Origin: Clostridia bacterium
Lineage (GTDB): Bacteria; Bacillota; Clostridia; Lachnospirales; Lachnospiraceae
DNA: 64,000 nucleotides
Direction of reading: 5' to 3'
NCBI GenBank assembly: GCA_910574835.1
Contig: CAJTDE010000002.1
Span: forward strand, 62,001-126,000
A program made the translations under genes and the position numbers. Positions 1 to 64,000 of this stretch are shown in pieces (position 1 is the stretch's first letter; every line of letters begins with the position of its first letter). The notes under the pieces were generated by a model, which worked only from the letters and a program-made list of their open reading frames with translations, was not told the origin of the DNA and made no database searches.

Positions 1-500
1 TGCGTTAATGCTGATTTGCCCGATTGGATTTCAGACGATTTTTCTTTTGATTCCGGTTCGGCCGATGTGTCGGATGTGTTTGATTTTTCCGGCGTGTTTA
101 TTCCTTCTGACACGCCTGGTTTTTTCATTGTGCTTGGTTCTTCCGATGCATCCGGTTTTTCTGATGTATCTGACTTTACTTCTGCTTTTATACTCTCCGG
201 CCCGGCCTCCTGCGGACTTGATTCCGCTGTATTTCTTTGGCTGTTTTTCAGATATAAAATTGCCGTGATAATGTGACGGCAGATGCTTCGCGAGGGGCAG
301 GTGCAAGTACTTTCCCCCAGAGGCATACGAATTGTGCATACCGCTTCTTTTAAAGTCACCTCCGCCCCCGTTTCGCTCCAGACTGCCGCGGGAGCTTCCT
401 GATCCAGGTCCTTATAAGCACGCTTTACCGTTCCTTTGTTACACAGTCCTGTGAGGTATTCGTCGTCTGCCTGTGTGAGCATTTGTTTTAAAGCTTCCAT
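1..500 (-). CDS. SWIM zinc-finger protein, C-terminal part beyond the window
   Basis: Read leftwards from an ATG at 500, preceded by AGAGG eight bases upstream, the frame stays open to the window edge, so the protein is partial. Residues 66-76 show the SWIM pattern C66-x-C68-x5-C74-x-H76, which in the family binds zinc and supports protein or nucleic-acid contacts. From about residue 88 the sequence becomes a Ser/Glu/Pro/Thr-rich low-complexity stretch, probably a flexible linker. The gene starts about 80 bases after the VWA gene and is the fourth member of an AAA-DUF5682-VWA-SWIM set. The frame can be extended into the VWA gene, but no better start was found there. The molecular role is unknown. 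YehQ-like is the closest named type, judged by order and domain only. Confidence 0.8.
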   Translation of the reverse strand, partial: MEALKQMLTQADDEYLTGLCNKGTVKRAYKDLDQEAPAAVWSETGAEVTLKEAVCTIRMPLGESTCTCPSRSICRHIITAILYLKNSQRNTAESSPQEAGPESIKAEVKSDTSEKPDASEEPSTMKKPGVSEGINTPEKSNTSDTSAEPESKEKSSEIQSGKSALT

Positions 501-579
501 GTCTTTATCCTCTATTCCGTTTTTGCAAATAAAACATATCTCCGTATCCTCAATGGCCAAAGGGACATTTAGGAGATCA

Positions 580-1713
580 TCACTGCATAATCTTCCCCAT
601 AAAATCCCCAAGCATCTCCGGTGTCATCGCTCCCACATGCGCCCCCAGATCTGCCAGCCTCTGTGCCGTATGGCGGTCGTAAACCGGATTGGCATCCCGA
701 TCAAGGGCAGTAAGGCAGATAAGCTTTGCGCCGCTCTCTATGATATCCCGGCTCACACCGAGCAGGCCGGCCACGCTGCCGCCCTCGCAGAGATCCGACA
801 CCAGAACAACCATCGTCCGATTGGGATTCTCAATCAGCCCTTCACAGTACTGCAAAGCCCCCGTAATATAAGTCCCGCCTCCAAGCTGAATACTCATCAG
901 CGTTTCCACCGGGTCGTCCAGATGGGCGCTTAAATCCACCACCTGGGTATCAAAAATCACAAGCCGGGTGTCAAGCATAGGCAGCCGGGCAAAGATTCCC
1001 GCCATCACCGCGCTGTGAATCACAGAATCGAGCATGGAGCCGCTCTCGTCCACTGCTATCACGACCCGCCACTGGTTATATTTCCGGGTACGGCTGCTGA
1101 AATATACCTGCTCCAGTACCAGGCGTTTTTCCTCCGGGTCGTAATGGGAGAGATTCTTTCGGATGGTTTTGCGGATATCCAGATTCCGCATGGACTTTAC
1201 ATGACTTGGAGTATTCCGGTCCAGGCTTCCCAAAAGGGAACGGCGTATCTCCCGATTCAGCTTTTCCGCAATTTCCTCCGCCACCTTTTTTACAATCCGC
1301 CGGGCCGTATCCAGAACAGGCCCCTTCATCAGATGCTTAAGCTGCAAAATGGTTTTCAAAAGCTCCTGATTCGGCTCCAGCTTTTCCAAAACCTCCTTAT
1401 CCGTTAAAAGTTCCTGCATCTCATAGCGTTCCAGAGCATGGCGTTCCAATACCTCCACCGTTTCCTTGGGAAACAGACGGCGGATCTTCGTAATCCACCC
1501 TGCCGTAGTCAGCCGGCTTGCCCCTGTGCCCCCGTCACGGCGCACATCTTCACCGTACTCGCGGGAATAGAGAAAATCCAACGCTTCCTCCAAGTCCTGA
1601 CAGCCGATGCCGTTCTCCATCCCGCGAAAGCCCTCTCCTCCGAAAGAAATCTGGTCCTTGGCCTGACTTCCCAGGATCAGCCGCCAACGATTCAATTGTT
1701 TTCCATCGTTCAT
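580..1713 (-). CDS. VWA domain protein (YehP-like)
   Basis: 377 residues. The C-terminal half is a von Willebrand A domain starting near residue 215, with an intact MIDAS metal site D222-E-S-G-S226 and a Gly-Gly-Gly-Thr loop further on. The N-terminal half is helical and charged. VWA proteins next to MoxR ATPases generally act as metal-dependent binding partners or adaptors for the ATPase. This one sits between the DUF5682 gene (48 bases upstream) and the SWIM gene, the same place yehP has in E. coli, and its length is close to YehP. No signal peptide or membrane segment is visible, so it is probably cytoplasmic. The substrate or client is unknown. Confidence 0.88.
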   Translation of the reverse strand: MNDGKQLNRWRLILGSQAKDQISFGGEGFRGMENGIGCQDLEEALDFLYSREYGEDVRRDGGTGASRLTTAGWITKIRRLFPKETVEVLERHALERYEMQELLTDKEVLEKLEPNQELLKTILQLKHLMKGPVLDTARRIVKKVAEEIAEKLNREIRRSLLGSLDRNTPSHVKSMRNLDIRKTIRKNLSHYDPEEKRLVLEQVYFSSRTRKYNQWRVVIAVDESGSMLDSVIHSAVMAGIFARLPMLDTRLVIFDTQVVDLSAHLDDPVETLMSIQLGGGTYITGALQYCEGLIENPNRTMVVLVSDLCEGGSVAGLLGVSRDIIESGAKLICLTALDRDANPVYDRHTAQRLADLGAHVGAMTPEMLGDFMGKIMQ

Positions 1714-1761
1714 ATTCGTACCTATTTTAAGTTCCGTAGTTCTCCTTCCAGCACTCCTTTG

Positions 1762-4335
1762 CTAGAACAGAAAACTCCCTTTTTCCATTTTTTTACTTAT
1801 AAATGCATCCAAAGCTTCCCCATACGCATACTCCCCGGGACTCACACTCCCTCCCGTCAGAAGGTCGCCCTTTTTCTTCCCGTGAAGCGCCGCCGCACGG
1901 CCTGCGATTCGATCCGTTTCAAGAGGTGTAAAATAACTGAATGCAAGACGCAGCTCCGGCAGCAGCTTTAAAAATTCCTCCCCGGGCAAACGCTCCAGAA
2001 GCCCGTCAATCAGGGTCAGAAATCCGCTGCTGGCAAATACAAAATCCCTGGCCGTAAAGAACAGCCCCCGAAGAAATGCCGCGCTTTTCGACAGCATTTC
2101 TCCGCTTCCTTGCATATATCCCTGAGCCGCCCGGGTAATCTGCTCCCCGTATCCCGCCTCATAGCCGTACAAAAGCCCCAGAACCGTCCCTTCCACGCCG
2201 GGATTTAATTTTCCCCGCCCAAGAAGGGTTTTCAGCGCGTCCATCAGAACCAGCCGCCGCTCACATGGATTGCTTTTCCCTGCCGCCTGGTAGAGAAGCC
2301 GCAGACTTTCCATACATTCCTGCTGCCGATCCTCCCCCACCTGTCCCATAGAGGGCAGAAGCTGAATAATCTTCTGAAAGCAGATATCCGTCATCCGCTC
2401 CAGATCGAGAGCATCCCGAACCTGATACAGATCCTGAAGATCGAGAAGCATCAAAAGCTGAGAAAAGCCCTTGGTCAGCGAAAAGAAATCTCCGTCATCC
2501 GCCAGTACCTCCGCCAGATGTTCCCGCATTTCCCCCTGCTCCTCGTGAAGTCCCATAAGGAAGCCTTTTACCAGAAGCTCCGCCGCTTCCTTACAGCCTG
2601 CGCTCTCATCAAACCGGCTGTGCAGCAAGGTACGGGCCGCCTCTGCCATAGTCCCGCCTGAGATGGAGGCGTCTATCAGGGCCGCAGTCACCTGCTCGGA
2701 CCATTTATAGCTCCAGATTTCCCGAATCCTGTTCTGATCCCGGCGGTTTACCAGGTCCGCGCCCTTTTTCCGTCTGGCAAAGCCGCAGTCCAAAAACTCT
2801 GTCTGGTAAAGAAAACGGCTCATCCGCAGATGCTTTTCCTTTTTGAAGATCTCCAGAATAACCTCCTGCTCCAGACTGGAATGTAGCTTGATGCCAAAGC
2901 CCCTGCACTGTTCTTCAAAATCCGACAGCAGAGGAGGCCGGGCGGCGTCCTTGCAGAGACGTCCCACCTGGGAGCCTGTCACAAGCTCTTTCAAAATACG
3001 GACGGCGCCCTCGGTAGACAGATTCCGTTCTCCCTTTATAAAGGAAGATACGGCACTGTCCTGAAGCTCATACAGCCCCGGTTCCTGTTTTCCGCGGAGA
3101 GCCGCTAACCCCTGGGCCATGTAAAATGCGCAGATTTCGTCATAGGAGGAGACATTTTCCTCCTTTCTTCTGGCCTGCCGTCCTGCCGCTGCCAGAAAAT
3201 GAAGAACGGTTTCTTCGTACGCGCCGGATAAAATCATGCCTGACGAATCAGTTTCCTGCTCTCTATGATGCGGCTGTTTCAATTTTGCTAAAACAGCTTC
3301 TTCTTTCTCTCCTTCGGAATCATCCGGTTTTATCTGCGGCGTATTCTTCTGCAAGTTTTTCCATACCTGGTGATAAAAGCCCGGCGACTGCATCCCGCTT
3401 GCATAGCCGTTCAGGGCATCCGCGGCCTCCATAGAGTAAGCCATCGGATACACCTCCTGCTGCTCCTTCACCTTACCGTGGAGCTTCACCGGCTCTCCGG
3501 TGTAGACATAGCTTCCGTCTTTCTGCCGGGACAAAAGCTCATAAAGTCCGTAGCTGTGAAAGCCTCCCGTCACCACCAGGATTCTGTGAAAGCTTTCGGA
3601 TGCCTTGGCAATCTGTTCCGCCATATACCGCTCCCGCAGAAGGCAGCCGTCTTCTAAAAGCTCCTCCGCCGGCGTATTTTTTCGGGAAAGGATGCAGTAG
3701 GTGAGCATTTGGCGTACAAAGTCCTCCGTGGGCTCCGTAAGGCCCTGGATTTCAAAATACTTCTCCCACAGCTCTTCAAAATCCCGCAACCCCGTTTTTT
3801 CACAGAGCAGAGCCAGATAGCGGCTGCGGCTTAGAAGATAGTCGTCGTTGTAGGTCTGCTTTTCTCCCTCCCTGCGAACGCCTTTTCCTCCGGTCGTTCC
3901 GATGAGAATCTCCCCGTAGGACAGATCCACAAACCGGGCCGGTATTCCCAGGCTTTTTGCTTCCCGCAGGGCCGTAAGCTCCGGGGAGCAGTCTAAAAAG
4001 GGATAGTAGCATTTGTAGTCCCCTTTTTTCTCCGTCACAAGGCCATCCCGATCCCGGTAGGCATAATACAGGGCCAGCGGAGGCTTTGTGTCCTCATGCA
4101 GCAGCACGGGAATCAGCGGGTCCGCATTTTCCGGGCCTTCTATAAGAATCAGGTCCGGCTGATAATCCAATACCGCCTTTTTCAAATGAAAGGAGCAGGC
4201 CGGGCTGTGATGGCGAATGGGGAAGTAGAGTACTCCGTGCTCTTTGCCGTACAATAGCTCGGAGGGAATCCTTACGCTCTCCTCCGGGTTTTCCGTTACC
4301 GCAGGTATTTCCTGGCCTCGTAATAGCTGCTCCAT
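1762..4335 (-). CDS. DUF5682 family protein (YehM-like)
   Basis: 857 residues, soluble by composition. The N-terminal region contains R41-H-H-S-P45 and E66-G-P68, motifs I associate with the DUF5682 family found with MoxR/VWA pairs. The remainder is mostly helical, with a possible linker near residues 340-365. The start at 4335 is supported by GAGG seven bases upstream and lies inside the end of the AAA gene (40-base overlap), so the two are probably translationally coupled. No enzymatic activity can be assigned. Its conserved company (AAA, VWA, SWIM) suggests a multi-protein assembly. It is longer than E. coli YehM, the obvious comparison. Confidence 0.8.
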   Translation of the reverse strand: MEQLLRGQEIPAVTENPEESVRIPSELLYGKEHGVLYFPIRHHSPACSFHLKKAVLDYQPDLILIEGPENADPLIPVLLHEDTKPPLALYYAYRDRDGLVTEKKGDYKCYYPFLDCSPELTALREAKSLGIPARFVDLSYGEILIGTTGGKGVRREGEKQTYNDDYLLSRSRYLALLCEKTGLRDFEELWEKYFEIQGLTEPTEDFVRQMLTYCILSRKNTPAEELLEDGCLLRERYMAEQIAKASESFHRILVVTGGFHSYGLYELLSRQKDGSYVYTGEPVKLHGKVKEQQEVYPMAYSMEAADALNGYASGMQSPGFYHQVWKNLQKNTPQIKPDDSEGEKEEAVLAKLKQPHHREQETDSSGMILSGAYEETVLHFLAAAGRQARRKEENVSSYDEICAFYMAQGLAALRGKQEPGLYELQDSAVSSFIKGERNLSTEGAVRILKELVTGSQVGRLCKDAARPPLLSDFEEQCRGFGIKLHSSLEQEVILEIFKKEKHLRMSRFLYQTEFLDCGFARRKKGADLVNRRDQNRIREIWSYKWSEQVTAALIDASISGGTMAEAARTLLHSRFDESAGCKEAAELLVKGFLMGLHEEQGEMREHLAEVLADDGDFFSLTKGFSQLLMLLDLQDLYQVRDALDLERMTDICFQKIIQLLPSMGQVGEDRQQECMESLRLLYQAAGKSNPCERRLVLMDALKTLLGRGKLNPGVEGTVLGLLYGYEAGYGEQITRAAQGYMQGSGEMLSKSAAFLRGLFFTARDFVFASSGFLTLIDGLLERLPGEEFLKLLPELRLAFSYFTPLETDRIAGRAAALHGKKKGDLLTGGSVSPGEYAYGEALDAFISKKMEKGSFLF

Positions 4336-5411
4336 AAGCCGCCCTCTTTTCCTCCCTTATCGCGAATTACGGTCTGGAAATAGCTTTTCAGCTTTTCCAA
4401 ATCGTCCTTGTTTTCCTTCTGTACGGCTCCCACCAGGTTCTGCACCAGACAGCCCAGATCCATGCGGGAATCGCCGTAGTAGTAGGCCGTCATCATGGTC
4501 TGATAGTAGACGGATACGGCCTCCGCCGTGCTCATAACCGCTGAGGGCCGGTCTATCCGGTGCCCCAGGGAGGAAACGCCTTCCCGAAGCTCATGGTAGG
4601 TGGAGGCGAGCAGGTCGGCCACATCCTCGTCCGGCTCCATTTCAATGCGGTTTTCTTTGGCAAGCTCGGCTACCTCATTTAGAATAATCTGCTTTTCCAG
4701 GGCTGTGTCGCGGATGGGCATGACCGTTTCGAAGTTAAAACGGCGCTTGAGAGCGCTGCTCATTTCGTTGACGCCCTTGTCTCTTGTATTTGCCGTGCCG
4801 ATGACGTTGAAGCCTGCCTGGGCAAACAGAAGTCCGTCCTCTCCAAGCTCCGGCACATTCAGCACCTTGTCGCTGAGGACGCTGATTAGACTGTCCTGGA
4901 TCTCGGCCGGGGTACGGGTAATTTCCTCAAAACGGGTGAGGATTCCCTGTTCCATGCCTACGTAGAGGGGAGAGGGAACCAGTGCTTCCCGGACGGGGCC
5001 CTTTGCAAGAAGAAGGGCGTAGTTCCAGCTGTATTTGATCATGTCCTCGGTGGTTCCGGCCGTGCCCTGGATGGTGTTGGTGCTGTTTCCGCTGATGGCG
5101 GCCGACAAAAGCTCCGAAAGCATGGTTTTTGCCGTGCCCGGCTCGCCTACCAGCATAAGGCCGCGGTTGCCTGCCAGGGTGATGATGCAGCGTTCTACTA
5201 AGGCATCGTTTCCCAGATATTTTTTGCGGATGGTAAGCTCCCGATCCTGATAGCGCAATGGCTCCCGGCTGCCCAGGATAAAGGTCCGAACGGCCTTGGG
5301 GGACAATTTCCAGTTTAAGGGGCGGCGGCCGGTGTCTAAGATGGAGAGAAGCTCCAGTTCTTCCCGGTAGCGCACCTCTACGGGTGGTTTGATTACTGTT
5401 TTTTGTTCCAC
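4296..5411 (-). CDS. MoxR-family AAA+ ATPase (YehL-like)
   Basis: 371 residues with a single AAA+ core. Walker A is G89-E-P-G-T-A-K-T96, the Walker B region is near residues 157-165 (ILTRFEEIT), and sensor 1 is the GTANTRDKG segment at about 205-213, followed by an ALKRRF arginine-finger region. MoxR AAA+ proteins form hexamers and remodel or activate client complexes together with VWA partners. The gene heads the four-gene cassette on the minus strand, and DUF5682 overlaps its 3' end. A decayed copy of the hairpin repeat (5424-5497) lies directly before its ribosome binding site and may sit in the 5' leader. Assignment to the YehL branch rests on gene order and length. Confidence 0.88.
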   Translation of the reverse strand: MEQKTVIKPPVEVRYREELELLSILDTGRRPLNWKLSPKAVRTFILGSREPLRYQDRELTIRKKYLGNDALVERCIITLAGNRGLMLVGEPGTAKTMLSELLSAAISGNSTNTIQGTAGTTEDMIKYSWNYALLLAKGPVREALVPSPLYVGMEQGILTRFEEITRTPAEIQDSLISVLSDKVLNVPELGEDGLLFAQAGFNVIGTANTRDKGVNEMSSALKRRFNFETVMPIRDTALEKQIILNEVAELAKENRIEMEPDEDVADLLASTYHELREGVSSLGHRIDRPSAVMSTAEAVSVYYQTMMTAYYYGDSRMDLGCLVQNLVGAVQKENKDDLEKLKSYFQTVIRDKGGKEGGLWSSYYEARKYLR

Positions 5412-5423
5412 TTTATGTAACCT

Positions 5424-5497
5424 CCTATTTTAAATCGCTGCGCGATGGCACGAAAGGGTAAAGTCGCTTCGGCACACCTGTGATGAGAGAAATCTCT
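5424..5497. repeat. Decayed copy of the sucrose-leader hairpin repeat
   Basis: The sequence from 5435 (TCGCTGCGCGATGGCAC) through the GTAAAGTCGCTTC segment matches the start of the repeat units at 11672 and 11845. The long central hairpin of those units has shrunk here to AGAGAAATCTCT. It lies between the COG3910-like ATPase gene and the start of the AAA gene, the same position relative to a start codon as the copies before the PTS gene. Confidence 0.75.
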
Positions 5498-5499
5498 TA

Positions 5500-6255
5500 C
5501 TATTCCGCTTCCCCTTCCTCCAGAAGCCGTTTCAAAAGATATTCCCTGTGATTGAGAAACATCTCCGTCACCTGGTAGCTCTCCGTCTTAGTATACTCCA
5601 CAGAGTGAATCGCTCCTTCGTCAAAGGACAAAATCTCCGCCCCGGGAAGTCCCAGAAGAATCGGAGAATGGGACGCAATCAGAAACTGACTGCCTTCCCG
5701 GACAAGACGGTGGATACAGATTAGCAATGTCAGCTGGCGCTGCGGCGAGAGGGCCGCTTCCGGCTCGTCCAGTAGATAGAAGCCCTGTCCCTGAAAACGA
5801 TTCTGCATCAGAGCCAGAAAGCTCTCCCCATGAGACTGCTCATGCAGGGAACGGCCGCCATACCGCCGGTAGTAGATCTCCGGCCTGTCCCCGTCCCGGT
5901 ATTCCTCCACCTGGGTCGCTACATTGTAAAAGCTCTCCGCCCGGAGAAAAAAGTTATCCCTGGGGCTTCGATAGCCCTTTTTCAAAACCATCCCTTCATA
6001 CAGGGAGGAATGGGTTTCTCTGGTGGAAAAGCGGAAATCCCGGCTCCCTCCCTCGGGATTCAGCCCGTAGGCTGCGGCAATGGCTTCCAGAAGGGTCGAT
6101 TTTCCGGTTCCGTTTTCTCCCACAAAAAAAGTCACGGGGGCTTCAAAGCTTAGGGATTCCATCCCGGAAAGAGCCGTAATTCTGTGTAAATAAGAATCCG
6201 GATCTACCTTATTCCAGTCAATGGTTAAACCGTTGACAAAAAGACTGCCTTTCAT
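5500..6255 (-). CDS. AAA/ABC-type ATPase (COG3910-like)
   Basis: 251 residues forming one ABC-like nucleotide-binding domain: Walker A G46-E-N-G-T-G-K-S53, a signature-like SHGESF at 141-146, Walker B with LLDEPEA at 161-167, and a switch histidine in ASHSP at 194-198. The short insert between Walker A and the signature resembles the compact predicted ATPases of COG3910 rather than a transporter subunit, and no permease gene is nearby. It is followed by the MoxR cassette on the same strand, separated by the hairpin-repeat remnant, and preceded by a small acidic gene. The function is unknown. A DNA-repair or defence-type role is possible but unproven. Confidence 0.8.
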   Translation of the reverse strand: MKGSLFVNGLTIDWNKVDPDSYLHRITALSGMESLSFEAPVTFFVGENGTGKSTLLEAIAAAYGLNPEGGSRDFRFSTRETHSSLYEGMVLKKGYRSPRDNFFLRAESFYNVATQVEEYRDGDRPEIYYRRYGGRSLHEQSHGESFLALMQNRFQGQGFYLLDEPEAALSPQRQLTLLICIHRLVREGSQFLIASHSPILLGLPGAEILSFDEGAIHSVEYTKTESYQVTEMFLNHREYLLKRLLEEGEAE

Positions 6256-6309
6256 CTCTGTCCTGTCTCCATTCTTGTGTATTGGTTTTTCATCCGCGTA
6301 TCAGAAGGG

Positions 6310-6558
6310 TTAATACCACTCCTTCATCAGATCCAGAAGCACTGTCTCATAATCTCCCAGTAGTTCCTCCTGCCGGCCGCCGCTTCTAAGATTCGTCTCC
6401 ACACCCCGTTCTCCGTCCTCAAACTCCCAGATATGATAGGGGACGCCGCGGTAATCAAAATCAATGCTTCCCAGACCGTCCTCCTCGTTGTAGGTATAGC
6501 TCCATCCCCGTTCCTCTATCAATGCCAGCACCCGGCCCAAATGTCCTTTTTGCTCCAT
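6310..6558 (-). CDS. Small acidic protein, function unknown
   Basis: 82 residues, rich in Glu, Asp, Gly and aromatic residues, with no membrane segment. I do not recognise a family. AGGAGAG stands a few bases before the ATG at 6558, a good ribosome binding site. It lies 54 bases upstream of the ATPase gene on the same strand and about 150 bases downstream of a minus-strand promoter (6709-6737), so it is probably the first main gene of that transcript. Alternating charged and aromatic residues suggest a small alpha/beta fold. Confidence 0.65.
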   Translation of the reverse strand: MEQKGHLGRVLALIEERGWSYTYNEEDGLGSIDFDYRGVPYHIWEFEDGERGVETNLRSGGRQEELLGDYETVLLDLMKEWY

Positions 6559-6567
6559 AGCTCTCTC

Positions 6568-6693
6568 CTATTCCGGTTCCGCAATATTCCTTACAATGCA
6601 CTTGTATAAAAACAATTTTAAGCCAAGGAACCATGTACCTGCAAAATGCTTCGCGGCGTAAGGCAGATTACGGATTCCGTTTCCTTCATACAT
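6568..6693 (-). CDS. Possible 41-residue leader ORF
   Basis: An ATG at 6693 opens a 41-codon frame that ends in TAG nine bases before the start of the small acidic gene. It fills the leader between the promoter at 6709-6737 and that gene. The product would be basic and aromatic (it contains KHFAGTWFLGLKLFLY), unlike the acidic downstream protein. No clear ribosome binding site precedes it, so it may be chance. Confidence 0.25.
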   Translation of the reverse strand: MYEGNGIRNLPYAAKHFAGTWFLGLKLFLYKCIVRNIAEPE

Positions 6694-6708
6694 GTGATTT
6701 TCTTTTTT

Positions 6709-6737
6709 ATTATAATTCATTTTACAGGATTTGTCGT
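6709..6737 (-). promoter_or_regulatory. Sigma-A promoter for the 6.6 kb minus-strand genes
   Basis: On the minus strand, ACGACA (6732-6737) and a perfect TATAAT (6709-6714) are 17 bases apart. It points to the small acidic protein and ATPase genes and is divergent from the GNAT promoter 40 bases away. Confidence 0.6.
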
Positions 6738-6775
6738 TTAAAATTCTCTTAAATATATGAAAATATAAGAAAAAT

Positions 6776-6804
6776 TTGACAACCCATCCATTTTAACGTA
6801 TGAT
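6776..6804 (+). promoter_or_regulatory. Sigma-A promoter of the GNAT gene
   Basis: TTGACA (6776-6781) and TATGAT (6799-6804) with a 17-base spacer give a near-consensus promoter. Transcription would begin near 6811, about 35 bases before the ATG at 6846, after an AAAGGAG ribosome binding site. Confidence 0.8.
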
Positions 6805-6845
6805 CTGGAAAACACATCTACGAAAATAAAAGGAGCACAGACATC

Positions 6846-7370
6846 ATGGATTTTCAACTAAGACCCTGGAGCATCGAAGACGCGGAAGATATAGCAGTCG
6901 AAGCGGACAATCCCCGCATTGCGGCCAACCTGCGGAATGTATTTCCGTGCCCTTATACCCTTAAGGATGCCGTTGACTACATCACCGACTGCATTTCAAA
7001 GGAAGGCGGCCGGCAGATAACGCGGGCCATTGAGGTAGACGGCCGGGCTGTGGGAAGCATCGGAATCTTTCTGATGAACGACGTGTATGAAAAATCAGCC
7101 GAATTGGGGTACTGGCTCTCGGAAAAATACTGGCGGAAGGGCATTATGTCCCGGGCGGTGCGGATGCTTTGCAGGGAGGCATTCGAAACCTTTGATATTG
7201 TCCGCATCTTTGCGGAACCCTTTGCCTGCAATGCAGGCTCCAGAGGCGTTCTTGAAAAAGCCGGATTTACCTGTGAGGGTACTATGAAAAACGGTATCTA
7301 TAAAAACGGGCAGATCCATTCCTATTGTATATATGCACTGTTACGGGAAGAGGCTGTCGGGAATTTTTAG
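6846..7370 (+). CDS. GNAT-family N-acetyltransferase (RimJ/RimL type)
   Basis: 174 residues. The AELGYWLSEKYWRKGIMSRAV segment around residues 83-103 carries the RimL-like acetyl-CoA loop, and a late V-L-E-K-A-G-F segment with an asparagine before it is typical of the family C-terminus. Such enzymes move an acetyl group from acetyl-CoA to an amine on a protein N-terminus, amino acid or small molecule. The acceptor cannot be read from the sequence. It is a single plus-strand gene with its own strong promoter and is divergent from the ATPase operon. There is no partner gene to suggest a substrate. Confidence 0.88.
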   Translation: MDFQLRPWSIEDAEDIAVEADNPRIAANLRNVFPCPYTLKDAVDYITDCISKEGGRQITRAIEVDGRAVGSIGIFLMNDVYEKSAELGYWLSEKYWRKGIMSRAVRMLCREAFETFDIVRIFAEPFACNAGSRGVLEKAGFTCEGTMKNGIYKNGQIHSYCIYALLREEAVGNF

Positions 7371-7485
7371 TATAGGGCTTAATATTTTTGCCTGATAGCC
7401 CAAGGCATTTTGCACGTTTACTTTTGTGACAGCCTCACCGGGGGAGAAAAGTTAAATGGCGGTTCTTTTTGAACGTGTTACTGAA

Positions 7486-7518
7486 CATTTCAATACATCC
7501 GAAGAGCATTTCAATACA
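7486..7518 (+). promoter_or_regulatory. Two CATTTCAATACA direct repeats 21 bp apart
   Basis: CATTTCAATACA occurs at 7486-7497 and again at 7507-7518, exactly 21 bases start to start, ending six bases before the -35 box of the next promoter. Two helical turns of spacing just upstream of -35 is a layout used by activators such as LytTR-type regulators. No regulator gene is adjacent. Confidence 0.55.
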
Positions 7519-7524
7519 AAAGTC

Positions 7525-7552
7525 TTGAAATTCTTTTTTTGCGTGGTAAACT
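7525..7552 (+). promoter_or_regulatory. Promoter of the coiled-coil protein gene
   Basis: TTGAAA (7525-7530) and TAAACT (7547-7552) with a 16-base spacer. The -10 is imperfect, which fits dependence on an activator bound at the direct repeats just upstream. Confidence 0.55.
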
Positions 7553-7600
7553 GATAACAGCAATATCAGTTACCTATCTTGTGGATTGGAGGAATATATT

Positions 7601-8128
7601 ATGCAGTCTATTTCCGGAATAAATTCTGGCGCGGCGCAGCCGTCTGTGCCGATTGCTGGTGTGGATGAACCGAAAAAAGTCCGGCGGCCCGAAGACGAAA
7701 CCCAATCACGCTGCCAAAAACCTGTGATGGATGAATATGTTCCGGAGGAAAAACCGGAACCATCAGGGCGTTACTGTCTGAGCAAAGACGAGAACGGCAA
7801 GCCTAAAATCTATTTCGATGCCCCGGAGCGGGCAGAGAATGCCCCAGATGCTTCCGATGCCTCTGATCGGGATAAGAGTGCAGAAGGGCCGGAAAAAAGC
7901 GGCTCTGACAAAGATGGGCAAAGCTGCACCTGCAACACCGATAAGGTTGACCGTGAGATTGAAAAACTAAAAAAGCAGAAACAAGAGCTGGAACAGCAAA
8001 TCAACAGGGAAACAGATGAAAGCAAAATAGAGGATTTGAAAGAAAAATTGGCACAGATAGAAAAAGAATTGAGCCAAAAGGACAACGACACATATAGGCG
8101 TCAGCACGCTGTATATACATATTCCTAA
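7601..8128 (+). CDS. Coiled-coil protein, possibly FlxA-like
   Basis: 175 residues from the ATG at 7601, chosen because GGAGG stands eight bases before it. A TTG at 7586 is in frame but would overlap that site. Residues from about 1 to 110 are low-complexity and rich in Pro, Glu, Asp and Ser. The last 60 or so residues form a charged Leu/Gln heptad coiled coil ending in a Tyr/Arg/Gln/His-rich tail. The tail recalls FlxA-like proteins of Firmicutes, which tend to be linked to motility regulons, but the match is by eye only. The gene stands alone between a direct-repeat promoter and a terminator. Confidence 0.6.
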   Translation: MQSISGINSGAAQPSVPIAGVDEPKKVRRPEDETQSRCQKPVMDEYVPEEKPEPSGRYCLSKDENGKPKIYFDAPERAENAPDASDASDRDKSAEGPEKSGSDKDGQSCTCNTDKVDREIEKLKKQKQELEQQINRETDESKIEDLKEKLAQIEKELSQKDNDTYRRQHAVYTYS

Positions 8129-8190
8129 TGTCTTCCGCACGGCGGCAAAAGAAAAAAGCCGTCGTACAAGCGGTAAAATCGCTACACCTC

Positions 8191-8226
8191 AAACGGCGGC
8201 TTTTGAGAAATCGAAAGCCGCCGTTT
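8191..8226. terminator. Bidirectional terminator between the coiled-coil gene and GH32
   Basis: AAACGGCGGCTTT (8191-8203) and its perfect complement AAAGCCGCCGTTT (8214-8226) enclose a ten-base loop. Because the arms end in AAA/TTT runs it can end transcription from either side. A second weaker ACGGC/GCCGT pair lies at 8139-8162. Confidence 0.85.
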
Positions 8227-8235
8227 ATAAGTAAA

Positions 8236-9690
8236 TCAAACCACCGTAAACCCGCCCAGTTCGTAGAAAACCACAGTTCCTGCCGGCTCCGTGCCTTCAA
8301 ACCCCAGGCTCTGGCTCCATCCTTTGCTGTAAACCCGGGCGGTTATCACCTCTTCCCCGTCATTGACAAAAATCTCAAGAGAAGAGGTGTCCGAAAACAC
8401 CGTAAAATTCCGAAGCTCCTCCAGACGTATGGAACGCCTGCCTCTCCCGCAGCCGCTTTTGCCCAATGAAAGGGTTAAAATCTGCCCTTCATAGTTTAAA
8501 AATACATCCTCTCTCAGCCGCAGCGTCATAGAAGCTTCATGCTCCCCAAGGTCCGCTCTCATTTCAAAGCAGCAAGTCTCTGTTTTCCAAATGCCAAATT
8601 CCCGGATGCTGCCGCGCCATTCGCTTTTCCGAAGGCCCTTCATCTCCTCCAGAGGCTTCTGAATCAGCCTCCCGCCCCTTACGCGCAGCTCCCTTGGCAT
8701 GGCCATTGCATGTATCCATCCTTGCTTGACCGTAACATCGTTGTCATAGTCCGCATCCGGCATTCCCATCCATCCAAGGAGAATCCGCCGGCCCTTCCCA
8801 TCCTCAAAGCTCTGGGCCGCATAAAAATCAAAGCCCCGATCCAGTTCCTGAAATTCCCCTAGCTGATAATTGCGGTTCTCAAAATCAAGCTCTGCCGGAA
8901 AATATCCGCACTGATACACATTCTGATAACGATACTCCTCCGACGGCACTCCCTGGGGACATGCCAGTAAAAAGCCCTGTCCCTCCAGTTCAAAGAAATC
9001 AGGACATTCCCACATATAACCCAAGCGCTCCGCCGAAACAATGCGGTCAAAATAGCTCCACCTGTTCAGATCTGGAGAGCGAAACAGCAGCGCACAGCCT
9101 CTGTCCTTATCGTCCCTGGCTCCCAGAAGCATGTAATAAGTCCCCTCCCTGCAAAAAATCTTGGGGTCCCGCACGTGTCTTGACATGTCGGCGGGGTAAT
9201 CCGCATGGTCCAGTACAAGCTGCTTCTCCTCCTGCCGGAACCCGTCCCTGCTTTTCACATGGATGGTATTCTGCTCCCTCCCCTCCATGACATAATCATA
9301 AGGCCGGTCCGTAAGCTTCACATTTCCTGTGTAAAAATAATGAATCTCACCGTCTTGTACAAAAGCCGATCCGCTGTAAACCCCGTCCCGATCCCATGCA
9401 CAGTCCGGAAAGAGGAACGGCTCCTCCTCCCGAAAATGAATCCAGTCCTTTGTAGTATAATGCCCCCAGAGCTTCGTGCCCCATCCTGCCTTAAAAGGGG
9501 TGTATTGAAAATAAATGTGACAGGTTCCCTGAAACTGACACAGCCCGTTGGGGTCGTTCATCCAACCCGCAGGCGGCATCAGGTGAAACTGAAGGCGGTT
9601 TCCATCCGCTTTTGCAGATTTTCGCATAGATTCATATTTTGGATAATTTCTGTCATACCATTCTCTGTCCATATTGCATCCATCTCTCAT
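8236..9690 (-). CDS. scrB: GH32 sucrose-6-phosphate hydrolase
   Basis: 484 residues. The GH32 beta-propeller opens with W43-M-N-D-P-N-G49, in which D46 is the expected nucleophile. An RDPK motif (transition-state stabiliser) and an ECPD motif (acid/base Glu) follow in the usual order. A smaller beta-sandwich makes up the C-terminus. The enzyme cleaves sucrose-6-phosphate, imported by the PTS, into glucose-6-phosphate and fructose. It lies 43 bases after the PTS gene and ends at a terminator, so it is the last gene of the operon. Met7 is an alternative start. A fructan or raffinose-type substrate is less likely given the PTS partner. No fructokinase gene is present in the window. Confidence 0.92.
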   Translation of the reverse strand: MRDGCNMDREWYDRNYPKYESMRKSAKADGNRLQFHLMPPAGWMNDPNGLCQFQGTCHIYFQYTPFKAGWGTKLWGHYTTKDWIHFREEEPFLFPDCAWDRDGVYSGSAFVQDGEIHYFYTGNVKLTDRPYDYVMEGREQNTIHVKSRDGFRQEEKQLVLDHADYPADMSRHVRDPKIFCREGTYYMLLGARDDKDRGCALLFRSPDLNRWSYFDRIVSAERLGYMWECPDFFELEGQGFLLACPQGVPSEEYRYQNVYQCGYFPAELDFENRNYQLGEFQELDRGFDFYAAQSFEDGKGRRILLGWMGMPDADYDNDVTVKQGWIHAMAMPRELRVRGGRLIQKPLEEMKGLRKSEWRGSIREFGIWKTETCCFEMRADLGEHEASMTLRLREDVFLNYEGQILTLSLGKSGCGRGRRSIRLEELRNFTVFSDTSSLEIFVNDGEEVITARVYSKGWSQSLGFEGTEPAGTVVFYELGGFTVV

Positions 9691-9733
9691 TTTCTGTTCA
9701 TTCTCCGCGGTGGAAAAGCCGTTACGGTTCTCC

Positions 9734-11650
9734 CTATGACAGCACGGCCACTGTCTGCTGATCCGTCAGAGTATTTTCATCCTCCACCTTAAGCGTCCGG
9801 CCTTCCGCCACCTCGGAGACTATCATCAAAAGCTCACTGGAATACCCGCTGTCTTCGATGAATTTTTTATCAAACCGAAGGAGAAGCTCTCCTCTTGTCA
9901 CCTTCTGCCCTTCCTTCACCAATACGGTAAAGCCCTTTCCCTGAAGGTTCACCGTATCAATTCCGCAATGGAGCAGAATCGAAGATCCGTCCGCCAGCTC
10001 CAGTCCCAGTGCGTGGCCGCCGGGATAGGTGAAAGCCACCGTCGCGTCGCAGGGCGCCTTTACTTCTCCCTGTTCGGGAAAAACCACAATGCCGTCTCCC
10101 ATTACCTTCTGAGAAAAGGTAGGGTCCGAGGATTCCGTCACCGGACACACCCTTCCCGCTGCCGGAGCTGTCAGCTCAATGCTTCCTGTAAAATTCTTCC
10201 GCTCCGCTTTCGGAAGGTTTTCTGTTTCCTGCCCGGCTTCCTCCGTCTGCTTTTTCCCCATTACCTTGCCAAGAAGAGCTGCAAAAAGAAAACCGCCGGC
10301 CAGGGCTATCACATGCGCCGCAATATAATTCACATATCCGTTATGCTCCGGGTTCACGATAGCAATCCCCGGCAGGGCCGTTGTACCGAAGCCCAGAGCC
10401 GTTAAATTGGCAAAATACACATAAGCTCCGGCTATTGCTCCGCCGATGCAGCCTCCAATCAGCGGGTAGCGATACCGCAGGTTTACGCCGAAGATAGCCG
10501 GCTCACTGATTCCGAACAGGGTGGAGCAAAAACTGGGAATACAAAGCTCTCTGGCCTTTACGCTCTTCCAGTTCAGCGCCAGATAGCCGAGCACCGCGCC
10601 GCCCTGTCCCATAAGAGCAACGGACATCAGGGGATTGATAAAGTTAAAGCCTGTTGTTGCAATCAGCTGCGCCTCCACAGCGCCGATAATATGGTGAAGA
10701 CCCGTAATCACGATAATCTGCTGAATCCCTCCGAACAATGCATATCCAAAGACGCCCAGATGCTCCGTAGCCCATACCAGTCCTCCCGTAATGCCATTGG
10801 AAAGAATCCTGCCCGCCGGCCCTACACAGGTAAACAGAAGAACCGTGGAGAGAAATACGGTCAGCATAGGCGCCACCAGAAGCTTCACCGCATCCGGAAT
10901 CCTCTTATTGAAAAACTGATCCAGTTTTGCTACTACAAAGCCCATCATCAAAGCAATAATAATACCGCCCTGGAAGCCGACAAGAGCCACATTCAGTCCA
11001 AAAAGATGGAGAATCTCCGGCGTCACGGTTCCCGAGCCTACGGAATACGCATTTGCCAGGGAGCCGTCCAGCATAATTGCTCCCACCACCATGCCAAGCA
11101 CCGGATTTCCCCCGAACCGCTTTACGGCGGAATAGCATACGGCCATAGGCAGAATGGCAAAGATTCCCGTGGAAGCCAGACTGGTCAGCTTATTGAGGGC
11201 GTATAAGGATTCATTGTTTTTCACAACCTCCAGATTGCCCAGCACTCCGGTAAGTCCCATAAGAAGCGCTGCCGCCAGAATCGCGGGCATGATTCCGATA
11301 AACACATCGGACAGGGCTTTGATCACAGCCTGCAGCGGGTTCTGTTTTTTTGCGCTCTGTTCCTTCAAATCGCCCAGTGACATGTTCTCCGTGTGGGTAT
11401 ATTCCGCAAATACCGCATAAACGTCATTTACAAGGCCGGCTCCAAAAATCAGCTGCAATTGATTTCCTGCGATAAAAGCGCCCTTTACCTTGTTCACATT
11501 TTCCAGCTTCTTCAGATCTGCCAGACTGTTGTCCTTAAGTACGATCCTCAGACGTGTGGCGCAATGTGCGGTTCCCTGAATATTCTCCATTCCGCCCACA
11601 AATTGCGTGATTTCTTTCGAGATCTCCAGATATTCCTCTCTCTTACCCAT
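9734..11650 (-). CDS. scrA: PTS sucrose-type transporter EIIBCA
   Basis: 638 residues with domains in the order IIB-IIC-IIA. The IIB phosphorylation cysteine is C30 in GTAHCATRL. A hydrophobic IIC domain of about ten membrane segments spans roughly 100-460. The IIA (Crr-like) domain covers the last 150 residues, with the phospho-histidine H561 in LLHCGIDTV. It takes up and phosphorylates a sugar using phosphate from HPr. The architecture occurs in both beta-glucoside and sucrose permeases. The GH32 hydrolase downstream and the LacI regulator upstream favour sucrose. GGAGG precedes the ATG. Its leader of about 410 bases holds the tandem hairpin repeats. Confidence 0.9.
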   Translation of the reverse strand: MGKREEYLEISKEITQFVGGMENIQGTAHCATRLRIVLKDNSLADLKKLENVNKVKGAFIAGNQLQLIFGAGLVNDVYAVFAEYTHTENMSLGDLKEQSAKKQNPLQAVIKALSDVFIGIMPAILAAALLMGLTGVLGNLEVVKNNESLYALNKLTSLASTGIFAILPMAVCYSAVKRFGGNPVLGMVVGAIMLDGSLANAYSVGSGTVTPEILHLFGLNVALVGFQGGIIIALMMGFVVAKLDQFFNKRIPDAVKLLVAPMLTVFLSTVLLFTCVGPAGRILSNGITGGLVWATEHLGVFGYALFGGIQQIIVITGLHHIIGAVEAQLIATTGFNFINPLMSVALMGQGGAVLGYLALNWKSVKARELCIPSFCSTLFGISEPAIFGVNLRYRYPLIGGCIGGAIAGAYVYFANLTALGFGTTALPGIAIVNPEHNGYVNYIAAHVIALAGGFLFAALLGKVMGKKQTEEAGQETENLPKAERKNFTGSIELTAPAAGRVCPVTESSDPTFSQKVMGDGIVVFPEQGEVKAPCDATVAFTYPGGHALGLELADGSSILLHCGIDTVNLQGKGFTVLVKEGQKVTRGELLLRFDKKFIEDSGYSSELLMIVSEVAEGRTLKVEDENTLTDQQTVAVLS

Positions 11651-11671
11651 TATGTATCCCTCCTATAAAAG

Positions 11672-12032
11672 TCGCTGCGCGACAGCACTAAAGGGTAAAG
11701 TCACTTCGACGCACCTGTAATGAGAGGAACTTTCATTCGAAAGGGCACTCATGAAAGTTCCTCTCGTGCGTCTTTGGGACTTTACCGGCCGGCCAAAAGT
11801 ATTTCTTATAAATGCTTGACATTTCTTAGCCGGACTATTTAAAATCGCTGCGCGATGGCACTAAAGGGTAAAGTCGCTTCGACGCACCTGTAATGAGAGA
11901 AACTTTCATTCGAAAGGGCACTCATGAAAGTTCCTCTCGTGCGTCTTTGCGGCTTTACCGGCCGGCCAAAAGTATTTCTTATAAACACTTGGCATTTCTT
12001 AGCCGGACTATTTAAGTTGCTGCGCAATAACA
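11672..12032. repeat. Tandem 173-bp hairpin repeats in the scr leader
   Basis: Two near-identical units (11672-11844 and 11845-12016) and the first bases of a third (12017-12032) lie between the scr promoter and the PTS start. Each unit folds into a long stepped hairpin. In unit 1 the pairs are GTAAAGTC 11695-11702 with 11778-11785, GACGCAC 11708-11714 with 11766-11772, and GAGAGGAACTTTCAT 11722-11736 with 11751-11765. A CCGGCCGG palindrome follows. A decayed relative lies at 5424. Short frames that can be read through the unit are not convincing genes. I see a dispersed palindromic element, not a coding region. Confidence 0.9.
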
Positions 12033-12044
12033 CCTGTATGTATT

Positions 12045-12056
12045 GGAACCGGTTCC
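12045..12056. promoter_or_regulatory. LacI-type operator O1 of the scr operon
   Basis: Perfect palindrome GGAACCGGTTCC just downstream of the predicted transcription start. It matches O2 exactly, and the central CG is typical of LacI-family sites. Occupancy would block initiation or early elongation. Confidence 0.88.
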
Positions 12057-12068
12057 ATTTCGATATTC

Positions 12069-12097
12069 ATTATATATTTACAGAAATTTTATGTCAA
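12069..12097 (-). promoter_or_regulatory. Consensus sigma-A promoter of the scr operon
   Basis: On the minus strand, TTGACA (12092-12097) and TATAAT (12069-12074) are 17 bases apart, a perfect match. It drives the PTS and GH32 genes and lies between two identical operators. Transcription would begin near 12062. Confidence 0.92.
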
Positions 12098-12124
12098 TAC
12101 TTTCTTGTTATAAAATTTATTTTT

Positions 12125-12136
12125 GGAACCGGTTCC
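12125..12136. promoter_or_regulatory. LacI-type operator O2 of the scr operon
   Basis: A second perfect GGAACCGGTTCC, 80 bp centre to centre from O1 and upstream of the -35 box. Two sites bracketing one promoter suggest repression by DNA looping or cooperative binding of a LacI dimer pair. Confidence 0.88.
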
Positions 12137-12191
12137 AAAAATGCATAGACTTTTTTATGCAGATCTCACAAAAAATCTTATCTCTATTTAT

Positions 12192-13187
12192 CTACTGCCT
12201 CCTGTCGGCCACGCTTCCCCTCTCAATAAGTGCAAAGGAATTGACCTGCAATTTACTTACCGGCTTTCCCTGAACCATTTGAAGCATGGTCTCCGCACTG
12301 ATCTCTCCCCAGTTTTCCAAATCCAGGCGAACCGTGGTGAGGGGCGGACAAAGCAGCTCACTGGTCTCATAATCTCCAAAGCCCGTTACGGAAATATCCT
12401 CCGGTATTCTGGCCTTTTTTTGATACAGCACCTTGTACACCCCTTCCGCAATGCGGTCCGTAGCGCAGACTACCGTATCCGGCCATACCTCCCGGGCAAA
12501 AAGAGCTTCCGCCGCCTTCACCGCATCCTGATAAAAGAAGCTGGTCTCCAAAATCTCCATTTCTCCGATGCCGAACTCCCGCAGGCCGTCCTGCACGCCC
12601 CGTTTCCGCTCCTTTCCGACTGCCTCATCCGCTTCACTGACCCAGAGAGCGGCCACACGGACCGCTCCCCGGGCGCCCAGATAACGTCCAAGCTCCAATC
12701 CCGCATGATAATCGTCATTGATCACGGAATTTCCCTGGAGATACCGCTGTCCCAAAAACAGCACCGGCAGATTCGCCTTCTCCACCGCCATTTTATGCGC
12801 CCCGGTAACACTGGAAGCCAATACCATAATGCCGTCCGCATTGATAGCGGTCAGCCGCTCAATACTCTTGATTTCCTCGGCCAGATCATTTCCCGTGTGC
12901 ATAATCAGGGGCGTATAGTCGTACCGCTTCAGATATGCCACAATAACCTCTACCAGTCCCGGTGTCACAATGGAATCAAAGCCCGGTACAATCAGCCCGA
13001 TTATACGGCTGCTTTTTGCATTGAGCCGGGCAAATACATTGGGTTCATAATGATATGCCTCGATCACCTTTTTGATCTTCTGACCTGTTTCCTCCCTGAC
13101 GCTTCCCCCGTTCAGATAACGGGAAACCGTACTCTTTGCAACACCCGACAGCCTGGCAATGTCGCGGATCGTCAACTTTTTCTCCAT
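12192..13187 (-). CDS. scrR: LacI-family repressor of the sucrose operon
   Basis: 331 residues. The N-terminal helix-turn-helix (residues about 5-25, TIRDIARLSGVAKSTVSRYL) and hinge are standard LacI. The rest is a periplasmic-binding-protein-like sensor domain. It lies directly upstream of two GGAACCGGTTCC operators and the PTS/GH32 genes, so it almost certainly controls them. The inducer is probably a sucrose-derived sugar or phosphate, by inference. The gene ends 56 bases before O2, and read-through would run into the operators. A hairpin at 13216-13242 separates it from tyrS upstream. Confidence 0.92.
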   Translation of the reverse strand: MEKKLTIRDIARLSGVAKSTVSRYLNGGSVREETGQKIKKVIEAYHYEPNVFARLNAKSSRIIGLIVPGFDSIVTPGLVEVIVAYLKRYDYTPLIMHTGNDLAEEIKSIERLTAINADGIMVLASSVTGAHKMAVEKANLPVLFLGQRYLQGNSVINDDYHAGLELGRYLGARGAVRVAALWVSEADEAVGKERKRGVQDGLREFGIGEMEILETSFFYQDAVKAAEALFAREVWPDTVVCATDRIAEGVYKVLYQKKARIPEDISVTGFGDYETSELLCPPLTTVRLDLENWGEISAETMLQMVQGKPVSKLQVNSFALIERGSVADRRQ

Positions 13188-13215
13188 AAACCTTTATGCC
13201 TTCCATACAAAGATA

Positions 13216-13242
13216 GGGGCAGTCAGTAAATCAGACTGCCCC
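13216..13242 (-). terminator. Terminator after tyrS
   Basis: GGGGCAGTC (13216-13224) pairs perfectly with GACTGCCCC (13234-13242) around a nine-base loop, just after the tyrS stop. The U-tract on the minus strand (TATCTTTG) is weak, so termination may be partial and let scrR be read from tyrS. Confidence 0.65.
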
Positions 13243-13251
13243 TCCGCATTT

Positions 13252-14490
13252 TTATGATTCCTGCACAACCTTATGATAAACCTTTTTCCCCTTCCGGATA
13301 ATCAAAGCTCCATCACCGTCCAGATCCGCAGCCGTAAAGCTCTTATAGACGTCCGTCACCTTCTCATCGTTCACGGTAACGCCCCCCTGCTGCACCAGAC
13401 GCCGGGCCTCGGAACGGGTAGGCGCAAGCTTTGTCTCCACCAGAAGTGACAAAATATCCTTCCCGGCCTCCAGATCCTCCTTGGAATACACCGTAGTCGG
13501 CATATCGTCCGTCTTGCCGCCGTTTACAAAGAGGGCCTTCGCCGCATCCTGTGCCTTCCGCGCTTCCTCCTCGCCGTGAACAATCTTGGTGATCTCATAA
13601 GCCAGGACTTCCTTGGCATGATTAATCTCAGCGCCCTCAAGAGCGCCCAGGCGGCGCACCTCCTCCATCGGCAGGAAGGTCAGAAGTCCCAGACATTCCT
13701 CCACCTTCACATCCTCGATATTCCTCCAGTACTGGTAGAACTCGTAGGGAGAGGTCTTCTCCGGGTTCAGCCACACGGCTCCCTTCATGGTCTTGCCCAT
13801 CTTAATGCCCTCGCTGGTAGTCAGAAGCTTGAAGGTCAGGCCGTAAGCCGGCTTATTTTCCTTTCTGCGGATCAGCTCCACGCCGCCGATGATGTTGGAC
13901 CACTGATCGTTGCCTCCAAGCTGCATCTGACATCCGTACAGCTGATTCAATTTCAGGAAGTCATAGGACTGCATTACCATATAGTTAAATTCAAAGAAGG
14001 TCAGCCCCTTCTCCATCCGCTGCTTGTAGCACTCCGCCGTCAGCATCCGGTTTACGGAAAAATGAGCGCCTACCTCCCGCAAAAACTCCACATAGTTCAG
14101 ATTCAGCAGCCAGTCCGCATTGTTGGCAAGAATCGCCTTGCCGTTATCAAAATCAAGAAACTGTCCAAGCTGCCTGCGGAAGCATTCCGCGTTGTGTTCA
14201 ATGGTTTCCTTTGTCATAACCTTACGCATATCGGATTTGCCCGAAGGATCTCCCACCATTGTAGTGCCGCCTCCCAAAAGGGCGATGGGCCGGTGTCCTG
14301 CCCTCTGCATATGCATCATCGCCATGATGGTCAGAAAATGACCGGCCGTCAGGCTGTCCGCCGTTGCGTCAAAGCCGATGTAAAATGTAACCGGCTCCTT
14401 TCCTCCCAAAAGCTCCCGCACCTCCTCCGGGTGGGTACACTGTTCAATGAAGCCGCGCTCCGTCAGAATATCGTATACATTTTGTGACAT
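13252..14490 (-). CDS. tyrS: Tyrosyl-tRNA synthetase
   Basis: 412 residues, class I. The catalytic domain has the [11 protein letters not shown] start with the HIGH-equivalent reading T48-A-G-H51, so the first His is replaced by Thr. The GDPSGKSD segment is typical of TyrRS, and the KMSKS loop reads KMGKT. The last 65 residues or so form an S4 RNA-binding domain. The enzyme charges tRNA-Tyr with tyrosine using ATP. It starts only 36 bases after the diguanylate cyclase gene and so is probably co-transcribed with it. No T-box leader lies in front, which is unusual for a Firmicutes tyrS. Confidence 0.95.
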
Positions 14491-14526
14491 TGGTCTGTTC
14501 TCCTTTTTGCTTATTCTCTATCCGTA

Positions 14527-15447
14527 TTACTGTCTTTCCTTCCACTGCTTCCGGTCGTCGCCGTACCATACCACCTGATTTCTTCCGAAATGCTTGGCGT
14601 CGTACAGCATTGTGTCCGCAATTTTCAGATATGTGCCGTAATCGTCGTTGATCCTGGGTGTAACCGTAACGCCTCCGATGCTGACCGTAACCCACTCCGA
14701 CACATTGCCCGCATGGGGAATCTGAAGCTTCTCAATATTCCTGCGGATTTTTTTCATATGCCCGAAAATGTTCTGGGGAGTGCCGCCCAGAATAATCGCC
14801 ACAAACTCCTCCCCTCCGTAGCGCGCCACAAAGTCCATTGTGCGCCGCAGGTGATGGGAAATGGTCTTTGCCACGGCTTCTATCACCTTATCCCCGGCCG
14901 GATGTCCGTAGGTATCGTTGTAAACCTTAAAATGGTCAATATCAAACATAAAAATAGAAAACGGAACCTGCAGCCGGGCCGCCTCCTGCCATTTTGCCAC
15001 GCTGTACAGCTCATACTGCCTTCTGTTGGCAATTCCCGTAAGCTGGTCCGTCATGGACTGCTCCTCCACCTGCTTTCGGTATCGGTATAGCTTTACATGT
15101 GTGTTCACCCTGGCCTTTACAATCACCGGATGGAAGGGCTTTGTGATATAATCAACGGCCCCTAACTTAAATCCGTGCTGCTCATTTTCAATATCGGAAA
15201 GGCTTGTAATCAATATAACCGGAACACTCTGGGTTACAATCTCCTCCTGCAGTTTTTTCAGCAGCATAAAGCCGTCCATCTCCGGCATCACGACATCCAG
15301 AAGTATCAGAGAAAATCTTCCGGTGCTTGCACAGCTTAAGCCCTCAATTGCAGTCTGGGCAACTGTGACCTCGTACTCATCCTCCAGAATGGACTTTAAC
15401 TTGGCTGCCTGCGTAACGCTGTCATCAACAATCAAAATCTTTTCCAT
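14527..15447 (-). CDS. REC-GGDEF response regulator (diguanylate cyclase)
   Basis: 306 residues. The receiver domain (1-120) has the phosphoacceptor D51 in LLDVVMPEMDG. The GGDEF domain (about 130-300) has an intact G211-G-E-E-F215 active site and an inhibitory I-site R202-x-x-D205 exactly five residues before it. It should make c-di-GMP from two GTP when phosphorylated and be subject to product inhibition, as PleD is. No DNA-binding domain or membrane segment is present. It has its own promoter (15524-15552) and leads into tyrS. The cognate kinase is not adjacent. The hybrid kinase at 28.7 kb is one candidate, by inference only. Confidence 0.92.
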   Translation of the reverse strand: MEKILIVDDSVTQAAKLKSILEDEYEVTVAQTAIEGLSCASTGRFSLILLDVVMPEMDGFMLLKKLQEEIVTQSVPVILITSLSDIENEQHGFKLGAVDYITKPFHPVIVKARVNTHVKLYRYRKQVEEQSMTDQLTGIANRRQYELYSVAKWQEAARLQVPFSIFMFDIDHFKVYNDTYGHPAGDKVIEAVAKTISHHLRRTMDFVARYGGEEFVAIILGGTPQNIFGHMKKIRRNIEKLQIPHAGNVSEWVTVSIGGVTVTPRINDDYGTYLKIADTMLYDAKHFGRNQVVWYGDDRKQWKERQ

Positions 15448-15523
15448 ATCCTTACCCCTCAGCTTGCCTAATCATTTTTACTGATAAACAGTATGTTATT
15501 ACTCTGTTCGGCATATATCCAAA

Positions 15524-15552
15524 ATTATACCTGAGCAGACATGATTTTACAA
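15524..15552 (-). promoter_or_regulatory. Promoter of the diguanylate cyclase-tyrS unit
   Basis: On the minus strand, TTGTAA (15547-15552) and TATAAT (15524-15529) are 17 bases apart. The predicted leader is only about 70 bases, too short for a T-box. Confidence 0.7.
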
Positions 15553-15580
15553 TGCTTTTATACTATAAATATACAAATTG

Positions 15581-16777
15581 CTACTCTATCACACTTCCGT
15601 CCTCCAAAATATTCACTCCAAAGGACAGCTCCGAAAGCCTTCGGTAATAATCCTGCGTCTCTTTCAAAAGCCTCATCCGGTTACCCTCGCTTGCACAGGG
15701 AATCACGCGCACCCTCGTCTCTCCTTCCGTAAGCGTAAGCTCCGCCACAATACTCTCGTAAGACCCGTTGCCGAAAATAAAATTGCCCAGACTGTAAAAG
15801 ATAGGCTTTCCCTGATAATATTCAATCCCCTGAAGCACATGGGGATGACTTCCGATCACCGCGTCCGCTCCTGCGTCAATATACTGTCTGGCCAGGGTCT
15901 TTTGATAATCTTCCGGCAGGGTATTGCGCTCAATGCCCCAGTGAACAAGAACCGCCACAAAATCACAGCTTTCCTTGGCTTTCTTTATCTCCTCCACAAG
16001 CTGCGAGGCGTCATAAGTTGTAAATACACCGGAATTATACCTGGAGGCATTCCAGGAAGCTTCCGGTATCACACGGCTTGCCCCCAAAAAGCCCAGAGTC
16101 TTTCCCTCAATCTCAAAGGTTGCCAGCGCCTTCGCCGCCTCCAGATCCTCCCCCGCACCCACATGGGCGATCCCCGCTCCGTCAAGAGCAGCCAGCGTCT
16201 CCGTCAGAGGCCCCCGACCAAAGTCCAGCATATGATTGTTGGCCAGCGTCACCAGATCCACGCCCAGGTCTGCCGGAACAGAGACCAGATCCGGCGGCAC
16301 ACGGAAGGTATATTCCTTCTCCTCCATAGCCTCGCCGGTAGTTCCAAAAGGAAACTCCTGGTTGAGAATAAACAGATCCCCCTCCTGCAAAAGCGCAAGA
16401 AGCTCCGGATCGGCTGCCGCTCCGATTCCGCTTTGCCGGTATTTATTCTGTAAAAGCTCCGTCAGATAGAGATCCCCCGCAAACAGAAGCCGGACGCCTT
16501 CCTCCCGTACCTCCTCCGACTCCGGGGGAGCTTCCGCTTCGGCCTGGGCCGGCTCCTCAAGCTCCCCTTCCTGCTCCGCCTGCTTTTGTACGATGGAATC
16601 CATCTCCCTTTTTACTGCCTCCAGAAAGCCTGCCGCCTGAACGGAGGAAGAAAGCGCCTCACTCTCCCCGCCTGCAAAATCCAGCAGTCCGCTGTAATAA
16701 CAGACTCCCACTGCCAGAGCCAGTACAATCAGGGAGCCGACGGTCCCCATGAACAATCCTTTTAAAAATGCTTTCAT
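15581..16777 (-). CDS. CapA-like metallophosphatase-fold protein
   Basis: 398 residues. A single N-terminal membrane anchor (about 10-30) is followed by an Ala/Glu-rich linker and a PGA_cap/CapA domain from about residue 95. Metal-site motifs are visible: AGD (D102), LANNH (N180-N181-H182), VHWGIE and GSHPHV, in the order of calcineurin-like CapA proteins. In Bacillus, CapA helps make or export poly-gamma-glutamate. Here no capB or capC is near, so the substrate is unknown and the gene is best called CapA-family. It probably faces outside the membrane. No clear promoter or terminator was found around it. Confidence 0.85.
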   Translation of the reverse strand: MKAFLKGLFMGTVGSLIVLALAVGVCYYSGLLDFAGGESEALSSSVQAAGFLEAVKREMDSIVQKQAEQEGELEEPAQAEAEAPPESEEVREEGVRLLFAGDLYLTELLQNKYRQSGIGAAADPELLALLQEGDLFILNQEFPFGTTGEAMEEKEYTFRVPPDLVSVPADLGVDLVTLANNHMLDFGRGPLTETLAALDGAGIAHVGAGEDLEAAKALATFEIEGKTLGFLGASRVIPEASWNASRYNSGVFTTYDASQLVEEIKKAKESCDFVAVLVHWGIERNTLPEDYQKTLARQYIDAGADAVIGSHPHVLQGIEYYQGKPIFYSLGNFIFGNGSYESIVAELTLTEGETRVRVIPCASEGNRMRLLKETQDYYRRLSELSFGVNILEDGSVIE

Positions 16778-16902
16778 AATGCTTCACCCATTCCCGTTCA
16801 CCTGACGCCCTGCTTACAAGCCTTGGCGTATCGGTGAGATTACAAACAGGGCCGATGCACCAAAACAATGCAACAGCCCTTCCTTTATAACCGTCTATGT
16901 TC

Positions 16903-17649
16903 TTACATGATACATGATTTTAAAATATAATCCATACCTTCATCCATCTGAAAAACTTCTGCATACTTAGATAAAATATTAATAATAATTTTCAAATTTT
17001 CCCTGTCTTCAAAGTCACTGTCATAAATAAACAATACTTTTTTTATCCCTGCCAGCTCACTTGCGGCAAAAGACCATTGCCTGGCATTACTTATAAGCCT
17101 TCTTAAGTTCTTGCCTCTAAATGAAAAATGCTTAATACATAGGTTTTCTAACTGATAGTCAAATGGAATTTCATCATTAAATTCTCCGAAGATTCTACCA
17201 TTTGAATATTTCAAATTGTTTGTTTCCAGTACACGTTTAATTAACTTTTTCTCTTCATTACTATTCAAACGCTGAGATTTTGCCAAATCATATTTCAGGT
17301 AAACTTTTGTAAGAGCGTCTACATAATCTTCGTTTTCCTCAACATTCAACTTCTTAATGGTAGAAAATTTAAACTCATTCGCAAATACTTGAATATATGA
17401 TTGTAAATCAAATGAATCCTTATAGTTTAAAATAGAAGTCTCAACATCCTCTTTAATCCCAACAAGATATGCTCTTACAAAATTAACATCCGCTTCATCA
17501 TCAAATACCTGAAATCTTTTGAAATTGGAAATATATCTAAAATCACGTTGCCCTGTAGTAATATTATGAAACAAAACTCCAAGACACAAGCATTCATCTG
17601 ATATGGGCGAATGATAATAATTCAAAGCTGAATATTCAATATGACTCAT
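16903..17649 (-). CDS. DUF3037 family protein, partner of the HipA-like kinase
   Basis: 248 residues with an opening typical of DUF3037 (short strands, then EYSALNYY and a GVLF segment). It begins 15 bases after the HipA-like kinase gene, the pairing this family is known for, and a good AGGAGG-type site precedes the ATG. The gene is strongly AT-rich with Lys, Asn and Ile-rich composition, unlike the GC-richer genes on both sides, which suggests recent transfer. No membrane segment or known catalytic motif is visible. Its role (substrate, adaptor or antitoxin of the kinase) is not established. Confidence 0.75.
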   Translation of the reverse strand: MSHIEYSALNYYHSPISDECLCLGVLFHNITTGQRDFRYISNFKRFQVFDDEADVNFVRAYLVGIKEDVETSILNYKDSFDLQSYIQVFANEFKFSTIKKLNVEENEDYVDALTKVYLKYDLAKSQRLNSNEEKKLIKRVLETNNLKYSNGRIFGEFNDEIPFDYQLENLCIKHFSFRGKNLRRLISNARQWSFAASELAGIKKVLFIYDSDFEDRENLKIIINILSKYAEVFQMDEGMDYILKSCIM

Positions 17650-17664
17650 GATATACCTCCTTTT

Positions 17665-18420
17665 TTATTTTATGTAATTCAGAATCGTAGATATTATAGT
17701 ATCAAAGTGATTTATCCTATACATTAAATATTCAACCAATGCATTTTCATTCTCCTGCATAGGCCGCCACTCCTGCGGACATTCTTCAATTAATTTCTTT
17801 ATTACATTACTATTAATTTTATTTTTAAATTCTAAACCCGCTTGCTCCAAAGCTTCTTTTGTAATAGAAATATTTCTATAAAACATACTATATAGTCTTT
17901 TGTTATATTCAAGAACCTCCGTACTAAACAAGTCACACTCTCTCATTGCAGTTTTTAAACAACCGGAATCCCAGATTGCACCATTAATAAACACATGGGT
18001 ATGGTCAATTACCTTTAGCGACACATCATCTTTATAAAATCGAACCAGTAAATTGCCCTCATTTCTGTCTCTATTGAATATAATATGATCAAACAAAAGA
18101 ACCTTTATGAAAACTTCTTTGTTCTTCATCATACTAATAATAGATGATAATAGCTTTGTCGTTTTCGGCATAAAAGTCGAGTAAAACGCATATCCATAAT
18201 TATTACTTGAAGCAATAGCGGAATCAAATACTTCCGTATTCTCATCCATTACGCATATTCCGCAATATGGCATCGGAATATCTATAAGTATTGCCAATCT
18301 ATAACACACATACTCATTAAAAAGCACCAGGTTTCCCTCTGGTCCATGAGATAATTTCACCACTATTTGAGTACCATCATCCAAAATTGCATATTTGGGC
18401 TCCGTAATTCCAATATTCAT
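17665..18420 (-). CDS. HipA-like Ser/Thr kinase (HipA_2 type)
   Basis: 251 residues with kinase motifs in order: VVK with K22, an E36 that could be its salt-bridge partner, the catalytic loop FNRDRNEGN with D118 and N123, and a DFG-equivalent D139-H-T. The full HipA N-terminal subdomain and the usual HipB helix-turn-helix partner are absent. It is AT-rich like the DUF3037 gene that follows. The frame is open for about 20 more codons upstream of the ATG at 18420, and stronger ribosome binding sequences lie there (GGGGGTG, AAGGA), but only non-AUG codons are in frame, so the true N-terminus is uncertain. The target is unknown. Confidence 0.78.
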   Translation of the reverse strand: MNIGITEPKYAILDDGTQIVVKLSHGPEGNLVLFNEYVCYRLAILIDIPMPYCGICVMDENTEVFDSAIASSNNYGYAFYSTFMPKTTKLLSSIISMMKNKEVFIKVLLFDHIIFNRDRNEGNLLVRFYKDDVSLKVIDHTHVFINGAIWDSGCLKTAMRECDLFSTEVLEYNKRLYSMFYRNISITKEALEQAGLEFKNKINSNVIKKLIEECPQEWRPMQENENALVEYLMYRINHFDTIISTILNYIK

Positions 18421-18609
18421 ATTATAATGGATTTGAGCAATATGCTTTTCCTTGATAGTATCACCCCCGCGCTCTCTTAATTTGTATTTTTATTATACAC
18501 CACAATAATCCAAAAAGCGATAACAATCTGCACGGTTAAAAATAAAACATTCCACAATAAAAATTCCTGACAGCACTATTTGCTCATTAAAAATATAAAT
18601 CCAAATACT

Positions 18610-18653
18610 ATTTTAAATGGCAAATAGCCCGCAGACTATTTGCCATTTAAAAT
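18610..18653. terminator. Perfect 18-bp hairpin terminator after the PqqD-like gene
   Basis: ATTTTAAATGGCAAATAG (18610-18627) and its exact complement (18636-18653) enclose an eight-base loop 20 bases after the PqqD-like stop. The A/T-rich ends make it usable in both directions. It also marks the edge of the AT-rich HipA-like island. Confidence 0.85.
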
Positions 18654-18673
18654 AACCCGTATAAAATATTTCA

Positions 18674-19033
18674 TCAATCAGCCTCAAGCGGCACACTGTA
18701 CCCGATAAAATGATTCTGATACAAGATCTGAAAATACTTCGTAAGCCGCGGCAGAAGAGGCTCCGCCTTCTCCCCATACCGTTCCTTCACCAGAAAGCTG
18801 ATCTCATAGATGGTCCGCTTCCCGTCCATCTGCTGCCACACGAAGCTTCCGTACTCATCCAGGCTGATATGGCTCACCTTCGGCCGCTTAAATACTTTCT
18901 GGGCCAGCCTGTTATAGAAGCCTCTGTTCTCCACATGGATCACCACCAGCTTCTTTTCATTCAGCTCCCAGCTATGTTCCGGCGCACACACCGGAACATA
19001 GTCGAGGTAATTTTTTTTCTGCTTCCCGCTCAT
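18674..19033 (-). CDS. Stand-alone PqqD-like protein
   Basis: 119 residues. The central part (ENRGFYNRLAQKVF, then a SxDEYGSFVW segment and DGKRTIYEISFLVKERYGE) matches the PqqD/RRE winged-helix fold that binds leader peptides in RiPP pathways. Its ATG follows the OPT transporter stop directly (TAA-ATG), so the two are translationally coupled. No radical SAM enzyme, precursor peptide or protease is nearby, so RiPP biosynthesis is not supported. A binding or regulatory role for the peptide transporter is one possibility. It ends at a strong hairpin terminator. Confidence 0.75.
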   Translation of the reverse strand: MSGKQKKNYLDYVPVCAPEHSWELNEKKLVVIHVENRGFYNRLAQKVFKRPKVSHISLDEYGSFVWQQMDGKRTIYEISFLVKERYGEKAEPLLPRLTKYFQILYQNHFIGYSVPLEAD

Positions 19034-20947
19034 TTACTTCTCTTTTCTTTTCGTAACCGCCCACATAGTAGATGTGAGAAGGGCAAAGAAGATCAGTCCG
19101 CCAAGGTTGCTGTTGATAGGAGTTCCTGAGATAAGCCCGCCAAGGAAATCTCCCAGGCTTCCGTCCGCCATCGGAATAATGGCAAATACGGCCAGAAGAA
19201 TACCAACCAATCCCTCCCCCGCAATCAAGCCGGAGCAGTAGAGAACGCCGTTCTCAATCATATCCTTCTTCGCCTTCTCGCTCATATTTTTCTTCTTCTC
19301 AAAGATCCACCGCACGGCGCCGCCAAGCATCATAGGCGTGCTCAGGTGAATGGGAAGATAAAGGCCCACTGCAAAGGGAAGCACCGGAATCCCGAGAACC
19401 TCCACCACAATACCGATAAAGGCCCCTGCAAATACCAGGTTCCAGGGAAGATTGCCTCCCATAACACCCTCGACAATCATCTTCATCAGAGTTGCCTGAG
19501 GCGCCGGAAGCTCCGTACTTCCATACCCCCATGCCGCGCTTAAAAGATACAGAATCGCGCCGATGGCAAGTGCGGATGCCACAACACCAATCAGCTCGCC
19601 AATCTGCTGCTTATAAGGCGTAGCGCCTACGATATAACCTGTCTTCAAGTCCTGGGACGTATCGCCCGCAATGGCCGCAACGATACAGATGACGGAACCG
19701 ATGGCAATCGCCGCCGTCATACCGGCCTGTCCCACCTGTCCGGTAGACTTCAGAATAATCGTCGTCACCAGAAGGGTTGCAATCGCCATACCGGACACCG
19801 GATTGTTGCTGCTTCCGATAAGCCCCACCATACGGGAGGAAACCGTAGCAAAGAAAAATCCGAAAATAACAATCAGCACCGCACAGAACAGATTCACCGG
19901 AACTGCCGGAATCAGCCACAGCAGAAGCGCCAGAACCGCCACGGAAATAAAAATCACCTTCATAGACAGATCCTTATCCGTCCGCTCTCCCGTGCCGGCG
20001 CCGCCCTTGCCGTAGCCCTTCATGGCTTCCTTAAAAGTACGCATAATAAGAGGCAGGGACTTAATCAGGCTGATCACACCGCCTGCCGCCACGGCGCCCG
20101 CGCCGATATACTTGATGTAATTGCTCCATATACCAAAGGAACCGTCCGTTGCATAAAGCTCCGCAACCGTTATATCTACCGGAAACAGCACGGAGTTGCC
20201 GCCGAAGAGCACAATCAGAGGCATCAGCACAAACCAGCCCGTGATACCGCCGGCAAACAGGTAGGAAGAAATCTTCGTTCCGCAGATATATCCCACGCCC
20301 AAAAGAGCCGGAAGCACATCCACGCCGACGCCCGCGCCCGCATAGGCCGGAATCTCATAGTGAACCTCACTGGGAAACAGCTTCAAGCCGTCCGCAACAA
20401 ACTTATACAAAGCCGCAATGCCAAGCCCTTTAAATACAATGCCGGCCTTTGCTCCGCCCTCTTCTCCTGCCAGAAGAACCTCCGCACATGCCTGTCCCTC
20501 CGGATAAGGCAGCACGCCGTGCTCCTGCACAATCAGAGCCTTGCGCAGAGGCACCATAAACAGTACGCCCAGAGCGCCTCCGATGCCCGCGATAATGGCT
20601 ATCTCAACCAGCGAGGGAGCTTCCGTTCCCCACTCGCTCGCCCACAAAAACAATGCCGGCATGGTAAAAATAGCGCCTGCCGCCACGGACTCGCCTGCGG
20701 AACCGATGGTCTGCACCATATTATTCTCCAGTACGGAATCTCTCCTGAGAATCACCCGGATGACACCCATAGAAATCACGGCAGCCGGAATGGACGCCGA
20801 GACGGTCATACCCACACGCAGCCCCAGATAAGCATTGGCTCCGCCAAACAGTACCGCAAGCAGAACACCAAGAATAATGGAAGTTGCCGTAAACTCCGGC
20901 AGATTCTTCTCCGCCGGAATAAACGGTTTGAAATTGTTGTCACTCAT
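19034..20947 (-). CDS. OPT-family oligopeptide transporter
   Basis: 637 residues, almost wholly hydrophobic, with about 14-16 predicted membrane segments and the Gly/Ala-rich helices and N-terminal ATSIILGVLLAVLFGGANAYLG-type entry of bacterial OPT proteins. The family imports oligopeptides or metal-chelating peptides with protons. The exact substrate is not readable. It has its own promoter (21071-21100) and GGAGAG before the ATG, and is directly coupled to the PqqD-like gene. A cytosolic loop near residues 305-325 is Gly/Lys-rich. Confidence 0.9.
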   Translation of the reverse strand: MSDNNFKPFIPAEKNLPEFTATSIILGVLLAVLFGGANAYLGLRVGMTVSASIPAAVISMGVIRVILRRDSVLENNMVQTIGSAGESVAAGAIFTMPALFLWASEWGTEAPSLVEIAIIAGIGGALGVLFMVPLRKALIVQEHGVLPYPEGQACAEVLLAGEEGGAKAGIVFKGLGIAALYKFVADGLKLFPSEVHYEIPAYAGAGVGVDVLPALLGVGYICGTKISSYLFAGGITGWFVLMPLIVLFGGNSVLFPVDITVAELYATDGSFGIWSNYIKYIGAGAVAAGGVISLIKSLPLIMRTFKEAMKGYGKGGAGTGERTDKDLSMKVIFISVAVLALLLWLIPAVPVNLFCAVLIVIFGFFFATVSSRMVGLIGSSNNPVSGMAIATLLVTTIILKSTGQVGQAGMTAAIAIGSVICIVAAIAGDTSQDLKTGYIVGATPYKQQIGELIGVVASALAIGAILYLLSAAWGYGSTELPAPQATLMKMIVEGVMGGNLPWNLVFAGAFIGIVVEVLGIPVLPFAVGLYLPIHLSTPMMLGGAVRWIFEKKKNMSEKAKKDMIENGVLYCSGLIAGEGLVGILLAVFAIIPMADGSLGDFLGGLISGTPINSNLGGLIFFALLTSTMWAVTKRKEK

Positions 20948-21070
20948 ACTCTCTCTCCTTCTCTATGACCATTCTGTTCTCATTCCCCTGGTATCGCGTT
21001 ATCCTTTGCCGAACACGATGAGATATACGGAGAAATTTTCCTATTAACAGAATAGACAGGTAATGGATTC

Positions 21071-21100
21071 AGTATACCATGCTCCGCCGGCATTTGACAA
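21071..21100 (-). promoter_or_regulatory. Promoter of the OPT-PqqD operon
   Basis: On the minus strand, TTGTCA (21095-21100) and TATACT (21071-21076) are 18 bases apart. It lies about 120 bases before the OPT start, and the leader between has no clear structure. Confidence 0.7.
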
Positions 21101-21201
21101 CTGTTTCTCTCCCAAAAACATGGTTTAAAAATCTATGCCAAATTTACAAAAATCTCACATATCAAAAAATATCCACTGATATTTCATTCCCGTCTCCTCT
21201 C

Positions 21202-21642
21202 CTACTCCACATCCGAGGTACAGTAGGGACACTTGTCCGCCTTAATGTGAATCTCGGACATACAGTGCGGGCATACCTTCGTAGCGGGCTTTGCAGGCGC
21301 GGCCGGCTCTTCCTTCTTCCGGTGAAGCTTATTCATCTGCTTCACCACAACAAACACCACAAAGGCCGTAAGCAGAAAATTAATCAGCCCCGTAATAAAG
21401 CTTCCGTAAGCAATAGTAGAGGTCGCCTCCTTTGCCGCCTCCAGCGTTGCGTAGGAATTGCCGTCCAGTGCAATAAACATATTGGAAAAATCAAGCCGCC
21501 CGGTAAACAGGCTGATAAACGGCATTACAATATCATTCACCAGAGAGCTTACCAAAGTATTAAATCCTCCGCCGATAATCACACCTACCGCCAGATCGAT
21601 CATATTACCCTTTAAGGCAAATTCCTTAAATTCCTTTAACAT
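21202..21642 (-). CDS. mscL: Large-conductance mechanosensitive channel with zinc ribbon
   Basis: 146 residues from the ATG at 21642, chosen because AAGGAG stands seven bases before it. An earlier in-frame ATG is one base from that site. The MLKEFKEFALKGN N-terminal helix, the Gly-rich TM1 (VGVIIGGGFNTLV) and TM2 are standard MscL, a homopentamer that opens under membrane tension to release solutes. Unlike minimal MscL, the C-terminus adds a four-cysteine ribbon, CPHC...CPYC, after an Ala/Pro linker, likely binding zinc in the cytoplasm. It is a single gene between the OPT operon promoter and the NCS2 terminator. Confidence 0.93.
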   Translation of the reverse strand: MLKEFKEFALKGNMIDLAVGVIIGGGFNTLVSSLVNDIVMPFISLFTGRLDFSNMFIALDGNSYATLEAAKEATSTIAYGSFITGLINFLLTAFVVFVVVKQMNKLHRKKEEPAAPAKPATKVCPHCMSEIHIKADKCPYCTSDVE

Positions 21643-21735
21643 ATTCATTCTCCTTTTTACATTTTTCAAATAGTATACTATATCTTTATGTTCAAAGTCC
21701 ACCCATTCCAAAAACAAAGCCCCGCAGCAAAAAAA

Positions 21736-21783
21736 GCGCCGGAAAGCAAGCCCCTTTGCCCGCTTCCCGGCACTTCCCCTTCT
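21736..21783 (-). terminator. Terminator after the NCS2 permease gene
   Basis: GCGCCGGAAAGC (21736-21747) pairs with GCTTCCCGGCAC (21772-21783) allowing G-U pairs, and on the minus strand it is followed by seven T. It begins 14 bases after the permease stop. Confidence 0.88.
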
Positions 21784-21797
21784 GTCTTTGTACCGTA

Positions 21798-23165
21798 TCA
21801 GATAAAGAAATACTTAAGCAGAAACAGCAGCGCCAATATATACATCACCACGCTTACCTTCTTGCTCTTTGCTGCTCCGGAAACCAGATTCAGCACCACA
21901 TAAGAAATCACGCCCATAGAAATACCTTCGGAAATGCTGTAGAAAAAGGGCATGGCCGCAATACAGATAAATGCCGGGATTCCCTCCCCAAAATCCGAAA
22001 AGTCAATCGTTCCCACCTGATTTACCATATAGAAGCCCACCACAATCAGAGCCGGAGCCGTGGCAAAGGACGGAATGGCAAGGAAAATGGGGGATAACAG
22101 CAGGGACAGCCCAAAAAGAACCGCCGTAGTCATAGCCGTAAGTCCCGTTCTTCCGCCCTCCGACACACCGGAAGCGCTCTCCACAAAGGTAGTTGTAGTG
22201 GAAGTGCCAAGCACCGCACCGGCTGTCGTGGCAACCGCGTCCGCCATCAGCGCGCCCTTAATATTGGGCAGCTTGCCGTCCTTGTCAAGCATGTCCGCCT
22301 TGGAAGCCACGCCAATCAGCGTTCCAAGGGTATCGAACATATCCACAAAGAGGAAAGCTAAAATAATCACAATAAATTCCCCGAAAGGAATCGCCGTAAA
22401 ATCAAGCTTTGCAAAAATCGGCGCAATACTGGGAATGGAAAGCCCGCCGGAAAAATCGGGAAGCAAGCCGTAAAAGCCAAGCTCCGGGTTGGGCACATAA
22501 ACTCCCGCAAACTGGCAGAGAATACCAAGCCCCCAGGTAATCAGAATCCCCCAGAGAATATTGCCCTTTACCTGCTTAATAACCAAAATGGAGGTAATCA
22601 GCACACCGACAATGGCCAGAATCACTGTGATTCCCACATCCTGCATCGTACCTCCCTCTACCGCACTTAAAGAGAACAGCTCCACCAGCGTAGCGCCGCC
22701 TACCACAATCTTCGCATTCTGCAAACCGATAAACGCAATGAAAAATCCGATACCTACGGAAACGGCCTTCTTAAGATTCGTGGGAATGGAATTGAAAATC
22801 GCTTCCCGGATATTGAACAGCGAAAGCAGAATAAAGATCACGCCTTCCACAAATACCGCCGCCAGAGCAGCCTGCCACGGGTATCCCATCCCCAGAACAA
22901 CCGTATAGGCAAAGTAAGCATTGAGTCCCATACCCGGAGCCAATGCAAAGGGGTAGTTGGCAAACAGCGCCATACATACCGTGCCCAAAAAGGAAGCCAG
23001 CACCGTAGCCGTAAACACCGCACCCTGATCCATGCCGGCAGCGCTCAGGATATTGGGGTTCACAGCCAAAATGTAGGCCATAGTCATAAAGGTTGTAACA
23101 CCCGCCAAAATCTCTGTCTTCACCGTGGTGTTGTTTTCCTTCAGTTTAAACAATTTTTCTACCAT
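21798..23165 (-). CDS. NCS2-family purine permease (AzgA/PbuG type)
   Basis: 455 residues from the ATG at 23165, preceded by AGGAGG at eight bases. A longer frame upstream lacks such a site. About 12-14 membrane segments are present. The N-terminal KLKENNTTVKTEILAGVTTFMTMAYI and APGMGLNAYFAYTVV segments are characteristic of the AzgA branch, which imports hypoxanthine, guanine or adenine with protons. The leader of about 145 bases holds an intrinsic terminator-like hairpin and a possible ribosome-site hairpin. I could not match it to the purine riboswitch core. It ends at a strong terminator. Confidence 0.92.
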   Translation of the reverse strand: MVEKLFKLKENNTTVKTEILAGVTTFMTMAYILAVNPNILSAAGMDQGAVFTATVLASFLGTVCMALFANYPFALAPGMGLNAYFAYTVVLGMGYPWQAALAAVFVEGVIFILLSLFNIREAIFNSIPTNLKKAVSVGIGFFIAFIGLQNAKIVVGGATLVELFSLSAVEGGTMQDVGITVILAIVGVLITSILVIKQVKGNILWGILITWGLGILCQFAGVYVPNPELGFYGLLPDFSGGLSIPSIAPIFAKLDFTAIPFGEFIVIILAFLFVDMFDTLGTLIGVASKADMLDKDGKLPNIKGALMADAVATTAGAVLGTSTTTTFVESASGVSEGGRTGLTAMTTAVLFGLSLLLSPIFLAIPSFATAPALIVVGFYMVNQVGTIDFSDFGEGIPAFICIAAMPFFYSISEGISMGVISYVVLNLVSGAAKSKKVSVVMYILALLFLLKYFFI

Positions 23166-23261
23166 CTTTCGTCCCTCCTGTGTAAACGGAGCTTTCCCGA
23201 AGCGCCGGCCACACAGATAAAAACATCCGGAGCTTCCAAAAAGGTCCATAAAATAAAAATA

Positions 23262-23295
23262 CCATTCACAGCCTCTGTCCCGAGCCTGCGAATGG
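23262..23295 (-). terminator. Terminator or attenuator hairpin in the NCS2 leader
   Basis: On the minus strand CCATTC-CAG-CTC pairs with GAG-CTG-GAATGG, with one G-U pair and one mismatch, followed by TATTTTTATTTT. It lies after the RyR-like gene and about 100 bases before the permease start, so it may end the upstream transcript or attenuate the permease transcript. Confidence 0.75.
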
Positions 23296-23318
23296 CAATA
23301 AACAAAAACACATTACGT

Positions 23319-23347
23319 ATTTTAACACATTTACAGAAAAAGGTAAA
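23319..23347 (-). promoter_or_regulatory. Candidate promoter of the NCS2 permease
   Basis: On the minus strand, TTTACC (23342-23347) and TAAAAT (23319-23324) are 17 bases apart. A start near 23312 would place the hairpin at 23262-23295 almost at the 5' end of the transcript. Confidence 0.5.
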
Positions 23348-23376
23348 CTTCTTTTTCTTATTTTTAGAAGCTATTT

Positions 23377-25128
23377 TTAAAAAAGCTGAGCCACATTTTC
23401 ATAATCATACCGCTTCAGTATTCCCGGTTCCGACTGGGGCAGATCGTCCAATTCCTCCCATTCCTCCCATTCCACCAGGCAGGTATGACGTTTTTCCTGC
23501 TTATGCTTTGTTGCGCACTTCTCCCGTTCCTCCTCTGAGAGCGCTTCTACGGGAAGCCTCGTCCACCCCCTGGAATAGTGGAAGACATTCCACCGCCTGT
23601 GCTCATAGCGGGCAAGCTGCCAGAGAACCGCCTCCCGCTCCTCATCGGAAAGCCCGCTTATATCCCCCGCCAGCGCTAATTTGTTGGGAATATCCCACAC
23701 CACAGCCCGATTGGAGTTCTGGGTAAACGTACCCAGGGTATTCCAGTTCCCCACATGAAAATTGGTCCCCTGATATCGTCTGTGGAGGGCCTCCGCCTCC
23801 TCGTCCGTCCTGCGCAGCACCAATTCTTCATATGTAAACGGTTCCTGGCCTACCTTCTGAAAGAACACATTCTTTTCCTGTGACAAAAGCAGAATACTGC
23901 CTTCTGCCTCCTCGTGAAGCGCTACCACGATCTGCGGAATATGCTCCCCAAGACCTCGCTTCCGGAAAATGCGCAAAAGCCGCATAGCCAGCTCCACATT
24001 GTAAGCCGTATCTCCCGCAGCGATTAAAATCTGATGCAGATCCCCCATCCAGCCTTCAATGGTATCAAAAAATGCCTTGGATTCAAAGGGCGCATCCGCC
24101 CAGACAATTCCTGTCTCTTCCTTTAGCTGCGGCGCGTCCCGGAACAGCCCGGCCTGTTTTTTCTCCAGATTTTCATCCAAAATAAGCGCCCGAAGCCCCT
24201 TTCTGTCAGAAGCCGCAGTTTCAAAGGCCGTATTTTCATAAGTGGAAAGCAGAAATTCCTTTCCAAAATCCTCAAACCCAATGACACACACCGTAAAAGG
24301 GACGTCCGGACAGAACACGCCCCGCTCCATGCGTCCCAGTCCCTGCTCCTTGAGATACCCCACAGGCTGCCGCTCCATCAAAAGCCGGCGGACTAAGAAC
24401 TGCTCCTTGGATACGAGATAGGCGTCCAGATTTTCAAAAACAAGGTCCTCAAAGCGAATCAGATCATTATCGAGAAAAGCCGTTACCCGAAGCTTTGATA
24501 CCTGCTTTCCCAAAGCCTCCAGCTCCTGAAGATACCTGATATTCTCATGACAGCTGTCCGGGAGAAGAATCACGTGATAACGCTTATCCCCCTTCATTTT
24601 CCCTATCCATTCCCTGTCCACACAGAGAGCGCCCGGAACAGGCTCCCCTTCCTCCTCTCCCTCATCGGAGAACATATACGCCACAGCCGCCCGCTTCACA
24701 TGCTCATGAATATCCCCTATCAGGGTAAGGGCATCCTTCCTGCTTCCCCTTACCAGATAAATCTCCCTGGCCCAGAAAAGCCTCCATTTCATAACCGTCC
24801 GGCTCAAAAGGCTTTTGAAAAATACAATCAGCACGGCCCGGATGGTATACACCACAATAATCAGGAAAATACATACGTACTGAGGACTTCCGAAGAGATC
24901 CGGGTTTCCCTCAAAGGCCAGAGCCATAATTGCCTGATACATACAGAGCAAAAACGTATAAAGAATCTCCGAGGCTTCCCCGCCAAAAGGAAACCGAATC
25001 CAAAAATACAGAGCCACAACCACCAGATAATTGTAGCCCACCATCAAAATACTTCTTAGGCGTTCCTCGCATTTTCTGAGGCTGATGTGGAGAACCACAA
25101 GCCCCAGAATATAACACAGCAATACCAT
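23377..25128 (-). CDS. Membrane protein with Rossmann-like region and RyR-like C-terminus
   Basis: 583 residues. Three or four hydrophobic segments occur in the first 120 residues. A large cytosolic part follows, with a V-I-G-F-E-D-F-G turn near residue 285 that resembles the nucleotide loop of TrkA-N/RCK domains. The last 79 residues (LARYEHRRWNVFHYSRGW, then H-x-CLVEW and YDYENV) look like the RyR repeat fold found in bacterial proteins. GGGGGA precedes the ATG. The lipoprotein gene 45 bases upstream on the same strand is probably co-transcribed. This suggests a ligand-sensing membrane protein or channel regulator. Exact function unknown. Confidence 0.65.
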   Translation of the reverse strand: MVLLCYILGLVVLHISLRKCEERLRSILMVGYNYLVVVALYFWIRFPFGGEASEILYTFLLCMYQAIMALAFEGNPDLFGSPQYVCIFLIIVVYTIRAVLIVFFKSLLSRTVMKWRLFWAREIYLVRGSRKDALTLIGDIHEHVKRAAVAYMFSDEGEEEGEPVPGALCVDREWIGKMKGDKRYHVILLPDSCHENIRYLQELEALGKQVSKLRVTAFLDNDLIRFEDLVFENLDAYLVSKEQFLVRRLLMERQPVGYLKEQGLGRMERGVFCPDVPFTVCVIGFEDFGKEFLLSTYENTAFETAASDRKGLRALILDENLEKKQAGLFRDAPQLKEETGIVWADAPFESKAFFDTIEGWMGDLHQILIAAGDTAYNVELAMRLLRIFRKRGLGEHIPQIVVALHEEAEGSILLLSQEKNVFFQKVGQEPFTYEELVLRRTDEEAEALHRRYQGTNFHVGNWNTLGTFTQNSNRAVVWDIPNKLALAGDISGLSDEEREAVLWQLARYEHRRWNVFHYSRGWTRLPVEALSEEEREKCATKHKQEKRHTCLVEWEEWEELDDLPQSEPGILKRYDYENVAQLF

Positions 25129-25173
25129 ATTGTCTTATCCCCCCGATGCGTTCAAAAGGCCCCGCTCCGCAGC

Positions 25174-25707
25174 TTAAAAGCATCCCTCAAAAGCGTCCAC
25201 AGCCTTCTGAACCTCTTCCTTTGCAAAGGAAAGCTGCTCCTCCTCGGATGCATCTTCCCGCATATCTATGGCTCCTACGAGAAAAAGAGCCGCATAGTCT
25301 CCTTTCCGCACCACCTGGCATGCCTGAGTCTTCGCATAATTCATCGGATAAATCATCTGATCCTCCACCAGGGCCGTGCGCACACGCTGAAGCTCCTTTT
25401 CCAGCTCATCGCCCTTTCCTTCCGCTGCCTTTGCAATCACCACCCGATCCGGATGTGCGCCAATCATCGGCATCTGGGCCGCAAAGGATTCCATCAGCGA
25501 CGTGTCGATTCCCATAACCTGAGAGAGCATCTCCCCGTCCATATCCGTATCCGGCAGATAATTCTCCCCGTAAGCCTCCTGTACCGCCTTCAAAACATCC
25601 TCCACAGGCGGCTCCTTTTGTGCCGTGCTTCCCTTACAGCCGGCCAAAAGCCCTGTAAACAGCAGCAGTACTCCGGTTATCAGTCCGATTTTTTTTACGT
25701 TTCCCAT
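25174..25707 (-). CDS. DUF4358-type lipoprotein
   Basis: 177 residues from the ATG at 25707, preceded by AAGGAG at eight bases. The N-terminus is a lipoprotein signal (basic start, hydrophobic core, LLAGC with C24 as the lipidated residue), so the mature protein is anchored on the outer face of the membrane. The remainder resembles DUF4358: a VQEAYGENYLP segment, a DRVVIAKA strand and a late DYAALFLVGA strand. The family has no known function. It probably forms an operon with the RyR-like membrane protein, downstream of a promoter at 25828-25856. Confidence 0.75.
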   Translation of the reverse strand: MGNVKKIGLITGVLLLFTGLLAGCKGSTAQKEPPVEDVLKAVQEAYGENYLPDTDMDGEMLSQVMGIDTSLMESFAAQMPMIGAHPDRVVIAKAAEGKGDELEKELQRVRTALVEDQMIYPMNYAKTQACQVVRKGDYAALFLVGAIDMREDASEEEQLSFAKEEVQKAVDAFEGCF

Positions 25708-25827
25708 ATTTCTTTCTCCTTCCAAATTCATTCATCTTTCTCAATCCGGTTCATCAAAAGTATCCCCGGGATTCCGCTATGTATACCTCTTCAAAAGGCG
25801 CTTCCATAATGGGGTTTTACAGCAAAT

Positions 25828-25856
25828 ATGATACCACACTTCCCTGCGCAGTTCAA
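25828..25856 (-). promoter_or_regulatory. Promoter of the lipoprotein-RyR-like operon
   Basis: On the minus strand, TTGAAC (25851-25856) and TATCAT (25828-25833) are 17 bases apart. It is divergent from the ABC-F promoter, with only about 25 bases between the two -35 boxes. Confidence 0.55.
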
Positions 25857-25879
25857 TTTCTTTATTTCACCCTTTTTCC

Positions 25880-25907
25880 TTGAAAAATAACTATTTTTAT
25901 GTATAAT
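25880..25907 (+). promoter_or_regulatory. Promoter of the ABC-F gene
   Basis: TTGAAA (25880-25885) and a perfect TATAAT (25902-25907) are 16 bases apart. Transcription would begin about 40 bases before the ATG at 25956. Confidence 0.8.
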
Positions 25908-25955
25908 AAAAAAGTGACGCACCCCAACAAAATATAGAAAATAAGAGGAGTAAGC

Positions 25956-27596
25956 ATGATACAGGCAGTAAACGTAACACTTAGAATCGGAAAGAAAGCT
26001 CTCTTTGAGGATGTCAACATCAAATTCACCGAGGGCAACTGCTACGGACTGATTGGAGCCAACGGCGCAGGCAAGTCCACATTTTTAAAAATACTCACCG
26101 GCGAGCTGGAGTCCACAAGCGGCGAAATCGCCATCACTCCCGGACAACGGCTCTCCTTTTTAAAGCAGGATCACTTCCAGTATGACGACTATCCCGTTAT
26201 GGACACCGTGATTATGGGCAATGCCCGGCTGTACGAGATAGCAAAGGAAAAAGACGCCATCTACGCCAAGGAGGACTTTACCGACGAGGACGGCATCCGC
26301 GCAAGCGAGCTGGAAGCGGAATTTGCCGATATGAACGGCTGGGAGGCGGAAGCCGACGCCGCGTCTCTTCTGAACGGCCTCGGTATTGAGACAGAGCACC
26401 ACTATACCCTTATGAAAGACATGCCCGGAGCACAGAAGGTAAAGGTCCTTCTTGCACAGGCTCTTTTCGGCAGCCCGGATATTCTGCTTCTGGATGAGCC
26501 TACAAACCATCTGGATCTGGACGCCATTGCCTGGCTGGAAGAATTTTTAATCAACTTTAACAATACGGTCATCGTAGTTTCCCATGACCGCTATTTTCTC
26601 AACAAGGTCTGCACCCATACGGCGGACATTGACTACGGCAAGATTCAACTCTACGCCGGCAACTACGACTTCTGGTACGAATCCAGTCAGCTTCTGATCC
26701 GTCAGATGAAAGAAGCCAACAAGAAGAAAGAGGAGAAGATCAAAGAATTACAGGAATTTATCTCCCGCTTCAGCGCCAACGCTTCCAAATCCAAGCAGGC
26801 AACCTCCAGAAAGCGTGCCCTGGAAAAAATCGAGCTGGACGAGATCAAGCCTTCCAGCCGGAAGTACCCATACATTGACTTCCGTCCCAACCGCGAGATC
26901 GGCAACGAAGTTCTGACCGTAGAGGGCATTTCCAAAACCATTGACGGCGTAAAGGTCTTGGACAATATTTCCTTTATTCTGGGCCACGACGACAAGGTAG
27001 CCTTTGTGGGAAGCAACGAATTTGCCAAGACCACCCTGTTCCAGATTCTGGCCGGGGAGATGGAGCCGGACGAGGGAACCTACAAATGGGGCGTAACCAC
27101 AAGCCAGGCTTATTTTCCAAAGGATAATACAAAGGAATTTGACAACGACGACATCATCGTAGACTGGCTGACCCAGTACTCGGAGATCAAGGACGTCACC
27201 TATATCCGCGGCTTCTTAGGCCGGATGCTCTTTGCCGGCGAGGACGGCGTGAAAAAAGTCCGCGTGCTCTCCGGAGGCGAAAAGGTCCGCTGTATGCTGT
27301 CCAAGCTGATGATTTCCGGAGCCAACATCCTCATCCTTGACGAGCCTACGGACCACCTGGACATGGAGTCCATCACCGCCCTCAACAACGGACTGATCAA
27401 GTTCCCGGGCGTGCTTCTGTTCTCCTCCCGCGATCACCAGATCGTCCAGACCACGGCCAACCGAATCATCGAGATTTTGCCGGACGGAAGCATGATCGAC
27501 AAGATCACCACCTACGACGAATATCTGGAAAGCGACGCTATGGCCAGAAAGCGCACCGTCTACAGCAAGGCAGCCGGAACAGAGGAGGATAATTAA
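25956..27596 (+). CDS. ABC-F ATPase with one degenerate ATP site
   Basis: 546 residues: two ABC domains joined by a basic, helical ABC-F linker (about 245-300) and no membrane segments, so it is a soluble ribosome-associated type rather than a transporter. Domain 1 has an intact Walker A (G34-A-N-G-A-G-K-S41) and LLLDEPTNHLD at 177-187, but its signature reads MPGAQ instead of LSGGQ. Domain 2 has a Walker A of G352-S-N-E-F-A-K-T359, with Ala for the last Gly, but an intact LSGGE at 438-442 and LDEPTDHLD at 461-469. In the usual head-to-tail sandwich this gives one canonical and one degenerate site. It resembles the YbiT/YkpA branch. No resistance context is present. Confidence 0.9.
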   Translation: MIQAVNVTLRIGKKALFEDVNIKFTEGNCYGLIGANGAGKSTFLKILTGELESTSGEIAITPGQRLSFLKQDHFQYDDYPVMDTVIMGNARLYEIAKEKDAIYAKEDFTDEDGIRASELEAEFADMNGWEAEADAASLLNGLGIETEHHYTLMKDMPGAQKVKVLLAQALFGSPDILLLDEPTNHLDLDAIAWLEEFLINFNNTVIVVSHDRYFLNKVCTHTADIDYGKIQLYAGNYDFWYESSQLLIRQMKEANKKKEEKIKELQEFISRFSANASKSKQATSRKRALEKIELDEIKPSSRKYPYIDFRPNREIGNEVLTVEGISKTIDGVKVLDNISFILGHDDKVAFVGSNEFAKTTLFQILAGEMEPDEGTYKWGVTTSQAYFPKDNTKEFDNDDIIVDWLTQYSEIKDVTYIRGFLGRMLFAGEDGVKKVRVLSGGEKVRCMLSKLMISGANILILDEPTDHLDMESITALNNGLIKFPGVLLFSSRDHQIVQTTANRIIEILPDGSMIDKITTYDEYLESDAMARKRTVYSKAAGTEEDN

Positions 27597-27631
27597 CCTC
27601 ATATTTACTTACCCAACCGCATGATTTTTCA

Positions 27632-27660
27632 TTGCCCCAACCGCATTTTTCTGCTATACT
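27632..27660 (+). promoter_or_regulatory. Promoter of the PilZ gene
   Basis: TTGCCC (27632-27637) and TATACT (27655-27660) are 17 bases apart, about 50 bases before the ATG at 27710, which follows GAGGAGG. Confidence 0.6.
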
Positions 27661-27709
27661 AAAAAGAAAGGCTGTGTAATCACAGTAGAAAGCGAGGAGG
27701 CCCCTCATT

Positions 27710-28345
27710 ATGGACGTTTTGAAAAAATGCAAAAAAGCTGAAATCTATACTCTGGCAGATGAAGCCATCTGTGAAGCCGAGGTATTCCGGGATATGGCCG
27801 ATGAGCTATGGCTGTCCATTCCAGGCGACGTGACCCTGGAAACGTCAGAATTTTACACCATCGTCTTTTTTGATTCCGTGTCCGGCCTGATGCGCTGTCA
27901 CTGCAGCGTAGGAGAAGCTCAGCCTATCTCCGACGAGCGCAATTCCGTTCCCTGCAAAATCGTGGAAGTAAAGGAAACCAGACAGCGCAGGCAAGATTTA
28001 AAAATCTATTTTGAAACAAGCCTGGATCTGTTCTGCACCTACGTCCCAAGCTTTGCCGTAGGCATCCCGGAGCGTTTCAAAGCCACAACCCGCGATATCA
28101 GCGCCGGCGGAATCTATTTCATGTGCGAATACCGCCTGCCCGAAGGCACCGTAGTCCAATTCCAGCTCCACGGCGCATCCAAGCCCCTGCTGCTGGCCGC
28201 AAAAGTCCTGCGCTTCGAACCGGTAGACGAAATAGACGGCAAACCCCAATTCGGCCACGGCTGCCAATTCATCGAAATGCGCCCCCAAACCGAGGCCGTC
28301 CTAAGAAACTACATCTTCCGCCAGGAACGCAACAGCCGAAGATAA
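27710..28345 (+). CDS. PilZ c-di-GMP receptor (YcgR-like)
   Basis: 211 residues. An N-terminal YcgR-like beta domain (about 1-85) is followed by a PilZ domain with both halves of the c-di-GMP site: the arginine-rich R91-Q-R-R-Q-D96 at the domain entrance and D129-I-S-A-G-G134. Proteins of this layout bind c-di-GMP and commonly brake the flagellar motor or act on exopolysaccharide synthesis. In this neighbourhood of c-di-GMP enzymes and motility genes a motor-brake role is the leading inference. It is a single plus-strand gene with a terminator after it. Confidence 0.9.
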   Translation: MDVLKKCKKAEIYTLADEAICEAEVFRDMADELWLSIPGDVTLETSEFYTIVFFDSVSGLMRCHCSVGEAQPISDERNSVPCKIVEVKETRQRRQDLKIYFETSLDLFCTYVPSFAVGIPERFKATTRDISAGGIYFMCEYRLPEGTVVQFQLHGASKPLLLAAKVLRFEPVDEIDGKPQFGHGCQFIEMRPQTEAVLRNYIFRQERNSRR

Positions 28346-28381
28346 CCAAAAACCAAAACCAATCAAATACATACAACCCAA

Positions 28382-28427
28382 AAAGGATGCAGCCCAAGAA
28401 CCCAAAATTCTCAAAACTGCATCCTTT
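28382..28427 (+). terminator. Terminator after the PilZ gene
   Basis: AAAGGATGCAG (28382-28392) pairs with CTGCATCCTTT (28417-28427) and is followed by TTTAATTATTTAATT-like T-rich sequence. Confidence 0.85.
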
Positions 28428-28491
28428 AATTATTTAATTAATCTAATTAGTCGCATCTTCAAATCTAACGCAGCTCCCGCCCCCAAAGTCA

Positions 28492-28711
28492 GGGACAGCC
28501 GCAGAAAGAGTCCTCAGACTTTTCCGATATCCGGTGTCCGGCTGTTCGCGTACAGGCTGTCTGATATTGGCGAACTAACGTTCAAAACCTTCCAGCAGGC
28601 GAAGCCTGACACCCCGCCCCAACGTTAGTCCGACAAGAGCAGACAGCCTGTACGCGAACCGTCCGAACACAGGATATGGAAAAGTAAGAGGACTCTTTCT
28701 GCGGCTGTCCC
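28492..28711. repeat. 220-bp long inverted repeat
   Basis: Outer 24-base arms (28492-28515 and 28688-28711, GGGACAGCCGCAGAAAGAGT to the complement) are perfect. A second perfect 19-base pair, TTCGCGTACAGGCTGTCTG, lies at 28545-28563 and 28640-28658, and an inner ACTAACGTT pair at 28574-28582 and 28621-28629. The whole stretch can form one interrupted cruciform. It fills the gap between the convergent PilZ and histidine kinase genes, with no open frame of note. It looks like a miniature inverted-repeat element. No clear target duplication was seen. Confidence 0.88.
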
Positions 28712-28717
28712 GTCCGC

Positions 28718-31291
28718 CTACCTCATAAACTTCCGCAACTGCCTAGCCACCTCCTTAATATCAATAGGCTTAGCAATATGCGCATTCATCCCGCAATCCA
28801 AACACCTCTGAATATCCTCCGAAAAAGCATCCGCCGTCATAGCAATAATCGGAATATCCGCATCCTCTCTCTCAAGAGCGCGAAGCGCCTTCGCCGCCTC
28901 ATACCCCGTCATCACCGGCATCCGAATATCCATCAGCACCGCATCATAATACCCTGGCTCCGACTTTTCAAACATCTCCACACAGATCTGCCCGTTCTCC
29001 GCCCAGTCAAGTTCCATGCCAAGATCCGAAAGCAACGCCTCCGCAATCTCCCAGTTCAGATCATTATCCTCTGCCACAAGAACTTTCCGCCCGGTAAAGT
29101 CCTCCTTCGCTTCCCTGAGATCTCCTCCCTCCTCGGGCATATCCGCCGCTTTTTCCGTATCTTCCATATACTGCTTCAAGCCATAATAAAGGGTAGACCG
29201 AAACAGCGGCTTCGAAATAAATCCGTTGATCCCGGCGTCCCGGGCCTTATCCTCAATATCGCTCCAGTCATAGGCGGAAATCAGCAGAATCGGAATATCC
29301 TCCCCCAGATTCCTCCGGATCTCCTTCGCCGTGTCAATCCCGTCCATACCCGGCAGCTTCCAATCCAGAAGAATGATCTGGTAATCATCTCCGCGCTTAT
29401 AATGCTCGTCAACCAGACTCACCGCCGTCTCTCCGTCAAAGGTCCAGTCCGCCTGCACGCCAATGTCCTTCAAAGCATCCACCGTACTTTCACAGAGCTG
29501 CTTATCATCATCCACCACAAGCATCTTCCAGCTGGGAAGCACCATATCCACTTCCTCCACCAGAGCTTTCTCCAGATCCAGCGTCACAAAGAAAGTACTT
29601 CCCTTGCCCTTCTCGCTCTCCACCCGGATCGTGCCGTTCATGGTATCCACAATATATTTGGTAATGGCCATTCCCAGGCCGCTTCCCTCCGTCCGGTGCA
29701 CCCGGGCGCTGTCTTCCCTGGAAAATGACTCAAAGATCTGCTCCCGAAATTCCGGAGACATACCGATTCCCGTATCCTTTACTTCCAGGTGAATCCGCAC
29801 ATGGGTATCCCGCTCCGGCAACAGCTCCTGATACATGGAAACGTGAATCGTCCCTTCCTCCGGCGTAAACTTCACCGCATTGGACAGAAGATTCAGCAAA
29901 ATCTGATTGAGACGCACTCCGTCACAGTAGACATTCTCTATCTCAATGTCATGGATAAACACATCAAACTGCTGCCGCTTTGCCCGAACCTGAGGCTGCA
30001 CAATACATACGATACTGTCCATAACCTCCCTTAAGGACACAAGCTCCGTATTAAGCGTCATCTTGCCGCTCTCAATCTTGGACATATCCAAAACATCATT
30101 CACAAGTCCCAGAAGGTGCCGGCTGGACAGGCTGATCTTCCGCAGGCAGTTCTGCACCTGAGGCTTATTGTCTATATTGGCCGTGGCAATAGCTGTCATT
30201 CCCACAATTGCATTCATCGGCGTTCGGATATCATGGCTCATACTGGACAGAAATTCACTCTTGGCCCGATTCGCATGCTCCGCCTCCCGGTGGGCCTGCT
30301 CAAGCTCCCGAATCCTCTGATGATTTTCCCGCAGATATTCCGCAAAAATCAAAAGAAGAACCAATACCAGAATACTGCATCCTCCCAATGCACGTATCAT
30401 CCACTTGCCGCTCATGTCATTCACTGCCTGATCCAGCGCTCCATAGGGCAGCTCAGTTACAAGATACCACTCCGTATAGGGCATGCTGCTGCAATAAAGG
30501 TGGCGGCGCTCCTCCCCCATAACAAGAACCGTGGAATAGTCCTTCTTCTCCTTCATGGCCTCCTGCAGCTCCCGGATAAACTTCTGCGTATACTGCTCCT
30601 CCCCGGACAGGGAATGACTCACGCGATCAAAATAATTCTCCCGGTAAGCATCGCCGCTTCGAATCACAAAGCTTCCGTCATTGCGGATAATGTGGGAATC
30701 CACCAAAGAGTTCCCCTCATCCAGTCCCAGGATATCCCGGATATAATCAATGGAAACACCCGCCACCAGTCCCAGACTTTTGCTGCCGTCCTCCATCGAG
30801 TATTCCGCGGAAATACCAAGGAGCAGAATCCGTTCTCCTGCCTCATTGCTTCCCACCGCCGCCTTCCGCTCTCCGCTTTTCATAGATTCAAAGAAAGGTT
30901 CCGGGTCCGCAATCGTAACCGGCCCTCCGTAAACCATATCAAAGACGCCATCCTTCGAGTAAAAACCCAGATACTCCAGACCGTTGCTCTTGGCGCTCTC
31001 CTTTAAGGCATCACGAAGACCGGCCTGATCATTGTCCGTTTCCGGAGGAACTTCCTTTGTCACCTTGAGCACATGGGAAAGCTGATACTCAATGGTTGTC
31101 TTAAAGTGCTGGCCAATGCGCTCATTCAGCCCCTGCATATAAATGGTCCCCACCTCATTGATGGTTTCCGCGCTGCTTCCCCCAATATAGATCGTCAGAT
31201 AGGAAAACACGCACACACACAGAATACACACTCCAATGAGTCCGCCTAACAATAATCGGGTTGTTTTGCTCTTAATGTTCGATTTCTGCAA
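28718..31291 (-). CDS. Hybrid sensor histidine kinase with two receiver domains
   Basis: 857 residues. TM1 (about 12-35), an extracellular Cache-like sensor (about 40-295) and TM2 (about 300-318) lead to HisKA with phospho-His H353 in SSMSHDIRTPMN. The HATPase domain has N471 in NLLSNAVKF and G boxes DTGIG and GSGLG. Two receiver domains follow, with D643 (LLDWKLPGMDG) and D788 (LMDIRMPVMTG). No HPt domain is fused, so phosphate must pass to a separate partner. It lies 79 bases after the REC/HD-GYP/GGDEF gene on the same strand, the most likely partner. The ligand is unknown. Confidence 0.93.
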   Translation of the reverse strand: MQKSNIKSKTTRLLLGGLIGVCILCVCVFSYLTIYIGGSSAETINEVGTIYMQGLNERIGQHFKTTIEYQLSHVLKVTKEVPPETDNDQAGLRDALKESAKSNGLEYLGFYSKDGVFDMVYGGPVTIADPEPFFESMKSGERKAAVGSNEAGERILLLGISAEYSMEDGSKSLGLVAGVSIDYIRDILGLDEGNSLVDSHIIRNDGSFVIRSGDAYRENYFDRVSHSLSGEEQYTQKFIRELQEAMKEKKDYSTVLVMGEERRHLYCSSMPYTEWYLVTELPYGALDQAVNDMSGKWMIRALGGCSILVLVLLLIFAEYLRENHQRIRELEQAHREAEHANRAKSEFLSSMSHDIRTPMNAIVGMTAIATANIDNKPQVQNCLRKISLSSRHLLGLVNDVLDMSKIESGKMTLNTELVSLREVMDSIVCIVQPQVRAKRQQFDVFIHDIEIENVYCDGVRLNQILLNLLSNAVKFTPEEGTIHVSMYQELLPERDTHVRIHLEVKDTGIGMSPEFREQIFESFSREDSARVHRTEGSGLGMAITKYIVDTMNGTIRVESEKGKGSTFFVTLDLEKALVEEVDMVLPSWKMLVVDDDKQLCESTVDALKDIGVQADWTFDGETAVSLVDEHYKRGDDYQIILLDWKLPGMDGIDTAKEIRRNLGEDIPILLISAYDWSDIEDKARDAGINGFISKPLFRSTLYYGLKQYMEDTEKAADMPEEGGDLREAKEDFTGRKVLVAEDNDLNWEIAEALLSDLGMELDWAENGQICVEMFEKSEPGYYDAVLMDIRMPVMTGYEAAKALRALEREDADIPIIAMTADAFSEDIQRCLDCGMNAHIAKPIDIKEVARQLRKFMR

Positions 31292-31370
31292 AATGAATAC
31301 CTCCGTCCGGCCGCATCCGCGTCACCCGGTCTTATCCTGCCTACGACTGCCGCTTCAAAATGAAACCGCG

Positions 31371-33446
31371 TCAGTTCTCTCCCTCGTCAATGGGCGAAAT
31401 GACAGAAAGCATCTTATCCATAGAATCATCATAAAAACGATAATGTCCGCGTCCGGCGCGCTTTACCGTATAAAGAGCCTGATCCGCGCAGTGGAACAAA
31501 GTCTCGTAATCCGTCCCCACCAGATCCGCCCTGGCCACACCCATACTTACGGAAATGTCAAACTCCTCAAACCGTCCCGTCAGAGCATGGAAAATACGTT
31601 CAATAATCGGCTCCAAGTCCTCCGTATACTCCAGGAACACCAAAAACTCATCCCCGCCCACGCGGGCCGCAATATCCGCGCCGCGGATACTCTGGCGAAG
31701 CTTCTCCGCCGTATGCTGCAGTACCTGGTCACCGAAAATATGTCCGTAAGTGTCGTTAGCCATCTTAAAGTGATCCAGATCAAAAATCGCCAGTGCATAA
31801 GCGCCGTCCGGCTTCTGGGCCATACGTCCTACAATCTGCTCCTTAGCGCTTGCGTGGTTCAAAAGCCCCGTCATCCGATCATGGGTGGCCAATTGTTCCA
31901 GAACATCCAGCTTCAGCCTGGTATCATGAATATCAATCACCTTACCGATAGCTCCCTGATATTCATGAGGCTCCTCCAAAGTCCACATAGCATGAGCCAC
32001 AATCCGGGACCACCGGTGTTCGCCCTGAAAATCAATCTTACAGTCATGAGTCACCACCGGATTCTCCCGGGTGGTGCCCCGGAGCTTCGCCGACAATGCC
32101 TCCCAGTTCTCAACCCCCAGAATATTCTTCACGCTGTCGCTCTTTCTGGGTTCCGCAATAATCTCATTGGCCGAAAGCTTCTTGGCGCTCCAAGGCGTCA
32201 AAGTCAGAATACTGGGAGATGCATTGTACTCAAACTGAATCTCCTTGGACATCGTGGCAAAGAAGCTGTACTTCTCCCGTTCCTTCTCAAGAAGCTGCAA
32301 GGTACGCTCCGAAGCCGTCAGCTCCGCATGGTGCAGCATCTCCTGCGCCACATTGTGAAGGCTTCTTCTGTTATTCTCATCCAAAATCTCCTCCTGAGAA
32401 AGCTCCAGGGGAAGCTGATCCGCAATATCCGTCAGACACTCCATAAGCAGGGGATTGAAAGAACCACATTTTCCGTCCAGAATCATCTGAACCGCTACCT
32501 CATGGGAAAACGCCTTCTTATAGCACCGCTCACTGGTAAGCGCGTCGTACACATCCGCAAGGGCCACAATCTGGGCGGAAATCGGAATCTCGTCCCCCTT
32601 AAGCCCGTCAGGATATCCCCGTCCGTCATACCGCTCATGGTGCCAGCGGCAGATCTCAAAGGCGCACTTCACCAAAGGCTCATCCTGGTAAAGAGGCAGA
32701 TCCCGCAAAAGATCCCCGCCAATGGCCGAGTGGGTCTTCATAATCTCAAATTCTTCATCCGTAAATCTTCCCGGCTTATTGAGAATCTTTTCATCTATGG
32801 CAATCTTGCCGATATCATGAAGGGCGGAGGCCATGCTGATGGTGGAAATATCCGCCTGGGACACCCCGTACCGATCTGTCTTTTCAATCAAATGCTCAAG
32901 AAGAAGCTCCGTAAGGGTATGCACATGGCGCACATGCCAGCCGCTTTCTCCGTTCCGGAACTCTACAATATGACTTAAGATGTCAATCATCATATTGCTT
33001 CTCTTCTCATTTTCATAAATCTGATCCGCAACCATGCCCATCAGCTTCTTCTGCTTGGCATACAGAAGAATCGTGTTCACCGCTCTTCTGCGGACCACCA
33101 TCTCGTTAAAGGGACGGACGATAAAGTCCGTAGCTCCCATCTCATAGGCCCGGTCAATGTAAGCAGGACTGTTCTCCGCAGAGATCATAATCACAGGAAG
33201 ATCCTCAATCCAGTTGTGCTCATTCATCACCATAAGCACCCCGAAGCCATCCATCTCGGGCATTACAATATCAAGAAGCACCAGAGACAGATCCACGCCG
33301 TACTTCTCGATGGCCGCCACCGCCTGAACGCCGTTCTCCGCCTCCATAATCTCGTACTCGTCCTCCAGCATATCCGCCAGAATTGATCGGTTCATCTCCG
33401 AATCATCCGCTATTAAAATCTTCTGCTTCCGTTTCGCTTCCACCAT
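31371..33446 (-). CDS. REC/HD-GYP/GGDEF protein, dual c-di-GMP enzyme
   Basis: 691 residues from the ATG at 33446 after AAGGTAAG. An upstream in-frame GTG lacks a ribosome site. Domains: receiver (1-125, D59), HD-GYP phosphodiesterase (about 150-345, H210-D211 and H269-H-E-R-Y-D-G-R-G-Y-P), a PAS-like segment (about 400-520), and GGDEF (about 525-675) with an intact GGDEF at 597-601 and I-site R588-x-x-D591. Both catalytic sites look complete, so it may both make and degrade c-di-GMP, with the balance set by receiver phosphorylation and the PAS-like domain. It is followed by the hybrid kinase gene, probably its signalling partner. Confidence 0.92.
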   Translation of the reverse strand: MVEAKRKQKILIADDSEMNRSILADMLEDEYEIMEAENGVQAVAAIEKYGVDLSLVLLDIVMPEMDGFGVLMVMNEHNWIEDLPVIMISAENSPAYIDRAYEMGATDFIVRPFNEMVVRRRAVNTILLYAKQKKLMGMVADQIYENEKRSNMMIDILSHIVEFRNGESGWHVRHVHTLTELLLEHLIEKTDRYGVSQADISTISMASALHDIGKIAIDEKILNKPGRFTDEEFEIMKTHSAIGGDLLRDLPLYQDEPLVKCAFEICRWHHERYDGRGYPDGLKGDEIPISAQIVALADVYDALTSERCYKKAFSHEVAVQMILDGKCGSFNPLLMECLTDIADQLPLELSQEEILDENNRRSLHNVAQEMLHHAELTASERTLQLLEKEREKYSFFATMSKEIQFEYNASPSILTLTPWSAKKLSANEIIAEPRKSDSVKNILGVENWEALSAKLRGTTRENPVVTHDCKIDFQGEHRWSRIVAHAMWTLEEPHEYQGAIGKVIDIHDTRLKLDVLEQLATHDRMTGLLNHASAKEQIVGRMAQKPDGAYALAIFDLDHFKMANDTYGHIFGDQVLQHTAEKLRQSIRGADIAARVGGDEFLVFLEYTEDLEPIIERIFHALTGRFEEFDISVSMGVARADLVGTDYETLFHCADQALYTVKRAGRGHYRFYDDSMDKMLSVISPIDEGEN

Positions 33447-33530
33447 ACTCTTACCTTTCTGATACACATTAAAAAAATTCTTCCATATCTATTTCGCCCC
33501 GAAAAAGGCGCTCCCAACCGGATAGAAAAA

Positions 33531-33579
33531 GTTCTGCGGTGAAATCACCGGCACTCTCCGATAATTAAAACCGCAGAAC
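33531..33579 (-). terminator. Terminator of the fla/che operon
   Basis: GTTCTGCGGT (33531-33540) and ACCGCAGAAC (33570-33579) pair perfectly, and on the minus strand the hairpin is followed by TTTTTCT. It stands about 50 bases after the EAL-HDOD stop and appears to end the long motility transcript. Confidence 0.88.
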
Positions 33580-33631
33580 ACAATTTCATATTATCACACA
33601 ATAACCAAAACAGCAAGAACCGGCTGCAATG

Positions 33632-34891
33632 TTACTGCTCAGCCTCGCCGTCCTCCTCGGCGGTTAAGCTCTCCCAGATGCTGTTGACCTCCTCCACACA
33701 GTCAATGTAAGCCTGTGCCAGAATATTCGTCTCAAGCTCCAGTTCACCTGCCAGAGACTTCGTGCTCTTCCAGTCCGCACGCTCGTAGGAAAGCACCAGA
33801 TCAAAGAGCTGTCCGGCCTTGCCCTCATGCTTGATCATACCGTCCTTCACCACATCGGAAATGGGAATCTCCTGGAGAATCTCTTCCAGGGTGGCATCCA
33901 CAATATACTCAAGAGCCGAGAACATCCCCATCATATAAGCCTCCGACCGGTTAATGGGGAAGGGCCGCAGATAGTTTACCAGACGCGACGCATAGTTGGC
34001 GCGCAGGAAGGAAAGCTTCAGAACCTCCGCAGCTCCCGGCGTCATATCCTGGGTGCTCTCAAAGCTTAACAGATATACCCATTGCTTGAGCTGATTCAGT
34101 CCCACCGTCACCAGAGCCTGGTGAATAGAGGCCGTCCGCCGCCTGGTCGCAAAGTAAGCGGAGTTGGCAAGCTTCAAAAGAGAATAGGTCAGAGCCGCGT
34201 CACGGCTTACAATACTCTCCAGTTCATCCAGATTCGGCTCCTCCTTGGTCACTTCAATGATGAGCTGGTAGAGATTTCCCTGCAGATACTCCACCTTATT
34301 CATCTTCGTCACCATGCCCTCGGCCACATACTGACCCTCCACAAAGTCCACATCCAGGGACAGGGCCGTATCGTAGTCCTCCTTGGAGTCCACATTGTAG
34401 GCGATGCAGCTCTTGCCGAAGCCGTGAGCCATCTGAATCATATTGGCCAGAGAATCCTTTGCCCGCCGATCCTCATAGCCTGTCATATCCAGACGGATAA
34501 AGTCCATATGCTCAAGCATACTGAAATACTTGGGCGTAAACTGGAAATTGTTGATGGCAAAGCGATAGCCCTCCTTGCGGTGCTTCTCAATCATCACCGC
34601 CGCCAGGGGATGGATGATCAGATTTTCCTCAATCTGAATCACAATCTTATCCTTGTCAAACATCTTGGCCGTATTACGAAAGAGAAGGGACGGCGTAAAG
34701 GTAATAAAGATTTGATTATCTTTAAATATTTTTCCCGTATTGTCCATCAAAAAGGTAGCAATCGTATTGGCCGCATTGACCTCGGAGTTGTTGTAAAGAC
34801 TGTCGTCATCCTCCTGAAATAAAAGCTCGTAGCCTGCAATTTCGTCGGCCTTTACATTTTTAATGGCCTTTCTAACCACACACTTATCCAT
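33632..34891 (-). CDS. EAL-HDOD protein with degenerate EAL domain
   Basis: 419 residues from the ATG at 34891 (AAAGGA nine bases upstream), overlapping the end of cheV by eight bases. Residues about 1-200 form an EAL-like barrel in which the EAL signature reads ELL (GYELLFQ) and other catalytic acids are missing, so hydrolysis of c-di-GMP is unlikely. Residues about 205-400 form an HDOD domain. Proteins of this YuxH-like type usually act as binding or scaffold proteins. As last gene of the fla/che operon it probably links c-di-GMP or another signal to motility. Confidence 0.88.
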   Translation of the reverse strand: MDKCVVRKAIKNVKADEIAGYELLFQEDDDSLYNNSEVNAANTIATFLMDNTGKIFKDNQIFITFTPSLLFRNTAKMFDKDKIVIQIEENLIIHPLAAVMIEKHRKEGYRFAINNFQFTPKYFSMLEHMDFIRLDMTGYEDRRAKDSLANMIQMAHGFGKSCIAYNVDSKEDYDTALSLDVDFVEGQYVAEGMVTKMNKVEYLQGNLYQLIIEVTKEEPNLDELESIVSRDAALTYSLLKLANSAYFATRRRTASIHQALVTVGLNQLKQWVYLLSFESTQDMTPGAAEVLKLSFLRANYASRLVNYLRPFPINRSEAYMMGMFSALEYIVDATLEEILQEIPISDVVKDGMIKHEGKAGQLFDLVLSYERADWKSTKSLAGELELETNILAQAYIDCVEEVNSIWESLTAEEDGEAEQ

Positions 34892-35804
34892 GTGTCTGCG
34901 TCCTTTCCAGTAATCTGTCAATCACTTCCACCAGATGCTTGATCTCCGGCTTGGAAAGCTGCTCATCAGCTCCGAGCTGCTTGCCCTTTAAGTGCATCTC
35001 CTCGTTGATCAGAGAGGAGAAAATAATCAGCGGAAGCTTCTTAAGCTTTTCGTCGGACTTCACCAGCTTGGTCAGGCGGTGTCCGTCCATCTCCGGCATC
35101 TCAATATCCGTGATAATCAGGCTTGCTTCCGACTCCATATGCTCCTGATCCCGGATGGCATGAAGGAACTCCCAAGCTTCCTTGCCGTTGTTAAAGCGCT
35201 TCACATTGGAAAATCCCGCTTTCTTTAAGGACTCGCAGATCATGCTGGCCAGAAGCACGGAATCCTCCGCCAGAACAATGGGCACATCACAGCGTCTGCG
35301 CTCTCCCAAAAGATCGATATCCGACATCTGGATACCCGTCTCCGGCGCAATCTCCGTCACAATCTTCTCAAAGTCCAGAATCGTCACCAGCTCGCCGCCG
35401 CACTGGGCAATGCCGGTGGAAACACCCTCCTTGCCGTTGCTGATGGTATCGTCGGGCTTCTGGATATCCTCCCAGGAAATCCGGCTGATGCCCACGACCG
35501 TATGTACCCGGAAGGCAATGTTCAGCTTATTAAAATTCGTGATAATAAACAAATCCTTCGGATGCTTCTCGCACTCATGTCCCATCAGGTATTTGGGAAG
35601 ATCCACCACCGTAAGCAGAATCTCACGGGGCTTGAAAATTCCTTCCACCGCCTCATGGGCATGGGGCACGGGCTTTACCTTATCCGACATCATGATTTCC
35701 TTTACCTTTGCCACATTGATGCCGTACAGCTCATCATTGATGGTAAACTGCATAACCTCAATCTCATTTGTACCCGATTCCAATAAAATTTCCGTTTCTG
35801 CCAT
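34884..35804 (-). CDS. cheV: Chemotaxis coupling protein CheV
   Basis: 306 residues: a CheW-like domain (about 15-160) that couples receptors to CheA, then a receiver domain (about 172-300) with phosphoacceptor D233 in IITDIEMPEMDG. CheV supports adaptation through phosphorylation by CheA. It lies 78 bases after cheD and overlaps the EAL-HDOD gene. AGGAGGAG precedes the ATG. CheA itself is not encoded in this window, so the partner must be elsewhere. Confidence 0.95.
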   Translation of the reverse strand: MAETEILLESGTNEIEVMQFTINDELYGINVAKVKEIMMSDKVKPVPHAHEAVEGIFKPREILLTVVDLPKYLMGHECEKHPKDLFIITNFNKLNIAFRVHTVVGISRISWEDIQKPDDTISNGKEGVSTGIAQCGGELVTILDFEKIVTEIAPETGIQMSDIDLLGERRRCDVPIVLAEDSVLLASMICESLKKAGFSNVKRFNNGKEAWEFLHAIRDQEHMESEASLIITDIEMPEMDGHRLTKLVKSDEKLKKLPLIIFSSLINEEMHLKGKQLGADEQLSKPEIKHLVEVIDRLLERTQTHG

Positions 35805-35882
35805 GTCGCAGCTCCTCCTTCATATCCTCTTATTCACGCTTATCGGACTGCCGTGGTCCCATAAGATGTTTTCTTTTCCCTT

Positions 35883-36365
35883 CTACATACGCAGCTCCGG
35901 CCGTCCGAAGGTCTTCACCAGTACCATGCCGCTTGCAAGATCAATGGACATGGTTCTTGCATAATTGGCGCCTGTGTCCTCTTTCACAATGCGGATTCCC
36001 TCCTGCATCAGCACCCGCTTTACCATCTGGGCGTTCCGCTCGCCGATATTCCCCATTGCGGAGCTTTTACCCTTCATGTCGAACATCTTGGCGCCTCCCG
36101 CGATCTTGGCCGTCATCCGGTGCTTCACGGCCCCGTATGCGTAGAGCTTCCGCAGAGTCTCCCGGACCCCCGTGTCCGCATACTTAAAAATATTTGCGTC
36201 CGAATTGACACGCTCCGGGAGCATAATATGTACCAGCGCTCCCAGCTTGATCATCGGATCGTACAAAGCAATTCCAATACAGGAGCCAAGAGCATACGTA
36301 ATGATGGTTCCCTCCTGGCGTCCAAGCTTCATATCACCAATTCCTACCACTAACTGCTTTTCCAT
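35883..36365 (-). CDS. cheD: Chemoreceptor deamidase CheD
   Basis: 160 residues with the catalytic pair C29 (in TYALGSCIG) and H46 (in LVHIMLP) of the CheD family, which deamidates glutamines on methyl-accepting receptors and also binds CheC. It overlaps the cheC stop by one base (TAATG), so the two are translationally coupled, matching their physical partnership in Bacillus and Thermotoga. Confidence 0.95.
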   Translation of the reverse strand: MEKQLVVGIGDMKLGRQEGTIITYALGSCIGIALYDPMIKLGALVHIMLPERVNSDANIFKYADTGVRETLRKLYAYGAVKHRMTAKIAGGAKMFDMKGKSSAMGNIGERNAQMVKRVLMQEGIRIVKEDTGANYARTMSIDLASGMVLVKTFGRPELRM

Positions 36366-36991
36366 TATACATTCGCAACTCCCAACTTTTTCAAAAGGAA
36401 ATTTAATGATTTAATGTCCGGAAGCAGAAGCAAATCTCCTTCCAACTGGGTATCTCCAATCAGGAATTCGCCCTGAATCATCATCAATTTGTCGGAAATC
36501 TCTCCAAACATAGCCATAGGCACACTCAGGATGCCCCCCAGCATATTTACCGAAATCGAAGGTACGGACAAGGGTACCTCCAGGCCGGCCAGCTTTGTAA
36601 TCGCGCTGATATAGGAGGAAATAATAATGTTTCCCGTCTCTTCCAGTGCAGAAGCCGACAGCTCGTCAATCTGGCTGAAATCCTCAATGTACTTTCCCAC
36701 CAGGCGGGCCAGAATCGCATTGATAAAATCAAGCTTCAGCATGTAAAGCATAATTCCCTGGATATCGCCGCCCATCTCAACCAGAATGGCCGCCACCATA
36801 TCCTCCGGGTGCCCCATGCTTGCAATGGCATCGTCATAGCCCTGGATGGATACCTTGGGAAGCTTCATCTTTACCTTAACCCCCAAAACTTCCGAGAGGG
36901 CCGTAGCCGCATTGCCCACGCCGATGCTTCCGATCTCCCGGAACACATCCAGAGCCACGGCATTCATGTCTTCAAATCGTTCAATTGCCAT
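36365..36991 (-). CDS. cheC: CheY-P phosphatase CheC with one altered site
   Basis: 208 residues with the duplicated CheC phosphatase layout. The second site is intact (E118-x-x-N121 in LEETGN). The first reads REIGSIG, so E19 is present but the Asn three residues on is Ser22. CheC removes phosphate from CheY-P and is stimulated by CheD. Here probably only one site is active. It lies between the two flgG-family genes and cheD in the fla/che operon. Confidence 0.94.
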   Translation of the reverse strand: MAIERFEDMNAVALDVFREIGSIGVGNAATALSEVLGVKVKMKLPKVSIQGYDDAIASMGHPEDMVAAILVEMGGDIQGIMLYMLKLDFINAILARLVGKYIEDFSQIDELSASALEETGNIIISSYISAITKLAGLEVPLSVPSISVNMLGGILSVPMAMFGEISDKLMMIQGEFLIGDTQLEGDLLLLPDIKSLNFLLKKLGVANV

Positions 36992-37108
36992 AATACGCCT
37001 GCCTTTCTTATACCTTCGAAAAACTCCTCTGAGCCTTTCGCTCTCTTGCTGCCCTTCACTTTGTGATCAGCAGCCCCTTCTTACCTGCCGGATACTATCC
37101 GCCCCGGC

Positions 37109-37831
37109 TTATCCCCGCAGGGAATTGACCGTCTGCACCACCTCGTCGGAGGTCTGAACCATCTTAAGGGCGTAGGAGTAAGCTCTCTGGCTCTCAATCA
37201 TCCGCACCAGCTCCGTGGAAAGATCCGTACCGGGCGATTCCAGCGCCCCCTGTAAAGGCTCCTCCTCCTGAAGAATGGGATCGCCGTTCTTCTCTACGGG
37301 CGCGTACTCATTGTCCCCCACATTCAGCATACCGTTCTTGATTGCAAAGTCAAAGATGCCGGGCAATGCCTCAAGCTCCCGCCCCGTAAGGTCGTCGCCT
37401 ACCAGACGGATGGGGTTCTGATTCCGGTCAAGAACCAGATTCTCCGCGTCATTGATAAGATAGAACTCATCCCCTCTCTGAGAGAGGCTGAACCGTCCGT
37501 TCCGGGTGTATGTGATCTCGTTGGTCACGGGATTGCGCATCATGAAGAAGCCGTTCTGCACAATGGCAAAATCATAATCACGCTCCGTGATATCGTAGCC
37601 CGAGGGCGCGAAATTCGTATCTGCCTTCTCAAGAACAATACCTGTTCCGGCCTGGATCTTTGTCTCATCCCCCTCCCAGTTATTCAGGTTGTAATACATC
37701 AGATCCTGAAAATAACCGGTCTTGGGCTTGTAGCCGTAGTTATTGATATTGGCCAGGTTGTTGGAAATAACATCCATACGGGACTGCTGCCCGATAGCTC
37801 CCTGCGCCGCCGCGTAAAACGAAGAATACAT
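37109..37831 (-). CDS. FlgG-family rod/hook-basal body protein, second copy
   Basis: 240 residues. The N-terminal helix (MDVISNNLANINNYGYKPKTGYF) and the C-terminal coiled region (TELVRMIESQRAYSYALKMVQTSDEV) are the conserved ends of flagellar axial proteins. With its neighbour it forms a pair comparable to Bacillus flhO/flhP, or flgF/flgG by function, that builds the rod. A hairpin element flanked by 12-bp direct repeats lies in the gap before it. Which of the two genes is FlgF and which FlgG cannot be decided from the sequence alone. Confidence 0.9.
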   Translation of the reverse strand: MYSSFYAAAQGAIGQQSRMDVISNNLANINNYGYKPKTGYFQDLMYYNLNNWEGDETKIQAGTGIVLEKADTNFAPSGYDITERDYDFAIVQNGFFMMRNPVTNEITYTRNGRFSLSQRGDEFYLINDAENLVLDRNQNPIRLVGDDLTGRELEALPGIFDFAIKNGMLNVGDNEYAPVEKNGDPILQEEEPLQGALESPGTDLSTELVRMIESQRAYSYALKMVQTSDEVVQTVNSLRG

Positions 37832-37854
37832 AATTTATGCCTCCTATTCCAGTC

Positions 37855-37972
37855 TGATTCCAGTTCCGTAAGATTCCCCACGGTGCACCCGTATGAAATC
37901 AATTCCCAGTCACTTAATGATGTGCCTGTAAATTGATTTGTGCACCATGTGGAATCTTACTGATTCCAGTTC
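37855..37972. repeat. Hairpin element flanked by 12-bp direct repeats
   Basis: TGATTCCAGTTC occurs at 37855-37866 and 37961-37972 as direct repeats. Between them the pairs GTAAGATTCC (37868-37877 with 37951-37960), GGTGCAC (37882-37888 with 37940-37946) and AAATCAATT (37896-37904 with 37931-37939) are all perfect. The layout is that of a small inverted-repeat element with a target-site duplication. It lies between the two flgG-family genes inside the fla/che operon, so the transcript must pass through its stem. Confidence 0.88.
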
Positions 37973-37977
37973 TAACT

Positions 37978-38748
37978 CTATGACATACTTCCCAGTGTCA
38001 CGGTCCTGCCGTCAAGCTGATCGTACATCTTAATCAGCTGCGCCGCCGCCTGTAAGGATCTCTGGGCGCTCATCATGGAGGTCATTTCCTCCACCATAGA
38101 AACATTGGACCGCTCCAGCATCCCCTGTACAATCTGACCGTCGGCTGCCTGGGCCGTCGCCCCCTCCTGGAGAACAAAGGTACCGTTGTCTCCCTTCACC
38201 AAAGCCTCATCGTAATCCTCAAAATCATCCAGACGGATGGTGCCGTACACCGTACCCGTCACCTCGCTTCGAACCGTTCCGTCAATGTCAATCACCAGAT
38301 CATCCGTATCCACCTGAATCGGCGCATTGTTGGTGCCTAAGACACGGCCAATATTGGGAACCGCAATGTATCCCTCATCATCGGTGATAAAAGAGCCGCT
38401 GCGTGTATACACAATGTCGTCGGCTCCCGTTCCCTTCTGCACCGCAAAAAATCCGTTTCCGTTGATGGCCACGTCAAGAGGCATCTCCGTCGGGTCCATG
38501 CCGCCCTGTTCATAGCTGGTCACCCGGTCATTGGTGGCCTGAATCATGGCAGTCGTACCGATAGGCGTCCGCTTATTGGGGGTGATGTTGCCGCTCCGGT
38601 AGAGAACCTCCTCCCGGAAGGTACTGGCGATATACTTATCGCTCTTGTAACCGTTAGTAGCCGCATTCGCCATATTGTTGCTGATTACATTCAGGTTCCG
38701 GTTTTCGGAAATCATGGCGGAACCTAAGGTATAAAAGCCCTGAAACAT
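37978..38748 (-). CDS. FlgG-family rod/hook-basal body protein, first copy
   Basis: 256 residues with the axial-protein N-terminus (LNVISNNMANAATNGYKSD) and C-terminus (VEEMTSMMSAQRSLQAAAQLIKMYDQL) that pack into the rod or hook core, and a middle region with NGFFAVQ and YTRSGSF motifs of FlgG/FlgF. Its ATG abuts the sigma-28 stop codon, so the two are coupled. The stop codon lies five bases from the hairpin element that follows. Confidence 0.92.
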   Translation of the reverse strand: MFQGFYTLGSAMISENRNLNVISNNMANAATNGYKSDKYIASTFREEVLYRSGNITPNKRTPIGTTAMIQATNDRVTSYEQGGMDPTEMPLDVAINGNGFFAVQKGTGADDIVYTRSGSFITDDEGYIAVPNIGRVLGTNNAPIQVDTDDLVIDIDGTVRSEVTGTVYGTIRLDDFEDYDEALVKGDNGTFVLQEGATAQAADGQIVQGMLERSNVSMVEEMTSMMSAQRSLQAAAQLIKMYDQLDGRTVTLGSMS

Positions 38749-39552
38749 CTATCTGTTCTCCTCTCCGTATTCCTTATTGAGATAGGTCTTTAACTTCTTA
38801 ACCGCATTGGCATGTATCTGAGAAACCCGCGGCTCGCTGATGGACATAACCTCCGCAATCTGCTTCATGTTCAGCTCTTCCACATAATACAGGGAAATAA
38901 CAAGCTGTTCATTCTCCTTGAGGCTTCGGATGCCCTCCGCCAGAATCTCCCCTGCCTCCTTCTTAAGACAATTAAGCTCCGGCTGTTCATTCTCATTTTT
39001 GGAAGGCAGGTACACCGTCTTCTTGCTCTCGCCGCCGTCGTCCAGAACCAGGTCTAAAGAAAGCACATTGAAAAGCGTTGTTTTCCTCTGGGCCTCCTGA
39101 TATTTCTCCAGGCTCATATTCATATGGCCGGCGACCTCCTCCGGTGTGGGATACCTTCCCAACTCATTATACAGCTTTGTGGTCACTTCATCAATATCTC
39201 TTGCGTTTTTTCTTACACTTCTTGGTATCCAGTCCTGCTTTCTGGCCATATCAATGACCATTCCCTTGATGCGCTTGGAGATATAGGTCTCAAATTTTAC
39301 ATTTTTTTCCGGATCAAATTTATCCAGAGCGCTCATGATCACAAGAACACCCTCATTGACAATGTCCTCTATCTGGGCAAAGCTCACATACACGTCCCGC
39401 ATCTGGATGGCGATGCTCCGCACAATATACACGTAGCGCATCACCAGCTCCTGCTTCATGGACAGCTCGCCGGTTTTCTGATATTCTGTTAAAAGCTCTT
39501 CGTTGGTCAAACCGCCGAAATCCTTTGAGGCTTCCACTCCTGCACACTCCAT
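38749..39552 (-). CDS. fliA: Flagellar sigma factor (sigma-28, SigD/FliA)
   Basis: 267 residues with the FliA/WhiG pattern: region 2 (QIEDIVNEGVLVIMSALDKFDPEKNVKFETYISKRI, about residues 60-95), region 3 near IPRSVRK, and a region 4 helix-turn-helix (LNMKQIAEVMSISEPRVSQIH). It directs transcription of late flagellar and chemotaxis genes, and its activity is normally held by FlgM. It follows flhA directly. The usual flhF and flhG between them are missing. Confidence 0.95.
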   Translation of the reverse strand: MECAGVEASKDFGGLTNEELLTEYQKTGELSMKQELVMRYVYIVRSIAIQMRDVYVSFAQIEDIVNEGVLVIMSALDKFDPEKNVKFETYISKRIKGMVIDMARKQDWIPRSVRKNARDIDEVTTKLYNELGRYPTPEEVAGHMNMSLEKYQEAQRKTTLFNVLSLDLVLDDGGESKKTVYLPSKNENEQPELNCLKKEAGEILAEGIRSLKENEQLVISLYYVEELNMKQIAEVMSISEPRVSQIHANAVKKLKTYLNKEYGEENR

Positions 39553-39567
39553 TCCCGGCTTTCTAAA

Positions 39568-41634
39568 TTATGCACCGATATTTCCTACTGCCTGTATCTG
39601 AATATTGTTGCTGATCTCATTGAAGGACAGCACATATACGCTTGGATAAAACTGCTCTATCAGGTGATAGAAATGCTGCCGCACCACCTGGCTTGTGAGA
39701 ACAATGGGGTCCTGGGAAAGCTCCTGGAACTTTCGTATCTCGTCCCCGAGCTGCTGAATAATGTTCTGCATCATATCGGGGCTTAACGCCAGGTACATAC
39801 CCTGCTCGCCCTTGGTCAGACTGGTGATAATGCTCTTCTCCAGGTCGGCGCTCAAGGTAATCACACGCATCACGCCGCCGTCGCAGAACTTTCGGGTGAT
39901 GGTTCTCTTCAATGCCGTGCGGATATTCTCGGTGATGGTATCCATATCCTTCACCGTAATAGCGGAATCCGCAATGGTTTCCATAATGGTTTCCATATCC
40001 TTGATGGGTATCCCCTCTCTTAGCAGGTTCACCAGAATCTTCTGGAATACGCCGTAAGAAATCACATTGGGGAACAATTCCTCCACAAGCTGAGGCGCGT
40101 TCATCTTCACATTGTCCACAAGCTGCACCACCTCCTGGCGGCTTAACAGCTCGTGGGCGTGCTTGCGCACCGTCTCCGAAAGGTGCGTCAGCATAACGGA
40201 CAGGGGATCGATAACCGTATAGCCGTAGATCTCCGCCATTTCCTTTTTATCAATGCTGATCCATTTGCCGGGTATTCCGTAGGCCGGCTCAATGGTGTCA
40301 ATACCGTCAATCTCCTTCGCAGGATTCACAGGCTCCAAGGCCAGGTAGTAATCTACCAGAATTTCGCCTCTTGCCACTTCCTCGCCCTTAATCTTCACCA
40401 CATACTGATTGGTATTCAGGCTTGAGCTGTCTCGCAGGCGGATAGAGGGAATTACAAGGCCCATTTCCTGGGCGTACTGCCGGCGGAAGATCACGATACG
40501 GTTGATCATCTTGCCGCCGCTTGACTCATCCACAAGAGGAATCAGGCTGTAGCCGAACTCCATCTCAATGGCTTCCACTCCGATCAGGGAGTAAACATTG
40601 TTGATATCCTTGAAGTACTCCTCCTCGCTGACCGGCTGGCCCTCCCCGGGAAGAAGCTGCTCCGCCTCCGCCTCGGCTGCCAGAGTTCCAAGCTCATCCA
40701 TCCGCCGGCTAAGCTGCCAGCCGCCGGCTAAAAGCCCGCCGCCAAGGACAATCATCTGTAATTTCGGCATCCCCGGCACCATAGCCAGCACCAGCATGGC
40801 AATGCCGCCCGCCATAATGGAGAAGGGCTGCGCCATAAACTGCTTGGATACGTCGTCGTTTAAGCTTCCCTCGGATACGGATCGGGTAACAATCATACCT
40901 GTAGCCGTGGAGATCAAAAGGGCCGGAATCTGGGATACGAGACCGTCGCCCACCGTAGCGATGGAGTAGACGGACAATACCTCGCCGAAGCTCATGCCCC
41001 CCTGGACAAGACCAATCAGAATACCTCCCACAAAGTTGACCAGAGTCATAATGAGGGACATGATGGAATCGCCCTTTACAATCTTCGTGGCACCGTCCAT
41101 AGCGCCGTAGAAGTCGGCTTCCTTCTGAATCTTGTTCCGGCGCATCTTGGCTTCCTGCTCAGTAATCAGGCCGGAGCTTAAGTCCGCGTCAATGGCCATC
41201 TGCTTACCGGGCATAGCGTCCAATGTGAATCGGGCCGCAACCTCAGCCACACGCTCGGCGCCCTTGGTGATAACGATAAACTGCACCAAAACGATGATTA
41301 TGTAGATGATAAATCCAATCACTACATTTCCCTGGAGCACAAAGTCTCCAAAGGACTTGATCACCTGTCCCGACTGTCCCTGATTGCTTAAAATGTTTCT
41401 CGTGGAAGAAACATTGAGGGCCAGACGAAACAGCGTCGTAACCAACAGAAGGGACGGGAAGATGGAAAATTCCAGCGCCTCCTTGATATTCATGCTGATC
41501 AGCAGAATAATGATGGCCAGGGATATATTCAATATTATCATTACGTCCATCAAAAACGGACTTAACGGAACAATCAAAAGCAGTACGATGGCTACAACCG
41601 CCAGCGAAACCGCACTATAGAGAAATTTTTTCAT
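39568..41634 (-). CDS. flhA: Flagellar export component FlhA
   Basis: 688 residues: about eight membrane segments in the first 310, with the conserved FIPP loop residues of type III export (the RFTLDAMPGKQMAIDADL segment), then a large cytosolic domain that binds export substrates and chaperones. It forms the nonameric ring of the export gate. It lies eight bases after flhB and 15 before the sigma factor gene. Confidence 0.97.
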   Translation of the reverse strand: MKKFLYSAVSLAVVAIVLLLIVPLSPFLMDVMIILNISLAIIILLISMNIKEALEFSIFPSLLLVTTLFRLALNVSSTRNILSNQGQSGQVIKSFGDFVLQGNVVIGFIIYIIIVLVQFIVITKGAERVAEVAARFTLDAMPGKQMAIDADLSSGLITEQEAKMRRNKIQKEADFYGAMDGATKIVKGDSIMSLIMTLVNFVGGILIGLVQGGMSFGEVLSVYSIATVGDGLVSQIPALLISTATGMIVTRSVSEGSLNDDVSKQFMAQPFSIMAGGIAMLVLAMVPGMPKLQMIVLGGGLLAGGWQLSRRMDELGTLAAEAEAEQLLPGEGQPVSEEEYFKDINNVYSLIGVEAIEMEFGYSLIPLVDESSGGKMINRIVIFRRQYAQEMGLVIPSIRLRDSSSLNTNQYVVKIKGEEVARGEILVDYYLALEPVNPAKEIDGIDTIEPAYGIPGKWISIDKKEMAEIYGYTVIDPLSVMLTHLSETVRKHAHELLSRQEVVQLVDNVKMNAPQLVEELFPNVISYGVFQKILVNLLREGIPIKDMETIMETIADSAITVKDMDTITENIRTALKRTITRKFCDGGVMRVITLSADLEKSIITSLTKGEQGMYLALSPDMMQNIIQQLGDEIRKFQELSQDPIVLTSQVVRQHFYHLIEQFYPSVYVLSFNEISNNIQIQAVGNIGA

Positions 41635-41642
41635 ATTCTATC

Positions 41643-42704
41643 CTACACCAGTTTCTTGTTCTTCAGTTTGTATACCTGAACCAAAATCTCAGCTACCACT
41701 CCGTAGTACTCTCCCGGTATCTCGGAATTTAGAGGCGTGCTCGCATAGATTCCTCTTGCCAGCGGCTTATTTTCAATCACAGCCACATCATGCTCCTCTC
41801 CTACCTTCACAATCCTAAGAGCCAGTTCACCCTGTCCCTTGGCAATGAGGTGGGGCGCGTTGTCCTTATTGGGATCATACTTTAAGGCCACCGCATAGTG
41901 GGTCGGGTTTCGGATAATCACATCCGCCTCGGGAACCGCCTGCATCATGCGGGAGCGTGCCCTCTGACGCTGCATATCGCGAATCTTACCCTTAATCTCA
42001 GGATTTCCCTCTAACTGCTTATACTCCTCTTTCACCTCGTCCTTAGACATTTTAAGCTTTTTCTCGTAGGACCACCACTGGTAAAAATAGTCAAGAGCCG
42101 CAACGATTGCAAAATACATGCAGACCTGGAGCACCATCGTAACAATTTTTTTCAATACATAGATGGTGGAAAGGCTGATATCCATGTACATGGTGTTGAT
42201 CAGCCGGAACAATTCTCCTTTCAGCATATTGTAAAGAATCACACCTAAAAGGATAATCTTTACAATTCCCTTTAAAAGCTCCACCAAGCTTTTCATGGAA
42301 AACATATTCTTAATGCCGTTTAAAGGGTTCAAATTGCTGAACTTCGGCTTAAATGCCTTGGAGGAAAAGAGAAACCGCGTCTGAATGCCCGAGGTAAGAA
42401 TTGCCAGGGCACAGGCAATCAGAAGAATCGGAAAGGCGCCTTTTAACACCACCATTCCGGCCTCAAAGCCCAGCTTCGGCACATCTCCCTGTCCCAGCTC
42501 GGGAATCGTACCGGCATAACTGATAAACTGCACCAGGCAGTCCCTGAGCGTCCGGTAAATCATGGGAAATAAAAGCTGCAGACAGCAAAAGCTTCCAAGG
42601 AGGGAAAACACGGTAATGATGTCCTTACTTTGGAATACATTACCTTCTTTTCGTTGGTCCCGCCGCTTTTTCGGTGTGGCTTTTTCTGTCTTTTCACCTG
42701 CCAC
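41643..42704 (-). CDS. flhB: Flagellar export switch protein FlhB
   Basis: 353 residues starting at a GTG (42704). Four membrane segments are followed by the self-cleaving cytosolic domain with N266-P-T-H269, whose cleavage switches export from hook to filament subunits. An N-terminal EKTEKATPKKRRDQR segment is typical. It lies 75 bases after fliR. This gap is the widest in the fliP-flhA stretch and holds an AAGGA site before the GTG. Confidence 0.96.
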   Translation of the reverse strand: MAGEKTEKATPKKRRDQRKEGNVFQSKDIITVFSLLGSFCCLQLLFPMIYRTLRDCLVQFISYAGTIPELGQGDVPKLGFEAGMVVLKGAFPILLIACALAILTSGIQTRFLFSSKAFKPKFSNLNPLNGIKNMFSMKSLVELLKGIVKIILLGVILYNMLKGELFRLINTMYMDISLSTIYVLKKIVTMVLQVCMYFAIVAALDYFYQWWSYEKKLKMSKDEVKEEYKQLEGNPEIKGKIRDMQRQRARSRMMQAVPEADVIIRNPTHYAVALKYDPNKDNAPHLIAKGQGELALRIVKVGEEHDVAVIENKPLARGIYASTPLNSEIPGEYYGVVAEILVQVYKLKNKKLV

Positions 42705-42779
42705 GGATCAATCACATCCTTCTTGTCACAGCATATCCGGCCTTTTGCCGAATGAGACGTAAGCGCTGTCCTCCCTCTG

Positions 42780-43535
42780 TCAGAGGTACGTTAAAATCTC
42801 CTGCATGGTCATCAGCATTTGATGCATCAAATCCTCAAGCCAGGACTTCATGGGCGAAACCAGAAGCAGGAGCACCAGAAAGCCTACCGCAATCTTTATC
42901 TGAATATTGATAACAAACACATTTACCTGGGGGGCTACCTTCATCATAATGCCCACCGCCACCTCCACCAGAAACTCAATGGCAATGATGGGAAAGGCAA
43001 AACGAACCGCCAGCACTACGCAGCTCCGAAACAGATCCAGAACCGCCAGGGCCAGCCCCTGGGTAAAGGCTACCTCCCCGTAGGGAACAAGCTCACCGGA
43101 CCGAAGAAGCATCCGGATCAGCACCAGATGGCCGTCCACCGCAAAAAAAAGCAGGGTATAGAAAATCTGGTACAGGTTGCCGCTCATAGCTATCTGAGCA
43201 TTTGTCTGGGGATCGTACACCATAGACATGGACAATCCCATATGAAAATCAATGATACTTCCTGCATGGGTGATGACGAAAAAAAACAGTTCCATCACAT
43301 ACCCCAGCACATATCCCACCAAAAACTCCTTTAAGAGAAAAAAGCCATAGAGAAAAGAAGAAGCAAACTCATAGGTAAGCTCCGGCTCCTCCATAGTGGA
43401 ATAAACCAGAAAGGTAAAGACCAGAACCATGCCTGCCTTCGCATTGTTTGGTATATTTCTTCTGCCGAAGATGGGGTTCAAAAAGATAAGACCCGACATC
43501 CGCATGGCAATCATGGAAAACAGTACAATATCCAT
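42780..43535 (-). CDS. fliR: Flagellar export protein FliR
   Basis: 251 residues, about six membrane segments, with the FliR-type RMSGLIFLNPIFGRRNIPNNAKAG start. With FliP and FliQ it forms the helical export gate. It starts five bases after fliQ, behind an AGGA site. The N-terminus is slightly shorter than in many homologues. Confidence 0.95.
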   Translation of the reverse strand: MDIVLFSMIAMRMSGLIFLNPIFGRRNIPNNAKAGMVLVFTFLVYSTMEEPELTYEFASSFLYGFFLLKEFLVGYVLGYVMELFFFVITHAGSIIDFHMGLSMSMVYDPQTNAQIAMSGNLYQIFYTLLFFAVDGHLVLIRMLLRSGELVPYGEVAFTQGLALAVLDLFRSCVVLAVRFAFPIIAIEFLVEVAVGIMMKVAPQVNVFVINIQIKIAVGFLVLLLLVSPMKSWLEDLMHQMLMTMQEILTYL

Positions 43536-43539
43536 AAGC

Positions 43540-43806
43540 CTATCCTACCTGTATCAGACGGAACAGCCGAATGGTAAAATCCTGCAGCGTGGCAAGCATA
43601 CTGCTTCCTGTAAACACCAGTACCAGTCCAATCACCAGAAGCTTCGGCACAAAGGTCAGCGTCTGTTCATGAATCTGGGTAGCCGCCTGAATGATAGCTA
43701 TCAGGATTCCAATCAGCATACTTAAGAGCAGAGGCGGACCGGCAAGCTGAATTACCATTAAAAAAAACTCATACATCAAATCGGACATTCCACTGTTCGT
43801 TACCAT
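43540..43806 (-). CDS. fliQ: Flagellar export protein FliQ
   Basis: 88 residues making two membrane helices, with the conserved LLLSMLIGILIAIIQAATQI and QTLTFVPKL segments. Four copies join FliP and FliR in the export gate. AAAGG stands six bases before the ATG. Confidence 0.95.
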   Translation of the reverse strand: MVTNSGMSDLMYEFFLMVIQLAGPPLLLSMLIGILIAIIQAATQIHEQTLTFVPKLLVIGLVLVFTGSSMLATLQDFTIRLFRLIQVG

Positions 43807-43827
43807 AGTCTGCCTTTCTTCGCCTCC

Positions 43828-44502
43828 TTACTTAAAGCCGGTTACAATACTGGAGAACAGCAACTGCCAGCCGTCCACCGTCACAAACAGCAAAAGCTTA
43901 AACGGCAGGGAAATCATCGCCGGCGGAAGCATCATCATACCCATAGACATCAGGGTACTGGAAACAATAATATCTATCAGAAGAAACGGGATATACAGCA
44001 GAAAGCCTGCGGTAAAGGCCCGTTTTAATTCCGTTGTCATAAAGGAGGGAATCACAACGGTGAGAGGCAGATCCACGGCGTTCTCCACGGCCTCCTCATT
44101 GGCCATATCCATGAACAGATTCAGGGTTTCCTCCTCCGTATTGCGAAGCATAAACTCCTTTAAGGGCGTCTGGGCCAGGGTCCAAGCCTCTCTCTGGGTT
44201 ATCTCCTCCCGGACATAGGGCTGATAAGCCGTCTCGTTAATCTCGTCAATCACGGGAGTCATAATGTATAAGGTCAAAAACAGCGCAATCCCCACCAATA
44301 CCATATTCGGGGGACTTTGCTGGATTCCCATCGCATTCCTTAAAAAAGAAAGCATAATAATCGTCCGCAGAAAGGACGTACACATAATGAGCAGAGAGGG
44401 AAGCAGGGAAATCAGCGTGAGCATCAACAAAAGCTCCAGAGTAGGGACCTGTTCGCCGTTGATATTCACAAGCGCGTCATTTGCAAATGTCTCATTTTCC
44501 AT
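43828..44502 (-). CDS. fliP: Flagellar export protein FliP
   Basis: 224 residues from the ATG at 44502. A longer frame overlapping fliO lacks a family match at its start. Four membrane segments are present, with the conserved FLRTIIMLSFLRNAMGIQQSPPN block and VVIPSFMTTELKRAF. It is the pentameric core of the export gate. A signal peptide, common in Gram-negative FliP, is not obvious. The start codon overlaps the end of fliO by ATG-in-stop spacing, so coupling is likely. Confidence 0.95.
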   Translation of the reverse strand: MENETFANDALVNINGEQVPTLELLLMLTLISLLPSLLIMCTSFLRTIIMLSFLRNAMGIQQSPPNMVLVGIALFLTLYIMTPVIDEINETAYQPYVREEITQREAWTLAQTPLKEFMLRNTEEETLNLFMDMANEEAVENAVDLPLTVVIPSFMTTELKRAFTAGFLLYIPFLLIDIIVSSTLMSMGMMMLPPAMISLPFKLLLFVTVDGWQLLFSSIVTGFK

Positions 44503-44512
44503 AGCTATCTCA

Positions 44513-44854
44513 TTACTCCTCGTCCTTTTTCCGCCCGATTCTGGACAGAAGCCGGCCAAAATCCACCGTCTGTTCTCCGCCCTCTCCCCCGATGGGGATG
44601 AGATCCTCCTCGGAAAGCTCCAGAAGCATCTCGATCCGATCCGGGCCGACGCCCAGAAGCAGATACCGTTCGCCTGCCTGAACTACCGCCAGGGTACGGT
44701 TCTGTCCCACAATCATCTGATCCAGCATACGCATATACCGGGAGCTGCTGGCGCGCACCAGCCCCTTCCCCATATACTTGCTGCACACATAACTGAGGAA
44801 AATAATCACCGCCGCCATCAGAAAGGTTACAAATCCGGTAAAAAATCCTGGCAT
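44513..44854 (-). CDS. fliO: Flagellar export protein FliO
   Basis: 113 residues: one N-terminal membrane segment (about 5-25) and a small cytosolic beta domain with the family pattern (RMLDQMIVGQNRTLAVVQAGERYLLLGV). FliO stabilises FliP during gate assembly. It lies between fliY and fliP, the usual place, and AAGGA precedes the ATG by ten bases. Confidence 0.9.
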   Translation of the reverse strand: MPGFFTGFVTFLMAAVIIFLSYVCSKYMGKGLVRASSSRYMRMLDQMIVGQNRTLAVVQAGERYLLLGVGPDRIEMLLELSEEDLIPIGGEGGEQTVDFGRLLSRIGRKKDEE

Positions 44855-44871
44855 AACTGTTCTGTCCTTCC

Positions 44872-46257
44872 TTACTCAAGGCTTAAAATATTGGGTTTCA
44901 TGATCTCCGTAATACGGATACCGAAATTATCCTCCACTACCACCACATCACCCTTGGCAATGCAGCGGCCGTTTACAAACAGATCTACCTGTTCTCCCGC
45001 AAGCTTATCCAGCACGATAAGAGAACCTTTTGTAAATTCCAAAATGTCCTTAACCCTCTTCTGGGTTCTTCCAATCTCCACGGAAATGTCAAGGGGCACG
45101 CCCATGATCAGCTCCATGTTCTCTTCCTGCTCATCATCCAGCACCGTTTCCTGATGCAGATTCTTCTGTACCGTAGGCTGAACGTTGATGGTCTTGGGCG
45201 CAGGCGGCTCCTTCTTCTGGGGCTGCTGCTGCATGGTCATCATCTGCTGCATCATCTGCTGCATCATCTGCATCTGCATCTGCATCATCTGAGCAACCTC
45301 CGGGCTTGCCGCCGCCTGAACAGGCGCCGCTGCCGCGGGCGCTGCCGGTGCCGCAGGAACGGGTGCCGGCTGTACGGGCGCCGCTGCGGGCGCAGGAGCC
45401 GGGGCTGCCGGTGCGGGAGCAGGCGCGGGTTCTTCCGCTGCTCCGCCGCTTAAGAGACGCTCAATCTCCTCCTGAGACAGTACGCCGCCGGAAGATGCAG
45501 GAGCCGGAGCAGGTGTCGGGGCCGGAGCAGGTTCTTCCGCTGCTCCGCCGCTTAAGAGACGCTCAATCTCCTCCTGGGACAGTACGCCGCCGGAGGATGC
45601 AGGAGCCGGAGCCGGTGTTGGAGCCGGTGCTGGCGCAGGTTCCGGTGCAGGCGCCGCGTCGTAATCTTCCGGCAGAAAGCCTTTTACCAGACTCTTGGCC
45701 AGATTCATCGGCATTACATTGAAGAACTCACTCTCCAATTTATCCGCAATCTTCAGAATAAAGGATACCACAACCCAGGGGCTGTTATCCGTAAAGTATT
45801 TCTCAACAAATTCCTGTTCATTCTTCAGCTCAAAGGAAACGGGTGTGGAAATATTCACCATTTTCCCGAAAAACTCCGAAAGCGCCGTGGCGGAGGCTCC
45901 CATCATCTGGTTCATAACCTCGCAGACCGCACTGATGTTGATCTCGTCTAAGACAAAATCCTCATCCGACACCTCAAAGCCCATCATCATTTCCACGATA
46001 ACCTTCACATCGTGGCGCTTGAGAAGCATAACATTGCTTCCCTCCAGACCGGCCACGTAGGTAATCTCCACACCTACCGCCGGCTCAATCCGGCCCATCT
46101 CAAACTCTTCCTTGGTAACCACCTTTACCACAGGGGTTGTGATATCTACCCGGGTGCCCAAAAGATTTGAGATTGCGGTAGCGGATGATCCTAAGCTGAT
46201 ATTTAGTATTTCACCTATCGCATCGATTTCCAATGCGCTTAAAATCTCAGAACTCAT
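44872..46257 (-). CDS. fliY: Switch phosphatase FliY with duplicated CheY-binding motif
   Basis: 461 residues. The CheC-like phosphatase domain (1-195) has both sites, E16-x-x-N19 and E113-x-x-N116. A long Pro/Ala linker follows, holding two copies of VLSQEEIERLLSGG (225-238 and 259-272), near-identical to the FliM N-terminal CheY-P-binding peptide. A Met/Gln-rich stretch and then a FliN domain (about 385-461) complete the protein. In Bacillus FliY this peptide lies at the N-terminus. Here it sits in the linker and is duplicated through a 102-bp repeat. The protein hydrolyses CheY-P at the C-ring. Confidence 0.95.
   Translation of the reverse strand: MSSEILSALEIDAIGEILNISLGSSATAISNLLGTRVDITTPVVKVVTKEEFEMGRIEPAVGVEITYVAGLEGSNVMLLKRHDVKVIVEMMMGFEVSDEDFVLDEINISAVCEVMNQMMGASATALSEFFGKMVNISTPVSFELKNEQEFVEKYFTDNSPWVVVSFILKIADKLESEFFNVMPMNLAKSLVKGFLPEDYDAAPAPEPAPAPAPTPAPAPASSGGVLSQEEIERLLSGGAAEEPAPAPTPAPAPASSGGVLSQEEIERLLSGGAAEEPAPAPAPAAPAPAPAAAPVQPAPVPAAPAAPAAAAPVQAAASPEVAQMMQMQMQMMQQMMQQMMTMQQQPQKKEPPAPKTINVQPTVQKNLHQETVLDDEQEENMELIMGVPLDISVEIGRTQKRVKDILEFTKGSLIVLDKLAGEQVDLFVNGRCIAKGDVVVVEDNFGIRITEIMKPNILSLE
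45429..45632. repeat. Two 102-bp tandem repeats inside fliY
   Basis: GTTCTTCCGCTGCTCC starts at 45429 and again at 45531, with near-identical sequence for about 102 bases (34 codons) and no frame change. Each copy encodes one FliM-like CheY-binding peptide plus Pro/Ala linker. Confidence 0.9.
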
Positions 46258-46298
46258 AATTTCCCTTCGCTCCTTTTGTGAATATTAGCCTTCACATA

Positions 46299-46745
46299 TT
46301 ATTTTCCAATCTCCAGTGCCTTCTGGGCCATCAGCTTAATTGCATTGAAGGCCGTAATATTCGCCTCGTAGGATCGGGTTGCGGACATACCGTCAATGGT
46401 CTCTTTCACCCAGTCCACATTGGGCATCTGAACGTAGCCGTCCTCGTCCGCATCGGGATGCTCGGGATTGTAAACCGGAATCAGGTCTCTCTGGTCCTCC
46501 ACAATCTCCGCCACCCGCACGCCGCCCCGGTTCCCGTTCTGAAGCTGGGATGCCTTCGCCAGATGAGAACGGAAGGATGAATTGTCCCCGATCTCCTGGA
46601 GCACCACCATCTTTCTCCGATACGGTTCGCCGGATTCTGTCCGTGTGGTCTCAATATTTGCGATGTTCTCGGAAGCCACGTCAAGCCGCTTCCTCTGTGC
46701 CGTAAGACCGGAAGCACAGATGTTGAATGCACTTAAAAAAGACAT
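46299..46745 (-). CDS. flgC: Proximal rod protein FlgC, displaced
   Basis: 148 residues that fit FlgC over their length: SAFNICASGLTAQRKRLDV at the start, the YRRKMVV block, YNPEHPDADEDGYVQMPNVD in the middle, and ATRSYEANITAFNAIKLMAQKALEIG at the end. It forms the proximal rod with FlgB. It is normally between flgB and fliE. Here it lies between cheY and fliY, 13 kb away. No second copy is in the window. Confidence 0.94.
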   Translation of the reverse strand: MSFLSAFNICASGLTAQRKRLDVASENIANIETTRTESGEPYRRKMVVLQEIGDNSSFRSHLAKASQLQNGNRGGVRVAEIVEDQRDLIPVYNPEHPDADEDGYVQMPNVDWVKETIDGMSATRSYEANITAFNAIKLMAQKALEIGK

Positions 46746-46754
46746 GGCGTCCTC

Positions 46755-47114
46755 CTAGGAAAGAATTTTTTCAGCAGTTGCCAGAATACGGTCTGGCTTA
46801 AAGGGCTTTACGATAAAGTCCTTGGCTCCCGACTTAATCGCCTCGATAACCATAGCCTCCTGGCCCATTGCGGAACACATTACAATGTTTGCATTGGGAT
46901 GAGCCGCCTTAATCTCCTTTAATGCCTCCAGACCATCCTTGTTGGGCATGGTAATATCCATAAATACCAGATCCGGGTTCTCTGCGTTGAACTTCTCTAC
47001 TGCCTCCGCACCGTCCTGTGCCTCAATGAGATCCGTATAGCCTGCCTTGGTGAGCGCGTCCTTCACCATCATCCGCATAAATGCCGCGTCGTCAACTAAC
47101 ATAATCTTTGCCAT
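46755..47114 (-). CDS. cheY: Chemotaxis response regulator CheY
   Basis: 119 residues, a single receiver domain with the acidic pocket near D9-D10, phosphoacceptor D53 in FMDITMPNKDG, and a K in the late VKPF loop. CheY-P binds FliM, and here probably the FliY peptides, to change rotation. It lies between fliM and the displaced flgC, close to the usual fliM-fliY-cheY arrangement of Firmicutes. Confidence 0.96.
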   Translation of the reverse strand: MAKIMLVDDAAFMRMMVKDALTKAGYTDLIEAQDGAEAVEKFNAENPDLVFMDITMPNKDGLEALKEIKAAHPNANIVMCSAMGQEAMVIEAIKSGAKDFIVKPFKPDRILATAEKILS

Positions 47115-47164
47115 TTCTCATACCTCTTTCTTTTTCATAATCTTTGCTGCGGGGGAGCTTTTTT

Positions 47165-48157
47165 TTACTCTTCCTCCACGCGATCTTGGATTTTTATCGC
47201 CATATTTTTATTATGAACACCCAACTGGCCCACAAACCACGGCTGGCCCGCTATATGGAGTGTAACATCGGAATCCTTGGGCTTATTCAGATTAATGACG
47301 TCGCCCACCTGGAAGTTGTATACATCGTCCAGGCTAAGTCTTGCAACACCAAGCTGTGCCATTACATCCAGCTCGGAATTGCGGATGCTGTCCAGAATAT
47401 CATCCCTGTCACTTTGACGGACGCCTGCATCATCCACATCCGCCAGATGCTTCGTCTTATCAATGACTTCAAAGATATCTGACATCAGGGTTCCGGGAAT
47501 ACAGATATTTAAGACGCCGCTTAAGCCCTGCATCTTAATCTCCAGCATAATGATCACCACGGCCTCGTCCACACTGACCCCCTGGTACATGCTGGGGTTC
47601 TCCTCCAGACGTTCAAAGTCCACCTCCAGGCCCACGTTGCTGTTCCACACATCATGATTGATGTTGAGGAAATAGCGGATCACACGCTGATACAGGGCGT
47701 ACTCAATGTCCGTATAGACGTAGGACATGGGTACACTGTCTGTCCCCATTCCGCCGATCATCCGATCAATCATGGAAATCATAATCGTCGGTGTAATATG
47801 TAGAAGCATGGGAACCTTCTGCACCTCGCCCTGAAGCTTCACACGGGCTATGGTCAGCACGTCCGTATCGCTTAAGGCATTGCCGAACTCGTAGTATCTT
47901 TGTTCCTCCACGCCGATGACTTCTACCTCGCTGGCCACTTTAAAAAGGCCGTTGATCTGGGAGGAAGCGATTCTGGCATAGTTGTCATAGATGGTTCGAA
48001 GCATCTTAAGCCTGTCTTTGGTATACTTCTTCGGGCTGTAGAAATCGTATTTTTTGTATTTAATTTCCGGCTTTTCTTCTTTTTTCTCTTCCGCGCCGCC
48101 GCTCTGCATGGAGTTCAGCAGCGCGTCAATCTGGCTTTGTGATAATACCTCTGCCAT
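47165..48157 (-). CDS. fliM: Flagellar motor switch protein FliM
   Basis: 330 residues. The N-terminal peptide VLSQSQIDALLNS binds CheY-P. The middle domain is CheC-like but without phosphatase residues. The C-terminal SpoA/FliN-like domain contains LDDVYNFQVGDVI. It forms the C-ring between FliG and FliY. It lies 17 bases after motB. The fliL gene that often sits there is absent. Confidence 0.96.
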   Translation of the reverse strand: MAEVLSQSQIDALLNSMQSGGAEEKKEEKPEIKYKKYDFYSPKKYTKDRLKMLRTIYDNYARIASSQINGLFKVASEVEVIGVEEQRYYEFGNALSDTDVLTIARVKLQGEVQKVPMLLHITPTIMISMIDRMIGGMGTDSVPMSYVYTDIEYALYQRVIRYFLNINHDVWNSNVGLEVDFERLEENPSMYQGVSVDEAVVIIMLEIKMQGLSGVLNICIPGTLMSDIFEVIDKTKHLADVDDAGVRQSDRDDILDSIRNSELDVMAQLGVARLSLDDVYNFQVGDVINLNKPKDSDVTLHIAGQPWFVGQLGVHNKNMAIKIQDRVEEE

Positions 48158-48174
48158 CTCTTACCCACCTTTGC

Positions 48175-48951
48175 TTATTCTGTGTCTGTGGAATCATAGA
48201 TCTCATTATAATACTCTTCGAGACTTTGCACAACCGCATCATCCTTAGTTATTAAAATTTCCACACGACGGTTCTTGGCTCTCTCCTCCGCTGTGTCAAA
48301 GCCGGCCACAGGACGGTGCTGTCCGTAACCGATGGCAATGATCTTCTCCGGCCCCACCAGACTGTTCTGATGGATGTAAGCCGCCACACGTGCCGCACGC
48401 TCACTGGAGAGCACCCGGTCGTTTACCGGATTGTTGGGCCGGTCCGGATCTGCCTGGGAGGTGTGTCCCAGTACCTGAATCTCCCCGATGGTGCTGCTTA
48501 CGCTGTTCAATGCCTTGATAAAGGCATCCAAAATCGCTTTTCCCTCATCCTTTAAGACAGCTTTATCCCCGTCAAAAAAGATATTATCACGAAAATTGAT
48601 AAATGTATAGCCCTCACCCTTTTCCAATTCCACTTCGCCTTCCAGATTGTTCTCCGCAATGGCTTCCTGAAGCATATAATAGAGATCCTCAAAGTCCTCT
48701 ATCTCATCCAAGGGTACATCCGTTCCACCAGGAACCTCCATACCCTCTTCATTCATCTCCGTCTCCATAACAATCTGGGAGACCTCCTCCGCCTTGGGGT
48801 TGAAGCTCTTTACCACCAGCTCCCACTTCATGGCGTCTACGGTGGAGATGGAGTAGAGAAGTACAAAGAAACACAAAAGCAGCGTCACCATGTCGCCGTA
48901 AGTGTCCATCCAGCTTGCGCCTTCCTCCGGCGCTTTTTGCTTTCTTGCCAT
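48175..48951 (-). CDS. motB: Flagellar stator protein MotB
   Basis: 258 residues: a short cytosolic start, one membrane helix with the ion-binding D20 in TYGDMVTLLLCFFVLLYS, a periplasmic-side linker rich in Glu, and an OmpA-like peptidoglycan-binding domain (LGHTSQADP and NDRVLSSERAARVAAYI). With MotA it makes the stator. Whether it uses protons or sodium cannot be read from the sequence. Confidence 0.96.
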   Translation of the reverse strand: MARKQKAPEEGASWMDTYGDMVTLLLCFFVLLYSISTVDAMKWELVVKSFNPKAEEVSQIVMETEMNEEGMEVPGGTDVPLDEIEDFEDLYYMLQEAIAENNLEGEVELEKGEGYTFINFRDNIFFDGDKAVLKDEGKAILDAFIKALNSVSSTIGEIQVLGHTSQADPDRPNNPVNDRVLSSERAARVAAYIHQNSLVGPEKIIAIGYGQHRPVAGFDTAEERAKNRRVEILITKDDAVVQSLEEYYNEIYDSTDTE

Positions 48952-49002
48952 AATCTCACCTTATTTCCGATCCGAGCCTGAAAGCACGGACCTTCCGAAT
49001 CC

Positions 49003-49842
49003 TTATTTTTTAGACTTCTTTTCCTTCTTCTTCTTTCCGCCGCCGTCGTCTCCGCCGCCTTCTCCGGCGCTGTCGCGAAGCTTGGCCTGAGTCTTCTGAT
49101 CCAGATTGGAGAGAAGCTTCTCTCGTAGGAGCTTGGGATTATCGCCTGCCTGGATGGAGATGATACCCTCCATCATAATCATACGGTACTGCATTTCCTC
49201 GTCGTTGCGGATACGCAGCTTCTTAGCTATGGGAGACATCAAAAGGTTTGCTATAATACAGCCATAGAAGGTAGTAACCAGGGCCACGGACATATCCGCA
49301 CCAAGGGAGCTTGCCCCTCCCTCGTCCACATTCATGTTCTTCAACATATTTACCAGACCTACCAGAGTACCGATCATACCGAAGGCCGGTGCATAGCCGG
49401 CGGCCTTCTCGTAGATAGCTACGCCTGCATCGTGGCGGTCCGCCATATTGTCAAGCTCATTCTGGAGACGTGCCCGAAGCTCTTCCTCCTCTGTGGCATC
49501 CACTACAAGCATCAGACCTTCCTTGAAGAACGGATCGTCGATCTCGTTGGCTTTTTCCTCCAGGGAAAGAAGACCGTTCTGTCTGGCGAGCTGTGCCATC
49601 TCTACCATCTGCTCAATCAAAGCGCCGTAGTTATAGCGGCCTCCCTGAACCAGGATTTTGAAATGACTTCCCATTCTTTTCAGCTGACTGAAGGGGAAGC
49701 TGGCCACAACTGCTGCAACAGTGCCGCCCAGGGTCAGAGCCAAACTTTGCGGGTCCCAGAAATTAGGGAGCTGCGGGATCTTAATTCCCCATACAATCAA
49801 GGCAAAACCAAGCACAATTCCGATAATTGTTGACAAATCCAT
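49003..49842 (-). CDS. motA: Flagellar stator protein MotA
   Basis: 279 residues with four membrane helices and the conserved VGLVNMLKNM / ALVTTFYGCIIANLLMSPIAKKL region that lines the ion path, plus a cytosolic loop with charged residues that touches FliG. The C-terminus is a Gly/Asp/Lys-rich tail. It lies 51 bases before motB and just after flbD. Confidence 0.96.
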   Translation of the reverse strand: MDLSTIIGIVLGFALIVWGIKIPQLPNFWDPQSLALTLGGTVAAVVASFPFSQLKRMGSHFKILVQGGRYNYGALIEQMVEMAQLARQNGLLSLEEKANEIDDPFFKEGLMLVVDATEEEELRARLQNELDNMADRHDAGVAIYEKAAGYAPAFGMIGTLVGLVNMLKNMNVDEGGASSLGADMSVALVTTFYGCIIANLLMSPIAKKLRIRNDEEMQYRMIMMEGIISIQAGDNPKLLREKLLSNLDQKTQAKLRDSAGEGGGDDGGGKKKKEKKSKK

Positions 49843-49857
49843 TTTTTATCTCTCCTC

Positions 49858-50070
49858 TTACGCTTCTATGCTGACTTTATTTGTACGGATGCCGCTGATG
49901 GCTCCCTTGTATTCGATGGTTTTTTGAATAATCTCTTCCGGTGATTCCTTTACGACGTGGAAACGTCCGTTCATCATAATAACCTTGGATTCGGGAATCA
50001 AATCAATGCACTCTACTTGATCTTCGTTGATTACAATACGCTGATCATTCAGCTTTGTCAATATTACCAT
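49858..50070 (-). CDS. flbD: Flagellar protein FlbD
   Basis: 70 residues from the ATG at 50070, chosen because GGGAGGAA stands just before it. A longer in-frame start lacks such a site. The MVILTKLNDQRIVINEDQVE pattern is typical of the short FlbD family found between flgE and motA in Firmicutes. Role unclear, probably hook assembly or regulation. It is unrelated to the Caulobacter regulator of the same name. Confidence 0.88.
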   Translation of the reverse strand: MVILTKLNDQRIVINEDQVECIDLIPESKVIMMNGRFHVVKESPEEIIQKTIEYKGAISGIRTNKVSIEA

Positions 50071-50238
50071 TGGGTATTCCTCCCTCTTTTTACGGCTCAC
50101 CGCCGTTCGGTTTGCGGCCAATTGTCCATTGGCGGATAAATGTCTGCTCTTGAAACAAAGACCGGCTAAAGGTTATTCCTGCTTTCCCCTGGAGCGGTGC
50201 GCCCCAGGGGAAACAGGTTTAAAAGCTTTTATTTAGAA

Positions 50239-51582
50239 TTATCGTTTCATATTTACAAGCTCCTGGAGCATTTCGTCGGTGACGGTGATGATCTTGGAGT
50301 TGGCCTGGAAGCCTCTCTGGGTGGTAATCATGTTGGAGAACTCGTTGGCCAGGTCTACGTTGGGCATCTCTAAGTACTTGCTGCGGATGAAGCCTGCGGC
50401 TCCTGAGCCTGGTTTTACAACTTCCACGCCGCCGGCGTTGTCTCCAAGCTGGAAGTAATAGCCGTTGGTTTTCTCCATACCATTCGGGTTCTCTACGGCT
50501 ACGATGGCTAACTGTCCTAAAGTGATGGGACGGTTCTGGGTGTCGATACCGGTAATTACACCGTTGTCGCTGATGCTGTAGCTTTGGAGGTTATACTGGG
50601 TTCCTGTATACGGATCATAGGGAATCTGAATCGGGGACAGATCCTCATTAAATTCTGCCGGAATAGCGGCAACATAATCTTGACCAGATGTTTTTTCCCA
50701 AGTAGTATCCGGCTGTGTAAAATTATTTTGTTGAATATTTGCTGAAAGGTTATCTGTTGCCACCGGAAATGTAGTAACTTTTGATCCCATTTCTTTAGCA
50801 GTTATCGTCAATTTAACTGTTGTCTTAGCCCCATTTACCTCACTAATATCACCTCTATTAATTGTACAATCACGCAATGGTCCTCCTGTAGGTGGCTGTA
50901 CGGGAGTAGTTCCATCTGCTTCCATATCTACCTTATGGGTAACCGCATTAATCCATGCTGCAATCTGACCCGCAGTATCCTTTGCTGTAACATTCTGAAC
51001 CGTTATACCCATAATAGTAACTTTAGTATTAGTTGGATCAGTAGTATCTACATCAACCTCCGCCGATCCGGTAGCTGAATACGCTTTTGCTGGAACCTCT
51101 GGAACACCCGTACCATCCTTCAAAGCATATCCATATACATAATTCTTCTGGTCATCCACCAGATAACCATTATTATCCACAGTAAAGATACCTACACGGC
51201 TTAAATACAAACCAGAGTTTTTGATACCATCCGCCGTAAGCTGTCCATTCACCATTCCGCCTACCAGAAACAGTCCGGTACCATCGATCATGCAGTCCAG
51301 ATCATTATCCGTAGGCGACGGAGCACCCGTCGTATACTGGAAGCTGATAGATGACATGGTAGAACCATAACCAACCTGAGAAGGGTTCCGTCCGCCATAA
51401 GCGCCTGCATTGGTTGCACCGCCTGAGCTTCGAATTGAGGTACTGTAGATAGAATCCTGGAAGTTGAAGCTGTATGCCTTGTAACCCCAGGTATTTACAT
51501 TTGCAATGTTATTGCCGATTACGTCCATTTTCTTTTGATGTGTCTTTAATCCCGCCACACCTGCAAACATTGATTTAACCAT
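50239..51582 (-). CDS. flgE: Flagellar hook protein FlgE
   Basis: 447 residues. Conserved ends (MFAGVAGLKTHQKKMDVIGNNIANVNTWGYKAY and ANEFSNMITTQRGFQANSKIITVTDEM) form the hook core. The middle, coded by about 50640-51130, is clearly more AT-rich and Thr/Asn/Asp-rich than the ends and corresponds to the outer D2 domain, which varies between strains. About 130 copies build the hook. It follows the TIGR02530-type gene by about 90 bases. Confidence 0.94.
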   Translation of the reverse strand: MVKSMFAGVAGLKTHQKKMDVIGNNIANVNTWGYKAYSFNFQDSIYSTSIRSSGGATNAGAYGGRNPSQVGYGSTMSSISFQYTTGAPSPTDNDLDCMIDGTGLFLVGGMVNGQLTADGIKNSGLYLSRVGIFTVDNNGYLVDDQKNYVYGYALKDGTGVPEVPAKAYSATGSAEVDVDTTDPTNTKVTIMGITVQNVTAKDTAGQIAAWINAVTHKVDMEADGTTPVQPPTGGPLRDCTINRGDISEVNGAKTTVKLTITAKEMGSKVTTFPVATDNLSANIQQNNFTQPDTTWEKTSGQDYVAAIPAEFNEDLSPIQIPYDPYTGTQYNLQSYSISDNGVITGIDTQNRPITLGQLAIVAVENPNGMEKTNGYYFQLGDNAGGVEVVKPGSGAAGFIRSKYLEMPNVDLANEFSNMITTQRGFQANSKIITVTDEMLQELVNMKR

Positions 51583-51673
51583 TTGATATCGTTCCTTCCT
51601 TACTTGCTATTCTTTCGCTATTCTCTCCGCCAGGGCTTCTGCCTGTGGAACAAACCTCCATAAATGGTCCGGC

Positions 51674-52066
51674 TTACAATAGAACAGCGCTGTCAATATT
51701 GGTAAAAATATTTTGCTTCATTTCCTGGCTCGTCATGGTTGTGACCACTACATTGTTCGGTATATTCACAATAAATGCGCCCTGCTGACCAATGACCACC
51801 ACATCCTTTGCACCTTTTTCCCTGGCCTTGCCCACTGCCTGGTTCAGATCGCTTAAGAGACTGTCCGTCACCTCGATGCCTCTCTGCTCCACACGGGCCG
51901 CCGCGTGCTTGGAAAACCGTACCTGTTGGCTGTCCTCCATCGCATTCTGGAGTAACGCGCCGAATCCGGCTCCCTGCTTTCCGCCAATGGAAGTATGCTG
52001 TTCGTGCTCCAGCCGAAGCTGCTGGACACTGACTGTCTGATTTAATTTTTGCAGCATGTTTTCCAC
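51674..52066 (-). CDS. Flagellar operon protein, TIGR02530 type
   Basis: 130 residues with the RFSKHAAARVEQRGIEVT block that marks the small TIGR02530 family found between flgD and flgE in Firmicutes, followed by a VVIGQQGAFIVNIPNNVVVTTM strand pair. No function has been established. Its fixed position in the operon suggests a hook-assembly role. The start lies about 38 bases after flgD. Confidence 0.85.
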   Translation of the reverse strand: MENMLQKLNQTVSVQQLRLEHEQHTSIGGKQGAGFGALLQNAMEDSQQVRFSKHAAARVEQRGIEVTDSLLSDLNQAVGKAREKGAKDVVVIGQQGAFIVNIPNNVVVTTMTSQEMKQNIFTNIDSAVLL

Positions 52067-52104
52067 CGCCTTTCCCCCTCACAGCTTAAGCTTATGAGCT
52101 TTGC

Positions 52105-52656
52105 CTAAACAGCCTCGGTCTTGTTATCCTCACTGTTCTCCTCGTTGTCCGTGCCGTCCGTAGTGGTGTCGTCCTCGCCGTCACCTTCCTCTTCCTTCTT
52201 CGGAACAGTTCCCATAGATACGATCTGGCTTAAGCTGTATGCCTTTCCGTTTACATAGATGTAAGGATTGCTTCCCGTAAGAGCGATTCCCTCTACCTTG
52301 CCTACGGTCTCGCCAATCAGCTTTCCGTCCTTATCCACATCCGCCACCGTAATCTCTTTTCCTAAAAGTCCGGTTGCATAGGAAGATAAAGAAATCTGAG
52401 ACAGACTGTTCATAGCATCCGTAATAGTGGTGGACATATTGTCCATAGCGCTCATGGTTCCCATCTGTACAAGCTGGCCCATCATCTCACTGTTGCTCAT
52501 GGGATTACTGGAATCCTGATAACGAAGCTGTGCCGCCAAAAGCTTCCAGAAATCATCCATCGATAAGGCGCTGTTGTTGGGCGACGCGTCCTTTCTCACA
52601 TAAGTATCCGCAAGATTCACTCTTGTTGTGCTGTCTACTCCTGTTGTCTCTGCCAC
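52105..52656 (-). CDS. flgD: Hook capping protein FlgD
   Basis: 183 residues. The N-terminal export region and LGMDDFWKLLAAQLRYQDSSNPM-type block (here LSMDDFWKLL at residues about 26-35) are diagnostic for FlgD, the scaffold on which hook subunits assemble. The C-terminal half is short and ends in an acidic Asp/Glu/Thr-rich tail, so the FLN/tudor domains of larger FlgD are reduced. Confidence 0.92.
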   Translation of the reverse strand: MAETTGVDSTTRVNLADTYVRKDASPNNSALSMDDFWKLLAAQLRYQDSSNPMSNSEMMGQLVQMGTMSAMDNMSTTITDAMNSLSQISLSSYATGLLGKEITVADVDKDGKLIGETVGKVEGIALTGSNPYIYVNGKAYSLSQIVSMGTVPKKEEEGDGEDDTTTDGTDNEENSEDNKTEAV

Positions 52657-52711
52657 TTATTTCAACTCCTCTCTTTAATTTGCACATGCTCTTTGTGCAT
52701 ATAGGTATACT

Positions 52712-53836
52712 TTAAATCAATCCCAACCGAAGCTGCTGAAGGAAATCCATTCCCTCTTTCTCCTGGTTCTTCTCACCCTGCTTTCCGGAACCGCCGTCCT
52801 GGTTCTGATTGCCGCCGCTGCCTTCGTTGTTCTGCTTCTGCTGCTCCAGATAACCGGATTCCTTATCCTCCACCACAATCGTCGTGGGCGCTCCCAGGTT
52901 TTCTTCCATAATTGCGCCAAGCTCTCTGGCATTCTTTGCCATCAGCTCCATTGTCCTCTGCTCGGTACAGAAAATGGAAATACTGGTGTGCTCTTTCCCA
53001 AAGGCCGCCTTGATGATAATCTTTCCAAGGTCATAAGGCTCAAGCTGAATCTCAAATTCCTTGATGCCCGCGGTGCTCTTCACAAGAAGCTGATTCAAAA
53101 CCTTTTCCGGGATCTCCTCCGGCTGTGCCACACGCACATGCTCCGTAGGAACCTCCTTTGCGGCTGTCGTCCGCTCCGCAGTCCGTACCTCCGCGTGAGT
53201 GCTTTCCAGAGGCTGTTCCAAGGTAGCCTCCGCCTTTACTTCCTCTTTCACTTCTGTCTTGGGGGCCTCTTTCGGTTTTTCCAGGGTAATTCCTGCCTCG
53301 GACTTTTCAGACGCGTCCTCTTTTGGCAGTACGGCCTGCTCCGGCTTTACATCAGCCGTAAGCGCTTCCTCGGGAATCCCCGTCTGCTCGGCGGTCGTAA
53401 CCGGCTGCTCCGCGGTAAGCTCTGTCACCGGAGTTAATTCCTCTGTCGGGACTGCTCCTGTCTCCACAACCAGCTCCGGCATTTCCTCCGAAACAACTTC
53501 CTGTGTCACTGCCTCCGGCTGGATTCCAAACAGCAATGCCGCCTGCACCTGCTCCAAAGCCGTGCTGTCTGCGGGAGCCGCAGTCTCTTCCGTCTGCTCC
53601 TTGCTGTCTTCCGGCTTCTTCGGCGCCTCATCCTTGGCGACTTCCTTGTTGTCGTCCTTCTTGCTGCTGTCTGTCTCCTTGGTGTCGGCTTCCTCCTTAG
53701 ACTTACTGTCCAGAAGCTTCTGGAAACCGTCGTCTGTCTGCTCCGCTTGCCGGGCCGCCTGGCTCTTCACGCCTGCATTGGCCTTTCCTGCCATTGCGAC
53801 TGCCATATCTGCGCCCTTAATGGCTGCATTTCCCAT
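52712..53836 (-). CDS. fliK: Hook-length control protein FliK
   Basis: 374 residues from the ATG at 53836 (AAGGAGG eight bases upstream). Residues about 30-265 are low-complexity, rich in Glu, Lys, Thr, Pro and Ala, as in the FliK ruler part. The conserved C-terminal domain (about 270-345, EFEIQLEPYDLGKIIIKAAF) signals FlhB to switch substrate. A Gln/Gly/Asn-rich tail ends the protein. It lies between fliJ and flgD. The fliJ-side mgtE-like gene (ylxF) of Bacillus is absent. Confidence 0.9.
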   Translation of the reverse strand: MGNAAIKGADMAVAMAGKANAGVKSQAARQAEQTDDGFQKLLDSKSKEEADTKETDSSKKDDNKEVAKDEAPKKPEDSKEQTEETAAPADSTALEQVQAALLFGIQPEAVTQEVVSEEMPELVVETGAVPTEELTPVTELTAEQPVTTAEQTGIPEEALTADVKPEQAVLPKEDASEKSEAGITLEKPKEAPKTEVKEEVKAEATLEQPLESTHAEVRTAERTTAAKEVPTEHVRVAQPEEIPEKVLNQLLVKSTAGIKEFEIQLEPYDLGKIIIKAAFGKEHTSISIFCTEQRTMELMAKNARELGAIMEENLGAPTTIVVEDKESGYLEQQKQNNEGSGGNQNQDGGSGKQGEKNQEKEGMDFLQQLRLGLI

Positions 53837-54019
53837 GTTCTTCCCCTCCTTTCTGATATTTTTTTGACACATGTATTCCCGAAGACTGCTTTCCATTGTC
53901 CCGGTCCTGTGTCTCTATCGTAAACTGCCTGTCAAAATGACAATTTGCAGTATTACGCGCCTTTTCTTACCCTTCGCCATGCGGCCGGTAAGTTTTTCGC
54001 CGCCGTCCCAAATACCCGG

Positions 54020-54466
54020 CTACGCCCGCGCCACAGCCCGCTTGTTGGATACAAATTCGTCGATAAACTGCTCGTCGGCTTTCTGCACCTCTTTGTCATA
54101 CTGGGCACGCTTCTTATCCTTTAACTTGGTAATGGAGGCCGTTTCCTTCCGGGCCTCTACCACCTGCTCACGCTTGCGCTCTTCCCGCTGGAGAATCTCC
54201 GCCAGACGTTCGCGCTCGCGCTCGATTTTTTTCCGAAGACTGGTGAGGAAGCGATCATAGGTCTGCATATCCGTAATGCTGATACCGAAGCTCTTCTTTT
54301 CCTCCAGCTCCGCCATACATTCCTGCTGTTCCTGCTCCAGCGCTTCAATTCCCCGCTCGCACTCCACACGCTCCGCAATAATCTGTGCGTGTTCCGCCTG
54401 TAGGTTCTCAAGAACCTGTTCCTTATAATTCAGCACCGTATCCAGTGCAAAGTAAAATTTCTTCAT
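54020..54466 (-). CDS. fliJ: Flagellar export chaperone FliJ
   Basis: 148 residues from the ATG at 54466, almost wholly a charged alpha-helical coiled coil, with the FYFALDTVLNYKEQVLENLQAEHAQ start of FliJ. FliJ fits into the FliI ATPase ring and helps open the export gate. The ribosome site before this ATG is weak. A TTG four codons earlier has AAGGTG nine bases before it and is a possible alternative. Confidence 0.88.
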   Translation of the reverse strand: MKKFYFALDTVLNYKEQVLENLQAEHAQIIAERVECERGIEALEQEQQECMAELEEKKSFGISITDMQTYDRFLTSLRKKIERERERLAEILQREERKREQVVEARKETASITKLKDKKRAQYDKEVQKADEQFIDEFVSNKRAVARA

Positions 54467-54579
54467 GCAAAAAAGCAACCCTCTCTTCACCTTATGCCGC
54501 CTGCCGAACATGTGAAACACATTAATCCTTGTTCCGCAAAGTCCATGTACTCCAAAGTCTTCCTGTATGTAAGAAGCGC

Positions 54580-55881
54580 TTACGCCAGAATCTTGCGCAT
54601 GGCCGCCAAATCCTCTTCAATGGAAAAGTTATCCGCAATCCGCTGCATCAGATATTCATTGACCGCATCAATCTTCCCCACCGCCGTATCCAGACGCGGA
54701 TTCGTGCCTGCTTTGTAGGCTCCGATGGAAATCAAGTCTTCATTTTTGTTGTAGACGCTTAAAAGGTCCCGCATCTTAGCCGCCAGCCTCTGGTGCTCCT
54801 CGGGAACGATATTTACCATCAGACGGGAAATGCTGGCTCCGATGTCGATGGCCGGAAAATGGTTCTCATTGGCAAGCTTTCTGGATAACACGATATGTCC
54901 GTCCAGAATACCCCGGACCGTATCGGCTATTGGCTCGTTGGTATCGTCGCCCTCCACCAGTACCGTATAAATCCCGGTGATGGAACCCTTCTCAAACTTT
55001 CCGCTTCGCTCCAAAAGCTTCGGAAACTCCGCGTAGATGGACGGCGTATAGCCTCTTGCCACCGGCGGCTCTCCGGTAGCAAGCCCGATCTCTCTCTGTG
55101 CCATAGCAAATCGCGTGAGCGAATCCATCATCAGCAGAACATCTTTTCCCTGGTCCTTGAAGTACTCCGCAATGGTAGTCGCCACAAGGGGGCATTTCAT
55201 ACGCAGCATAGCCGGCTGATCGGAGGTAGCCACAACGAGTATCGAACGCTTAAGTCCTTCCGGCCCCAAGTCCTTCTCAATAAACTCCCGAACCTCGCGG
55301 CCTCGCTCTCCCACCAGAGCAATCACATTGATGTCTGCCTTTACATTTCTTGCTATCATGCCGAGCAGGGTACTTTTACCCACACCGCTGCCGGCGAAAA
55401 TCCCGATTCTCTGCCCCTTTCCCACGGTGTTCAGACCGTCAATGGCCTTGATGCCGAACTCCAGGGTGTCCGTAATGGGAGGACGTGTCAGGGGGTTGAT
55501 ATAGGGGTTCTCTACATAATAATGCTGCTGGGACTCAAAGGGTCCCAAATCATCCATCGGATTCCCCAGGGCGTCTATGATTCGTCCCCGGAGGAACTCT
55601 CCTACCGGTATCTTCAGGCGCTTTCTGGTGTTGCGTACAAAGCTGCCTGCGGAGATTCCGCTCATATTCTCGTAGGCCATCAGCTGACTTCTGCCATCCT
55701 TAAAGCCCACTACCTCAACGGGAATCTGCCGTTTCTTATCTTCATTGTAAATCATGGCAATGTCTCCGATACTGGCCCGGTTTCCCGATGCTTCCATAGC
55801 CATTCCCACGATATTCTCGATTTTTCCTATGTAGCTGACGGTTTCCGCATTGGCTATCAGATTGGGCAGCTCTGCAAACAT
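54580..55881 (-). CDS. fliI: Flagellar export ATPase FliI
   Basis: 433 residues. Walker A is G164-S-G-V-G-K-S-T171, with a VLLMMDSLTRFAMAQREIGLATGEPP Walker B region and a SISRLM segment typical of FliI/YscN. The enzyme is an F1-beta-like hexameric ATPase powering export with FliH and FliJ. It starts 50 bases after fliH and is followed by fliJ. Confidence 0.97.
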   Translation of the reverse strand: MFAELPNLIANAETVSYIGKIENIVGMAMEASGNRASIGDIAMIYNEDKKRQIPVEVVGFKDGRSQLMAYENMSGISAGSFVRNTRKRLKIPVGEFLRGRIIDALGNPMDDLGPFESQQHYYVENPYINPLTRPPITDTLEFGIKAIDGLNTVGKGQRIGIFAGSGVGKSTLLGMIARNVKADINVIALVGERGREVREFIEKDLGPEGLKRSILVVATSDQPAMLRMKCPLVATTIAEYFKDQGKDVLLMMDSLTRFAMAQREIGLATGEPPVARGYTPSIYAEFPKLLERSGKFEKGSITGIYTVLVEGDDTNEPIADTVRGILDGHIVLSRKLANENHFPAIDIGASISRLMVNIVPEEHQRLAAKMRDLLSVYNKNEDLISIGAYKAGTNPRLDTAVGKIDAVNEYLMQRIADNFSIEEDLAAMRKILA

Positions 55882-55930
55882 GCCATCTTCCTCTCCTTAT
55901 TCCCAAACCCCGGGGCTTCGGTTTCTTCCG

Positions 55931-56752
55931 CTATACCCGGGCATTGTTCAGGATATCCTTGATATTTTCAAGCTGTGTGCTGACACTGGCGTCTATGATC
56001 TCCTCGGGCAGCTCGATAATGCAGATGCCCTCCTCGTCGCTGTCCATCGCTACAATCTTCACATTGTCCGACAGATGGGACAGAGCGTTTAAAAATTCCA
56101 CATCCGTGTTCATGGAAATCTCCGTGCCACATTTGGTAATATAGATCTTCGCCCACTCCGTCTTTTTCAGCTTGTCGGTGGCGGCAAGGATCATGCGGTG
56201 GATCACATTCTCACTGGATTTCAAACTGATGTGAATGACCTTTTCCGCAATGGTCAGAACGGTCCGCTTCAGATCGTCCAGATACTTTTCCATGACCATG
56301 CTCTTTTCCCGGCGGATGGTGTCCATAAATTCGGCGGCTTCCCTTCGGAAGCTCTCAACCTCCTCCTCGTACAGAGCCTGGCATTTTAACTGGGCTTCCT
56401 CCACTCCGGCCTTGACGCCTTCCTGGTGACCCTCCTCGTAGGCTTCCTCCCGCAGAAGCTTCGCCTGCGCTCTCGCATCCTCCAGAATCTGATCCGCTTC
56501 TCTTCGGGCCTCCGCCAGTATTGCACTGGCGCGCTCCTTTTCAGCAGCTTCTTTCTCGGCCCGGATGCGGGCCTCCTCTTCCTCCGCCGCTCTTTTGGCT
56601 GCTTCCTCCGCTTCCCGGGCGGCCGCTTCCTCTTCTGTCTCGGGCGCTTCCTCCTCCTTCTCTTCCTCCAGTGCGAAGTCCGAGAAGAATTGATACATCT
56701 CCGTCACATCGATGGCTTTTCTGCCTTTGACTACCCTAGACAATGATCTCAT
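55931..56752 (-). CDS. fliH: Flagellar export regulator FliH
   Basis: 273 residues. A long acidic, Ala/Glu/Arg-rich coiled coil (about 30-150) leads to a globular C-terminus (about 155-273) that binds FliI. FliH dimers link FliI to the C-ring. The start overlaps the end of fliG by 17 bases, behind an AAGGGCGG site five bases upstream. The glutamate-rich opening (EEEKEEEAPETEEE) is longer than in Bacillus. Confidence 0.92.
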   Translation of the reverse strand: MRSLSRVVKGRKAIDVTEMYQFFSDFALEEEKEEEAPETEEEAAAREAEEAAKRAAEEEEARIRAEKEAAEKERASAILAEARREADQILEDARAQAKLLREEAYEEGHQEGVKAGVEEAQLKCQALYEEEVESFRREAAEFMDTIRREKSMVMEKYLDDLKRTVLTIAEKVIHISLKSSENVIHRMILAATDKLKKTEWAKIYITKCGTEISMNTDVEFLNALSHLSDNVKIVAMDSDEEGICIIELPEEIIDASVSTQLENIKDILNNARV

Positions 56753-57752
56753 CCTTTCCGCCCTTAACGATAATCAGCTCACCGGCAGCCTCCAGACGCC
56801 GGATAACGCCGACGATTCTCTGCTGGGCTTCCTCCACATCCTTTCGGAGCACGTTGACCGTAATCTCCAGGTCGGACTGGATACTCTCCGCCATACGTCC
56901 GGACATGTTGGCAAAGATAACCTGCCGGACATTCTCGTCGCTGCCCTTGAGGGCGTACACCAGATCCTTGACATCGCAGTCCCGGACAAATCTCTGAATG
57001 GAACGGTTGTCAAGACTAAGGATATCTTCAAATACGAACATCTTCTTGCGGATGGTCTCGGTAAGCTCTTCATCCCGCTTAGCCAGTTCGTCGAAAATAA
57101 ACTTCTCGTTGCTGCGGTCCATATTGTTCATAACGTCCGCAATGTAATCAATACCGCCGATAGCCGTGTAGTCGGTTGTCATAATATTCTCGAACCGCCG
57201 CCGGAGCTGATTTTCCACAATCTTGATGGCCTCCGGGGATACGCTTTCCAGCCGGGCGATACACTCCACTACCTGGATGGACACGTCCTTGGGCAGATTG
57301 CTGATAACGCCCGCCGCCTGGTCCGCATCCGCATAGGACAGCACCAGGGCTATGGTCTGAGGACGCTCATGAGCCAGGAAAGTATACAGGTTCTTGGGGT
57401 CGGACTTCCTGATAAACTCAAAGGGCCGGACCTTCAGAAACTTGGTCACACGCTCCAACAGCTGCTGGGCCGTGGACTCTCCGAAAGCCTTCTCCAGTAC
57501 GGAACGGGCGTACTCCATACCGCCGTCCGTCACCACCTTCTGGGTCATACAGGACTTATAAAACTCATCCAGAATATCGGCTGTCTGATCCGCCTCCAGA
57601 TGCTTCAGCTTTGCAACCTCAAGGGTCAGCTTCTCAATATCGTCCTCACTCAAATGCTTATAGATCAGGGATGCTTTGTCCGCTCCCATTGAGACAATAA
57701 CCGCCGCCGCTTTCTGTTCCGGGGTAATCTCTTCTATCATTTCACTGCTCAT
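56736..57752 (-). CDS. fliG: Flagellar motor switch protein FliG
   Basis: 338 residues with the FliG hallmarks HERPQTIALVLSYADADQAAGVISNLP in the middle domain and a C-terminal torque helix region containing charged residues (FVFEDILSLDNRSIQRFVRDCD). It links the MS-ring (FliF) to FliM and takes torque from MotA. It lies two bases after fliF. Confidence 0.97.
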   Translation of the reverse strand: MSSEMIEEITPEQKAAAVIVSMGADKASLIYKHLSEDDIEKLTLEVAKLKHLEADQTADILDEFYKSCMTQKVVTDGGMEYARSVLEKAFGESTAQQLLERVTKFLKVRPFEFIRKSDPKNLYTFLAHERPQTIALVLSYADADQAAGVISNLPKDVSIQVVECIARLESVSPEAIKIVENQLRRRFENIMTTDYTAIGGIDYIADVMNNMDRSNEKFIFDELAKRDEELTETIRKKMFVFEDILSLDNRSIQRFVRDCDVKDLVYALKGSDENVRQVIFANMSGRMAESIQSDLEITVNVLRKDVEEAQQRIVGVIRRLEAAGELIIVKGGKDEIIV

Positions 57753-57754
57753 GG

Positions 57755-59383
57755 TTACTCGCCTCCCCCACCGTTCAGCCAGGTTTTCAGTAATTGGGCG
57801 GAAATCTCAGGATTCTCCTCCGTAAAGTCACGGATATGCTGCTTCAATTCCATGCCTCTGTCATTCTGGAACTCAAGAATCTCTTTGTTAAAGTCAAAGT
57901 TGGGCATCTGCTCCAGGATAGCCGCAGCATCGCCTTCTGCCGCCGCAGCAGCCGCTGCCGCCTCTTCCGCTGCCTTTTTCTTCTTACGCTTGTTGTTCAG
58001 CACCAGAAGAACAATGGCCACAATCAGCAGTACCAGTACAATCACTAACAGAATATAGAAGATGGGGCTGGAAACCATTTTGCTGAATACGCCGCCCTCT
58101 TCCTCCGGCTCTTCCGGCTGGAAGGTATCCTGATAGAACGGACCGCTGACAACGGAAATCTTGCTGTTCCAGTCAATTTCCGCAATTCCTGCCGCGTTGC
58201 CCACCAGGGACCGCAGGTCGCCTACGGTGAGACTGCCGTAGCTGTCGCCGTTGACTGCCACGGACACGGTCAGATCTTCCAGAGCGCCCGGGGTAATCTG
58301 CCCCTGCTCCTTAATCTGATTTACCAGGAACTCTTTGTCCCAGCTTCTGGCTCCGTAGCCCTCTACGCCGTCCTCTTCGGCTCCCGTGTCGTATACCGGA
58401 GTATCCGCGTTTGTCTCGGCTCCGGCAACGCCGCCTTCCACCGCGTCCTTGGTGCCGGAGATTTCAATGGTTCCCTGATCATGGGAAACAATTCCTGTCT
58501 TGTCGTCCTGATTGATCTTATCCGGCGTCGTATATGTAATGCTCTCCCGAAGAAGAGTCTGCATGTTAATCTGGGCCTTGGCGGATACGTAGATGTTCTC
58601 CTCCCCGTAGAAGGGAATCAGCACATGGAGCACCTTCTCGCAAATCTGATCCTCCACCATCCGCGCAATCTCGTCCGCGTCCTCGCTGTCCATACCGGTC
58701 TTTTCTTCCTCTGCGGTATTGATCTCTTTTCCCGTAGCGCTGTCAATGACCGCCACATTCTCCGGCTCCAGTCCCGGAACGCCGGAAGCCACCAACAGCT
58801 GAACTGCCTTTGCCTGTTCCAGACTGGGGGAAGCGCCGTTCTCCATCGTCATCATAACGTGGGCCGTAGTCTCGTCAAGAGCTTCCTCTGTCAAGACATA
58901 TTTACGCTGCTCCCCTAATGCAATGGTTACTTTGGCATCCTGAACCCCGTCTATGACCCGGATGGTAGCTGCAATCCGGTTCTGCAGATCGTACAGTGCA
59001 TACCGGTCTTTGTCCGTATCCGTAGTCATCAGGCCCGCATTCTCGGTGTATACCTGGTAGCCGAAGCCGCTCTTGGGATATCCCTCGAAGGCCAGGCTTG
59101 CCCTTGTCTGGTCCAGAATATTTTCCGGCACCCGGATCACGCCCTCCTCGGAATACTGGTAATCAATCTCCTTTTCCTGGAGCTTGCCCATAATTTCCTG
59201 GGCTTCTTCCGCATTCAGGCCGGAAAACAGTTCCGCATAACCACTGTTTCTGTTCAGAAGCAGGGCTATTGCAACAGCAAAAACAATCAGGCCCGCAAGA
59301 CCGGCCAGTATAATCTTTTTTGTCCTGCTCTCCAGCTTAGAAACAACCGCCTTTAACTGTTCTAACCGTTCTTTTACATTCAT
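57755..59383 (-). CDS. fliF: Flagellar MS-ring protein FliF
   Basis: 542 residues with two membrane helices (about 24-45 and 425-450) around a large extracytoplasmic region holding ring-building motifs. Family segments include ELFSGLNAEEAQEIMGKLQEK and KVTIALGEQR. The C-terminal tail (PNFDFNKEILEFQNDRGMELKQHIRDF) binds FliG. It is the base on which the rod and C-ring form. A gap of about 190 bases without a recognisable gene separates it from fliE. Confidence 0.96.
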   Translation of the reverse strand: MNVKERLEQLKAVVSKLESRTKKIILAGLAGLIVFAVAIALLLNRNSGYAELFSGLNAEEAQEIMGKLQEKEIDYQYSEEGVIRVPENILDQTRASLAFEGYPKSGFGYQVYTENAGLMTTDTDKDRYALYDLQNRIAATIRVIDGVQDAKVTIALGEQRKYVLTEEALDETTAHVMMTMENGASPSLEQAKAVQLLVASGVPGLEPENVAVIDSATGKEINTAEEEKTGMDSEDADEIARMVEDQICEKVLHVLIPFYGEENIYVSAKAQINMQTLLRESITYTTPDKINQDDKTGIVSHDQGTIEISGTKDAVEGGVAGAETNADTPVYDTGAEEDGVEGYGARSWDKEFLVNQIKEQGQITPGALEDLTVSVAVNGDSYGSLTVGDLRSLVGNAAGIAEIDWNSKISVVSGPFYQDTFQPEEPEEEGGVFSKMVSSPIFYILLVIVLVLLIVAIVLLVLNNKRKKKKAAEEAAAAAAAAEGDAAAILEQMPNFDFNKEILEFQNDRGMELKQHIRDFTEENPEISAQLLKTWLNGGGGE

Positions 59384-59573
59384 GGTCGTTTCTTTTCCCT
59401 TCTATGTTAATCTGTGGAATTATCTTACTTACCGCATACGCTTTGGCGCCATGCTTCTCTCGGGGCACGCTGCCGCGCAGCACATTCCTTACAACACGCA
59501 AAATACATCTGCCTGTACGTGTAAATCAATTGCACCCAAGAAGATGTACTTAACGTATTTATCCTAAAGAATC

Positions 59574-59936
59574 CTACATGGATATGGTAATCAGTGAATT
59601 ATAGGCTTCCAAAGCCTTATTGCGCATCTGCACCAGCAAATCCGTAGCCAACTGAAGCTCCGACCCGGCAATGGGAACCGTGTGGGGATCGTCAAGCTGT
59701 CCGGTGGAAAGGAGGTACTGCTGCTTCATGTAATTGTCCTCCAGCTCCGCCACATTGCTGATCATATCTCCGAAAATACTGCCGAACAGGGAGGTATTCT
59801 CCTCATCCGGCTTTTCCACGCCTCCGAGTGTTCCGAAAGCGCCGAAGGTTCCCAGCACGTCGGACACGCCGGTTGTACCGTTCACCCCCTGCATAAAATT
59901 GACTGGTGTCATTGGTGTAATAAACATATCACTCAT
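59574..59936 (-). CDS. fliE: Flagellar rod-MS-ring junction protein FliE
   Basis: 120 residues. The C-terminal part (ATDLLVQMRNKALEAYNSLITISM) is the helical FliE signature, while the N-terminus is variable and Gly/Thr/Pro-rich. FliE joins the MS-ring to the rod. The gap of 97 bases between it and flgB, where flgC would normally lie, has only a small TCCCGCAAGGGA-type hairpin. Confidence 0.93.
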   Translation of the reverse strand: MSDMFITPMTPVNFMQGVNGTTGVSDVLGTFGAFGTLGGVEKPDEENTSLFGSIFGDMISNVAELEDNYMKQQYLLSTGQLDDPHTVPIAGSELQLATDLLVQMRNKALEAYNSLITISM

Positions 59937-60033
59937 AGTAAGCTTCTCATCCTTTTTCTAGTCTATCTCTTACAAGCTCCCCGGGATTCCTGCTTCCTCC
60001 CGCAAGGGAGCGCTGTCGCCTGCGGCCTTTTGT

Positions 60034-60417
60034 TTACTGGCCCTTGATTACGCCCCTCAGTCTGGAAAAATCACTGTTCATGGCATTCAGCACATACTGA
60101 TACTGAAGCTGCGCTCTTGCCATCTCCACTTCCTCGGCATCAGCGTTGACGTTGTTATCGTCCAGTCGGGCCGAGCTTTCCGTTTCATTTACCGTATAGA
60201 AGGAGTTCTCTATGATGCTGCGGGTCCGGGAAGCGTTCCCTGTGGCTCTCGCAAGCTTCAGACGGTTTTGATATTCGTCCTCAAAGGTTACATACTTGGA
60301 CTTGTAACCGGGCGTGTCAACATTGGACAGATTGTGAGCGATGGTAAGCTGCTTTGCCCACAAAAAATCTAAGGACTTTGAAGTCATGGAAATGGAATTT
60401 CCAAACATCAGATTCAT
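60034..60417 (-). CDS. flgB: Proximal rod protein FlgB
   Basis: 127 residues from the ATG at 60417, preceded by GAAGGGAAG at seven bases. The start KSLDFLWAKQLTIAHNLSNVDTPGYKSKYVTFE and end EEVEMARAQLQYQYVLNAMNSDFSRL are diagnostic. It is the first gene of the long fla/che operon, behind the promoter at 60493-60521. Its usual partner flgC is 13 kb downstream. Confidence 0.95.
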   Translation of the reverse strand: MNLMFGNSISMTSKSLDFLWAKQLTIAHNLSNVDTPGYKSKYVTFEDEYQNRLKLARATGNASRTRSIIENSFYTVNETESSARLDDNNVNADAEEVEMARAQLQYQYVLNAMNSDFSRLRGVIKGQ

Positions 60418-60492
60418 AATTAATCTTCCCTTCCGCTGTGCCGGCATCTCTGTCGGCCGCAATTCTTCCCACTATAAAATACCTTACACTAC

Positions 60493-60521
60493 ATTTTAAT
60501 ACTTTTTTCGTTTTTTTTCAA
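60493..60521 (-). promoter_or_regulatory. Promoter of the fla/che operon
   Basis: On the minus strand, TTGAAA (60516-60521) and TAAAAT (60493-60498) are 17 bases apart, followed by flgB. The spacer and upstream region are A/T-rich. This is a sigma-A-type promoter, not a sigma-28 site, as expected for an early flagellar operon. Confidence 0.8.
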
Positions 60522-60644
60522 CAAAAAACTCTTGGAATTTTATTAAAATAACAAGTTTTGACAGCGTTTTTATTGCTGTAAAACGTCGTCCTGATTACCA
60601 TGTTCGGCAGGATACACCGGCTATTTATCTGTCCGAATATTCCG

Positions 60645-61403
60645 TTATATTAGGGAGTCTACGGCGCCGCTCTCCTCCTCGTCGGAGAGCACCTGTGAGT
60701 TGAACATGGTTTCCATCTTAAGCCGCATCAGCTCCACCATATACTGGGCGTCCTCCTGGCTGAATGCAAGTCCCATGCTGCCTGTCCCGGCCGCCAACTG
60801 GGAAAGAAGATCGACAGCGGACTGGTAGGCGCTGCCTCCTGCCGCCCCTGTGGTCAGGATACCGCTCAGATCCATGTCCTCCCCGGCATAGGAGAGAACC
60901 TTCTGCACATAATTCTGTGTCTCTTTGAAGGGCGGAATACCGCCGTATTTCTCCACGTTGCCGCTGCCGGCATTGTAGGCGCTTAAGGCAAGGGCCTTGT
61001 TGCCCTGATAACGTTCCAGAAGTCCGGCAATGTATTTTGCCCCGCCCATAATGTTGCTGCGGGCATCAAAGCTGTCCTCCACCCCCAAGGAGCGGGCCGT
61101 GGCCGGCATAAGCTGCATAACGCCCTGTGCGCCGGCGGAGGATACCGCTTGGGAATTGAAGCCGGATTCGGCCTTTCCGATGGCTTTTAAAAAGTTGACG
61201 TCCAGTCCGTAGAGCTGCGCGGCTTCCTGAAAGATGCTTTCCATGCTCTCGGTAGTTTTTAGGGCGTTTTTCACGCTGTCCTGAAAGCTCGCGCTCTTTG
61301 TTCCGGCTGACGCCGCATTGCTGTCGTAAACCGTATGTATGCCCTGCTGTCCGCCTGCACCGCTCAGATACGGATTCAGCCGGGCGGTCTGATTAAACTC
61401 CAT
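60645..61403 (-). CDS. Lytic transglycosylase (SLT domain), flagella-linked
   Basis: 252 residues from the ATG at 61403 (AGAGG five bases upstream). The soluble lytic transglycosylase domain (about 58-175) has the catalytic glutamate E79 in AIGKAESGFN and the GVMQLMPATARSLG and ALSAYNAGSGNVEKYGG motifs. It cleaves peptidoglycan, probably to let the flagellar rod through. No signal peptide is evident at the N-terminus, so secretion route is unclear and might use the flagellar export system (inference). It has its own promoter (61569-61597) and precedes the fla/che operon. Confidence 0.9.
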   Translation of the reverse strand: MEFNQTARLNPYLSGAGGQQGIHTVYDSNAASAGTKSASFQDSVKNALKTTESMESIFQEAAQLYGLDVNFLKAIGKAESGFNSQAVSSAGAQGVMQLMPATARSLGVEDSFDARSNIMGGAKYIAGLLERYQGNKALALSAYNAGSGNVEKYGGIPPFKETQNYVQKVLSYAGEDMDLSGILTTGAAGGSAYQSAVDLLSQLAAGTGSMGLAFSQEDAQYMVELMRLKMETMFNSQVLSDEEESGAVDSLI

Positions 61404-61568
61404 ATGTGCCTCTTTTCCTTTACTCTTCACACTCTTTATTAAGCTATGTGTTTTTTCCCCGGTCCATGACTACTTTTTCCGCTTCACAATACGAAATTCA
61501 CAGCCATTTTCTGCCCTTCGAAGACAAAAGTCTCTACTTTAAGGACAGATATGAGGAACATAGTTTAT

Positions 61569-61597
61569 ATAATATATGAAAGGCCTTCGATTGTCAA
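61569..61597 (-). promoter_or_regulatory. Promoter of the lytic transglycosylase gene
   Basis: On the minus strand, TTGACA (61592-61597) and TATTAT (61569-61574) are 17 bases apart, a near-consensus sigma-A promoter about 165 bases before the start codon. The rest of the 61404-61779 gap holds only the csrA terminator. Confidence 0.85.
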
Positions 61598-61691
61598 CCA
61601 ATCTGCCCATGTGCTGGTTACAATTATTTCTGGAAATTGCCCATAAAATCAAGCAATTTTCCATATTTTTTCTATAATTAGAAAAAAATAA

Positions 61692-61754
61692 GAGATTATC
61701 GGGAATACAGGCTAAAAAGATTGCTATTTTTATCCTGTATTTTCCAGTAATCTC
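61692..61754 (-). terminator. Terminator of the flgL-fliW-csrA unit
   Basis: GAGATTATCGGGAATACAGG (61692-61711) pairs, with small mismatches, with CCTGTATTTTCCAGTAATCTC (61734-61754), and on the minus strand the stem is followed by TTATTTTTTTC. It stands 25 bases after the csrA stop. Confidence 0.9.
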
Positions 61755-61779
61755 CATTCTTTCCAAAATAATTAGAGTG

Positions 61780-62013
61780 TTATTTCTCCTCTTTTTTCAT
61801 CATTTTCTTCACGGCGTCCAAAGCCCCGGAATCGGCTTTGGCGGCTTCGCGGTTCACCTTGGCGGCTTCAATCAGCTCTTTGCGGAGGATGGATACATCC
61901 TTTGGGGCTTCGAAGGCTAATTTGATCCAGTCCATGCCAATCTCCAGGACCGTAACCTCTATATTTTCTCCTATGATAACAGATTCATTCTTTTTTCGTT
62001 GTAAAATCAGCAT
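61780..62013 (-). CDS. csrA: RNA-binding translation regulator CsrA
   Basis: 77 residues from the ATG at 62013 (GGGAGG about ten bases upstream). The LILQRKKNESVIIGENIEVTVLEI beta-strand start is typical, followed by a Lys/Ala-rich helical tail that is longer than in E. coli CsrA. In Firmicutes CsrA binds the flagellin mRNA and blocks translation until FliW removes it. Start overlaps the end of fliW, so the two are made together. The flagellin gene is not in this window. Confidence 0.96.
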   Translation of the reverse strand: MLILQRKKNESVIIGENIEVTVLEIGMDWIKLAFEAPKDVSILRKELIEAAKVNREAAKADSGALDAVKKMMKKEEK

Positions 62014-62014
62014 C

Positions 62015-62458
62015 TTACTCTTCCCTCCCTTGCTGCTTCCCCAGGGCATGGCGGAAGGTGTAGGCCGGATCATCCAGAATAATCTGCCGGGCCTCGCGTG
62101 TCTTGGCGTTTACGGCGATTGGGGCTTTCAGATTGGCTGTGCTGTCCGCAATCTCTTCCCGAATTACACCGATCACATAATAGGAAATATCTTCTTCCGC
62201 CGGATCGCCAATGGCGCTGCGATCTGCCGCCGTAATCTTCGGATCGTAATCCGTAAAAAAGGAAAACGGATTCAGCAGAATAAAGCTCAACGCCTCCTCT
62301 TCCAGAGATTGCAGGCAGATCAGGGTGTCCGACTCCTCGTCAAAGGGAATGGGCAAAAATTCCTTCTGCTCCTCAAACCCAAACAGCCCTTCCGAAAAAT
62401 GAATGGCTTCCTCGGCCGTGTACTCAATTTCTCCAAAATATTTGTTGTTTATTTTCAT
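62015..62458 (-). CDS. fliW: Flagellar assembly factor FliW
   Basis: 147 residues with the FliW pattern: YFGEIEYTAEEAIHFSEGLFGFEE at the start and a C-terminal RQIILDDPAYTFRHAL. FliW binds either flagellin or CsrA. Free flagellin takes FliW away, so CsrA then represses flagellin translation. Next to csrA with a near-overlapping junction, this is the intact two-gene switch. Confidence 0.96.
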   Translation of the reverse strand: MKINNKYFGEIEYTAEEAIHFSEGLFGFEEQKEFLPIPFDEESDTLICLQSLEEEALSFILLNPFSFFTDYDPKITAADRSAIGDPAEEDISYYVIGVIREEIADSTANLKAPIAVNAKTREARQIILDDPAYTFRHALGKQQGREE

Positions 62459-62552
62459 GTATGACCTCCGTAAAGACTATACTCTTTCCACAGGCTTCCA
62501 TTTCTTCCGCCGGAAAAGAAAGTTTTTTATAAAGGAAAAAAAGGGCTTATTG

Positions 62553-63158
62553 CTAAGCCCTTACATCTAACGGTTCAAAATTGGGATCCGAACTCGGCGG
62601 AACATAGATAGGACCGCCAATATATTCAATCCTTACCTCGGGATGCTGTGTGATGGAAAGCTCAATGTCTCCGGGAACAAATTCAAAGTTCCCATTGGCA
62701 ACCTTCATATCAAAATTCAGCTTATCCATCTGATAATTGATAATGAGATCTCCCGCCTCATAGCTTATATCCACCGGTGCGGAGGGAGTAAAGCCAAGCT
62801 CAAATTCCCCCGTAGGCTGCTGATTCCGGTTCGCAAAAATCTGCCCCAGTACATCCTCTCCAATCTTCGCCTTCAGCATCAATTGCCCCTCCTGTGCCAG
62901 CTGTGCAGTCGCCTGATAAGCGGACTGATGTCCCTTCTGTGCTGTCTGAGCAACACTGGTGGCCGGGGTGGGAACCACTGAGTTCCGCGCCTCAAAGGAA
63001 TCAATATTTAATTTTACCGGCCGGCTTTTGATGGTCATTCCACCCTTATCCCGGCTAATCTCCACCTCCGCAGTTGCATTCTTATACTGCATACGCGCAT
63101 TCTGTATCTTCAATTCATACTGAATCGGTACGGTTGTGATATTAATTAACTGCTTCAT
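62553..63158 (-). CDS. DUF6470 flagellar-operon protein (YviE-like)
   Basis: 201 residues from the ATG at 63158 (GGAGGGG nine bases upstream). The LINITTVPIQYELKIQNA start and the late PGDIELSITQHPEVRIEYIGGPIYVPPSSDP match the DUF6470 family that in Bacillus is called YviE and sits between flgL and fliW. Its function is unknown. The middle is low-complexity, rich in Ala, Gln and Thr. About 90 bases separate it from fliW. Confidence 0.85.
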   Translation of the reverse strand: MKQLINITTVPIQYELKIQNARMQYKNATAEVEISRDKGGMTIKSRPVKLNIDSFEARNSVVPTPATSVAQTAQKGHQSAYQATAQLAQEGQLMLKAKIGEDVLGQIFANRNQQPTGEFELGFTPSAPVDISYEAGDLIINYQMDKLNFDMKVANGNFEFVPGDIELSITQHPEVRIEYIGGPIYVPPSSDPNFEPLDVRA

Positions 63159-63227
63159 ACCATGCTTCCCCTCCAAACCATGTAAATTTCGTTATACTGC
63201 TTACCATACAACCTTTCGCTGCTCTTA

Positions 63228-64000
63228 TTAACTCATAAAGTCAATGAAAGACGGTGAAAGAATGTTTGTTCCTATCTTCAGGGCCGCATTGTATGCGTAT
63301 TGTGCCCAGGAAAATTCCGTGATTGCCTCTGCCATATCCACGTTGACTACATTGTCATACTGCTCGGTCAGGTTGATCTGCTGATCTTCTAACCGGTCCT
63401 TGGTGTTCTCAAGGAAATTGGTTCTGGTACCGATGGTGGTCAGGTTGTCTGCGAGAAGTCCTCTGGCGTCATCGAAGGCGTTCAGGAGTTCTTTGTACTT
63501 TGCCTCATCGAAATCTTCCTGATCCAAAACATCTGCAATCTCTCCGGCCAAGCTGATAAGGTTTTTGCTGTTGCCATTGTCATCCACTCCGTAACCTACC
63601 ACATTAATACCCGGAAGTGATGTGTTAAAAGCACTGGAATTAACTACGTTATTTCCTTCCATTGTCAGACCAAAACCTAAGTCCGTAAACACCTGCTCAT
63701 TGGCCATCTTGCTCAAATCATCCTGTGCATCGGGATGATTAACATCCAGTCCCCGGTACAGAAGCGTCTTCGTTCCATCAGCCTCTGTGCGGAGTTCAAA
63801 AGGCGGCTGCCCTCCGGCCGCTCCGCCGAATACGAATTTGTCTCCGTAGCTGGCATTCATACTCATGGTCATAGATTCCTGGGCCTGCCGGAATGCCTGC
63901 GCATATGTCTTACGCACATCATACGTCCAGTTGGTGCCGTTCATGGCCTCCAGTCCGTACTGCTTACTCAAGTACCGCGCCTGGGTGTTGATCTGTGTGA
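63228..64000 (-). CDS. flgL: Hook-filament junction protein FlgL, N-terminal part beyond the window
   Basis: The frame is open to the right edge, so only the last 257 residues are visible. A TTG at 63971 is internal, not the start, because the reading frame continues upstream (TQINTQARY). The segment SMNASYGDKFVFGGAAGGQPPF and the C-terminal NVDMAEAITEFSWAQYAYNAALKIGTNI helix are typical of the flagellin-like HAP3 family. FlgL joins hook to filament together with FlgK. It heads the visible part of the flgL-DUF6470-fliW-csrA unit. Confidence 0.9.
   Translation of the reverse strand, partial: TQINTQARYLSKQYGLEAMNGTNWTYDVRKTYAQAFRQAQESMTMSMNASYGDKFVFGGAAGGQPPFELRTEADGTKTLLYRGLDVNHPDAQDDLSKMANEQVFTDLGFGLTMEGNNVVNSSAFNTSLPGINVVGYGVDDNGNSKNLISLAGEIADVLDQEDFDEAKYKELLNAFDDARGLLADNLTTIGTRTNFLENTKDRLEDQQINLTEQYDNVVNVDMAEAITEFSWAQYAYNAALKIGTNILSPSFIDFMS

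Follow-up and report, generated by a model that had tools for sequence, protein, structure and literature searches.

A divergent PDC-M66/HipAD-type kinase–DUF3037 gene pair in a gut bacterium, with a kinase gene that very probably starts at an AUC codon

The stretch of DNA analysed here, 64 kb in length and referred to below as the window, carries on its minus strand two adjacent genes in the order kinase first, DUF3037-type gene downstream. The kinase gene, of the HipA_2 family, occupies 17665–18456 and has 263 codons plus a stop when counted from an AUC codon rather than from 18420, where the earlier ORF began; the partner gene, at 16903–17649, encodes 248 amino acids, with a DUF3037-like N-terminal part and a PD-(D/E)XK-like predicted fold in the C-terminal half. 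As the original prediction stated, the two are tightly spaced (the ORFs 16903–17649 and 17665–18420 of the earlier call lie on the same strand with 15 bases between them) and more AT-rich than their neighbours. The GC content of these ORFs is 29.9% and 31.9%, against 49–54% in five flanking genes, their GC3 is 26% and 31% against 59–69%, and the six lowest-GC 1.5-kb segments of the 64 kb all fall at the pair (31–33%, compared with a mean of 50.1% and a standard deviation of 3.6). Both frames are open in the window, and that of the kinase is also open in a near-identical sister (genome G305). The neighbours of the pair are PGA_cap (CapA-like), PqqD and OPT genes and, again in line with the prediction, no helix-turn-helix or HipB gene adjoins the kinase. 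The pair lies within variable cargo of approximate extent 16891–18673, between the PqqD-family gene and the CapA-like gene, and the space separating the pair from the PqqD gene holds a terminator-like 20-pair inverted repeat with a T-containing tail (18608–18655, minus strand).

With the AUC codon as its start, the kinase matches HipA_2 from the first position of the profile (E 3.5e-17, 62.9 bits), while the form read from ATG 18420 matches from profile position 9 (E 3.5e-16, 59.6 bits). Judged by its residues the active site is complete, with K34, E48, D130, N135 and D151 invariant in 14 of 14 aligned relatives (alignment A3). The K22, D118, N123 and D139-H-T singled out by the original prediction in the shorter form are K34, D130, N135 and D151-H-T of the 263-residue form, and their K, D, N and D positions are thus among those that never vary; in the D151-H-T motif itself, the second position is H in 12 relatives and Y in two, and the third is T in 10 and S in four. 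The protein is a core kinase, and its alignment with HipA chains begins at about residue 125. Its AlphaFold2 model (pLDDT 91.8, pTM 0.90) resembles HipT, HipA, CtkA and PI4K-II and places the first beta strand at residues 4–12, and a sequence search of solved structures returned a weak PI4K-II match (E 0.0067).

Assignment of the second gene to DUF3037 holds for the family better than for the window protein taken alone, which falls below the Pfam cut-off of 22.6 bits (E 0.0049, 17.5 bits), whereas a DUF3037 match at E<=1 is obtained for 11 of the 14 aligned partners, the best at 1.5e-10, and the PADLOC model PDC-M66B matches the window partner at E 1.7e-4. The C-terminal half (window 16903–17271) looks like a PD-(D/E)XK-type fold in the predicted structure, the matching rows of the comparison covering about residues 127–248; D164 and K173 are invariant, and 13 of the 14 partners have no acidic residue at the position two before the lysine. 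A sequence search of solved structures with the partner gave no match at E<=1.

The PADLOC model PDC-M66A matches the window kinase at E 3.5e-8, and over the alignments it matches 13 of 14 kinases (E<=0.01), with PDC-M03A matching all 14 and PDC-M66B 8 of 14 partners. With these matches to both proteins, complete kinase residues, an adjacent same-strand DUF3037 partner and no HipB-like helix-turn-helix gene, the window pair belongs by sequence, as a divergent member, to a kind already in print, PDC-M66 or HipAD (DS-6). According to passages of PMC12548924, the pair beside Retron-Sda1 is PDC-M66, a HipA-like kinase with a DUF3037 protein, in which deletion of the kinase abolished defence against Bas51, deletion of DUF3037 proved toxic and the retron RT was dispensable. 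Passages of PMC13092281, which cites Brenes and Laub 2025 for the original description of HipAD, give HipAD as the new name of DS-6, report that defence was lost when a key predicted catalytic residue of DS-6A was mutated, and include an AlphaFold3 prediction of a kinase–partner complex. The HipAD described there shares with the window pair a HipA-family kinase and a DUF3037 partner without similarity to HipB. It differs in that the passages describe DS-6B with DUF1829 too, to which none of the 14 partners here matched (Pfam, E<=1), a divergent equivalent being possible. From the PDC-M66 pair beside Retron-Sda1 the window pair differs in that no retron RT was noticed beside it, and its clade differs by an AUC, AUU or AUA (AUH) start codon of the kinase. 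HipBST systems (HipT of Legionella and E. coli) differ as well: Pfam scans of the partner and neighbours recognised no HipS or HipB family, and only the DUF3037-type gene, the antitoxin-like partner, follows the kinase; HipBA comprises a HipB helix-turn-helix antitoxin and an N-terminal HipA subdomain, both of which the window pair lacks. The missing HipB, which the original prediction treated as unusual, is expected because a HipA-like kinase with DUF3037 is a published kind without HipB. Its proposal of a toxin-antitoxin or defence module in which DUF3037 restrains the kinase remains the best reading, given the PDC-M66 match and the published homologues, but as a kind it is not new.

The pair is sparsely distributed. 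Within the genus the kinase is found in 2 of 16 genomes, the window genome included, and the second copy (G305, L002) is 99.2% identical over 4 kb and therefore not independent of the window. Three of 299 family genomes contain the kinase, and the partner is present in exactly those three; searches with a profile gave matches in 5 of 397 family genomes (two weakly), 6 of 398 phylum genomes and 20 of 391 class genomes (strongly only in the window's own genome and G1194), in samples that overlap and that each contain the own genome. Six congeners besides the window genome have a close PqqD-family neighbour gene (90–100% identity). The pair is present at the PqqD–CapA junction in G305 and missing in G303 (L066) and G304 (L067), where the gap between the PqqD and CapA-like genes is about 0.4 and 0.2 kb and, in G303, holds a short ORF of its own. 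G300 (L068) carries an AAA-ATPase/PDDEXK_9 gene there instead, in G302 the two genes are about 25 kb apart, and in G309 no close CapA-like gene was found. The patchy presence and the junctions without the pair argue against fixed core genes of the lineage. The best reading, in line with the earlier view of the pair as transfer-like, is that a gut bacterium acquired it horizontally and that it is of a two-gene, anti-virus toxin-antitoxin type. No tRNA was found in the window and no integrase among seven flanking proteins tested. The PqqD–CapA junction (window 16844–18699; L066–L072) is thus a variable spot in the genus, empty of the pair, occupied by it, by the AAA-ATPase/PDDEXK_9 gene or by about 25 kb of other genes.

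Relatives with 24–29% identity lie between endolysin and integrase genes of the Staphylococcus phages 52A, SAP-26 and MetB16, and among plasmid copies there is one weak match, on a Niallia megaplasmid, whose ATG-started frame is not included in the start-codon count below; scans of viral sequences with the single relatives L004 and L077 found nothing. The L004 copy is near vsr and cytosine methylase genes. The L003 kinase is 87% identical to that of the window, and 2.7 kb downstream of that copy of the pair there is a cas9-cas1-cas2-csn2 CRISPR locus (L003:6353–12264). In 15 of 18 loci a partner-like ORF comes after the kinase; L004 (partner frameshifted), L006 (a remnant) and L102 (none seen) depart from this. 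In another family of the phylum, two HipA_2-like kinases (L080 in G449, L081 in G413) follow, as read by eye, a PHP-like gene, and no DUF3037-like ORF was noticed there among the listed ORFs of more than 200 codons.

Protein homology extends 12 codons upstream of ATG 18420, and the kinase very probably starts at that upstream limit, at AUC 18456 (codon 18454–18456, minus strand), rather than at the ATG of the original call. We place the start there because of the homology, the codon-position bias of the added codons, a strong Shine-Dalgarno sequence and the first beta strand. Homology begins at ATC in the window (counted as one with L002), L005, L006 and L078, ATT in L003 and L077, and ATA in L004, so that all seven distinct clade members found, two of them with decayed kinases (L005 and L006), have ATC, ATT or ATA at this column. 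In the window, L003, L004 and L078 the stretch from the last in-frame stop to the AUH codon contains no ATG, GTG or TTG. In L077 the TATAAT is closely followed by an in-frame ATG, and a GTG falls within the Shine-Dalgarno sequence; in L005 an in-frame GTG precedes the ATC by four codons; and in L006 the frame upstream of the AUH codon is open through its TATAAT, a one-base length difference in the leader shifting the frame there. In the 12 extra codons of the window, L003, L005 and L006, third positions account for 21 of 24 pairwise mismatches and second positions for none; once the more distant L077 is included the bias is weaker, with 55 third-, 22 first- and 12 second-position mismatches.

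Among more distant kinases the homologous start codon is TTG in six (L107, L088, L090, L113, L132, L099) and ATG in five (L091, L093, L094, L096, L100); the depositors' starts agree for L099 (TTG) and L100 (ATG), and SAP-26 (L101) is annotated further upstream. Near-identical copies (L087, L089, L092; L101, L103; L133–L136) were counted once with their representative, and L095, L097, L098 and L102 were excluded from this count and from the tree as too divergent. On a tree of 16 kinases, which omits the decayed L005 and L006, AUH appears as one change (support 70/49), with four of the five AUH rows in a clade supported at 100/99 and L078 unplaced.

The Shine-Dalgarno-like GGGGGTGAT of the window kinase (18460–18468, minus strand), whose core lies 7 nt before the ATC, forms a predicted anti-Shine-Dalgarno duplex of -16.1 kcal/mol, a value equalled or bettered at 0.03% of 3000 random window positions. 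The corresponding energies are -16.1 in L003, -18.4 in L077 and -11.3 kcal/mol in L004, and only -9.5 to -10.3 in L005, L006 and L078, where 5–8% of random positions are as good. At the ATG of codon 13 the duplex energy is +0.8 to +1.3 kcal/mol in the five members that have it (+1.3 at window ATG 18420). A control on 44 long window frames is only mildly informative: in six of them the best canonical site is weaker than that of the kinase frame. A candidate -10 box, TATAAT (18492–18497, minus strand), lies 35 nt upstream of the ATC codon in the window; it is absent from the promoter scan list, and five of the seven members (window, L003, L006, L077, L004) have TATAAT at a distance of 31–38 nt before their AUH codon, with none found in L005 and L078. 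No RNA element was found in the leader by Rfam at gathering score, and the leader structure is not unusual (z 0.72). The partner, by comparison, has an ATG start in each of the six clade members that were scored (window, L003, L005, L077, L004, L078), behind Shine-Dalgarno duplexes of -9.1 to -13.6 kcal/mol, the strongest being that of the window (AAGGAGG, 17656–17662, minus strand), and the L006 remnant also has a Met codon at the partner start.

From this comparative evidence we consider it likely that the window carries a horizontally acquired pair of the HipAD/PDC-M66 type in which the kinase is a toxin throttled by its AUH start and the DUF3037 protein an antitoxin made in excess. The HipA-like kinase would be the growth-arresting effector; the DUF3037 protein, encoded just downstream, would bind and restrain it; and infection would upset the balance between the two, upon which the kinase would stop growth (abortive infection). 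A throttled start is proposed because the toxin gene is first in the operon: translation of the kinase would be held down by the near-cognate AUC, AUU or AUA codon behind its Shine-Dalgarno sequence, strong in the window, and the AUG-started antitoxin would be produced in excess over it. Kinase-dependent defence and toxicity without DUF3037 are carried over by analogy from the published homologues. Near-cognate starts of this kind are described, in passages of PMC13009471 and PMC1780047, for infC and pcnB of E. coli and infC, ccpN and cvfC1 of S. aureus, the infC start being AUU in E. coli and AUA in S. aureus. Passages of PMC13009471 put expression from S. aureus AUU and AUA starts with an extended Shine-Dalgarno sequence at about 10% of that from AUG in poor medium, and, for one gene, at as much as 30% in rich medium. 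The likeness lies in the near-cognate AUH start, joined in S. aureus to an extended Shine-Dalgarno sequence and limiting translation; the difference is that those genes are not toxin genes of toxin-antitoxin pairs, and that the AUH start proposed here comes from comparison only. That seven members have AUC, AUU or AUA and never AUG suggests selection for weak initiation.

The start at ATG 18420, by contrast, is the less likely one: it has no Shine-Dalgarno sequence, its codon is absent in L004 and L078, and a protein begun there loses the first beta strand. For the same HipAD-type pair, such a start might still be served by translational coupling to a leader ORF of 15 codons that begins at GTG 18464 and has its stop over the ATG, an arrangement we regard as unlikely. 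A short out-of-frame ORF with its TGA over the codon-13 ATG does exist in the window and L003, where it starts with GTG, and in L005, where it starts with ATG, and the ATG itself is shared by the window, L003, L005, L006 and L077, five of the seven members. However, no leader start was found in L006, L077, L004 or L078, so that the coupled ORF, present in only three of seven, was rejected, and the 36 nucleotides in question evolve as kinase-frame codons in the four close members.

There is a small chance that the pair is neither a defence nor a toxin-antitoxin system in this lineage, being instead a harmless regulatory kinase with an adaptor or an inactive relic of transfer. The genes around it are of housekeeping type, nine neighbouring window proteins gave no PADLOC match at E<=1e-5, and two relatives have decayed: L005 (9965–11082) has lost the kinase core by an in-frame internal deletion and kept the partner, and L006 (9965–10500) is a remnant of both genes. 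Against this stand the conserved catalytic residues, the open frames noted above, the phage defence described for homologues in passages of PMC12548924 and PMC13092281, and the patchy distribution, in which kinase and partner turn up together in the same three genomes. Loss of the kinase with the partner kept, as in L005, is as expected for a toxin; L004 (10761–11400), with an open kinase frame and a frameshifted partner, is the reverse of the toxin-antitoxin prediction and counts against it, unless a sequencing or assembly error is involved. Reversed roles, in which the partner would be the effector, an active nuclease, and the kinase would regulate it, we hold to be very improbable in view of the acidic residue that nearly all partners lack and of the published homologous pair, in which, in the passages of PMC12548924 cited above, the toxic deletion is that of DUF3037 and the deletion that removes defence is that of the kinase.

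Under the preferred reading of a throttled kinase toxin, the kind of pair is already known and the conserved near-cognate toxin start would be the new part; among the matches listed from the open-licence literature (titles and abstract openings), no paper describes near-cognate starts in toxin-antitoxin genes. Operons with the toxin first need an excess of antitoxin, and such a start would be a simple answer. More speculatively, and with a low probability in our estimation, the AUH codon could act as a sensor: initiation at AUC, AUU or AUA would depend on the stringency of IF3, as in infC, and a phage-caused shortage or displacement of IF3, or relaxed start selection, could raise the kinase over its AUG-started antitoxin and so set off the toxin, which, if true, would make this a toxin-antitoxin pair gated by the fidelity of translation initiation. 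On the practical side, gene callers limited to ATG, GTG and TTG would cut off the first beta strand of this kinase. The infC (IF3) gene of the window's own genome (L111, G000:C24) appears to start at ATT behind AAGGAGG.
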